From an uncultured Bryobacteraceae bacterium (GTDB lineage Bacteria > Acidobacteriota > Terriglobia > Bryobacterales > Bryobacteraceae): 36,153 bases of DNA. Below the pieces are notes generated by a model. The model had not been told where the DNA came from and made no database searches. It saw only the letters and a program-made list of their open reading frames with translations. Below, one piece after another: positions 1 to 36,153 of the stretch (position 1 is its first letter; every line of letters begins with the position of its first letter). The stretch is taken from assembly GCA_938027685.1 (NCBI GenBank), contig CALJAM010000028.1, positions 1 through 36,153 on the forward strand. The letters run 5' to 3'. The position numbers and the translations under genes are program-made.

Positions 1-1931
1 TCCGGCATCCCTTCGGGTTGAAGCGTCCCGGGGATGAATTCGATCCCTCGGCTCTCGGCTTCCCGCAATCGCTGGTCGCCCAACTACCGCGGCGCACCTT
101 CCCCGGCATAGCAGTCACCGATTACGCCACCCTTGCCGCCGCAGCAAGCGAGTACAGCACCACCGACACCCACTCGGTTACCTCCACCATCAACCGTGTG
201 GCGGGCAAGCATTCCCTGAAGACGGGCGTGGAGTTCCGCGTGATGCGCTACAACCTCCAGATACCCATCTCCCACTTCGGCACGTTCAACTTCACCCGGG
301 CCTTCACGCAGCGTGATGCGCTGCGCGCCGAGGCCGCCGCGGGCAACGCCTTCGCCAGCTTCCTGCTCGGCTACCCGGCGAGCGGCAGCGTGCCTTACAA
401 CATCGCCCCGGCCTATCAGTCCCTTTACTGGGCCGGCTTCCTCCAGGACGATTGGCGCGTCACCACCAGGCTCACGCTCAACCTCGGCGTGCGCTGGGAT
501 TACGAATCGCCCCTGAGCGAACGCTACGACCGCCAGAATCGGGGCTTCGATTTCACCGCTCCGAGCCCCCTTCAGGTGCCCGGCCTCGATCTGCGCGGCG
601 GGCTGCGATTCACCGACAAGGACAACCGGCTGCCCTTCCAACGCGACGGGAACAACGTGCAGCCGCGCTTCGGCCTCGCCTATCGGCTGTTCGGCGCCAC
701 CGTGCTGCGCGGCGGCTTCGGCCTCAGCTATATGCCCAGTTTCGATACCGGGGGTAACCTCGGCTTCAGCACTTCGACAGCCTATGTGGCTTCCACCGAC
801 GGAGGACTCACGCCGGCCAACCGCCTCAGCAATCCCTACCCCGCCGGCATCATTCAACCGCCGGGCCGCTCGCTCGGACTAGCCACTTTGCTTGGGCAAA
901 ATATCAGCGCTGCCTGGCCCGGGCGTGAAATCCCCAACGCCTGGCAGTTCTCCTTCGGCGTTCAGCACCAACTGCCCTTCCGCATGCTGCTGGACGTCTC
1001 CTACGTCGGCAACCGCACGTTCGATTTCGGCACCTCCAAGAACATCAACTTCGTGCCTGCGGAATTCCTCGCTCTCGGTTCGGACCTGTTGACTCAAGTG
1101 CCCAATCCGCTCGCCGGCAAGCTGCCGGGTAGCGCGTTCAACGGACCGACTGTCCCGAGGCAGCAGCTCCTGCGGCCTTATCCGCACTTCGGCAACGTAA
1201 CCATTTCGCTGTGGCCCTACGGACGGACCTACTACAACGCATTGCAGGCCTCGCTGGAAAAACGCCTCAGCGCAGGACTGCATTTCCGCACCAGCTACAC
1301 CTGGTCCAAGCCGATGAGCCAGACCGGCTACCTGAACGACCAGGATCCGCTCGCAAAACCCGCACGCAATCAGTCCGCCGAGCCCAACCATATCTTCGTG
1401 GTCAGCGGAGGTTACGCCTTGCCCTTCTTTAGCGGGAGCCGCGGAGTGGCTCGACACGCGCTGGGCGGCTGGCAGACCAACTTCATTTTCCGCGCCATGA
1501 CCGGCACGCTGATCGGCGCGCCCGGCGGCGCCTTCTCCTCCGGCGTCAACCCCAAGCTGGCCAAGCCGACAATGAACCGCTGGTTCAACACTTGCACCGT
1601 CCTCACCACCGGCGTGCGCCAGAACTGCGTCAGCCCCACCGAGCCGGTCGCCTGGATCCAGCAACCGCCGTTCACGCTCCGCACGCTCAGCACCACGCTA
1701 CCCGGAATTCGCAGGCACATGGCGCCGATACTGGACTTCTCGCTCTTCAAGGATTTCCCCGTCTACGAGCGCATGAAACTCCAGGTTCGGGCCGAAGCGT
1801 TCAACCTGGCGAACACGCCCATGTTCGGCGCGCCCAACACCAGCCTTACATCGCCCAATTTCGGACAGGTCACGCCCGCGCAGGCCAACGACCCGCGCAT
1901 CGTGCAGCTTGCGCTGCGGCTGATGTTCTGA
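1..1931 (+). CDS. Oar-like TonB-dependent receptor, C-terminal beta-barrel (5' partial)
   Basis: This is the C-terminal 640 or so residues of an outer-membrane TonB-dependent receptor of the Oar/carboxypeptidase-regulatory-like type that is greatly expanded in Acidobacteriota. The reading frame is open from base 3, so the gene enters from the left and its signal peptide, regulatory domain and plug lie outside the window. The visible part is barrel: GKHSLKTGVEFR, FASFLLGYPASG, then FLQDDWRVTTRLTLNLGVRW followed by YESPLSERYDRQNRGFDF, the hallmark strand of this family. It ends in alternating strands and a terminal Phe (QLALRLMF), the usual outer-membrane insertion signal. The family is thought to import large or bulky substrates or to act in adhesion; the substrate cannot be read from the sequence. 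A TTG at 18 is not a real start. Confidence 0.9.
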   Translation, partial: RHPFGLKRPGDEFDPSALGFPQSLVAQLPRRTFPGIAVTDYATLAAAASEYSTTDTHSVTSTINRVAGKHSLKTGVEFRVMRYNLQIPISHFGTFNFTRAFTQRDALRAEAAAGNAFASFLLGYPASGSVPYNIAPAYQSLYWAGFLQDDWRVTTRLTLNLGVRWDYESPLSERYDRQNRGFDFTAPSPLQVPGLDLRGGLRFTDKDNRLPFQRDGNNVQPRFGLAYRLFGATVLRGGFGLSYMPSFDTGGNLGFSTSTAYVASTDGGLTPANRLSNPYPAGIIQPPGRSLGLATLLGQNISAAWPGREIPNAWQFSFGVQHQLPFRMLLDVSYVGNRTFDFGTSKNINFVPAEFLALGSDLLTQVPNPLAGKLPGSAFNGPTVPRQQLLRPYPHFGNVTISLWPYGRTYYNALQASLEKRLSAGLHFRTSYTWSKPMSQTGYLNDQDPLAKPARNQSAEPNHIFVVSGGYALPFFSGSRGVARHALGGWQTNFIFRAMTGTLIGAPGGAFSSGVNPKLAKPTMNRWFNTCTVLTTGVRQNCVSPTEPVAWIQQPPFTLRTLSTTLPGIRRHMAPILDFSLFKDFPVYERMKLQVRAEAFNLANTPMFGAPNTSLTSPNFGQVTPAQANDPRIVQLALRLMF

Positions 1932-1940
1932 GCGGCGGCG

Positions 1941-2011
1941 GACCCGGCCGGCCGGAGACGGAGCGTTCGACGGAGCTTGACTAGGGGCATTTCGCTCCAG
2001 CCGGCCGGGTC
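1941..2011. terminator. Inverted repeat between convergent genes, possible bidirectional terminator
   Basis: Bases 1941-1957 and 1995-2011 form a 17-bp inverted repeat with one mismatch (core GACCCGGCCGGC / GCCGGCCGGGTC) and a 37-nt loop. It lies between the converging receptor and MEMO-AMMECR1 genes. There is no T tract, so intrinsic termination is uncertain. Confidence 0.35.
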
Positions 2012-2143
2012 GCTCTTCAGCGTACCCGCTGCCGGAAGCGTCCTATCTTTGGTCGGCAAAAGCCTGCGGGATGCGGGCTCGGGAGCCGTACTCCCCGAGA
2101 GCCGGCCAACCCTGCCCTGCGCGTCGACGCACCCGCCTCTCCC

Positions 2144-3571
2144 TCAGCGGATGATCTGCGCGCGGAAGACGTAAATTCGCGTGTCCGGATCGCGGTACAC
2201 GTGAGGACCCGTACCCGCCTTTCTGGCCAGTGCCTCGAAGAACTGATCGGCCGTCCAGTGGCGCTCGGTCGCCACTTGCGGCAGCAGCAGCCCGTGATGC
2301 AAGCCCGAATGCAGCACCGCCCCGTGCTCGTTGACGCGGAACGCGCTGCGGTCGGCAATACGCTTGAAAGGTGAGAGCACCGAGATCTCGATCTCCAACC
2401 CCGTCTCGTCTCTTCCCACCGGCGGGAACCGCGTATCGTCGAGCGCTGCCGCCAACGTCATCTCGGGCACCGTTCTCGCCAGCGACTCCAGCGCGGCCCG
2501 CCTGCCGACGCAGCCGCGTAGCTGGCCGTCTTTGTGCAACGTCACGAAGGCCGCTGCCCGCCGCTCGAGCGCCAACGTGCCCCCTTCGGGTAAAATCGGA
2601 CGCCGCTCGCCCGTACGCTGGTAATGCTCCAGCGTGCGCCTCGCGCTTTCCAACAGCGCCGCCTGATCCTGCGGCCCCAAATGAAAAGCCGAATACGGAA
2701 AATAGCCCAGGGCGGCGTAACTGACCGAGTGGCGATAATCCCCCGTGATCTCGCCGGAAGTCTGGTAGTCGAGCGTCTCTTGGAAAATTTCGTCCTGGCT
2801 CTCTAAACGCCGCAAGGTGGCCAGCAGCAGGCTGATCGGCTCATATCCGCAGAGCGTCGCGCGGGTGCTCCGCAGCGTCTCAAGGAACAGCTCCGGGCGG
2901 AGACTACCGGCCGCCTCCATGAGACTTTCGTCCAGATCGCGCAACCGGTCCGCCACCCACGCATCCGCCGGAAAGGGTTCGTAGTGGAAAGACTTGCCGT
3001 AGTGCGTGAAATCCGAGCTCGCCAGCAATACCGTGCCTTCCCGCACCAGCCCCGCCAGCACCCCGGCGGCCTCTTCACGCACCGCCGGATCCAGGTGGCT
3101 GACGTAGAGCGGAAGCAGTGACGCCGACGGCGCCACCCGGTTCAGGAACGGCAGTTGAATTTCAACCGAATGGTCACACAGGCTGGCCTCCTGCAGAAAG
3201 CCAAACTCCGGCCGGGCAGCCAGTTCGGAGGCTAATGTGCGATCCAGCGCGATCTCGCCGAGCGGCGTGCGGTACGCGTCGATCCGAGGGATCCAGACGC
3301 CGGGCGGCGCGCCCCGATGACAGAACCCGAGCAGCACGATGCGGCGCGGCCCCATCTGCTCGATGTACCGATACACCGCTGCCGCTACTACACCCGAGTA
3401 CACGATGCCCGCGTGCGGAACCACGAAAGCGAGAGCTCCGGGCGTCAGGTAAGGACCCGTGCGGGACCGAGAGTCCGCGAAGACTCTCTCCAGCAGATCG
3501 CGTAGTTCGGAAGGATCGTCCGGATACCAGGACCCCGCATAGGGCGACTCATGGGAAACAGCGCCGGGCAT
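2144..3571 (-). CDS. MEMO-AMMECR1 fusion protein (AmmeMemoRadiSam B+A)
   Basis: One 475-residue chain joins two proteins that are usually separate. Residues 5-290 are a MEMO-family domain (class III dioxygenase fold, AmmeMemoRadiSam protein B) with the metal-site signatures VPHAGIVYSG (His53), GFCHRG (His85), CDHSVEIQLPF (residues 132-142), SSDFTHYG and Cys241 in LCGYEP. Residues 300-475 are an AMMECR1 domain (protein A) with the diagnostic LRGCVG at 351-356 and DTRFPPV. The biochemical role of the bacterial pair is not established; it usually co-occurs with a radical SAM enzyme (AmrS), which is not in this window. The start is chosen at ATG 3569-3571 because GGAGGG stands 7 nt before it. The frame stays open to GTG 3622, but that start has no ribosome site and the extension is low-complexity. 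Cytoplasmic; single-gene unit. Confidence 0.88.
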   Translation of the reverse strand: MPGAVSHESPYAGSWYPDDPSELRDLLERVFADSRSRTGPYLTPGALAFVVPHAGIVYSGVVAAAVYRYIEQMGPRRIVLLGFCHRGAPPGVWIPRIDAYRTPLGEIALDRTLASELAARPEFGFLQEASLCDHSVEIQLPFLNRVAPSASLLPLYVSHLDPAVREEAAGVLAGLVREGTVLLASSDFTHYGKSFHYEPFPADAWVADRLRDLDESLMEAAGSLRPELFLETLRSTRATLCGYEPISLLLATLRRLESQDEIFQETLDYQTSGEITGDYRHSVSYAALGYFPYSAFHLGPQDQAALLESARRTLEHYQRTGERRPILPEGGTLALERRAAAFVTLHKDGQLRGCVGRRAALESLARTVPEMTLAAALDDTRFPPVGRDETGLEIEISVLSPFKRIADRSAFRVNEHGAVLHSGLHHGLLLPQVATERHWTADQFFEALARKAGTGPHVYRDPDTRIYVFRAQIIR

Positions 3572-3626
3572 GACCGGCCCTCCAGGCGGACCGCCGTTGC
3601 TCCGCCGGTCCGCGGCCATCACGAGT

Positions 3627-3632
3627 ATTGTA
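3627..3632 (-). promoter_or_regulatory. Possible -10 box (TACAAT) for the MEMO-AMMECR1 gene
   Basis: TACAAT on the minus strand would start transcription near 3620 and give a leader of about 50 nt that contains the GGAGGG site before ATG 3571. No convincing -35 was found. Confidence 0.35.
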
Positions 3633-3781
3633 ATGCGCCAAGCCCCTCACCGCGATCCCTTTCTGCTGGCGGCTTGCACCGGACGGGGGCCATGGTGAAT
3701 CCGATAAACTGATGGGATCGGCAGCGAAGACCGCTCGACTGACCCGTAACTGAAGCTTAACTTTTTGACTCGGGAGGCAAA

Positions 3782-5095
3782 ATGCAACCCCGTGGTCCTC
3801 ACCCGCTCTCGCCCCGACGCGACGGTGCGCCGCTCTTTGTCCTGGCGCTGCTTCTGGCCACCGCCGGCGCGCTCCTCAGCTTGCAACAAGCTCCTGAGCA
3901 AGGCTACCCACCGGCGCCCTATCCTGACCGCGTGATCCTGACGTGGTCGGAAGACCCCGCCACGACCATGTCCGTTACCTGGCGGACCGACACCACCGTC
4001 AGCCGCGGCGTGGCCGAAATCGCTGACGCCGTCGACGGCCCCGACGTTGTCAAGCACGCCCGCCGCCTGGAAGCTGCGACCGAGCGCTACCAAACCAACG
4101 CCGGCGCCGCCCACAGCCATAGCGTCACCTTCAGGGGGCTCCAGCCCGGCCGCGCCTACCTTTATCGCGTCGGCGACGGCTCGCGCTGGAGCGAGTGGAA
4201 CCAGTTCCGCACCGCGGGAAAGCCGGGTGACCCGCTCACCTTCCTCTATCTCGGAGACGTACAAGCCGACATCCATGCCCTGTGGGCTCGCGTCATCCGC
4301 CAAGCCTTCGCGGCCGCCCCCGACGCCCGCTTCATCGTCTACGCGGGCGACCTCATCAACAACAACGATCGTGACGAACAATGGGGCGAGTTCCACGCCG
4401 CCGCGGGCTTCATTCACCGCATGATCCCCGTGTTGGCCGCGCCCGGCAACCACGAGTACAGCCTCTCGGATCGGCGCATCAGCCCCAACTGGCGACCCCA
4501 GTTCGCCTTCCCCGTTAACGGCCCCGCGGGCCTCGAAGAAACCTGCTACTGGCTGGATATCCAGGGGCTCCGCCTCGTCGTGCTCAATTCGGTCGAACGG
4601 CGCAAGGAGCAGGCCGAATGGCTCGAGGGCGTCCTCGCGCGCAATCCTGCCCGATGGACGGTCGTGGTCTTCCACCATCCGATCTACTCCAGTGCGCGCG
4701 GTCGCGACAACAAGGAAGTACGCGAGCTCTGGCAGCCGATCCTTGACAAATACGGCGTGGATCTGGTGCTCCAGGGCCACGACCACACTTACGCCCGCAT
4801 CGGGCCGACACGTTACGGCGACGCCTCTTCCGGCAACGGCGGCCCCGTCTATGTGACCTCCGTCAGCGGGGCGAAGATGTACGAGATGGATCGCCCGCAA
4901 GCCTTCCAGCGCGCCGCCGAACAAACGCAGCTCTTCCAGGTCGTCCGGATCGACGGTGACCGGCTGAGCTTCGAAGCTCGGACGGCCTCCGGTGCGCTTT
5001 ACGACGCTTTCCAACTTCGCAAGCGGGCCGACCGCTCGAACGAGTTTCGCGATCTGGCGCCCCAGACCCCGCCGCGCCTGCGCAAAGCCGCTTGA
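3782..5095 (+). CDS. Purple-acid-phosphatase-like metallophosphoesterase, exported
   Basis: A 437-residue protein with a hydrophobic N-terminal signal or anchor (residues 17-34), a fibronectin-like purple acid phosphatase N-domain (residues 48-145, SVTWRTD and AYLYRVGDG) and a calcineurin-like catalytic domain (150-420). All five metal motifs are visible: LGDVQ (Asp159), AGDLINNN (Asp190), PGNHEYS (Asn223, His224), VVFHHPIY (His298/299) and QGHDHTYAR (His333, His335). The Tyr of the canonical GDLxY motif, which gives purple acid phosphatases their Fe(III)-tyrosinate colour, is Asn193 here. A dinuclear phosphoesterase is therefore likely, but a purple enzyme is not. It probably hydrolyses phosphomonoesters or diesters outside the cytoplasm. 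The start ATG has GGGAGG at 3772-3777, 4 nt upstream. The Gfo/Idh gene follows 85 nt downstream on the same strand. Confidence 0.87.
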   Translation: MQPRGPHPLSPRRDGAPLFVLALLLATAGALLSLQQAPEQGYPPAPYPDRVILTWSEDPATTMSVTWRTDTTVSRGVAEIADAVDGPDVVKHARRLEAATERYQTNAGAAHSHSVTFRGLQPGRAYLYRVGDGSRWSEWNQFRTAGKPGDPLTFLYLGDVQADIHALWARVIRQAFAAAPDARFIVYAGDLINNNDRDEQWGEFHAAAGFIHRMIPVLAAPGNHEYSLSDRRISPNWRPQFAFPVNGPAGLEETCYWLDIQGLRLVVLNSVERRKEQAEWLEGVLARNPARWTVVVFHHPIYSSARGRDNKEVRELWQPILDKYGVDLVLQGHDHTYARIGPTRYGDASSGNGGPVYVTSVSGAKMYEMDRPQAFQRAAEQTQLFQVVRIDGDRLSFEARTASGALYDAFQLRKRADRSNEFRDLAPQTPPRLRKAA

Positions 5096-5140
5096 GCCGC
5101 TAACCCGAACCCCGACCCAGGCGCCCCGCGAAACCTCCAG

Positions 5141-5169
5141 GGCGGTTGTACACTGTTGCTGAAACCGCC
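5141..5169 (+). promoter_or_regulatory. Stem-loop with -10-like TACACT in its loop, before the Gfo/Idh gene
   Basis: GGCGGTT (5141-5147) pairs perfectly with AACCGCC (5163-5169). The 15-nt loop holds TACACT (5149-5154), a possible -10 box. The right arm ends directly before the AAGGAGGT ribosome site (5170-5177). It could be an operator or simply chance; no known regulator motif is recognised. Confidence 0.3.
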
Positions 5170-5180
5170 AAGGAGGTCTT

Positions 5181-6479
5181 ATGCTCGTCCATACCGCTTC
5201 ATGGCCCCGCCGACGCTTCCTGACCGCCTCTCTTGCCCTACCCCTGACCGCCCGGCAGCGCGTGCGCGTGGCTCTGGCCGGCACCGGCCACCGCGGCACC
5301 GGCACCTGGGGGCGGGACCTGCTCGAGCAGCTCGGCCACCGCGTACAGCTCGTCGGCCTGTTCGATATCAACCGCAAACGGCTGCAGGTCGCCCAACGCC
5401 TCATCGGCGTGGATGCTCCCCTCTACACCGACTTCGACCGCATGGTGCGGGAGACCAACCCTGACTACGTCATCGTCACCACCAAGGACTCCACCCACCA
5501 CGAGTACATCATCCGCGCCATGGAACTCGGCCGCGACGTGATCACCGAAAAGCCCATGACCACCGACGAGGTCAAATGCCAGGCCATCCTCGACGCCGAG
5601 AAGAAGACGGGGCGCAAGGTCATCGTCACCTTCAATTACCGCTACTCCAATACCGCCCAGAAACTCAAGGAACTGCTGATGGCGGGAACGATCGGCCAGG
5701 TTACTTCGCTCGACTTTCATTGGTATCTCGACGTCTATCACGGGGCCGATTATTTCCGCCGCTGGCATGCCTATCGCGCCGACTCGGGCACCCTGTTCGT
5801 ACACAAAGCCACGCACCATTTCGATTTGGTCAACTGGTACCTCGATGCCGATCCGGTCGAAGTGACCGCTTTCGGCGCTCTGCGCAAATACGGCCGCAAC
5901 GGCCCCTTCCGCGGCACGAACTGCCGCACGTGCCCTCACAAGGATAAGTGCGAGTTCTACTGGGACATGACGCGCGACAACCGCCTCATGCAGCTTTACG
6001 CCGAGTGCGAATCCGAGGACGGCTACTACCGCGATGCGTGCGTCTTCCGCGAGGACATTGACATCTTCGACACCATGGTCGCGCAGGTACGTTACTCCAA
6101 CGGCGCCTTGATGAGTTATTCCCTGAACGCCTTCATGCCTTACGAGGGCTACCATCTCGCCTTCAACGGCATGAACGGCCGCATCGAGGTCCGCGTCTAC
6201 GAGCGCCAGCCCTGGCAGGTGCCGCCGCAGGACGAAATCCGCGTGACCAAGAATTTCGGCAAATCCGAGGTGCTGGTGATCCCTCACGCCAAAGGCGGGC
6301 ACTTCGGCGCCGACCCGCGCTTGCGCGCCATGATTTTCGATCCGGCCATGCCCGACCCGCTCAGACAGCGCGCCGGTTCCCGCGCCGGCGCCATGTCGCT
6401 TCTCACGGGCGTGGCCGCCGTCAAGAGCGCCGACGCCGGGGGACAGCCCGTCAGGATTTCCAGCCTCGTGCGACTCTGA
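5181..6479 (+). CDS. Gfo/Idh/MocA family oxidoreductase with Tat signal
   Basis: A 432-residue NAD(P)-dependent sugar or cyclitol oxidoreductase. The N-terminus PRRRFLTASLALPL (residues 9-22) fits a twin-arginine signal, so folded export to the periplasm with bound cofactor is likely. The Rossmann fold starts at residue 27 (VRVALAGTGHRGTG), EKP is at 123-125, and the catalytic segment with VHKATHHFD is at 207-215. A cysteine cluster (Cys248, Cys251, Cys257, Cys276, Cys287; NCRTCPHKDKC) is inserted after the catalytic segment. Similar CxxC...C insertions occur in a subgroup of this family; they look metal-binding, but this is unproven. The start is set by a perfect AAGGAGGT 3 nt upstream. The substrate cannot be deduced. 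It may be co-transcribed with the phosphoesterase gene upstream, though the stem-loop in the gap suggests its own control. Confidence 0.88.
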   Translation: MLVHTASWPRRRFLTASLALPLTARQRVRVALAGTGHRGTGTWGRDLLEQLGHRVQLVGLFDINRKRLQVAQRLIGVDAPLYTDFDRMVRETNPDYVIVTTKDSTHHEYIIRAMELGRDVITEKPMTTDEVKCQAILDAEKKTGRKVIVTFNYRYSNTAQKLKELLMAGTIGQVTSLDFHWYLDVYHGADYFRRWHAYRADSGTLFVHKATHHFDLVNWYLDADPVEVTAFGALRKYGRNGPFRGTNCRTCPHKDKCEFYWDMTRDNRLMQLYAECESEDGYYRDACVFREDIDIFDTMVAQVRYSNGALMSYSLNAFMPYEGYHLAFNGMNGRIEVRVYERQPWQVPPQDEIRVTKNFGKSEVLVIPHAKGGHFGADPRLRAMIFDPAMPDPLRQRAGSRAGAMSLLTGVAAVKSADAGGQPVRISSLVRL

Positions 6480-6500
6480 GGGACCGCTTGATCCGTCGCC

Positions 6501-6519
6501 CAGCGGGGCGCTCCCGCTG
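6501..6519. terminator. Compact hairpin between convergent genes
   Basis: CAGCGGG (6501-6507) and CCCGCTG (6513-6519) form a perfect 7-bp GC-rich stem with a 5-nt loop. It lies in the 45-bp gap between the stop codons of the Gfo/Idh gene (+) and the DUF2007 gene (-), as expected for a shared terminator. A T tract is lacking. Confidence 0.5.
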
Positions 6520-6524
6520 CAGCC

Positions 6525-7013
6525 TCACAGGCCCTCCGGGCCCAGACCCGCCGCTTCCTCGGCAGCCTGCGGCCCAGCCTCCCGAGCGGCCTGGATAATC
6601 TGACGGGCCTCCTCGAGCCGCACCCGCGGGACCCGCACCTCGTAAGGCAGGCTAGGGATGGGACCTGGACTCACCAACAGGGCCGGAATTCCGTTTGCCG
6701 CCAGCAGGCTTTCGACTGCCGCCGCCTCCATCTCCGCATTGTGCGCGTCCGAACTGAAGACCGTCACTAGATCCAGCTCGTGCGACGTATTCAGCGGGCG
6801 TTCAACCTCCTCGCTGTGGGCCGCGATGAGTTGCTCGGCGCGAGCCGCCTGATCTGCGGGTACTCTCACCTCGCACGTGCCGCTCGCCACCCCGAGCTCG
6901 GCGGACGTGAAGATCTCCGCTTTCAAACCGGCCTCCTCGAGCAGATCGCGCACTTCCTCGGCCTGCTCGGCGGCCGCGGAACCCACTGCGCGGAACACTG
7001 TCACCAATTCCAT
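6525..7013 (-). CDS. Tandem DUF2007 (putative signal-transducing) protein
   Basis: A 162-residue acidic, cytoplasmic protein made of two copies of the small DUF2007 fold, a ferredoxin-like domain of unknown function often called a prokaryotic signal-transducing protein. Copy 1 (residues 1-70) runs from MELVTVFR through [15 protein letters not shown] to [16 protein letters not shown]. Copy 2 (about 80-148) runs from [20 protein letters not shown] to [17 protein letters not shown]. Both keep the opening LVTVF strand, the helix before a short xAxL strand, and the EVRVP strand before the last helix. The Ala/Glu-rich tail is probably disordered. The start ATG has only a weak AAGG site; TAAGCT 6 nt upstream could be a -10 box. 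The DJ-1 gene is divergent from it, 63 bp away. No partner is apparent. Confidence 0.7.
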
Positions 7014-7061
7014 GCCTTCAGCTTATCGCACCCAGCCCCGCCCTTCCGCGTCTCGATGCGA

Positions 7062-7067
7062 TACAGT
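7062..7067 (+). promoter_or_regulatory. Possible -10 box (TACAGT) for the DJ-1/PfpI gene
   Basis: The hexamer ends 9 nt before the ATG at 7077 and no ribosome site lies between, which is consistent with a leaderless or near-leaderless transcript. Confidence 0.3.
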
Positions 7068-7076
7068 AGCTCTTCT

Positions 7077-7658
7077 ATGGCTGCCAAGAGAATCCTCATG
7101 ATCGTCGGCGACTTCGTAGAGGACTACGAAGCGATGGTTCCCTTTCAGGCCCTGCAGATGGTGGGCCACACGGTTCATGCCGTCTGCCCCGGCAAGAAAG
7201 CCGGCGAGAAAGTCCGGACTGCGGTTCATGACTTTGAAGGCGACCAAACTTATAGTGAAAAACCCGGGCACAACTTCACGCTGAACGCAACCTTCGACGA
7301 AGTCCGCGTCGAATCTTACGACGCGCTCGTAATCCCCGGCGGCCGCGCGCCCGAGTACCTGCGCCTGAACCCGCGCGTGCTCGAGATCGTCCGACACTTC
7401 GCCCACGCGGGCAAGCCCATCGCCGCCATTTGCCACGGCGTGCAAATCCTCACCGCCGCCGGCGTGCTCGAAGGTCGCAGCGCGACCGCCTACCCCGCGG
7501 TCGGGCCCGAAGTGCGCCAGGCCGGAGCCACTTGGCTGGAGTGCGCCATCGATCAGGCTTGTACCGACCGCAATCTCGTCACCGCACCAGCCTGGCCTGC
7601 ACACCCCGCCTGGCTGGCGAAGTTCCTGGAGATTCTCGGCACCCGGATCGAGCCTTGA
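7077..7658 (+). CDS. DJ-1/PfpI family protein
   Basis: A 193-residue cytoplasmic protein of the DJ-1/PfpI superfamily, which covers deglycases, glyoxalases, chaperones and intracellular peptidases. Visible signatures are [20 protein letters not shown] with an acidic residue (Glu15 or Glu18) in the position that lowers the pKa of the nucleophile, the loop [12 protein letters not shown], and the nucleophile elbow AAICHGVQ with Cys119-His120. The Glu-Cys-His set suggests an active enzyme; the exact activity within the family is open. The start ATG 7077 is preferred because it begins just before the first strand. An in-frame ATG at 7056 would add seven residues, and the frame is open further upstream, but that overlaps the divergent DUF2007 gene. 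It converges on the small membrane-protein gene. Confidence 0.85.
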
Positions 7659-7662
7659 GGGA

Positions 7663-7678
7663 TCACGCGGCGGCCGTT
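7663..7678. repeat. 16-bp direct repeat, copy 1
   Basis: TCACGCGGCGGCCGTT at 7663-7678 recurs exactly at 7734-7749, 71 bp away. The second copy is the 3' end of the membrane-protein gene (codons for TAAA and stop). It may be a short duplication across the convergent gap. Confidence 0.6.
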
Positions 7679-7733
7679 GCGCAGCTAAGGTCCCGGGCCG
7701 GGCCCCTCACCCTAGCCGAGGCCCGCGCCTGAC

Positions 7734-7749
7734 TCACGCGGCGGCCGTT
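7734..7749. repeat. 16-bp direct repeat, copy 2
   Basis: Exact second copy of the repeat at 7663-7678. It covers the last codons and stop of the minus-strand membrane-protein gene. Confidence 0.6.
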
Positions 7750-8141
7750 CTGAAACTCCGATACTGCACCCAGGCCCCCGCCAGGGCCAGCAACGAGGCC
7801 GCCGTCAGCGCCAGCGCCCAACTCAGCGCGTAGGGCCCGCGCACGTAGTGCACCCAACCGAAGAAGAATCCTCGCAGCAGCACTACGAAAATGAGGCCGG
7901 ACCATGCAAGGAACAGCAGCGGCGCCTTGTCCCGGCTCGCCAGCCAGACTACAATGAGTCCCGACAGGCCCCCGAGGAATAGCGTCCAGCGCAGGGCTTC
8001 ATCCCGCCAGGGTACAAGCACCAGATCGAGCCCGTGCGAGCCGCTGAACCAGGAGACCAGAGCCATCACCACCATCACCAATGCCAGAACACCGTGAAAA
8101 AGGCAGCTGTAGAAGCGCATCAGAGCTCTCAGAGCGGCCAA
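7734..8141 (-). CDS. Small integral membrane protein, unknown function
   Basis: A protein of about 135 residues with four predicted membrane helices, each about 20 hydrophobic residues: FHGVLALVMVVMALVSWF, WTLFLGGLSGLIVVWLA, PLLFLAWSGLIFVVLLRGFF and YALSWALALTAASLLALAGAW. Short loops carry charged residues (PWRDEALR, ASRDK, HYVRGP). No family is recognised with confidence; the layout resembles small uncharacterised inner-membrane proteins. The frame is open to 8246, but a TTG start at 8139-8141 is preferred. GGGAGG stands 8 nt before it (8150-8155), and a -10-like TACAAT at 8172-8177 would place the 5' end downstream of the longer start. An ATG at residue 8 of this shorter form is an alternative. 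The gene lies downstream of lpxD and the LOG gene, but a hairpin and its own promoter suggest separate expression. Confidence 0.7.
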   Translation of the reverse strand: MAALRALMRFYSCLFHGVLALVMVVMALVSWFSGSHGLDLVLVPWRDEALRWTLFLGGLSGLIVVWLASRDKAPLLFLAWSGLIFVVLLRGFFFGWVHYVRGPYALSWALALTAASLLALAGAWVQYRSFRTAAA

Positions 8142-8171
8142 GACATCAACCTCCCAAGCCCAAAAGCCTTC

Positions 8172-8177
8172 ATTGTA
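8172..8177 (-). promoter_or_regulatory. Possible -10 box (TACAAT) for the small membrane-protein gene
   Basis: TACAAT on the minus strand lies about 30 nt before the proposed TTG start, with GGGAGG between them. No clear -35 was found. Confidence 0.35.
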
Positions 8178-8220
8178 GCCGAGCTCGCTCCGCCCGTGCC
8201 ATTGCCGCACCGCCCGCGTT

Positions 8221-8260
8221 CCTGACGCCCCCGCGTCTGCGAACACCGCCCCGCGTCAGG
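8221..8260 (-). terminator. Stem-loop downstream of the LOG gene
   Basis: CCTGACGC (8221-8228) pairs perfectly with GCGTCAGG (8253-8260), with a 24-nt loop. It stands about 120 nt after the LOG stop and upstream of the next promoter. It is a plausible end for the lpxD-LOG transcript but has no T tract. Confidence 0.3.
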
Positions 8261-8382
8261 GTCCGCGCCGCGCGGCAATCGCGCAATCGCCCGCCTGGAC
8301 CATGCCTCGGCCCGCACCGTCCCAGCTCAGGCTCGCGGCCCCCCGGTGCGCAGGCCTTGACGAACTCTTCGGTCCCTCCGCC

Positions 8383-9201
8383 TCAACGTGCCGCCGTTGC
8401 CGCAGGGCCGATTCGCGATTTGGCGATGGCCGGCGTCTCTTGTTCGTGCTCGGGCAGCGCCGCCTCCGCCTGCAGGTAAAGGCGCGTCAGCCCCTCCTTG
8501 AGAATCTCGAAGGCCGATTGCGGATCGTCGGCATATTGGAAGAGGTCCAGATCCGAGGGGCTGATCATGCCGTAGCGCACGAGCGCGTCAAAGTTGATGA
8601 TTTCCTTCCAGTAGGTGGAGCTGTACAGCACGATGACGACTTTCTTGGCCAGTTTCTCCGTCTGCGCCAGCGTCAGCAGCTCCATCAGTTCGTCCATCGT
8701 TCCGAAGCCGCCCGGAAACACCACCAGCGCCTTCGCCAGGTAAGCGAACCAGAACTTCCGCATGAAGAAGTAATGAAACTCGAAACAAAGCTCGGGCGTG
8801 ATGTAGGGATTGGGGAGTTGCTCGGAAGGCAGGCCGATGTTCAGGCCGATGCTCTTGCCTCCCGCCTCCCACGCCCCGCGGTTCGCCGCCTCCATGATGC
8901 CCGGGCCGCCGCCGGTGCAGATGACGAACCGACGGCTCGAATTCTCCAGCGACTCCGACCATTCGGTCAGCATCCGCGCCAGTTGCCGCGCCTCCTGATA
9001 GTAATGGCCCAGCGGCCCATTCTCCTGGATGCGCGCCGACCCGAAGAATACGATCGTGTCGCGGATCCGCTCCCGCCGGAAATGCGCGTAAGGCTCGAGA
9101 TATTCGGAAAGGATGCGCAACGGACGAGCGTCCGCGCTTTCCAGAAACTCCTCGTTCTTGTAAGCCACCTTGTGATCACATGGCCTGTGCAATCTCGGCA
9201 T
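8383..9201 (-). CDS. LOG family protein (TIGR00730-type nucleotide N-glycosidase)
   Basis: A 272-residue cytoplasmic protein of the LOG (lysine decarboxylase-like, TIGR00730) family. Characterised members cleave the N-glycosidic bond of nucleoside 5'-monophosphates, including cytokinin ribotides. Both diagnostic motifs are intact: GGGPGIMEAANRGA (residues 97-110) and PGGFGTMDELMELL (163-176) with Glu171. The N-terminal 45 residues (SEYLEPYAHFRRERI) and the longer C-terminus point to the larger bacterial sub-type rather than the short plant-like LOG. The name lysine decarboxylase sometimes given to this family is wrong. The gene starts 11 nt after the lpxD stop; its ribosome site GAGGG (9210-9214) overlaps that stop codon, so the two are co-transcribed and probably translationally coupled. 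A metabolic link to lipid A is not obvious. Confidence 0.9.
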   Translation of the reverse strand: MPRLHRPCDHKVAYKNEEFLESADARPLRILSEYLEPYAHFRRERIRDTIVFFGSARIQENGPLGHYYQEARQLARMLTEWSESLENSSRRFVICTGGGPGIMEAANRGAWEAGGKSIGLNIGLPSEQLPNPYITPELCFEFHYFFMRKFWFAYLAKALVVFPGGFGTMDELMELLTLAQTEKLAKKVVIVLYSSTYWKEIINFDALVRYGMISPSDLDLFQYADDPQSAFEILKEGLTRLYLQAEAALPEHEQETPAIAKSRIGPAATAAR

Positions 9202-9212
9202 TTCAGTTTCCC

Positions 9213-10265
9213 TCAGGTTCCCTCAACGGGCGGCGCGCCGCCGCGAACCGTTTTCTCCAGCTCCTCTACCTTCTTCCTCAATTCTCGCATCGTCCTAAGC
9301 AGCTCCGGCAACCTGGGAAACGCCGTCACCGCACGACGCCACACGGCCGCATCGAAAGCCGGCGAGCCCGCCACCGACACTCCCGCCGGAACGTCACCGC
9401 CCACACCCGCCTGCGCGTACACCACGGCGCCTTCGTGAATGGTCAGATGCCCTGCCGCCCCCGCCTGCCCCGCCATCACCACGTTCCGCTCCAGCACCGT
9501 GCTTCCCGCCAGCCCCACCTGCGCGCACAGGATCGCGTTTTCCCCTACCACGCAGGCGTGACCCACCTGCACCAGACTGTCGATCTTTGCGCCCCGTTTC
9601 ACTCGCGTCTCGCCCACCGTAGCCCGATCGATCGAACACAGCGACTGGATCTCGACGTCGTCTTCGATCACGGTGATCCCCGACTGTACGATCTTGTAGT
9701 GCGTGCCGTCGGCGCGGTGCGCAAAGCCGAAGCCGTCGCCGCCTACCACCACGCCGTTGCCCAGCGTGACCCGGTCCCCGATCCGGCAGAACTCGCGGAC
9801 CACCGCATGGGAGTGCGCACAGAAATCGTCGCCGATGCGCGCGCCCTGGTAAATCACCACGTGCGGGTAAATCCGCGCGTTGCGTCCGATCACTACGTCT
9901 TCGCCGATCACCGCGAAGGGGCCCACGTAGGCGTTCTCCCCGATCCGCGCCGAGGGCGCGATCCAAGCCAGCGGGTGAATGCCCGGCTCCGGCCGAGGCG
10001 GCCGGTAGAAAAGCTCCAGGGCCCGGGCGAAGTCCAAATAGGGATTCTGCGAGACCAGGGTGGCGATCGGACGTACGCGCACCGGCTCCGACGCCAGAAT
10101 CGCGGCCGCTCGCGTATCTCGCACTTTCGGCGCGTACTTGGGGTTGGCCAGAAAGGTCAGCTCCGTCGGGCCTGCCTGCTCGATGGCTGCCACTCCTGTG
10201 ATCTCGATCTCGCCGTCACCCACCAGCTCGCACTCCAAGTAATCGGCAATCTCCCGTAGTTTCAT
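9213..10265 (-). CDS. lpxD: UDP-3-O-acylglucosamine N-acyltransferase LpxD
   Basis: A 350-residue protein matching LpxD, which adds the second, N-linked hydroxyacyl chain to UDP-3-O-acyl-glucosamine in lipid A synthesis using acyl-ACP. Residues 1-95 are the uridine-binding N-domain (TELTFLANPKY). Residues 97-305 are a left-handed beta-helix of hexapeptide repeats with the signature GGDGFGFA (175-182). Catalytic His236 lies in VQVGH and the second conserved His273 in AAGHLTI. The C-terminus (ELLRTMRELRKKVEELEKTV) is the helix that packs the trimer. The start ATG 10263-10265 has GGGAG 6 nt upstream; an upstream GTG/ATG extension to 10319 is less likely. It shows that the organism makes lipopolysaccharide. 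Other lpx genes are absent here; the LOG gene follows in the operon. Confidence 0.95.
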   Translation of the reverse strand: MKLREIADYLECELVGDGEIEITGVAAIEQAGPTELTFLANPKYAPKVRDTRAAAILASEPVRVRPIATLVSQNPYLDFARALELFYRPPRPEPGIHPLAWIAPSARIGENAYVGPFAVIGEDVVIGRNARIYPHVVIYQGARIGDDFCAHSHAVVREFCRIGDRVTLGNGVVVGGDGFGFAHRADGTHYKIVQSGITVIEDDVEIQSLCSIDRATVGETRVKRGAKIDSLVQVGHACVVGENAILCAQVGLAGSTVLERNVVMAGQAGAAGHLTIHEGAVVYAQAGVGGDVPAGVSVAGSPAFDAAVWRRAVTAFPRLPELLRTMRELRKKVEELEKTVRGGAPPVEGT

Positions 10266-10332
10266 GACGCTCTCCCTGACGCTCGAGGCGCGGCCGGCAA
10301 AGCGCTCGCACGGCCGCACCCTGCTGACAGGT

Positions 10333-10338
10333 TACACT
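10333..10338 (+). promoter_or_regulatory. Possible -10 box (TACACT) for the three-gene receptor operon
   Basis: The hexamer ends 7 nt before ATG 10346 and no Shine-Dalgarno is present, so the transcript is predicted to be leaderless. It lies in the 80-bp divergent gap with lpxD. Confidence 0.35.
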
Positions 10339-10345
10339 TGAACTG

Positions 10346-13138
10346 ATGAGGTTCGCCATCGGCGTGCTGTGGGCTGCTGCCATCGCTGTGGCCCAGCAGC
10401 CGGCCGCGCGGAGCGAAATCGAAAAGGCGATCGAGGAGTTCCGCACCCAATCCCGACTGCTCGGGCTCCGAGGCGAGAGCGTCGGTCAGCGGCGCGCCCC
10501 CGCACGGCCCAGGTTTCACGGCCGCCTCTTCGAAAACCTGCGCAACGACGCCCTCGATGCGGTGCCGCACGAGGTCCGCCAGCGCGGCGGGACCAAGTCC
10601 ACGCTGCGTCGCAATCAGTTCGGCTTCAACCTGGCCGGCCCCCTCATCCTTCCGCGCCTTTACCACGGCGGGCGCCGCACCTACTTCTCGGTTTCCTACG
10701 AGGGCATGCGTGAACGTATTGCCCGGTCCTATCTGCGAACCGTTCCCACTCTGCCGGAACGCACGGGCGATTGGTCACGAACGGTCGATCAGGCCGGCAA
10801 TCCCCTGCCCATCTACGATCCCGCCGGCACCCGGCGCAACCCGGGCTTCGATCGCAGCCGACCGGTCACGCGCGACAATCTTGAATACTTACGCGAACCC
10901 TTCCCCGGCAACCTCATCCCCACGACGCGCCTGGATCCCGTCGCCCAGCGCGCCTTGGCCTTCTACCCCGCCCCCAACGCCAGTGTGGGGCCTTTCTTCC
11001 GTAACAACTACTTCATCCACACGCCCGAAACCAACACCGCCGACGGCGTGATCCTCCGGTTCGACCACACTCTCGCCGCCAACCACCGGCTCACCGCCAA
11101 CGCGGCGCTCTCGAACGGATTCCAGGGCCCGGCGCCCTGGTTCCCCACCGCCGCCAACCCCGCCCCGCCCGAGCGCGACTTCGCCAACCGCCGCGCCTCG
11201 CTCGAACACGTCTTCACCATCTCGCCCCGCACCGTGAATAGTTTCAGTTTCGAAGCCTCGAGCAATGCGTCCACCGGCGGCGCTTCCGTGCGCAGGCATT
11301 TCGCCGCCGATTTGGGCCTCAAGGGGGTGCCCGGCGAGGGCTTCCCCAACTTCCGTTTCCAACCCTACCTCTCCATGGGCCGCTCCTATCCTATCTCGCG
11401 CACCGCTCGCAATCAGTACGAATGGACGGAAAGCTTCTCGACCAAGCAGGGCCCGCATAACTGGCGCATTGTAAGCCGCTATATCACCCCCCAGGTCAAT
11501 ACTTACTACCCGCAATATCCTGCCGGCACCTTCCGCTTCGGCGACGGACTGACAGGCCTGCCCGGCATCGTAAATACCGGTCACGCTTTCGCCAGTTTCC
11601 TTCTCGGCTTGGCCGAGTATGCCGAGGTAAGCGTGGTGGGCTCGCCCTCCTACTTCCGGGCCGGCACCGCAACCGCCATGTTGCGACACTCTTGGGAGCT
11701 CTCCGACCGTTTCACCCTGCACTGGGGCATCAACCTTGACGTACATACCCCGCGTGTGGAAAAGTACGACCGGCAATCCACCGTGGACTTGAACGTGATC
11801 AATCCGGTCAACGGACGCAAGGGAGCCCTCATATTCGCCGCGCGCGACGGCAACGGGCGTGCCTTCCAACCCGTGCGCGCCAAGCTCGAACCCAGTGCCG
11901 GCGTCTCCTGGAATCCCTTGGGCGATTCCAGAACCGTCCTCCGCCTCTCCTTCGCGCGCGGTTACTCCGGCTTCCCCATTTACTCCGTGCAGTGGGGCAC
12001 GCAAGGTTTCAACGGCACTCCGACCTATATCTCGCCGAACGTGCAACTCGAGCCCGCCCTCCGGTTGGCCGACGGCCTGCCGCCGCCCTCCCGCCCGCTC
12101 CCCGATCTGCGCCCCGAGGCCGCGAACGATACCGTCGCCGATCTCATGGATCGCAGCCGCCGGCAGCCCGTTTACCAGTCGGCTTCTCTGAGTCTGGAAC
12201 ACCAGGCGCCCGGCTCCGTAGTCGTGACGATCGGAGCCGCCTATTCGGGCGGCCGCGACCTGCTGGTCGGCAACTGGGCCGCCAATCCTAACGCCATTCA
12301 CCCCGACGCGCTTCGCTTCCGCGACCAACTCAACGACGAACAGTTCAACCGCAGCCTGCGCCCCTACCCCCAATTCAAGGGCTTCGACGTCTACAGCTCC
12401 TGGCCCCTCGGCCGCTATCACCGTGACGCCGGCTTTCTGCGCGTGGAAAAGCGCGCCTCTCACGGCTTGACGCTAAGCTTCTACTACGAGTTCTCCAAAC
12501 AGCTCGACGATTACTCCGGCCCCTACGGCCGGCAAGATCACTTCAACCGCCGCAACGAGTGGTCCTTGACCGCCTACAACCGCCCGCACACGCTCTCCTT
12601 CAGTTGCATTTACGAGCTCCCCTTCGGACCGAACAAGCCCTTGCTCGCCTTCCCCGACTGGCGCCGTCATCTCGTCGACGGCTGGTCGGTCAGCGCCATC
12701 TCCACTTACGCGAGCGGCGAACCCGTTGCGCTCCGTCCGCAGTTCAACAACACCGGCGGCGTGCTGAGCGCCCTCAACGTGGACGTGGTGCCCGGCGTCA
12801 ATCCCCGCGTCGCCCGGCCCGGGCCTGAACTCTGGTTCAATCCCATGGCCTTCGCTCACCCCGCCGATTTCAGCCTGGGCAACGCCTCGCGCACCCATCC
12901 CTTCCTGCGCAACCCCGCCAACCAGAACCACGACCTCTCGCTCACGAAACGCTTCGCCGTGGGGCGCGACCGCACGCTCGAGTTCACCGCCATGGGCCTG
13001 AACTTCATCAACCACGCCAACTGGGAAGACCCCGACAACGTCATCGGACCCGCAGGCGCGCCGAACGTCAACGCCGGCAAGATCATCGGCTCCCGCGGCG
13101 GGCGAATCATCCAGCTCGGCTTGAGATACAGCTTCTGA
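10346..13138 (+). CDS. Oar-like TonB-receptor barrel lacking the N-terminal regulatory and most of the plug domain
   Basis: A 930-residue outer-membrane beta-barrel. A signal peptide (residues 1-16, MRFAIGVLWAAAIAVA) is followed by a short charged segment (SEIEKAIEEFRTQSRLLGLR). The chain then enters the Oar-type sequence directly at FHGRLFENLRNDALDA, which normally lies near the end of the plug. After it come RRNQFGFNLAGPLILP, FSVSYEGMRER, LIPTTRLDPVAQRALAFYP, HAFASFLLGLAEYA and a standard barrel ending LGLRYSF. The carboxypeptidase-like domain, the TonB box and most of the plug are absent, although both chain ends look complete; family members are usually longer. It may be a constitutively open or non-TonB barrel. 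It is the first gene of a tight operon: the next gene starts 1 nt after the stop. Confidence 0.85.
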   Translation: MRFAIGVLWAAAIAVAQQPAARSEIEKAIEEFRTQSRLLGLRGESVGQRRAPARPRFHGRLFENLRNDALDAVPHEVRQRGGTKSTLRRNQFGFNLAGPLILPRLYHGGRRTYFSVSYEGMRERIARSYLRTVPTLPERTGDWSRTVDQAGNPLPIYDPAGTRRNPGFDRSRPVTRDNLEYLREPFPGNLIPTTRLDPVAQRALAFYPAPNASVGPFFRNNYFIHTPETNTADGVILRFDHTLAANHRLTANAALSNGFQGPAPWFPTAANPAPPERDFANRRASLEHVFTISPRTVNSFSFEASSNASTGGASVRRHFAADLGLKGVPGEGFPNFRFQPYLSMGRSYPISRTARNQYEWTESFSTKQGPHNWRIVSRYITPQVNTYYPQYPAGTFRFGDGLTGLPGIVNTGHAFASFLLGLAEYAEVSVVGSPSYFRAGTATAMLRHSWELSDRFTLHWGINLDVHTPRVEKYDRQSTVDLNVINPVNGRKGALIFAARDGNGRAFQPVRAKLEPSAGVSWNPLGDSRTVLRLSFARGYSGFPIYSVQWGTQGFNGTPTYISPNVQLEPALRLADGLPPPSRPLPDLRPEAANDTVADLMDRSRRQPVYQSASLSLEHQAPGSVVVTIGAAYSGGRDLLVGNWAANPNAIHPDALRFRDQLNDEQFNRSLRPYPQFKGFDVYSSWPLGRYHRDAGFLRVEKRASHGLTLSFYYEFSKQLDDYSGPYGRQDHFNRRNEWSLTAYNRPHTLSFSCIYELPFGPNKPLLAFPDWRRHLVDGWSVSAISTYASGEPVALRPQFNNTGGVLSALNVDVVPGVNPRVARPGPELWFNPMAFAHPADFSLGNASRTHPFLRNPANQNHDLSLTKRFAVGRDRTLEFTAMGLNFINHANWEDPDNVIGPAGAPNVNAGKIIGSRGGRIIQLGLRYSF

Positions 13139-13139
13139 C

Positions 13140-14057
13140 ATGACGCGCGCGCTTGGCCTGCTCGTCTGTCTTACCCTGCTGGCCGCGGGCCAGACCGCCC
13201 GCGTCCTCCGGGTCCCGGTGTGGGCCGACGCAGGCAACGGCCCCGCGGAGTCGCTCTCCGCCGGCGCTCTGAGGGTCTCCGTGGCGGGCGGCGCCGCTCG
13301 CGTGGTGCGGGTCCTCGGACCGGAAGCCGAGTTACTCCTCCTGCTCACCCTCGACATGACCGAAGAACTCAGCCTCGCCGATCTGGCCCGCGAAGCACTG
13401 GCCGGCGAAATCCGCGCCCTCCCGGACAACGTCTACATCGCCTTGCTCCGCGCGCAGGACGGCTTGAGGGTGCTGGTCGATCCCACCCGCGAACGCGAAC
13501 CCGTATTACGCGCCCTCCGCGAACTGCCGATCAGCGGCAAGGCCGGTCTGCTGGAGACTCTTCCCGCCGCCTTCAAGTTGGCCGACGCGATCCAGCAGCG
13601 CAGCGCCGTGCGCGTGGCCCTGCTCTACGTGACCGACTCCAACGTGTACAATTACCGCGACGACTACATCAATCCCGTGGTGAACTGGAGCGACCAGCAT
13701 GATCTCAGCCGCCGCTTTCCCGAAGGCCTCATCAAGGAAAAGATTGCGCGCCTGCTACGCCAGCTCGCGCCCTATCAGACTCCGCTTTACATCGTGCATC
13801 TGAACTACCGCAGCGACCGGGTGAACGAAGCCTACCAGTCCGGGCTGATGCAGCTGGCCTCCGCCCTCGGAGGCGCCAGCCAATTCTGCCGTAGCCGCCA
13901 GGAAATCCCGCAAGCCGTCGCGGCCGCCCTGGCGCGCCTGAACCGTATGTACCGCGTGGATGTCGAGGCTTCCCTCCGGCGCGACGGTAACGTGCAAATT
14001 AAAATCGAAAGCGAAGCCGGAGCGCTCTCCTACCGCGACCGCTTCGTGCTGCCCTGA
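13140..14057 (+). CDS. Secreted VWA-like protein with degenerate MIDAS
   Basis: A 305-residue exported protein (signal peptide about residues 1-18, MTRALGLLVCLTLLAAGQ) resembling the VWFA-related proteins common in Acidobacteriota. After a small N-terminal strand region (20-60) a von Willebrand A-like fold begins at LLLLLTLDMTEELSL (65-79). The metal-binding DxSxS motif is altered to DMTEE (Asp72, Thr74), while a second acidic site remains in LLYVTDSN (Asp166). It ends with a strand-rich region (VQIKIESEAGALSYRDRFVL). VWA domains typically mediate protein-protein contacts; the partner may be the barrel encoded immediately upstream or the coiled coil downstream. The ATG lies 1 nt after the preceding stop codon, so translational coupling is likely. 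Family assignment rests on pattern only. Confidence 0.68.
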   Translation: MTRALGLLVCLTLLAAGQTARVLRVPVWADAGNGPAESLSAGALRVSVAGGAARVVRVLGPEAELLLLLTLDMTEELSLADLAREALAGEIRALPDNVYIALLRAQDGLRVLVDPTREREPVLRALRELPISGKAGLLETLPAAFKLADAIQQRSAVRVALLYVTDSNVYNYRDDYINPVVNWSDQHDLSRRFPEGLIKEKIARLLRQLAPYQTPLYIVHLNYRSDRVNEAYQSGLMQLASALGGASQFCRSRQEIPQAVAAALARLNRMYRVDVEASLRRDGNVQIKIESEAGALSYRDRFVLP

Positions 14058-14067
14058 GGAAACCTCG

Positions 14068-14901
14068 ATGAGCCCACTGCTGGCCTCGCGCCGTGGCCCA
14101 ATCCTCTTGGCCGCCCTCGCCGTCGTGACCGTCGCCGCCGTCGTGGCGCTGCTGGTTCAGACCTGGCGCCGGACCGAGCTGGCCGCGAAGCTTGCCGCGG
14201 CCGAAAATCGCATCGAGCAAATCGAGGAGCGTGCCGCCCGTGCCCTGGCGGAGAACGAGGCGTTGCGCGAGCGGCTCGCGGAACTCGGAGAAACACCCCC
14301 GCCGGCGCCTACCGTGTCCCGCCCTTCCCAGGGCGCCTCCAGCCTCGAACAGGCCCGCCTGTTGGTGAAATTGCAGCAGCAACTCTCCGCCGCCGAGAAT
14401 GCGCTCAGTGAAGCCGAAGGCCGCGCCCGAGAGCTCGAAGGCCAACTCCAGCGCGCGCAGGAGGAGTCGAAGCGTCTGGCCGGCGCGCTGGAGGAGTACA
14501 CAGAGAAGCTCGCCGGCCAAGCGCGTGTTCTTGAAGCCGTCCAGGCCGAGCTGAAGACGCGGAACGAGCGCCTCGTTCAACTGGAGGCCAACAATCTGCT
14601 TCTGCACAGACAAAACCGGCAGGTCGAGGAAGAAAGTGCGCGCCTTCGCTCGCTCCTCCGTGAACTGGAGGAAATCAACCGTCGCCGCGAAAACGCGCTG
14701 GCGGCGATCATGCGCCGCTACCGCGAGCTGGCGGACCAGTTCCGCGCGCTGGCCGTGCCATCGCCGGAGCCCGGCGAACCACGCACGGCAGACCTGTCGC
14801 GCGTGCAAAACACTCTAGCGATGACCGAAGACGAGTTGCGCCAATTGAGCAACCTCAACGCCCAGGCCGCCCGGCTGCAGCGCCAGCTTGAAAAACGCTA
14901 A
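14068..14901 (+). CDS. Membrane-anchored coiled-coil protein
   Basis: A 277-residue protein with one membrane helix near the N-terminus (about residues 11-31, ILLAALAVVTVAAVVALLV). The rest is almost all coiled coil: heptad-rich stretches at 35-80, 95-230 and 245-277, broken by a proline-rich hinge at about 76-85 (TPPPAPTVSRP) and a second break at about 231-240 (PSPEPGEP). It has no catalytic motif. The shape suggests a scaffold or tether spanning the periplasm or reaching into the cytoplasm; topology is ambiguous because positive charges flank both sides of the helix. The start ATG has GAGGA 7 nt upstream and lies 10 nt after the VWA gene stop, so it is the third gene of the operon. No named family is recognised. 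Confidence 0.75.
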   Translation: MSPLLASRRGPILLAALAVVTVAAVVALLVQTWRRTELAAKLAAAENRIEQIEERAARALAENEALRERLAELGETPPPAPTVSRPSQGASSLEQARLLVKLQQQLSAAENALSEAEGRARELEGQLQRAQEESKRLAGALEEYTEKLAGQARVLEAVQAELKTRNERLVQLEANNLLLHRQNRQVEEESARLRSLLRELEEINRRRENALAAIMRRYRELADQFRALAVPSPEPGEPRTADLSRVQNTLAMTEDELRQLSNLNAQAARLQRQLEKR

Positions 14902-14927
14902 GACGGTGCCCCTCGGCCCGCCGGCCC

Positions 14928-14949
14928 GCACCCACCCTGCGCCGGGTGC
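14928..14949. terminator. Hairpin after the three-gene operon
   Basis: GCACCC (14928-14933) pairs with GGGTGC (14944-14949) around a 10-nt loop, between the convergent coiled-coil and SIMPL genes. A second small hairpin (CGGCC/GGCCG, 14984-14997) stands directly after the SIMPL stop. There is no T tract. Confidence 0.35.
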
Positions 14950-14999
14950 AGCCGCTTCCGTTCCTTAACCGCGAAGACCGGCTCGGCCCCAGGGCCGCC

Positions 15000-15695
15000 T
15001 TACGGCGCCGCTTCCAGCACCAACGTAACCGAGGCCTGCACCTCGATCACGCCCGGCTCCACCGGGGTCGGTGCGGCCGCGATCTCCGCCGCCCGCGCCA
15101 TCGCCATCTCCCGCATCGGTCGGAAAGCCGGCGCCGGCGCGTGCTCGATGGAAACGATGCGGACCGGCTTGAGGCCCGCCGCCGCCGCCATCGCCTCCGC
15201 GGCGGCCCGCGCCTTCCGCGTAGCCTCTCGCAGCGCTTCCAGCCTCACCGCCTCGTCGTCCCGCAACATGAAACGCAGGCGATGAATCGTGTTCGCGCCC
15301 GCCTGCGTCGCAGCGTCGATCACCGCGCCCACCAGCTTCAACTCCTGCGTCTTCACCAGCACGAGGTTCGAAGCCGTGTACCCGGCGATTTCCGGTTTGC
15401 CGTCCTTCGGGTAACGATAGTTGGGGACCAGCGAGTAACCTGAGGTCTCGAGCGTCCCCCGCCCCGCCAGCAGCTTGCGCAGCTGCGCCAGCACCGCGTC
15501 CAATTGCGTCGCGTTCTGCGCCGCGGCGGCTTGAGCCGTGGCCGCTTGTGTGGTCACCCCGATTTCGATCTGCGCCTGATCCGGCTTCGCCTGCACGACC
15601 GCCTCTGCCGAGGACCGCACCTGCGCCCGCGCCGGCGCCGCCTCCTGCGCCATGACGGCCAATGCCGTCAACATGGAACAGAGCCAAGCTCTCAT
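15000..15695 (-). CDS. SIMPL domain (DUF541, YggE-like) periplasmic protein
   Basis: A 231-residue exported protein with a signal peptide (about 1-16, ending AVMAQE). Its single SIMPL/DUF541 domain (residues 27-228) is of the type found in E. coli YggE and in signalling molecules that interact with IRAK-like proteins. Typical features are the opening SSAEAVVQAKPDQAQIEIGV, the central YSLVPNYRYPKDGKPEIAGY followed by NLVLVKTQE, RLEALREATRKARAAAEAMA, and the closing EVQASVTLVLE. YggE is linked to protection from oxidative stress, but the molecular function of the family is unclear. The start ATG 15695 has GGGAG about 10 nt upstream. It is divergent from the amidohydrolase gene with a 50-bp gap and convergent with the coiled-coil gene. 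Confidence 0.87.
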   Translation of the reverse strand: MRAWLCSMLTALAVMAQEAAPARAQVRSSAEAVVQAKPDQAQIEIGVTTQAATAQAAAAQNATQLDAVLAQLRKLLAGRGTLETSGYSLVPNYRYPKDGKPEIAGYTASNLVLVKTQELKLVGAVIDAATQAGANTIHRLRFMLRDDEAVRLEALREATRKARAAAEAMAAAAGLKPVRIVSIEHAPAPAFRPMREMAMARAAEIAAAPTPVEPGVIEVQASVTLVLEAAP

Positions 15696-15732
15696 GCAGC
15701 CATTCTCCCACGGAGACTCGCAACGCCTGCGC

Positions 15733-15738
15733 TACAAT
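15733..15738 (+). promoter_or_regulatory. Possible -10 box (TACAAT) for the amidohydrolase gene
   Basis: TACAAT ends 7 nt before ATG 15746 and there is no ribosome site, so a leaderless transcript is predicted. Confidence 0.4.
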
Positions 15739-15745
15739 CTCAGGC

Positions 15746-17449
15746 ATGACGCGCGGGCTCCTTTGGCTTTCTCTCTTCGCGACCGCCGCCGTCGCCGCCG
15801 ATGCCGACCTCATCCTTTATAACGGCAAGATCCTCACCGTAGACGCGGCTTTTTCCATCCGCGAGGCTCTCGCTGTCAAGAGCGGACGCATCACGGCCGT
15901 CGGCACAACTGCCGAGATCCTCCGCGCCCAGCGCGGCGCACGCACGCGCGCGATTGACCTGCGAGGCCGCACCGTCCTGCCCGGCCTCATCGACAGCCAT
16001 CTGCATCCGCTCGAAGCTGGCCTGAGCGAGTTCCGCGAGCCCTTGCCGCCGCTCACCAGCTTCGCCGCCGTTCAGGATTACATCCGCGCCCAAGCCCGCA
16101 AGACTCCCAAGGGGCAATGGATCGTCGTGCCGCGCACCTTTCCCACACGCCTGAGCGAACTCCGCATGCCCACCCGCGAGGTGCTCGACGTCACCGAGGA
16201 CCATCCCGTGCTCTTCGACGCCAGCTACGTCGTCGTAGTCAACAGCGCGGCGCTCCGCTTGAGCGGCATCACGCGCGACACACCCAATCCCCCGCACGGC
16301 GAGATCCTCAGGGACGAACGCGGCGAGCCCAACGGCATCCTGCGTAACGCCCAATCCCTGCTCAAGGGCCTCAAGCCCGCCGCCGCTTTCAACGAGCAGG
16401 AAAAGCTCGCAGCCCTGGAGAAAATCCTCCGTTTGTATCAGCAAGCGGGACTCACCACCATCGGCGACGGCGGCGCCACGCCGGAAGAAATCGCCCTGTA
16501 CGAAAAACTCAAAGCCGCCGGTCGCCTTCCCCTCCGCGTGGTCATGACCTGGTGGGTCAACATCGCTCGACCCGCCGAAGAGCTCCTCGCCGAGATCCGC
16601 TCGCGCCCCTGGCGGACGAATTCGGGCGACGAGTGGCTGAAGTTCGGCGCCTTCAAAGTCAACTTCGATGGCGGCATGACGATCGGCACCGCCTACCAGC
16701 GCGTGCCCTACGGCGAGTTCGGTCGTCAGCTTTACGGCAAAACCAACCCCGACGACCGCGGTCAGCTCTTCGCCGCCCCCGAGAAATATTTGGCGGTCTT
16801 CCGCGCCGCACGCGACCGCGGTTGGTCGCTCAGCGCGCACACCCAGGGCGGGGGCGCCGTCGATCTCTTCCTCGACATCATGGAAACCCTCGACCGCGAA
16901 CGCCCCATCGCTCCCACCCGTTCCCATCTGATCCACGCCAGCTTCCAGAGCCCCGAGGCTATCGGCCGCATGAAGCGTCTCGGCGTGACCGCCGACGTGC
17001 AGGCCGCCTGGCTTTACTACGACGCACCGGCCCTCGAGAAAGTCTTCGGCTACGCAGGCCTGCGTTACTTCTTTCCCCTGCGCTCCTACCTCGATGCCGG
17101 CGTGCGCGTGGCCGGCGGCAGCGATCACATGATCGGCTACGACAAGAACCGCGCCGTGAATCCCTACAACCCCTTCCACGGCCTCTGGGTCTCGATCACG
17201 CGCAAAACGAACCGCGGCGGCGTCCTTTATCCCGAAGAGCGCGTCAGCCGCGAGGAGGCGCTCAAGACTTACACCATCTACGCCGCCTGGCGCCTCTTCG
17301 CCGAAAAAGACCTCGGCTCGATCGAGCCCGGCAAACTCGCCGACCTCTTAGTCATCGATCGCGACTACTTAAGCTGCCCTGAAGACGACATCCCGGCGAT
17401 CGAGCCTGTAATGGTCATCCAAAACGGCAGAATCGTGTTCGAGAAGTAA
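15746..17449 (+). CDS. Periplasmic amidohydrolase family protein (YtcJ-like)
   Basis: A 567-residue metal-dependent amidohydrolase of the YtcJ/amidohydrolase-3 type. A signal peptide (about residues 1-18, GLLWLSLFATAAVAA) suggests export. The N-terminal beta-sandwich strand LILYNGKILTVDAAF leads into the TIM-barrel motif LPGLIDSHLHP with metal ligands His85 and His87. Further motifs are FKVNFDGGMTIGTA, SAHTQGGGAVDLFLD (His), SHLIHASFQSPE (His) and VAGGSDHMIGYDKN (Asp). The C-terminus returns to the sandwich (GSIEPGKLADLLVID, IQNGRIVFE). Substrates of this family are rarely known. ATG 15746 is chosen because the signal peptide starts there; the frame is open upstream to 15662 but this overlaps the divergent SIMPL gene start. 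It converges on the GH20 gene with 6 bp between stop codons. Confidence 0.9.
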   Translation: MTRGLLWLSLFATAAVAADADLILYNGKILTVDAAFSIREALAVKSGRITAVGTTAEILRAQRGARTRAIDLRGRTVLPGLIDSHLHPLEAGLSEFREPLPPLTSFAAVQDYIRAQARKTPKGQWIVVPRTFPTRLSELRMPTREVLDVTEDHPVLFDASYVVVVNSAALRLSGITRDTPNPPHGEILRDERGEPNGILRNAQSLLKGLKPAAAFNEQEKLAALEKILRLYQQAGLTTIGDGGATPEEIALYEKLKAAGRLPLRVVMTWWVNIARPAEELLAEIRSRPWRTNSGDEWLKFGAFKVNFDGGMTIGTAYQRVPYGEFGRQLYGKTNPDDRGQLFAAPEKYLAVFRAARDRGWSLSAHTQGGGAVDLFLDIMETLDRERPIAPTRSHLIHASFQSPEAIGRMKRLGVTADVQAAWLYYDAPALEKVFGYAGLRYFFPLRSYLDAGVRVAGGSDHMIGYDKNRAVNPYNPFHGLWVSITRKTNRGGVLYPEERVSREEALKTYTIYAAWRLFAEKDLGSIEPGKLADLLVIDRDYLSCPEDDIPAIEPVMVIQNGRIVFEK

Positions 17450-17455
17450 CTGGAC

Positions 17456-19657
17456 TTACTCCTCCGGCCTCGGAGCCGCCAGGCCCCGTACGGGTACCCC
17501 ATGAGCGGCGGCGTAACTGCGCGCCGCCTTTTCCACGCCCCGCAACCATTCATCAAGCCCGATGCTGCGCTCGGGCGCCATCATGAAAGTCAGATCGGGC
17601 GTGCGGTCCGCCCAATGATCCTTGGTGTCATCGAGCACGTGGACGAAGTGCCGTCCGCCGACGGAACGCCCTTTGGGAAAACGGCTTTTCTCGAAGACCG
17701 CGGTCAGTTCGGCGAAGATCCGTTCGTTCGCCTCGCGGCGCCGGCTGATCGCATTGTGCGCCGCGACCAGATGCCCGACCGCCCTGGCGGCCTCTCCCTT
17801 AGCCGCCGCAGCCTCGGCCTGAACCAGCGCCCGCTCGGCGTCGGCCATCGCCTCCAGCAGCCGCCAATGGCCGCCGATGAAGCGCGCCAGCGCCAGCAGC
17901 ACCTCCAGGTTGTAACGGTTCCTCTCCGCGCGGGCGATGTTTTCCTGGAGGGCGTGTACGAGACGGTCGTTCTCCAGTCTCCGCGCCGGCGCTTCACGAA
18001 AACGTTCACCGTACTTTTCGCTCAGCCGTCGGCTGAGCTTGAGGTCCGGCAGCTCCGGCGTGGCCGGCGCCTCCAGCGTCAAATCGTAACGCGTCGTCCC
18101 GTGCCCTTTGCCGTAAGAGTTACCATAGCCCGGCCCGCGCACCCGGGATACGACCCGCTCCCAGCTTCTTTGCCACGCCCGCGCCTGCCGTTGCAGGGTG
18201 CGGTAGATCTCCACCATCCCCGTCGCCTGCGGCCCGTAATACAGCCGCATGAACTCGGCCGCGTGCTGCTCGGGACTCACCGTACATGGGTTCCAACCCC
18301 ACTGAGACACCGCCGACCAACCCAGCCAGAACGTCTCGTTGTGCAGACCCGAATCGTCCCAGGCGGCTCCGAACACCCCGATGGGATTGCCCCGCCAGTG
18401 CCGGCCTCCGCACAGATACTCGTAAGCCGCCGCCAGCCGACCGCCTCCCTCCTCGCCGGGTAAATGATCCGGAAACAGGTATTCGCTTCCTTGCATCGAA
18501 ACGTAACCTAGCTGCCGGATGCCCAGCTTGCGTTCCGGCTCCAGATACTCTTCCTCTCCGATCACGCCGTCAATCACGTCCGGCGGCAGCAGCGAAACGT
18601 GCTCGGCGAGCAGCGGATACTCAGCCCAGATGAGAATCCGTCGGCCGCGCGCGGCCAGAAAATCACGCGCCTTGCGCACGAACTCGACCCACGTCAGACT
18701 CCGGTTGACCGGATTGTAAGGCCGCGGGCAATCGCTTTCGATGCCCGCGTAATAAACCTCGTCCGTGGAGACAAAGAAATAGTCCACGCCGCGCGTCGCC
18801 TTCACTACGTCGTCGTACATGGAGAAAATAAGATCGTAAGTCTCCGGCCTGCACAGCGCGCTTTGGTAATTGTTGCCGTCCGCGCGCAGATGCGCGAATT
18901 GCGGGTGTTTCAGCACGTAGGCCATGTGGGCCGGCGCCTGCACGTCCGGCACGATTTGGATGAATCGTTCCAGCCCGTAGTTGACCAGCTCCTGTAACTC
19001 TGCGGTCGTGAAAGCCCCGGGCGCCCCTATGACCGGGTGCGAGGGATACTCGAACTTGTCCTCCAGCTCGAAGGCGATCATGTTGGCCTTCAGGCGGGCC
19101 GTCCAGTCCAGGTAACGCTTCAGCGTTTCCATGCGATCCTGGTGGTGCTTGGTGTCCCAGTGCAGAAATCGCAAGGCGAGCCGCGGCCAGTCTTCGATCA
19201 CGCAGCGCGGAGCCAGCAGACGGCCGGCCGCGTCCCGTCGCACCAACTGCACCAGCGTCTGCACCCCGTAGAAGAGCCCCTGGTCGGAGTTACCTGTGAT
19301 CTCGATGAGATCCTCGCCGACCCGCAACCGGTAAGCCTGCCGGTCGACCAGGGGCTCGGCCTTCGTCTCCACGGCCCCCGGTTTCGTACGCAGCCGGATG
19401 ACCCGCGGGCCTGAGCCCGTCCGGAGCGCGAGGCGGTGAAACTCGACCATATCGCCCGCCAGGCTCCGCACCGCGATATGGCCCGCAGACAAACCCCTCG
19501 CGTCCACCCTCCAGGATTCGTCAAGGATCACTTCGCCCGCCGCGCACTCTACGCGCTGAGGCGTGGGGATGACCGAGTACCCGCGCAGCCACAATTCGGT
19601 CGGTCCCTGAGCGGCCAGGACCGCGGCAGCCGAAAGCACGACCGCAAAAGCGCGCAT
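17456..19657 (-). CDS. GH20-like beta-N-acetylhexosaminidase, exported
   Basis: A 733-residue secreted glycoside hydrolase related to family GH20. A signal peptide (1-16) is followed by a GH20b-type N-domain (about 25-150: YSVIPTPQRVE and YRLRVGEDLIEITGNSDQGLFYGVQTLVQL) and the catalytic barrel (155-480: IEDWPRLALRFLHWD and RLKANMIAFELEDKF). The catalytic Asp-Glu pair is VSTDEVYY (Asp299-Glu300), whereas most GH20 enzymes have HxGGDE, so this is a divergent subfamily. The final 250 residues are largely helical. The probable role is release of terminal N-acetylhexosamine from chitin-like or peptidoglycan-derived oligosaccharides. ATG 19657 is preferred over GTG 19669 because TATAGT (19668-19673) lies 10 nt upstream of it. 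It is the last gene of a minus-strand run after the BtuB-like receptor and M28 genes. Confidence 0.82.
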   Translation of the reverse strand: MRAFAVVLSAAAVLAAQGPTELWLRGYSVIPTPQRVECAAGEVILDESWRVDARGLSAGHIAVRSLAGDMVEFHRLALRTGSGPRVIRLRTKPGAVETKAEPLVDRQAYRLRVGEDLIEITGNSDQGLFYGVQTLVQLVRRDAAGRLLAPRCVIEDWPRLALRFLHWDTKHHQDRMETLKRYLDWTARLKANMIAFELEDKFEYPSHPVIGAPGAFTTAELQELVNYGLERFIQIVPDVQAPAHMAYVLKHPQFAHLRADGNNYQSALCRPETYDLIFSMYDDVVKATRGVDYFFVSTDEVYYAGIESDCPRPYNPVNRSLTWVEFVRKARDFLAARGRRILIWAEYPLLAEHVSLLPPDVIDGVIGEEEYLEPERKLGIRQLGYVSMQGSEYLFPDHLPGEEGGGRLAAAYEYLCGGRHWRGNPIGVFGAAWDDSGLHNETFWLGWSAVSQWGWNPCTVSPEQHAAEFMRLYYGPQATGMVEIYRTLQRQARAWQRSWERVVSRVRGPGYGNSYGKGHGTTRYDLTLEAPATPELPDLKLSRRLSEKYGERFREAPARRLENDRLVHALQENIARAERNRYNLEVLLALARFIGGHWRLLEAMADAERALVQAEAAAAKGEAARAVGHLVAAHNAISRRREANERIFAELTAVFEKSRFPKGRSVGGRHFVHVLDDTKDHWADRTPDLTFMMAPERSIGLDEWLRGVEKAARSYAAAHGVPVRGLAAPRPEE

Positions 19658-19667
19658 ACGCCGAGAC

Positions 19668-19673
19668 ACTATA
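19668..19673 (-). promoter_or_regulatory. Possible -10 box (TATAGT) for the GH20 gene
   Basis: TATAGT on the minus strand ends 10 nt before ATG 19657 and overlaps the alternative GTG start. No ribosome site is seen. Confidence 0.35.
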
Positions 19674-19712
19674 CCACGCGTCCGCCGTCGGCTCGCGCGC
19701 TTCGGCCGTCGG

Positions 19713-20546
19713 TTACTGCGCAGGCGGGGAAAGCGTAGCGTCCAGCAGCATCAGATAGGCAGCCAGCAGGCGGTACGTATCGTAGTAGTCCTCGGCGCGA
19801 ATCGCCTCCACGGTGTCGCGCGGCGTGCCCAGGATCGAGGCCGTGTCCGCCGTCAGGGAGTACATGGAAAGCGTCGGTATCCTGGCTTCGCGAAACGCGG
19901 CCGCATCATCCTTGGCAATCTCTTCCTCGATGGTGACGCCGGTTACCGGAATTTTCATCGCCGCCGCCACACGCGCCAGATCGTTGATGAGTCGGGAATC
20001 CGACTGCTTCATCCAAACCCGCGCCGGCGCCGTGCCCAGCGAAGTCAGTTGAATCATGGCTCGCACACGTTGCCGCTCTTCACGGCTCAACTGGCGGACA
20101 TAATGCCGCGAGCCCGCGGCCGAGGACTCCTGGTCCGCGAAGCCCACGAAAACAAAAGTATGCCGCGTTGCCGCGTCCGGCAACGATTGATACAGCGTGG
20201 GCAGCAACACCGCCCCGCTCCAGTTATCCACTACGCCCTGACCGGCTTTACCCCACCAGTCCAGACGCGCGCCGACCACGATCACGTTCTCGCTCTGCCC
20301 GGGCCGCGTGCAGATCACGTTCGCAGCCTTGCTGCCCTTGACGGGCTGTTCGCGCAACTGGTCCGCCGCACACCCCGCTTCGAGGAACATCTCGCGCAGC
20401 CGCGCGGCCCGTTCGGCGTTGTCCCGGCTCACGCGATTCAGTCGGTCCTTCAGGACGGTGCGGTCCACCGATTTGAACTGGATACTCACAGGCTGGGCCA
20501 GCACGCCGGCCGCGGCGAAAACGAAAAGAAACGGAAGGTAACGCAT
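19713..20546 (-). CDS. M28 peptidase-like protein, probably catalytically inactive
   Basis: A 277-residue exported protein (signal peptide about 1-17, ending GVLA) with the M28 aminopeptidase fold. The conserved landmarks align without gaps, but key residues are changed. GAHxD is GARLD (His to Arg94). The bridging Asp107 is kept in GVVDNWSG. The catalytic Glu of FxxEExxxxGS is Gln139 in FADQESSAAGS, with Glu140 kept. The NLDMxG ligand is QLTSLG (Asp to Thr168). SDHxPF is KDDAAAF (His to Asp). Three of five zinc ligands and the general base are therefore lost, and peptidase activity is unlikely; a binding or structural role is inferred. TAGAGT lies 6 nt before the ATG with no ribosome site. 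The gene sits between the BtuB-like receptor and GH20 genes. Confidence 0.83.
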   Translation of the reverse strand: MRYLPFLFVFAAAGVLAQPVSIQFKSVDRTVLKDRLNRVSRDNAERAARLREMFLEAGCAADQLREQPVKGSKAANVICTRPGQSENVIVVGARLDWWGKAGQGVVDNWSGAVLLPTLYQSLPDAATRHTFVFVGFADQESSAAGSRHYVRQLSREERQRVRAMIQLTSLGTAPARVWMKQSDSRLINDLARVAAAMKIPVTGVTIEEEIAKDDAAAFREARIPTLSMYSLTADTASILGTPRDTVEAIRAEDYYDTYRLLAAYLMLLDATLSPPAQ

Positions 20547-20552
20547 TGTTCT

Positions 20553-20558
20553 ACTCTA
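20553..20558 (-). promoter_or_regulatory. Possible -10 box (TAGAGT) for the M28-like gene
   Basis: The hexamer on the minus strand ends 6 nt before the ATG at 20546, in the spacing seen at other putative leaderless genes of this window. It is weak by sequence alone. Confidence 0.25.
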
Positions 20559-20623
20559 CAGCATTTCCCTGCGCTCCGCGGCCCTGAACCGCCCGCGCGC
20601 CCCCGCTGCACGCGCTCCCCGGA

Positions 20624-22399
20624 CTACCGAAGCCCCCCACACAGTCGCAACTCGACGCCCGCAAGCACCGTCCTGCCCGGCATCGGCACCCCCGGAATTT
20701 CTTCGTAGCGAGCGTCATTCAGGTTGGAAACCTGTGCAAATGGGCGAATCCGCCTCCCCTCCCACGACACCGCCGCTTCCACGATCGCGTGGGCGGAACG
20801 CTGCAGCCGTTGAACCCGGTTCACACGAAGCCGCCCCGCCAACTTCTCGCCCGCCATCCCGTGCCAGCCCGCCACCACAGCCTGCACCGGGTAGTTGAAT
20901 ACGTAACGCGATTGGAACTCCCCAAGTCCCTGACGCACCCCGGTCAGCCCGGTCCACGCCGCCTCGATTCGATGCCCCGCAGCCGGCTTAAGCAACAGGC
21001 TCGCCTCGATGCCCCGCATCCGGGTCCGTTGCAGATTCATCGCCCTCCACACCTGATCGCTCGGCAGCCGCACCCAGTCGATACCGTCTCGTTCGCGCCG
21101 CTCGAACACGGTCGCACTCAACACGAAACGCTCCCCGTGCCAGTCCCCACCCGCTTCGTGGTTCCAGGCCGTCTCCGGACGAAGCTCGGGCGAACCCTGC
21201 GTGACCGGGTCGCGGTAGTACAGGTCCGTAAAACTGGGCAACCGAAAGGCCCGCGCCGCGGCCGCCCGCACTTTCAAACGCGAATTCAGCCATATGCTCC
21301 CGCTGACGCTGGGACTGAAGGGCGCCCGCCCCGGACGGTAACTCTCCTGTCTCGCACCCGCCGAAAACGAAAAACGCCGCAGCGCCCGCACGTCCCACGC
21401 CGCATAAGCCGCCGCGCGCGAACGCGCGTGGTCACCGAGGTTCGAACTCACGATCCCGTCCCGGAAAGCCTCGATCCCGTAATGCAAACGCGCGTTCAAA
21501 CCCGGCGTTTCACTGCGCCGCAGCGCACCCTGCCAGGTCTCGCTGCGATGACGGTTCACGTAAAACTCCGGCCGCGCACGGTCCAACACGAACAAGTCCG
21601 TGTGCCGCCGGTACGCCGCCGACAGATGCGTCGCGCCCCGTTTATGCCGCAACCCTCCGAACCAGGCCCGCGTGCGCTCCCATGAAGGATACGGCGCGTA
21701 AAAGCCTTCGGCCCCGAACGCACGATCTCCATAACCCAGCACCACGCTCGTGCCCGTGCTGCCGCTCTCCCGCCGCGTCACGGACGTGACCGCCAGACTC
21801 CGGTACTCCCGGTTCGGCTTGAAACCCGTACTGAAATCCCTTGCGGCCGAAACGTGCTGACTCCACCGGCCCCTGAGTCCCTCCAGCACGAGCCGCTGCT
21901 GCTGCGTCCCGTGACTGCCGCCGCCCGCGCGGACGCGCGCCTCCCCGCGCTCCGGCCTTGCCGTCACGAAATTCACTGCCCCGCCCACGGCATCGGCCCC
22001 GTATAGCGTGGAACCGGATCCGCGCAGCACTTCCACCCGCTCCAGCGCCTCCATCGTCACCGGCAGGTTCAGACTGTGATGGCCCGTCTGCGGATCGTTC
22101 AAGCGCATGCCGTCCACCATCACCAGCGTCTGCCCGAACGTCCCCCCGCGGATCGACAGATCCGACTGCACCCCGGCCGGCGCACGCGCCCGCAGATCCA
22201 GCGACGGGTCCTCACGCAGGAAATCCGCCCAAGAGGCGTACATCAGAGAAACCGCGCGCACCGGAAGCGCTCGCACGGCACGGTCAACTTCCTCCAGCGG
22301 CACGGGCTCCCAGGTGCCCGTGACGACCACCTGCTCTCGCACCGGCGGCGCAACCTGCGCCCAGGCGCCCGCCGTCAGCAGCAAAACCACGCCCCTCAT
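20624..22399 (-). CDS. TonB-dependent receptor, BtuB-like
   Basis: A 591-residue outer-membrane receptor of the compact cobalamin/siderophore type, distinct from the Oar-like ones. A signal peptide (1-14) is followed by a TonB-box-like REQVVVTGT at residues 21-29. The plug (about 35-150) has DLSIRGGTFGQTLVMVDGMR and VEVLRGSGSTLYGADAVGGA, and the region DPQTGHHSLNLPV resembles BtuB-like plugs. The barrel follows with RAFRLPSFTDLYYRDP, PELRPETAWNHEAGG and NLNDARYEEIPGVPMPGRTV. It ends RLCGGLR instead of an aromatic residue, which is unusual. The ligand may be a corrinoid or metal chelate; no cobalamin riboswitch or B12 gene is near. A TACAAT at 22420-22425 lies 20 nt upstream of the start. It is the first gene of the minus-strand run that includes the M28-like and GH20 genes. 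Confidence 0.88.
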   Translation of the reverse strand: MRGVVLLLTAGAWAQVAPPVREQVVVTGTWEPVPLEEVDRAVRALPVRAVSLMYASWADFLREDPSLDLRARAPAGVQSDLSIRGGTFGQTLVMVDGMRLNDPQTGHHSLNLPVTMEALERVEVLRGSGSTLYGADAVGGAVNFVTARPERGEARVRAGGGSHGTQQQRLVLEGLRGRWSQHVSAARDFSTGFKPNREYRSLAVTSVTRRESGSTGTSVVLGYGDRAFGAEGFYAPYPSWERTRAWFGGLRHKRGATHLSAAYRRHTDLFVLDRARPEFYVNRHRSETWQGALRRSETPGLNARLHYGIEAFRDGIVSSNLGDHARSRAAAYAAWDVRALRRFSFSAGARQESYRPGRAPFSPSVSGSIWLNSRLKVRAAAARAFRLPSFTDLYYRDPVTQGSPELRPETAWNHEAGGDWHGERFVLSATVFERRERDGIDWVRLPSDQVWRAMNLQRTRMRGIEASLLLKPAAGHRIEAAWTGLTGVRQGLGEFQSRYVFNYPVQAVVAGWHGMAGEKLAGRLRVNRVQRLQRSAHAIVEAAVSWEGRRIRPFAQVSNLNDARYEEIPGVPMPGRTVLAGVELRLCGGLR

Positions 22400-22419
22400 C
22401 GCCTCGCAGATAAACCGAC

Positions 22420-22425
22420 ATTGTA
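22420..22425 (-). promoter_or_regulatory. Possible -10 box (TACAAT) for the BtuB-like receptor gene
   Basis: TACAAT on the minus strand lies 20 nt before ATG 22399, in the 95-bp divergent gap with the CoA-binding gene. No clear -35. Confidence 0.4.
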
Positions 22426-22463
22426 CAGGCGCACAACCGGCTTCCTGGCCCCGGCTGGCGCAC

Positions 22464-22469
22464 TATAAT
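22464..22469 (+). promoter_or_regulatory. -10 box (TATAAT) for the CoA-binding/glgP operon
   Basis: A perfect TATAAT at 22464-22469, 25 nt before ATG 22495. No TTGACA-like -35 is found at the usual spacing. Confidence 0.5.
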
Positions 22470-22494
22470 CTGTGGGTCGGACCAGGACCGCGCC

Positions 22495-23019
22495 ATGACA
22501 ACAGCTTCTATCGCGACCATCCGGGAGTTTCTGGAACACCAACGTTGGGCTTTCGCCGGCGTTTCGCGCCGGAGGCTCGACTTCAGCCGCTGGCTGGCCG
22601 GCGAGTTCCGCAAGCGCGGCTACGAGGTCATTCCCGTCAATCCCCACGCCACCGCGCTCGACCGCGCGCCGTGCTACCCCCGCGTCTCCGCGATCCAGCC
22701 GCCGCCCGACGTCGTCCTGGTCCTGACCCACCGCCGCCACGCCGCCGAAATCGCGCGCGACGCCGCTGCCGCAGGCGTCCGCCGTATCTGGTTTTACGCG
22801 GTCGCAGGAAACGGCGCCGCCAGCCCGCAAGCGCTGGCCTTGTGCCGCGAGGCCGGCATCGCTGTCGTCACTGGCTATTGCCCTATGATGTTCCTGCCCG
22901 GAACGTCCTGGTTGCACCGCATGCACGCCGCTTTCCTGAAGTTGGTTCGCGCCTATCCGCCGGTGGCCGGCCCGCCCGAAAAGCTCGGACTGCAGCCGGA
23001 TGGCCCTCCCCGCCGATGA
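22495..23019 (+). CDS. CoA-binding domain protein (YccU-like)
   Basis: A 174-residue cytoplasmic protein with a single CoA_binding_2 Rossmann-type domain. Visible features are the first strand and loop WAFAGVSRRRLDFSRWLAGE, the strand RGYEVIPVNPHA, PDVVLVLTHRRHAAEIARDA and VRRIWFYAVAGNGAAS, and a conserved Cys-rich end VVTGYCPMMFLPG with WLHRMHAAFLK. Small stand-alone proteins of this family bind CoA or related nucleotides; their cellular role is not established. A proline-rich tail ends the chain. A TATAAT lies upstream; the ribosome site is a weak AGGA. Only 18 nt separate its stop from the glgP start, so the two genes form an operon and may link a CoA signal to glycogen use, which is inference. 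Confidence 0.85.
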   Translation: MTTASIATIREFLEHQRWAFAGVSRRRLDFSRWLAGEFRKRGYEVIPVNPHATALDRAPCYPRVSAIQPPPDVVLVLTHRRHAAEIARDAAAAGVRRIWFYAVAGNGAASPQALALCREAGIAVVTGYCPMMFLPGTSWLHRMHAAFLKLVRAYPPVAGPPEKLGLQPDGPPRR

Positions 23020-23037
23020 AAAAAGGAGACATCGCTT

Positions 23038-25608
23038 ATGAAACCCATCGGAGCCTTCAACGTCGCACCGGCGCTCCCGCCCCGCCTCGAGCCGCTGCGG
23101 CGCATCGCCTACAACCTTTGGTGGGCATGGAATCACGACGCCATCGAATTGTTCCGGCGCCTCGATAGCGACCTCTGGGAAACCACCGGCCACAACCCCG
23201 TCTTGATGCTGGGCTCCATCAACCAGGCCCAGTTGGAAGCCGCCGCTCATGACGAGGCCTTCCTGGCTCACCTGGAGCGCGTCGCCGCCGACCTGGAAAC
23301 CTACCTCTCGGGCGAGGGCTCCTGGTTCCGCCGAACCTACGGCAAAGCCGACAGCCTCTCGGTTGCCTACTTCTCGGCCGAATTCGGCCTCACCGAGTGT
23401 CTGTCGATCTTCGCCGGCGGCCTGGGCGTGCTCGCAGGCGACCACCTGAAATCGGCCAGCGACCTGGGCGTGCCTCTGGTCGGCGTAGGGCTGCTCTATC
23501 AGCAGGGATACTTCAAGCAATACTTGAACGAATCAGGCTGGCAGCAGGAAGCCTACCACGATAATGACTTCCATAACCTCCCCGTCCAGCTCCTTCGCCG
23601 CCCAGACGGCAACCCCCTCCTCGTCAACCTCGACCTGCCCGGCCGCACCGTCTATGCCCAGCTCTGGCAGGCCCACGTGGGCCGCGTCTCCCTCATCCTG
23701 CTCGACACCAACGTCCCGGCCAACCCCGACCCCCAAGATCGCGATATTACCGACCAACTCTACGGCGGCGACAGCGACATGCGCATCCGACAGGAGATCG
23801 TCCTCGGCATCGGCGGCTACCGCGCCCTGGAAGCGCTCGGCCTGGAGCCCACCGTCTATCACATGAACGAAGGCCACTCCGCCTTCCTCGCCCTCGAGCG
23901 CGTCCGTCGCCTCATCCAGCGCCACCGCCTATCCTTCGAAGAGGCGCGACAGCTGGCCTCCCCCAGCCTCGTCTTCACCACCCATACCCCCGTCGAGGCC
24001 GGCCACGACTTCTTCCCCCCCGAACTGATGGACCGTTATTTCTCCAACTATTACCCTCAGCTCGGCCTCTCCCGCGATGAATTCCTTGCACTCGGCCGCA
24101 GAAATCCGAACGATCCCAGCGAGGCCTTCTGCATGACCGTGCTCGCGCTCCGCCTGGCCGCCTTCTCCAACGGCGTCAGCCGCCTGCACGGCGAAGTGAC
24201 CCGCCGAATGTGGGGCGTCATCTGGCCCAACCTGCCCGAATCCGAGGTGCCCATCGGCCACGTCACCAACGGCGTCCACTTCAGGTCGTGGATCTCTTAC
24301 GAAATGAACCAGCTCTACGACCGCTACCTCGGACCCGCCTGGCGGGAGGAGCCCGCCGATCCCACCCTATGGCGCCGCGCCGAGACCATCCCGGCCGAAG
24401 AGCTCTGGCGCACACACGAGCGCCGCCGCGAGCGCCTCGTCGCCTTCGCGCGCCGCCGCCTCCGTCAGCAGCTCGAACGCCGCGGCGCGCCGCGCTCGGA
24501 AATCGAAGCCGCCGACGAGGCCCTCGACCCAGAAGCGCTCACGATCGGCTTCGCCCGCCGCTTTGCCACCTACAAACGCGCCACCCTGCTCCTGCGCGAC
24601 GTCGAGCGCCTCAAACGCATCCTCAATGACCCGGAACGCCCCGTACAGATCATCTACGCCGGCAAGGCCCACCCGCGCGATGGCGCCGGCAAGGAATTGA
24701 TCCGCCAAATCGTGACCCTCGCACGCCAGCCGGAATTCCGCCGCCGACTCGTCTTCCTCGAGGAACACGATATGGCCGTCGCCCGCTACCTCGTGCAGGG
24801 ATGCGATGTCTGGCTCAATACGCCCCTGCGCCCGCTGGAAGCCAGCGGCACCAGCGGCATGAAAGCCGCCGCCAACGGCGCCCTCAACCTAAGCACTCTC
24901 GACGGTTGGTGGGATGAAGCCTGGAGCCGGTACAACCACAGAATCGGCTGGGCCATCGGTCGCGGCGAGATCTACGACCAGCGCGATTACCAGGATATGG
25001 TCGAGGCCGAGGCCCTCTACGACGTACTCGAGCGCGACGTCATCCCCACCTTCTACGACCGCGGCCGCGATCGCATCCCACGCCGCTGGATCGAGCGCAT
25101 GCGCTCCTCCATCGCCAACCTCTGCCATTTCTTCAATACGCACCGCATGGTGCGCGAGTACACGGAACGCTTTTACCTCGTCTGCAATGCTTTGTATCGC
25201 GCCCTTGCCGAAAACGATGCCGCGCGCGCCCGAGCCCTCGCCGCCTGGCTGGCCCGCGTGCGCGCCGCCTGGCACGAGGTGCGCGTCGAAGCCGTCGAGC
25301 GTGGCCTCACCGATCTGCTCGTCGGCCAGCGCGCCCAGGTCCGCGTTCGCGTCCACCTCGGCCCTCTGAACCCTGACGACGTCAAAGTCGAACTCTACGT
25401 AGGCAAGCTCGATTCCGACGGCAACATCGTGGACCCGGTCACGGCCCCCCTGGGACCCACCGGCGAGCGCTCGGGCAACAGCTGGATTTTCGAAGGCAGC
25501 CTGTCTCCTTGCATGCGCAGCGGCCGCCACGGCTATACGGTCCGCATCCTCCCCTCCCATCCCGACCTGGTTTCCCCCTTCCTGCCCAACCTCATCACCT
25601 GGGCCTAG
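23038..25608 (+). CDS. glgP: Alpha-glucan (glycogen/maltodextrin) phosphorylase
   Basis: An 856-residue GT35 phosphorylase of the bacterial TIGR02094 branch, which has an extra N-terminal DUF3417 domain. It splits alpha-1,4-glucans with phosphate to yield glucose 1-phosphate. The N-terminal domain (about residues 10-120) has RIAYNLWWAWNHDAIELFRR. Catalytic-domain motifs are SVAYFSAEFGLTECLSIFAG, GGLGVLAGDHLKSASDLGVP, HMNEGHSAFLALERVR, VFTTHTPVEAGHDFF, GHVTNGVH and RFATYKRATLLL. The pyridoxal-phosphate site is EASGTSGMKAAANG with Lys609. The length and domain order are normal. The start is fixed by AAGGAG (23023-23028), 9 nt upstream. It follows the CoA-binding gene in one transcript. No other glycogen gene is visible. 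Confidence 0.95.
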   Translation: MKPIGAFNVAPALPPRLEPLRRIAYNLWWAWNHDAIELFRRLDSDLWETTGHNPVLMLGSINQAQLEAAAHDEAFLAHLERVAADLETYLSGEGSWFRRTYGKADSLSVAYFSAEFGLTECLSIFAGGLGVLAGDHLKSASDLGVPLVGVGLLYQQGYFKQYLNESGWQQEAYHDNDFHNLPVQLLRRPDGNPLLVNLDLPGRTVYAQLWQAHVGRVSLILLDTNVPANPDPQDRDITDQLYGGDSDMRIRQEIVLGIGGYRALEALGLEPTVYHMNEGHSAFLALERVRRLIQRHRLSFEEARQLASPSLVFTTHTPVEAGHDFFPPELMDRYFSNYYPQLGLSRDEFLALGRRNPNDPSEAFCMTVLALRLAAFSNGVSRLHGEVTRRMWGVIWPNLPESEVPIGHVTNGVHFRSWISYEMNQLYDRYLGPAWREEPADPTLWRRAETIPAEELWRTHERRRERLVAFARRRLRQQLERRGAPRSEIEAADEALDPEALTIGFARRFATYKRATLLLRDVERLKRILNDPERPVQIIYAGKAHPRDGAGKELIRQIVTLARQPEFRRRLVFLEEHDMAVARYLVQGCDVWLNTPLRPLEASGTSGMKAAANGALNLSTLDGWWDEAWSRYNHRIGWAIGRGEIYDQRDYQDMVEAEALYDVLERDVIPTFYDRGRDRIPRRWIERMRSSIANLCHFFNTHRMVREYTERFYLVCNALYRALAENDAARARALAAWLARVRAAWHEVRVEAVERGLTDLLVGQRAQVRVRVHLGPLNPDDVKVELYVGKLDSDGNIVDPVTAPLGPTGERSGNSWIFEGSLSPCMRSGRHGYTVRILPSHPDLVSPFLPNLITWA

Positions 25609-25644
25609 TAACTGGGAGTCCGGCCGCGAAACCGCCGCCGCACC

Positions 25645-25661
25645 CCGGCGCTTGCCGCCGG
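25645..25661 (+). terminator. Hairpin after glgP
   Basis: CCGGCG (25645-25650) pairs with CGCCGG (25656-25661) around a 5-nt loop, 36 nt after the glgP stop. A second stem, CCGGAG/CTCCGG, occupies 25677-25695. Both lie in the gap between convergent genes and may serve either strand. There is no T tract. Confidence 0.4.
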
Positions 25662-25703
25662 CAGCCCCCCGCGCCTCCGGAGACGGACCCTCCGGCGACC
25701 CCC

Positions 25704-27029
25704 TCAGTACGCCCAGGCGCTGTCGTCCGCCCGGCGAATCGTCGGCCGGTGACGCGCTAGATACGGATACTTCGCCGCCGCTTTCTCGTTCACGTCGATG
25801 CCCAGCCCAGGCTCATCGCCGATGTTCACGTAGCCGTCGCTGTAACTCGGCGCCGTCGAGAAAACCTCCCGTGCCGCCTCCGGCCAGTTCGTGCGACACT
25901 CCTGGATTCCGAAATTCGCCACCGACAGACTTACGTGGCAGTTGGCCATCTGCGCCACCGGCGAAATGTTGCTCGGCCCGTGCCATGCGGTCAGGATCCC
26001 GTAAGGCTCCGCGATCGCCGCGATTTTCTTGCCTATCGTGATACCCCCGCAATGACACAGATCGTGCCGCACGTAATCGATCAGGTGCTCCGTGATCAGG
26101 AACAGCCCCTCCCACTGCCCCGTCCACACTTCGCCCATGGCCAGCGGCGTCGCCGCCTGTTGCCGGATCAGACGGAAAGTATCTAGATGCTCCGGTCTCA
26201 CCGGATCCTCGAGGAAGAACAGGTTGTAAGGCTCCAGCGCCTTGGCCAGCCACAGCGCCTGGCTGGGAGTGATCCGCTCGTGCACGTCATGGATCAGCTC
26301 CACCTCATCGCCCAGCTTTTGCCGCATGTACTCGAAAAGCTTCGGTAGCATCCTGACGTACCCGGCCGGCTCCCACAGCTCCGACGGCGGCACTCCCGCC
26401 TGGTGCGCCTTCTCGGTCGCTTCCCGCTGCCTCTCCGAAGGGGGCACCGCGTAGCCCGATTCCATCCCCGGAGCCCGCACCTGTACCTTCAGCACCTTGT
26501 AGCCGCGCTCCCGCGCGCGCTGCGCCGCCTCGCCCGCCTCCTGAAAGTCCCGCCCGCTCACGCTCGTGTAAGTCAGCAACTTACTCCGCGCGCGCCCTCC
26601 CAGTAACTCGTAGACCGGCAGCCCCGCTACTTTCCCCTTGATGTCCCACAGCGCCATGTCGATCCCGCTCAGCGCCGACATGTGCACCGAACCCGAGCGA
26701 TAGTACGGCAACAGGAACAGCGTCTGCCAGATGTCTTCGATCCGCATGGGGTCGCGACCGATCAGCGCCGGCCGCATATGCGCCTCGATGAACCGCGCCA
26801 CCGCCAGCTCGCTGCCCGTGCAGGTCGCGTCGCCCCAGCCGTACAGGCCGGACTCGCTCGTCACCACCTTCACCAGCACGAAATTCCCCATCGCCGACCG
26901 CTCGGGATTGGTGACCACCACCTGCACGTCCTGGATCTTCAGATGGCGCGGCGCACGCGCCGCCTCCGTCCGCATCGGCAGCGCCGCGCCCGCCAGCATG
27001 CCCATAAAACCACGCCGTTTCATCTTCAT
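25704..27029 (-). CDS. Enolase-superfamily sugar-acid dehydratase (ManD/RspA-like) with Tat signal
   Basis: A 441-residue member of the mandelate racemase/muconate lactonizing group, most like the D-mannonate dehydratase (ManD/RspA) branch. Evidence is YYRSGSVHMSALSGIDMALW, the metal-binding and acid motif IHDVHERITP (Asp and His), FLEDPVRPEH (Glu), MGEVWTG (Glu), the barrel-end HGPSNISPV (His) and NFGIQE. The N-terminus KRRGFMGMLAGAALP is a twin-arginine signal, whereas typical ManD enzymes are cytoplasmic, so this one probably works in the periplasm. The exact acid sugar is uncertain because ManD-like proteins differ in specificity and many are weak. AAGGGGG lies 4 nt before ATG 27029 and 10 nt before a second ATG at 27023. 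It is the last gene of the minus-strand operon, 10 nt after the other dehydratase gene. Confidence 0.85.
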   Translation of the reverse strand: MKMKRRGFMGMLAGAALPMRTEAARAPRHLKIQDVQVVVTNPERSAMGNFVLVKVVTSESGLYGWGDATCTGSELAVARFIEAHMRPALIGRDPMRIEDIWQTLFLLPYYRSGSVHMSALSGIDMALWDIKGKVAGLPVYELLGGRARSKLLTYTSVSGRDFQEAGEAAQRARERGYKVLKVQVRAPGMESGYAVPPSERQREATEKAHQAGVPPSELWEPAGYVRMLPKLFEYMRQKLGDEVELIHDVHERITPSQALWLAKALEPYNLFFLEDPVRPEHLDTFRLIRQQAATPLAMGEVWTGQWEGLFLITEHLIDYVRHDLCHCGGITIGKKIAAIAEPYGILTAWHGPSNISPVAQMANCHVSLSVANFGIQECRTNWPEAAREVFSTAPSYSDGYVNIGDEPGLGIDVNEKAAAKYPYLARHRPTIRRADDSAWAY

Positions 27030-27039
27030 GGCGCCCCCT

Positions 27040-28392
27040 TCAGCTCCACAAACGGTCCCAGGACCGTTCCTTGTCCCACTCCGGCGTCGGCTCGAAGTAA
27101 CCCGGCTCGGCCAGGTGCGCCTTCACCGCCTCCTCGTTCAGCGTGATCCCCAAACCCGGCCCCTCCGGCACCTTGATGAACCCGCGGTCCACGATCGGCT
27201 TCTCGATGCCCTCCACCAGATCCTCCCACCACGGCACGTCCGCCGAGTGGAACTCCAGCACCAAAAAGTTCTCCGTCGCCGCCGCGCAGTGCACGTTCGC
27301 CATGCAGGAAACCGGCGTGCCCGCAAAATGCATCGCCATCGGCACCCCGTACTCCTGCGCCGCATCCCCGATTTTCTTCGTCTCCAGAATGCCTCCCGCC
27401 GTCGCCAGATCCGGATGGATGATGTCCACCGCATGCCGCCGGCAAAGCTCGATGAACGGCTCCTTCAGGTAAATATCCTCGCCCGTCAGTATCGGTATGT
27501 CCACCGCATCGGCAATCTGTTTCAGCAGATCCGTGTACTGCCACGGAATCATATCTTCCAGCCAGGCCAAGTTGTATTTCTCCAACGCCTTCCCCAACCG
27601 GATGCACGAATTCACGCCGATGTGCCCGAAATGGTCCGCCGCCAGCGGTATATCCCAACCTATGATTTCTCGGATCGCCGCCACATACTCGCACATCAGC
27701 GCAATCCCCTTCTCGGTAAGTTCCATGCCCGTGAACATATGCTGGGTCAAAGTGAAATCCCGCGTCGTCGTCCCCGCCGGCCTCGTCAGCGCTCCGGGAA
27801 CCTTCTCCACCAGATCCACGCCCAGGTCCATCTTCAGCCAAGTAAATCCCGCCTCCATCCTCTTTTTCATGCGCTCGGCGTATACCTTGGGATCGTGCGA
27901 TTCCGGCGTATCCGCATAGAGCCGGATCCGATCGCGGAACTTACCGCCCAGCATCTGATACACCGGTATGCCGTAGGCCTTGCCGGCCAGATCCCACAGC
28001 GCCATCTCGATGGCCGAAACCCCCCCGCCCTGCCGCGCATGGAATCCGAACTGCTTGATCTTGCGGAAAATCTTGTCAATGTTGCACGGATTCTCGCCCA
28101 GAATCCGGCTCTTCAGCATCAGCGCATACGTCTTGCTCGCGCCGTCGCGTACCTCGCCCAGCCCGTAAATGCCCTGGTTGGTATCGATCCGAATGATCGG
28201 ACAACGCATCGGCGCCTTGCCCACTACCGCCACCCTCAGATCCGTGATCTTCAGCGCCGAGGGCTTGGACGCCGTCCTGGTGTGCTGCAACAGCGATTCC
28301 AGCGTTTCCTCCGACCAGAAACTCCCTGCCGCCAGGCCTGCGCCTAAAAGTTCGCGCCGGCCCAAACCTCCCTGATTCGTCTTCATCGCCAT
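27040..28392 (-). CDS. Enolase-superfamily (MR/MLE) dehydratase/racemase with Tat signal
   Basis: A 450-residue enolase-superfamily protein, only distantly similar to its downstream neighbour. A Tat-like N-terminus (GLGRRELLGAGLAAGSF, residues 9-25) precedes the capping domain (SALKITDLRVAVVG). The barrel has VSAIEMALWDLAGKAYGIPV, WLKMDLG (the KxD position), AADHFG (Asp), WLEDMIPWQY (Glu), TGEDIYLKE (Glu), DLATAGGILETKKI and MHFAGTPV (His). These residues can bind Mg and abstract the proton alpha to a carboxylate, so a sugar-acid dehydratase or racemase is likely; the substrate is unknown. GGAGG lies 11 nt before ATG 28392. It stands between the M14 peptidase gene and the ManD-like gene, forming a three-gene minus-strand run with small gaps (39 and 10 nt). 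Confidence 0.83.
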   Translation of the reverse strand: MAMKTNQGGLGRRELLGAGLAAGSFWSEETLESLLQHTRTASKPSALKITDLRVAVVGKAPMRCPIIRIDTNQGIYGLGEVRDGASKTYALMLKSRILGENPCNIDKIFRKIKQFGFHARQGGGVSAIEMALWDLAGKAYGIPVYQMLGGKFRDRIRLYADTPESHDPKVYAERMKKRMEAGFTWLKMDLGVDLVEKVPGALTRPAGTTTRDFTLTQHMFTGMELTEKGIALMCEYVAAIREIIGWDIPLAADHFGHIGVNSCIRLGKALEKYNLAWLEDMIPWQYTDLLKQIADAVDIPILTGEDIYLKEPFIELCRRHAVDIIHPDLATAGGILETKKIGDAAQEYGVPMAMHFAGTPVSCMANVHCAAATENFLVLEFHSADVPWWEDLVEGIEKPIVDRGFIKVPEGPGLGITLNEEAVKAHLAEPGYFEPTPEWDKERSWDRLWS

Positions 28393-28431
28393 GCCTGCCT
28401 TTGCCTCCTTTCCGCAATCTCGTAAGTCAAC

Positions 28432-30927
28432 TTACTCCCTCGCGCCGGCGCCCTCCATTTCTCGCGCCGCGCTCATGTAAATCGCATTCAGCACAAACTT
28501 GAACGTGCCGAAAGTCTGCCCCCGAAACTGGGGCCGGAAACCGAAAACCGCCACGCGCCCCCGCCCGTAGCGGGCCTCCACCAGCGCCGCCTTCCCTAAC
28601 ACCTGCCGCTCGTTCGCCACCCACCCGCTGGCCAGCAGCTTCTCCTTCGCATATCGCGCCACCACGCGCGTCTCCCTCTCGCCGCGATTGTACTCATCCA
28701 TCAGCGTCACGTCCCAGGCCTGCCCGCCCGTCACGTACGCCGTCGCCTCTGCCGGCATCCCCAGCGCCAGCGGATGCGCCGTATCCACCGTGATGCGCAA
28801 AATCGAACCGGGACACTGAAAGCCGCCCGCCCCGGGCCGAATCGCATTGCTCAGCGGAAGCGGGAAATACTCCACCGGCAGGGCCGCCGCCGCATCGAAC
28901 GCCAGCAACCATCCGCCCTCCCGCACGAACTCCTCCAGCGCCGCCAGTCCCCGCACTCCGATCCCGCCCGTGTACTCCGGCCGCTGCACCGCACGCAGCT
29001 CGACCTTCACGTCCCGCGTGCCCGCCGGCGCTTCCCCGTAACGGATCCCGTGCAGGATCGAACTCGGACTCTGGGAAGCCAGAATCACCGCGTCGAAGCG
29101 CCTACCCAGTTGCCCGCCTTGCACCTCTTCGTTGTGCAGCACCTCGTACGACACCCGATACGTATCCAGTAGCCACTGCGTCCAGCCCGTATCGATGTTC
29201 GCCGTCCACGGCTCATACAGCGCCACCCGCGGCCGCCTCAGCTCCCACGCCGCACCCTGCGCCTCCGTCGTGAACGCGCCGTCCTTGCGCCGATACACCC
29301 GCCGACCCTGCTCCAGCAACCGCGCCACCGTCACAAACGCCGCGTTCTCCCGCGCCTCCATCGTCCCTTCCGGCTGCGCAAACTCCCGCGCCTCCTCCAG
29401 CTCCGCCTCGAACGGCTCCTCCACCCGTTCCACCTTCACACCCATGTTCAGCGGCATCGTCCAGCCCGCCACATCGTAAGGGCGCCTGGCCGTTCCCCCC
29501 TCACCCGCGCGCATGTCCGGATACCTTTGCGCCTCCATCAGGTCGATCAGGTACGCGCGGAACGGCTGCCCTGCCGGCAGCACCCAGCTGCCCGCCGAAA
29601 ACTTCCGACCCCCGGCCTCGAACTCTCTCCGCGCCCGCAGGATCCGCAATCCGCCCCGCTTCAGCCTCTCCAGCATAGCCAGCGCGCTCGAGCGATCCCA
29701 CTGCTCCGCCGGTACCACGTACGCATACGGGTTCCCTTTGCGCCCCGCCTCAATCGCCGCGCGCGCCATCTGCCACGCCTTCTCCAGCAGCTCCCGCGAA
29801 TGGCGCGCCGCATAATCCAGCACGGCCAGGTCCGCCGTCAGCATGTACTCGATCGCGTCCCGCAGGCTCCACCGCCCTCCCATCCACGGCCGCGGATAAA
29901 AAATGCTCGGCTCCCGCGTCGGCGCCCCCGTCGCGAACCGCTCGGGAAAATCCTTCGCATCGTATACGCGCGGCGTCGCGTACGCGTACCCCGCCGTCTC
30001 GGTCAGGATCCCGTGCATGTTGTGAAACAACGGCGCCGTCCGCAAACCCCCGTTCCACCAGCCGTCGAAGCTCAGATACGAGATCACGCCCGCCTTGTTC
30101 TCCCGCGCGAAACGCTCCCTCATCGCCGCCCCGATCAGCGTCACTCCCTCCGCCACCGCCGCCGGTATGTTCGGATTCAAAGGCTCCGCATGCGGCGGCA
30201 CGAAAATCCGCGCCGGAAACGGCGGCGATTGATGCTGGTTGTAGACGATCTGCGGAAACCATTCTTCGAACAGCATCCGTCCCACATGCCGCGTCTCTTC
30301 CAGGTTGAACATGAAGTAGTCGCGGTTGTTGTCGTGCCCGGCGTACTTCTGGTAAAGCCACGGCAGCCGCGCGTTCTCGTGCGGCGTCCCCACGTTCCGC
30401 CGGTACCATTCCGCCACCATGTCCAGCCCGTCCGGATTCACGCACGGGATCTGCAACAGAATCACGTTGCGTCGGATCCGCCGCGTCTCTTCGTCCTCGC
30501 CCGTCACCATCCGCCAGGCCAGATGCGGCGCGTGCTGCGAGGGCGCCGTCTCCGTCGCATGCAGGCCCGAATCGATCCACACCACCACCCGCCCCTCCGC
30601 CGCCAGCCTCCGTGCCTCTTCCTCGCTCGCCTCCCCCAAAGCCAGCCGGCGGCTGATCTCGCGGTACCGCTCCAGCCGCGCCAGATTCTCCGCGTCCGAG
30701 ATCACCGCGGCGATCATCGGCCGCCCCATCGAGCTGCGTCCAAACTCGATCACCCTCAGCCGATCGCTCCCCGCAGCCAGCCTGCGAAAGTAACCCGCCA
30801 GTTGCCCGTAATCCGCCAGCTTGTAATCCTCGCCCGGCTCGAATCCAAAATGCTCCCGAGGCGTCGGTACTCCCCCCGCCGCCCACGCCGCCGCCAAAAG
30901 CGTCAAAATGATGGTTCTTCGCCTCAT
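28432..30927 (-). CDS. Secreted M14-family zinc carboxypeptidase
   Basis: An 831-residue exported metallopeptidase. A signal peptide (1-17, RRRTIILTLLAAAWAAGG) precedes the M14 domain (about 25-360). Its zinc site is DSGLHATETAP (HxxE) with the third ligand in VYNQHQSPP; substrate-binding motifs are IPCVNPDGLDM and GHDNNRDYFM, with the Asn-Arg pair. Tyr and Glu of the active site probably lie in SYLSFDGWW and ILTETAGYAYA. The long C-terminal half (360-831) includes a strand-rich region and a class-I-glutamine-amidotransferase-like flavodoxin-type fold (EEFVREGGWLLAFDAAAA) seen in other large bacterial M14 proteins. It probably trims extracellular peptides. ATG 30927 is chosen over TTG 30933; neither has a ribosome site. 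Its start is 17 bp from the divergent aguB start. Confidence 0.88.
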   Translation of the reverse strand: MRRRTIILTLLAAAWAAGGVPTPREHFGFEPGEDYKLADYGQLAGYFRRLAAGSDRLRVIEFGRSSMGRPMIAAVISDAENLARLERYREISRRLALGEASEEEARRLAAEGRVVVWIDSGLHATETAPSQHAPHLAWRMVTGEDEETRRIRRNVILLQIPCVNPDGLDMVAEWYRRNVGTPHENARLPWLYQKYAGHDNNRDYFMFNLEETRHVGRMLFEEWFPQIVYNQHQSPPFPARIFVPPHAEPLNPNIPAAVAEGVTLIGAAMRERFARENKAGVISYLSFDGWWNGGLRTAPLFHNMHGILTETAGYAYATPRVYDAKDFPERFATGAPTREPSIFYPRPWMGGRWSLRDAIEYMLTADLAVLDYAARHSRELLEKAWQMARAAIEAGRKGNPYAYVVPAEQWDRSSALAMLERLKRGGLRILRARREFEAGGRKFSAGSWVLPAGQPFRAYLIDLMEAQRYPDMRAGEGGTARRPYDVAGWTMPLNMGVKVERVEEPFEAELEEAREFAQPEGTMEARENAAFVTVARLLEQGRRVYRRKDGAFTTEAQGAAWELRRPRVALYEPWTANIDTGWTQWLLDTYRVSYEVLHNEEVQGGQLGRRFDAVILASQSPSSILHGIRYGEAPAGTRDVKVELRAVQRPEYTGGIGVRGLAALEEFVREGGWLLAFDAAAALPVEYFPLPLSNAIRPGAGGFQCPGSILRITVDTAHPLALGMPAEATAYVTGGQAWDVTLMDEYNRGERETRVVARYAKEKLLASGWVANERQVLGKAALVEARYGRGRVAVFGFRPQFRGQTFGTFKFVLNAIYMSAAREMEGAGARE

Positions 30928-30944
30928 TGGCAAACCAGTTTATT

Positions 30945-31835
30945 ATGGACGCGCCCTCTCGCACCATCCGCCTCGGCCTCATCCAGATGGCCTGCTCCCC
31001 GGACCCCAACGAAAACCTCGAAAAGGCCCTCTGGCGCATCCGCGAAGCTGCCGCCCGCGGCGCCAACCTCGTCTGCCTCCCTGAGCTCTTCCGCACCCAG
31101 TACTTCTGCCGCCGCGAGGATCCCGATCTGTTCGCCCTCGCCGAACCCGTCCCAGGACCCACCACGGAAACCCTCGGCCGGCTCGCGCGCGATTTGCGCA
31201 TCACCCTCGTCGCGCCCGTCTTCGAACGCCGCGCCCCAGGCCTCTATCACAACTCCGCCGCCCTCATCCTCCCCGACGGCTCCCTCGCCGGCCTTTACCG
31301 AAAAATGCACATCCCGCACGACCCCCTGTACTTCGAAAAGTATTACTTCGCCCCCGGCGACGCCGGCTTCCCCGTCTTCGCCACCCCCGCCGGCCCCGTC
31401 GCCGTCCTCATCTGTTGGGATCAGTGGTTCCCGGAAGCCGCCCGCCTCGCCGCCCTCGCCGGCGCGCTGCTCATCCTCTACCCCACCGCCATCGGTTGGC
31501 ACCCTGCTGAGAAAGAAGCCGACGGCCTGGCCCAGCTCGATGCCTGGCTCACCGTCCAGCGCGCCCACGCCATCGCCAACGGCGTCTTCGTCGCCGCCGT
31601 CAACCGCACCGGCCGTGAAGGCCCCCCCGGCGCCGATCTCGACTTCTGGGGCTCCTCCTTCCTCGCCGATCCCTTCGGTCGCATTCTCGCCCAGGCCCCC
31701 ACCTCCGAAGAGGCCACCCTCGTCGTCGACTGCGACCCCACCCTCGTCGAACACACCCGCCGCCACTGGCCCTTTCTCCGCGACCGCCGCACCGACGCCT
31801 ACGGCCGACTCCTCGAGCGCTGGATCGCTCCATGA
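30945..31835 (+). CDS. aguB: N-carbamoylputrescine amidase
   Basis: A 296-residue cytoplasmic nitrilase-superfamily enzyme that hydrolyses N-carbamoylputrescine to putrescine, CO2 and ammonia. The catalytic triad is visible: Glu47 in LVCLPELFRTQYF, Lys120 in YRKMHIPHDP and Cys157 in LICWDQWFPEAAR. The sequence IPHDPLYFEKYYFAPGD and the ending VEHTRRHWPFLRDRR are typical of AguB rather than other nitrilases. Its identity is strongly supported by the next gene, agmatine deiminase, whose ATG overlaps the stop as ATGA. The ATG at 30945 is preferred; a TTG at 30927 would add six residues and overlap the divergent peptidase start. No Shine-Dalgarno is present. The product is probably putrescine for polyamine synthesis. 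Confidence 0.94.
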   Translation: MDAPSRTIRLGLIQMACSPDPNENLEKALWRIREAAARGANLVCLPELFRTQYFCRREDPDLFALAEPVPGPTTETLGRLARDLRITLVAPVFERRAPGLYHNSAALILPDGSLAGLYRKMHIPHDPLYFEKYYFAPGDAGFPVFATPAGPVAVLICWDQWFPEAARLAALAGALLILYPTAIGWHPAEKEADGLAQLDAWLTVQRAHAIANGVFVAAVNRTGREGPPGADLDFWGSSFLADPFGRILAQAPTSEEATLVVDCDPTLVEHTRRHWPFLRDRRTDAYGRLLERWIAP

Positions 31836-32902
31836 CCCCACCACGCCCCACCCCGGCCGCCCTCGGCTTCCGCCTTCCCGCCGAATGGGAACCCCACCAA
31901 ACCACCTGGATCGCCTGGCCCCATAACCGCACCGACTGGCCCGGCAAATTCTCGCCGATCCCTTGGATCTACTGCGAAATCGTCCGCCACCTCGCCGAAT
32001 CCGAACCCGTCTCCATCCTCGTCAACCACCGCCGCGCCGAGCAGGCCGCTCGTCGCCTGCTCGAAACCTCCCACGTCCCCGCCGACAACCTCCGCTTCTT
32101 CTACCGCCCCACCAACCGCGGCTGGACCCGCGACTTCGCCCCCCTCTTCCTCGTCGACCCGCAGCGCCGCCTCGCCGCCGTCAAGTTCCGCTTCAACGCC
32201 TGGGCGCGCTACCCCGATTGGCCCCTCGACGAGGCCGCCGGCGACTTCATCGCACGCCGGGCACGCTGCCCCACCTGGCGGCCCGCCCTCCGCGGCCGTC
32301 GCATCGTCCTCGAGGGCGGCGCCATCGACGTCGACGGCGCCGGACTCCTGCTCGCCACCGAAGAGTGCCTCCTCAGCCCCGTCCAGGCCCGTAACCCCGG
32401 CCTCTCCCGCGAATCCCTCGAGGAAATCCTGGGCAATTACTTAGGAGTCCGAAAGATCATCTGGCTCTCCGCCGGCCTCGCCGGCGACGATACCCACGGC
32501 CACGTCGACGACGTCGCCCGCTTCGTCGCACCCTCCGTCGTCCTCGCCGCCCTCGAATCCAATCCCGCCGACCCCAACTACGCCCCCCTGCGCGAAAACT
32601 GGCGACGCCTCCGCCGCGCGCGCAACCTCGCCGGCCGCCCCCTGCGCCTCGTCCCGCTGCCTATGCCCAGCCCCGTCTTCTTCCGCCGACAGCGCCTCCC
32701 CGCCAGCTACGCCAACTTCTATATCGCCAACCGCGCCGTCCTCGTCCCCGTTTTCGGCGATCCCAACGACCGCATCGCCCTCGCCGTCCTCGCCCGCCTC
32801 TTCCCCAACCGCCGCATCGTCCCCGTCTACGCACGCGACCTCGTACTCGGACTCGGGACCCTCCACTGCCTCACCATGCAGCAGCCCGCAGCAGAATCTT
32901 GA
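31832..32902 (+). CDS. aguA: Agmatine deiminase
   Basis: A 356-residue agmatine deiminase of the peptidyl-arginine-deiminase-like family, converting agmatine to N-carbamoylputrescine, the substrate of the preceding gene product. Evidence is RLPAEWEPHQTTWIAWPHN at the N-terminus, RGWTRDFAP, VLEGGAIDVDGAG, TEECLLSPVQARNPG, the active-site segment GDDTHGHVDDVARFV and the catalytic Cys346 in LGTLHCLTMQQPA at the C-terminus. Length is normal for the family. Its ATG overlaps the aguB stop by 4 nt (ATGA at 31832-31835), so translation is coupled. The last 32 bp overlap the 3' end of the opposing alcohol dehydrogenase gene. An arginine decarboxylase that would make agmatine is not in the window. Confidence 0.95.
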   Translation: MTPPRPTPAALGFRLPAEWEPHQTTWIAWPHNRTDWPGKFSPIPWIYCEIVRHLAESEPVSILVNHRRAEQAARRLLETSHVPADNLRFFYRPTNRGWTRDFAPLFLVDPQRRLAAVKFRFNAWARYPDWPLDEAAGDFIARRARCPTWRPALRGRRIVLEGGAIDVDGAGLLLATEECLLSPVQARNPGLSRESLEEILGNYLGVRKIIWLSAGLAGDDTHGHVDDVARFVAPSVVLAALESNPADPNYAPLRENWRRLRRARNLAGRPLRLVPLPMPSPVFFRRQRLPASYANFYIANRAVLVPVFGDPNDRIALAVLARLFPNRRIVPVYARDLVLGLGTLHCLTMQQPAAES

Positions 32903-33830
32903 GCGCACCCTTCCGCGCCGCCGCTCGGAACGCTCGCCCCGCTTCCCCCAACCCGTAGCTGCCCGTGATCATCTCCCGCAACCGCAACCGCCCGCTCGCC
33001 ACCAGCTCCAGTGCCGGCTCGAATGGCCCGCAACGTGAGCCCAACAGCATGATCTCGTTCACCACCACTGCCGCCGTGTCCAACCGCACCGCCCCGTGTA
33101 CGGTCGACTTCATGATCACCGTGCCCCGCGGCCGCACCATCCCCACGGCCTGCGCCAGACCCTCCCGCGTACCCGTCGCCTCCACCACCCAGTCGTAACG
33201 CGCCGCCGGCAACTTCCCCGCCTTCGCCGTCTCCATCCCAGCCGCCTCCGCGATCGCCAGCTTTTCGCGATGCCGGCCCCACAGCCGCACCCGCGCGCCC
33301 GCCAACTGCAAAACCTGCCCAATCAGCAGCCCCAGCTTGCCGTCCCCCAAGACCGCCACCTCCGCTCCCGCCGGCAGCCTCACCTGCTCCAGAATCTCCC
33401 ACGCCGCCGCCACCGGCTCCGTGAACACCGCCTCCTCGTCCGCCACCCCATCGGGCACCACGTGCAGGTTCGCCTCCGGCAGCACGAAATACTCGCTGAA
33501 GGCCCCCGCCAGCCCCGCTATGCCCAACACCTTCCGCCGCGGACAATGCCTGCCCATTCCCCGCTCGCACCACTCGCAGGCCCCGCACGCCGCGTTGATC
33601 TCGCCCACCACCCTCCGCCCCACCAGCTCCGGCGAGTCCGCCTCGACCACCTCAGCCACGAACTCATGCCCCGGGACCCCACGAAACCCGTAATAGCCTC
33701 TCACCAGCTCCAGATCCGTGTTGCAGATCCCGCCCACTCGAAGCCGCAGCAAGGCCCATCCGCGAGCCCGGCGCGGACGCGGCCGCCGCCTCACCTCTAC
33801 CCTGCCCGCTTCGACGAAAACCGCCAGCAC
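32871..33830 (-). CDS. Zinc-dependent alcohol/polyol dehydrogenase (MDR family)
   Basis: A 319-residue medium-chain dehydrogenase. Catalytic zinc residues are Cys36 in GICNTDLEL and the GHE pair His55-Glu56 in VPGHEFVAEV. The structural zinc loop is CGACEWCERGMGRHC (Cys82, Cys85, Cys88, Cys96). The Rossmann segment VAVLGDGKLGLLIGQV indicates NAD(P) binding. It belongs with the sorbitol/threonine dehydrogenase-like group; the substrate is unknown. The start is taken at GTG 33828-33830, which has GGGAGG (33836-33841) 5 nt upstream and leaves a normal N-terminus (VLAVFVEAGRVEV). A TTG at 33854 would add eight residues that include the ribosome site itself. The 3' end overlaps aguA by 32 bp in the opposite direction. 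Confidence 0.9.
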   Translation of the reverse strand: MLAVFVEAGRVEVRRRPRPRRARGWALLRLRVGGICNTDLELVRGYYGFRGVPGHEFVAEVVEADSPELVGRRVVGEINAACGACEWCERGMGRHCPRRKVLGIAGLAGAFSEYFVLPEANLHVVPDGVADEEAVFTEPVAAAWEILEQVRLPAGAEVAVLGDGKLGLLIGQVLQLAGARVRLWGRHREKLAIAEAAGMETAKAGKLPAARYDWVVEATGTREGLAQAVGMVRPRGTVIMKSTVHGAVRLDTAAVVVNEIMLLGSRCGPFEPALELVASGRLRLREMITGSYGLGEAGRAFRAAARKGALKILLRAAAW

Positions 33831-33841
33831 CGCTGCCTCCC

Positions 33842-34352
33842 AACCTTTTCCCAATCTATCAACCGCCTCTCCTCACCCCGCGCCCGTCCCGCGTCCCCCG
33901 CTCACGCCCCACCTACCGGCTCGATCCCGCGGGCGCCCCTTGGGCGCTCCCGCCTCCCAGCCCCATCCCGAAATTCCAGCCGTTTGCCTTCGCGCCGACG
34001 CCTGCACGGCAGCCTCTCGCCGGCCGAGCCGACCCTCCCTCGCACGCGTTCGCGCCCACGCCTACGAACCAGCCGCCGCTCTACGCAACCCGGCGCACCG
34101 GACGTCTCACCTCCGGACTACGGCCATCCCATGCCCACCGTACGGCTGACCTCCGCGCAGGGCTGCTCACCAAACCCTATCCCTTCCCAAGCCGCTACTG
34201 CCCTCCACTTCGCCGCTCGCCGCCGTCGCCCCCCACCCTCTGCGGACCCTACCGACCCATACGGCCAGAAATCACCAACCGCCCCGCGATCCCCATCGTC
34301 CGGACACCCCCCACGCCACGCCGACCCTCGTCCACCGCCATCCGGCGCGACT
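33842..34352. other. C-rich intergenic region without a recognisable gene
   Basis: About 510 bp between the alcohol dehydrogenase and threonine synthase genes hold no gene I can support. The plus strand is extremely C-rich: 33841-33900 has 33 C and 7 G, and 34201-34260 has 35 C and 10 G. Open frames there encode only Pro/Arg/Ser-rich low-complexity sequence. One GC-rich stem-loop (GCGCCC/GGGCGC, 33933-33947, 3-nt loop) is visible. No tRNA, repeat or mobile element was seen. Confidence 0.6.
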
Positions 34353-34358
34353 TATAAT
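34353..34358 (+). promoter_or_regulatory. -10 box (TATAAT) for threonine synthase
   Basis: A perfect TATAAT ends 10 nt before ATG 34369. The GAGG between them would fall at or before the predicted start of transcription, so the message is probably leaderless or nearly so. No -35 match. Confidence 0.5.
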
Positions 34359-34368
34359 CGAGGATTCC

Positions 34369-35670
34369 ATGGCCGCCGAGCTGGTCTGTTTCGAACCCTC
34401 CTGCCGCGCACGCTATCCCGTCACCGATATCATCTACAACTGTCCGCGCTGCGGCGGCCTGCTCGAGGTCGACTTCCCTCCGCCTTCGCTGCCCGCCTCC
34501 TCGCTTCGGGAGCTATGGCGCTGCCGTCGCCTCAGCGACGCCCCGCTCGATCGCAGCGGCGTCTGGCGCTTCCGCGAGTTGCTGCCCTTCGACGATTACT
34601 CCCACGCGGTAACCTTGCTCGAGGGCAACACGCCCCTGCTCCCCGCGCCGCGTGCCGCCCGCTGGGCCGGACTCGAGCGGCTCGCCTTCAAACATCAGGG
34701 CTTCAACCCCACCGGCTCCTTCAAGGACAACGGCATGAGCTGCGGCGTTGCGCAGGCCTTGCGCCTCGGCATGCGCCGGGTGGCCTGCGTGTCCACGGGC
34801 AACACCTCCGCCTCCATGGCCGCCTACGCGGCGGCGGCCGGCCTGCAAGCCCTGGTTTTCGTCCCCCACGGGCAGATCGCCTTTGGCAAGCTTGCGCAGG
34901 CGCTGGAGTACGGCGCCCGCACCTTCCAGGTCGAGGCCAATTTCGATCAGATCCTCGCCCTGGTCCGTGTCCTCGCCGAACGGCTGGGCATTTACCTGCT
35001 GAATTCCATCAATCCCTTCCGCATCGAGGGCCAGAAGACCATCGTCATCGAGCTGCTGGAGCAGCGCGGTTGGCGACCGCCGGATTGGATCGTGCTGCCC
35101 GGCGGCAATCTGGGCAACACCGCCGCCTTCGGCAAGGCCCTGCGCGAGTTGGCCGGCCTTGGTCTCATCGATCGCATGCCCCGGCTGGCGGTCATCCAGG
35201 CCGAAGGCGCCGCCCCCTTCTACGAGCTGGTCCGACGCGGTGGCGGGCGGCTGCAGCCCGTCGCCAAGCCGGAGACTCTGGCCACCGCGATCCGCATCGG
35301 CGACCCGGTCTCCTGGCCGAAGGCCCTGGAAGCGATCCGGGCGACCGACGGGGTGGTCGAGAAGGTGGCGGAGGCGGAAATTGCCGACGCCAAGGCGGTC
35401 ATCGGACAATGCGGCATCGGCTGCGAGCCCGCTTCGGCGGCCACGCTGGCCGGCATCCGCCGGCTGGTGGATGCGGGCCTCATCCGTCCGGGTGAGGACG
35501 TCGTGGCTGTGCTGACCGGCCACCTGCTGAAGGATCCTGACTACATCTACCGCTACCACTGTCGGAAGCTGGCAACGCCTTCAGGGGGTGCGATCGAGGT
35601 CTCTTACGCAAACCAGCCGCTGGTGGTGCCCTGCGATGCGGACCGTATTGCGGGGCTCATCGCCGGCTGA
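34369..35670 (+). CDS. thrC: Threonine synthase
   Basis: A 433-residue pyridoxal-phosphate enzyme converting O-phosphohomoserine to threonine in the cytoplasm. Residues 5-32 form a zinc-ribbon-like start with Cys7, Cys12, Cys25 and Cys28, found in the long bacterial/archaeal threonine synthase class. The cofactor Lys119 lies in GFNPTGSFKDNGM, with VSTGNTSASMAAYAA as the phosphate-side loop, LNSINPFRIEGQKT and LPGGNLGNTAAFGKAL as the second glycine-rich loop, and IGCEPASAATLAGI near the C-terminus. Related enzymes such as threonine dehydratase lack this combination. The first half is C-rich on the plus strand like the rest of the window, whereas the last 600 bp are G-rich. No other threonine-pathway gene is nearby; the CRISPR array follows. 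Confidence 0.93.
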   Translation: MAAELVCFEPSCRARYPVTDIIYNCPRCGGLLEVDFPPPSLPASSLRELWRCRRLSDAPLDRSGVWRFRELLPFDDYSHAVTLLEGNTPLLPAPRAARWAGLERLAFKHQGFNPTGSFKDNGMSCGVAQALRLGMRRVACVSTGNTSASMAAYAAAAGLQALVFVPHGQIAFGKLAQALEYGARTFQVEANFDQILALVRVLAERLGIYLLNSINPFRIEGQKTIVIELLEQRGWRPPDWIVLPGGNLGNTAAFGKALRELAGLGLIDRMPRLAVIQAEGAAPFYELVRRGGGRLQPVAKPETLATAIRIGDPVSWPKALEAIRATDGVVEKVAEAEIADAKAVIGQCGIGCEPASAATLAGIRRLVDAGLIRPGEDVVAVLTGHLLKDPDYIYRYHCRKLATPSGGAIEVSYANQPLVVPCDADRIAGLIAG

Positions 35671-35735
35671 GGCTAGGCTGAAGGCACGGGGCGCCGATGA
35701 TGGGTGCGTGAGGCCGCGGGCGGGGGTCTTTGGAG

Positions 35736-35753
35736 GCCGGCCATACCGCCGGC
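35736..35753 (+). terminator. Hairpin downstream of thrC
   Basis: GCCGGC (35736-35741) and GCCGGC (35748-35753) form a 6-bp stem with a 6-nt loop, 65 nt after the thrC stop. No T tract follows, so this is only a candidate terminator. Confidence 0.35.
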
Positions 35754-35899
35754 GCCGCAGACTTGCCGACTCTAGACAAGCGAGGGCGAGTTGTGGTTGA
35801 ATAATGAAGCGATGCGCGGGAGGGTGAACCGACAGCCTGGCGCCGGGGCGGCGGTCCGGGATGGGGAGCTGCCGGCGGCAGCGGTTGGCGTGGTTCCCG

Positions 35900-36007
35900 C
35901 TAACCCATTGGAAAATCGTGAGTTGTCAAGAGGTGCGCGGTTGTGGAAAATTTTTGTCAACGACCTCTGCAACTCATTGATTTTGGGAGGCTTAAGGAGG
36001 GGGAGGG
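35900..36007 (+). promoter_or_regulatory. Probable CRISPR leader
   Basis: The 337 bp between thrC and the first repeat hold no gene I can support. The last 100 bp are clearly more AT-rich than the rest of the window (for example GGAAAATTTTTGTC at 35945-35958 and CTCATTGATTTTGGG near 35973-35987), as is usual for a leader. An imperfect inverted repeat joins GTTGTCAAGAGGT (35922-35934) and ACCTCTGCAAC (35963-35973), a shape seen in leaders that bind integration factors. The repeat end ATTGAGAC implies transcription from this side, left to right. The assignment is inferred from position and composition. Confidence 0.55.
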
Positions 36008-36153
36008 GTTAGAACGCTGACCTGATGAAGAAGGGATTGAGACGCAGCCAGTCTATCTCATTCCTGAGCTCCTCCCACGTTAGAACGCTGACCTGATGAA
36101 GAAGGGATTGAGACATATTGATCCCGGCGAACTCATTCCTGGGCATGGTTAGA
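36008..36153 (+). CRISPR. CRISPR array, leader-proximal end (runs off the window)
   Basis: Two identical 36-bp repeats are seen at 36008-36043 and 36079-36114, and the first 6 bp of a third at 36148-36153 where the window stops. They are separated by unique spacers of 35 bp (36044-36078) and 33 bp (36115-36147). The repeat starts GTTAGAACGCTGACC and ends AAGGGATTGAGAC. The 3' end ATTGAGAC resembles the 8-nt 5' handle (ATTGAAAC-like) of type I and III crRNAs, so the crRNA is probably read left to right. The repeat has no strong palindrome. No cas gene lies in the window; cas genes would be to the right or elsewhere, and the type cannot be fixed. Confidence 0.88.

Follow-up and report, generated by a model that had tools for sequence, protein, structure and literature searches.

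The window is a 36,153-nt stretch of DNA from an uncultured Bryobacteraceae bacterium (contig CALJAM010000028.1), in which three genes encode, in order, an outer-membrane barrel, an exported VWA-fold protein and a membrane-anchored coiled coil (Table 1). This order and its tight spacing, first described in a sequence-only reading, were confirmed from the ORF coordinates, with 1 nt between the barrel stop and the VWA ATG and 10 nt between the VWA stop and the coiled-coil ATG. A longer mechanical ORF for the coiled coil spans 13960-14901; in a near relative (L007), the coiled-coil start likewise lies 10 nt past the VWA stop. The divergent lpxD gene, present upstream of the barrel on the opposite strand in 20 of 57 loci of the window's family (Bryobacteraceae), is context outside the unit.

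Table 1. Genes and protein features at the locus, in window coordinates
Feature	Position	Strand	Remarks
lpxD	9213..10319	-	divergent neighbour; context, outside the unit
Plug-less Oar-type outer-membrane barrel, 930 aa	10346..13138	+	signal peptide, conserved helix, barrel from about residue 56
Conserved N-terminal helix, SEIEKAIEEFRTQSRLLGL, residues 23-41	10412..10468	+	occupies the usual plug/CarboxypepD place
Exported VWA-fold protein, 305 aa	13140..14057	+	divergent relative of acidobact_VWFA (TIGR03436)
Altered first metal-site motif, D72-M-T-E-E	13353..13367	+	
D166 and the family-specific insertion after it, DSNVYNYRDDYINPVVNWSDQHDLSRRF, residues 166-193	13635..13718	+	
Single-helix membrane-anchored coiled coil, 277 aa	14068..14901	+	conserved C-terminal block RRRE...RRYRELADQFR...LSRVQ...EDELRQL

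Features of the three proteins

In a Pfam search, residues 56-923 of the window barrel aligned with positions 8-838 of the 838-position PF25183 profile (E = 1.5e-143), and neither a plug nor a CarboxypepD domain was matched. CarboxypepD was present in all four control paralogues from the same genome, where the barrel started at residue 254-275. Given that the Pfam plug model is insensitive (two of four control paralogues matched at E 0.001), plug absence was judged on length and on a purpose-built plug HMM. This HMM matched 61 of 64 evaluable barrels among the 65 Oar-type barrels of the window's genome and none of 58 type-A barrels, the window barrel included (L143, at a contig end, was left out of the plug-status count). 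The barrel is thus plug-less, as had been proposed. The helix at its N-terminus carries the motif [ALIV]..[EQRI]F[KRQE] in 57 of the 58 barrels by regex, and in the remaining one (L090) it was recognised by eye. A decayed barrel is unlikely, because all 58 barrels of at least 850 aa have open frames. The single-chain structure model of the barrel reached a pLDDT of 25, with prediction input consisting of the window and L007 sequences only.

The window VWA protein scored 24.4 bits against Pfam VWA_2, below the 27-bit cut-off. It was absent from the TIGR03436 matches at E 0.1 and E 1 (curated cut-off, 81.25 bits), and a genome search with TIGR03436 at E 0.01 left its position unmatched. Alignment by hhalign to 12 acidobacterial VWFA matches from the same genome gave a probability of 99 (E = 8.5e-18, 244 columns), and 37 of 46 orthologues matched TIGR03436 at E up to 1 (best, 2e-14). 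Judged by these profile comparisons, the VWA protein and acidobact_VWFA are homologous. A weak structure model (pLDDT 49) returned 26 PDB matches at E 0.001, which we take to be mostly VWA folds and some others; PDB sequence searches with the VWA and barrel profiles gave no match.

We then examined the 46-protein VWA alignment, drawn from a 64-locus set after removal of doubtful starts and cut ends, with two starts shortened and L007 replacing the duplicate contig L082. The canonical VWA metal site comprises DxSxS, a loop Thr and a later Asp. D72 and D166 were invariant in all 46 orthologues, position 76 (the second Ser of DxSxS) was Asp or Glu in 44, and the loop Thr was retained in one. As far as the alignment tells, the classical site has therefore been altered, with only its two Asp residues invariant, which bears out the earlier description of a changed metal site. 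Relative to acidobact_VWFA, the insertion after D166 comprises roughly 20 residues. The stretch made up of D166 and the insertion (residues 166-193) holds nine of the 15 invariant VWA residues, and eight of the 15 sit in or around the insertion. Together, the conserved insertion and the altered metal site are easier to reconcile with a constant partner than with an outside ligand that varies. A lipobox-like pattern (simple regex) was absent from the window protein and present in 3 of 46 orthologues.

The third protein has one hydrophobic N-terminal stretch, in agreement with the single membrane helix assigned to it earlier. Its Pfam matches were all below cut-offs and mostly of coiled-coil types. 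Flank charges favoured an inner N-terminus in 21 of 44 proteins and opposed it in 11.

Conservation of the gene block

Of 200 genomes from the window's family, 116 contained VWA orthologue matches, mostly as one copy per genome. The barrel gene lay upstream of the VWA gene in 37 of 38 loci examined, so that the homologues occur together; the outcome that the sequence-only reading had set as counter-evidence, genes lying mostly apart, was not seen. Of the 55 family loci where the junction could be measured, 54 place the closest potential VWA start codon between -4 and +12 nt relative to the barrel stop; since the closest start is chosen each time, this measurement is biased towards small gaps. 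Chance spacing was ruled out by this conserved linkage and junction distance. The unit is kept together while flanking genes vary, and no neighbour other than the trio was common to more than 18 of 64 loci. Two loci need separate mention: one VWA gene (L076/L145, genome G497) has no adjoining barrel, and at L136 the tandem second barrel was counted, not the adjacent one.

Within the family, 46 of 57 loci carry the coiled coil, and at least 8 of the 57 lack it while retaining the barrel and VWA genes. Outside the family it was found at none of 7 loci, and the barrel-VWA spacing was looser (up to some 600-900 nt). The proposed three-gene order thus holds within the family, whereas only the barrel and VWA genes are linked beyond it. 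This absence outside the family identifies the barrel/VWA pair as the core and the coiled coil as an addition. Two candidates were set aside, namely a Burkholderiales contig match to the VWA protein (L008; 40 residues only, opposite a 258-aa ORF, no barrel found) and a genome with two weak VWA matches and no barrel match (G107). A defence system was also rejected: PADLOC returned no match for the barrel or VWA protein, and the six matches it gave for the third protein were weak and of coiled-coil type.

Plug loss and VWA partnership

We further compared barrels with and without a plug. In the window's genome, a VWA gene followed two of three plug-negative barrels versus none of 61 plug-positive ones, and in the closed genome G393 it followed both plug-negative barrels versus none of 28 plug-positive ones among the best 30 barrels; VWA-gene absence beside other barrels was scored with TIGR03436 at E 0.01, a search in which the VWA gene of the window itself goes undetected, and the downstream side of one plug-positive barrel (L144) ends at a contig end. 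VWA partnership therefore tracks plug loss, an observation that is new here. The link was first spotted in the window's genome and then checked in G393; as both genomes carry the same two classes, they are not independent. One plug-negative barrel of the window's genome (L234) is an exception, with no VWA gene among the nearby matches listed.

The second plug-less class in the family, type B, has a Gly-rich linker and a longer VWA protein. Here the barrel was upstream of the VWA gene in 28 of 30 family loci and, across the phylum, in 20 of 21 loci at 31.9% identity or more (the exception, L257, has no barrel). The plug HMM was negative for 16 of 17 type-B family barrels (18 stretches, of which L198 lacks a usable barrel); in G356, the type-B VWA gene (L175/L196) follows a plug-bearing barrel. 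Types A and B were apart in the barrel tree, and a single plug-less clade was not rejected (AU p = 0.275). This tree was built without L017, L237 and L144 and with 12 type-A rows and 10 rows from type-B loci added, L196 among the latter being counted as plug-bearing. The VWA tree gave no decision on types A and B as sisters. The pattern of plug loss and VWA pairing may go back to as few as one or two evolutionary events.

Possible function and comparison with known systems

The gene block has the look of an envelope device, either a gated channel or one for display, with the VWA protein probably gating or capping the pore or being the barrel's cargo. The plug is what gates TonB-dependent transporters. 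In our main reading, to which we give a probability of roughly 0.4, the barrel would form a passage through the outer membrane and descend from an Oar-type TonB-dependent transporter; having lost its plug, it would alone be an open pore. The exported VWA protein would dock on the periplasmic mouth, probably at the conserved N-terminal helix, and replace the plug as gate, cap or adaptor. In the window's family, the third protein would be held in the inner membrane by one helix, span the periplasm with its coiled coil and engage the barrel/VWA pair via its conserved C-terminal block, and we infer that the trio forms one assembly. For Myxococcus Oar, removal of the plug is reported to have made the protein less stable and unable to support PopC secretion, and after loss of both plug and N-terminal extension it did not accumulate (PMC6434023). 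A barrel that lacks its plug may therefore depend on a partner.

The VWA protein may alternatively be surface-exposed or secreted. It is possible, if rather doubtful, that the barrel exports or displays it, as a secretion or adhesin-display pair with the VWA protein as surface cargo (compare Oar/PopC or Glt/CglB). The close pairing of the two genes would suit such a role, and so would reports that five outer-membrane gliding components, including lipoprotein and barrel constituents, co-purify with CglB (PMC12288465) and that T11SS cluster 3 loci place DUF1194/VWA genes by a barrel gene (PMC12282271). However, besides the failure of plug-less Oar in PopC secretion, CglB is described as a lipoprotein, whereas a lipobox-like pattern is rare here. 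Moreover, the metal site used by adhesive VWA domains is altered in nearly all 46 orthologues, and a single insertion so strongly conserved seems to us unusual for a surface adhesin.

Nutrient uptake is unlikely. The barrel would then be a channel specific for its substrate, and the VWA protein would bind the ligand and pass it on, for which SusC/SusD offers a loose parallel of a channel with a ligand-binding partner. Descent from TonB-dependent transporters and the large uptake repertoire to which the 65 Oar-type barrels point would agree with this, but without a plug TonB has no known means of opening the pore, the loci lack a widely shared further neighbour and the VWA gene is mostly single-copy. 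A structural link, in which the three proteins tie the outer to the inner membrane with no transport, is improbable, for although the frequent membrane-helix coiled coil and the lpxD gene upstream of 20 of 57 family loci would suit it, barrel and VWA genes persist in every outside locus and in the family loci where the coiled coil is missing.

If the VWA protein does stand in for the plug, then Acidobacteriota may, perhaps twice, have made a new outer-membrane gate out of an import transporter by deleting the plug and closing the pore in trans, one lineage coupling it by a coiled coil in place of TonB; we hold this broader scenario only tentatively. If true, it would show pore closure, and perhaps energising, without plug and TonB, offer a handle on the role of the greatly expanded Oar barrels in Acidobacteriota and assign a role to some of the proteins in a VWA family for which the model gives no functional name.

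The components belong to known families; no description of the barrel/VWA pairing was found in the titles and abstract openings of the literature searched. With the Oar subclass, the window barrel shares PF25183, as do plug-bearing paralogues, a likeness at the level of the family profile. Myxococcus Oar is described as having a plug and CarboxypepD, of which the window barrel has neither, and the TonB box of Oar is reported to lie in the plug domain that is missing here (PMC6434023). The window barrel has instead its own conserved N-terminal helix and a VWA gene next in the operon. Compared with acidobact_VWFA, the window's VWA family differs in its altered metal site, its insertion and its tie to a barrel gene. 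Compared by description, the Glt/CglB gliding complex of Myxococcus likewise associates a VWA protein with outer-membrane barrels and spans the envelope, but it is reported to have about 20 parts, and CglB is described as a surface lipoprotein. T11SS cluster 3, also compared by description, likewise has a barrel gene and VWA-like genes (DUF1194) in one locus and differs in its other neighbouring genes (PMC12282271).

The three-gene locus and its distribution

The window is a complete contig of a 3.9-Mb genome, and its open reading frames bear out the three genes proposed by the sequence-only reading, which are separated by 1 nt and then by 10 nt. The barrel is plug-less, as had been claimed: its match to PF25183, the Oar-type barrel profile, begins at profile position 8 and continues through the last position, and a domain search found neither a plug nor a CarboxypepD domain. 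The third protein was likewise confirmed as one hydrophobic helix followed by a coiled coil. The gene order lpxD, barrel, VWA, coiled coil, SIMPL and amidohydrolase is identical in the nearest named relative, the Bryobacteraceae metagenome-assembled genome SKYB110. Further along the window, a plug-bearing TonB-dependent receptor gene is followed on the same strand by genes for an M28 peptidase and a GH20 enzyme.

Positions of the features discussed (nt; approximate where marked ~)
Feature	Location	Coordinates	Strand
lpxD	window	9213-10319	-
Barrel (type A)	window	10346-13138	+
VWA-like protein	window	13140-14057	+
VWA residue 250	window	~13887-13889	+
Coiled coil	window	14068-14901	+
Receptor, M28 and GH20 genes	window	17456-22399	
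Type-B pair: plug-less barrel, VWA protein 5 nt downstream	own genome (G000), contig C11, locus L142	3000-8500	
Barrel L234	own genome, contig C3	100129-102615	
Tandem barrel genes	locus L136	561-3410; 3499-6507	
Repeated units	locus L010	~9981-10193	

Used as a single query, the VWA protein matched in 5 of 297 phylum genomes, one of them (G107) weakly at two places. Within the window's family, a five-row profile matched 116 of 200 genomes, nearly all single-copy and three only at E 5e-10 to 9e-9; matches also occurred in a second order (8 of 11 genomes) and in one further genome, the sole one of its order. With a 46-row profile, 4 of 396 genomes matched in a phylum-wide draw, where five candidates were scored per genome and some matches may be missed. 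The system is thus frequent within the family but scattered elsewhere.

The barrel lies upstream of the VWA gene in 37 of the 38 loci returned by profile searches (the window's excluded), mostly directly adjoining and, in a few second-order loci, about 600-900 nt away; the gene upstream in the lone exception (G497) resembles an alpha/beta hydrolase by eye. Neighbour-ORF clustering of 64 loci (57 family loci at roughly one per genus, plus 7 from elsewhere) recovered the barrel in 63, the VWA gene in 62 and the coiled coil in 44, the next commonest neighbours occurring in just 18 and 16. Of the 55 family loci in which the distance could be measured, 54 have the nearest possible VWA start at -4 to +12 nt relative to the barrel stop. 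The suggested three-gene order held for barrel and VWA gene, but the coiled coil accompanied them only in the family (46 of 57 loci, 45 detected by tblastn and L090 added by clustering) and in none of the 7 loci outside. Eight of the other 11 family loci lack it; at contig ends, L087 starts a coiled coil and L124 stops before its place, and L125 holds none within the 834 bases left. Separately, two barrel genes in tandem precede the VWA gene of L136, the first likewise without a plug and with the helix motif described below, and short repeated units with masked bases, possibly a repeat array, lie just past the VWA gene of L010.

Conserved columns of the coiled coil are concentrated in its C-terminal third (45 sequences). 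Of 44 proteins, 21 have flanking charges that fit an inner N-terminus and 11 have charges that speak against it, so the N-terminus is likely on the inner side.

Profile comparison showed the VWA protein to be related to the acidobacterial VWFA family but divergent from it, and its weak predicted structure (pLDDT 49) matched mostly VWA folds in the PDB. The altered metal site noted earlier recurs across 46 orthologues: Asp or Glu replaces the second Ser in 44 of them, one retains the loop Thr (located from the VWA/VWFA profile alignment), and D72 and D166 are invariant. An insertion follows D166, and it and its surroundings (residues 172-191) hold eight of the 15 invariant residues. A lipobox-like pattern was found in three of the 46. 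Residue 250 is a Cys in 38 of the 46 and is the sole Cys of the mature window protein.

Plug loss and the VWA partner

The genome carries 65 Oar-type barrels (66 PF25183 match rows, two being pieces of one). Four of these paralogues seeded a plug HMM, which was refined by iteration and matched 61 of the 64 evaluable barrels; the three negatives are the window barrel, L042 (contig C11) and L234 (contig C3). None of 58 barrels of the window's class (type A), the window's included, matched; their readable N-termini run from signal peptide through linker and conserved helix to the barrel, and a regular expression found the helix motif in 57. By eye, the N-terminus of L234 resembles a diverged plug; contig C3 has no listed VWFA match.

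Among the genome's VWFA matches, only that on C11 lies directly downstream of a barrel, and the window pair is a second case. Among the plug-negative barrels, 2 of 3 have a VWA gene next, against 0 of 61 of those with a plug (a chance of 3 in 2016, calculated by hand). In G393, a closed genome from another genus, 28 of the 30 best-scoring barrels (of 61 match rows, some being pieces of barrels) bear plugs, and the two negatives are the two with a VWA gene next (1 in 435, by hand). The two genomes are not independent events, because the same two classes occur in both. The VWFA profile, TIGR03436, could overlook VWA genes as divergent as the window's; with the window protein as query, only the protein itself was matched in its own genome (E 0.001).

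The second class, type B, is exemplified by the C11 barrel, where a CarboxypepD domain is followed by a segment rich in Gly and Pro that occupies the plug's position. The 691-residue VWA protein paired with it is present in 83 of 101 family genomes. Of 30 loci, among them the one in this genome, 28 have a barrel upstream of this VWA gene; in the other two, coordinates and locus lengths indicate that the contig ends some 85 bases before it. Among the 28, G356 (L175/L196) has a different, plug-bearing barrel, the sole plug-HMM match among 17 type-B-locus barrels, all from the family. The type-B VWA protein matched in 50 of 149 genomes drawn from the phylum, and among 29 loci a barrel accompanied 20 of 21 matches of at least 31.9% identity versus none of 8 weaker ones. 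The type-B pair recurs across the phylum, plug loss being read in family members.

A quick tree built from 84 barrels resolves each of the two types as one clade (SH-aLRT 100 each). Type A groups with five plug-bearing paralogues (SH-aLRT 99) and type B is placed elsewhere, positions that suggest two plug losses; a topology test did not reject a single plug-less clade (p 0.275).

Possible roles of the VWA protein

The best supported reading, to which we assign a probability of about 0.4, is that the plug-less barrel works with the VWA protein as a gate, cap or adaptor, through a contact that we infer. A near rival, only somewhat less probable, is that the barrel exports or displays the VWA protein; against export, Oar without its plug failed to support PopC secretion (PMC6434023). 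Export or display would have parallels in Oar with PopC (PMC6434023), CglB with Glt (PMC13104615, PMC12288465) and T11SS loci (PMC12282271).
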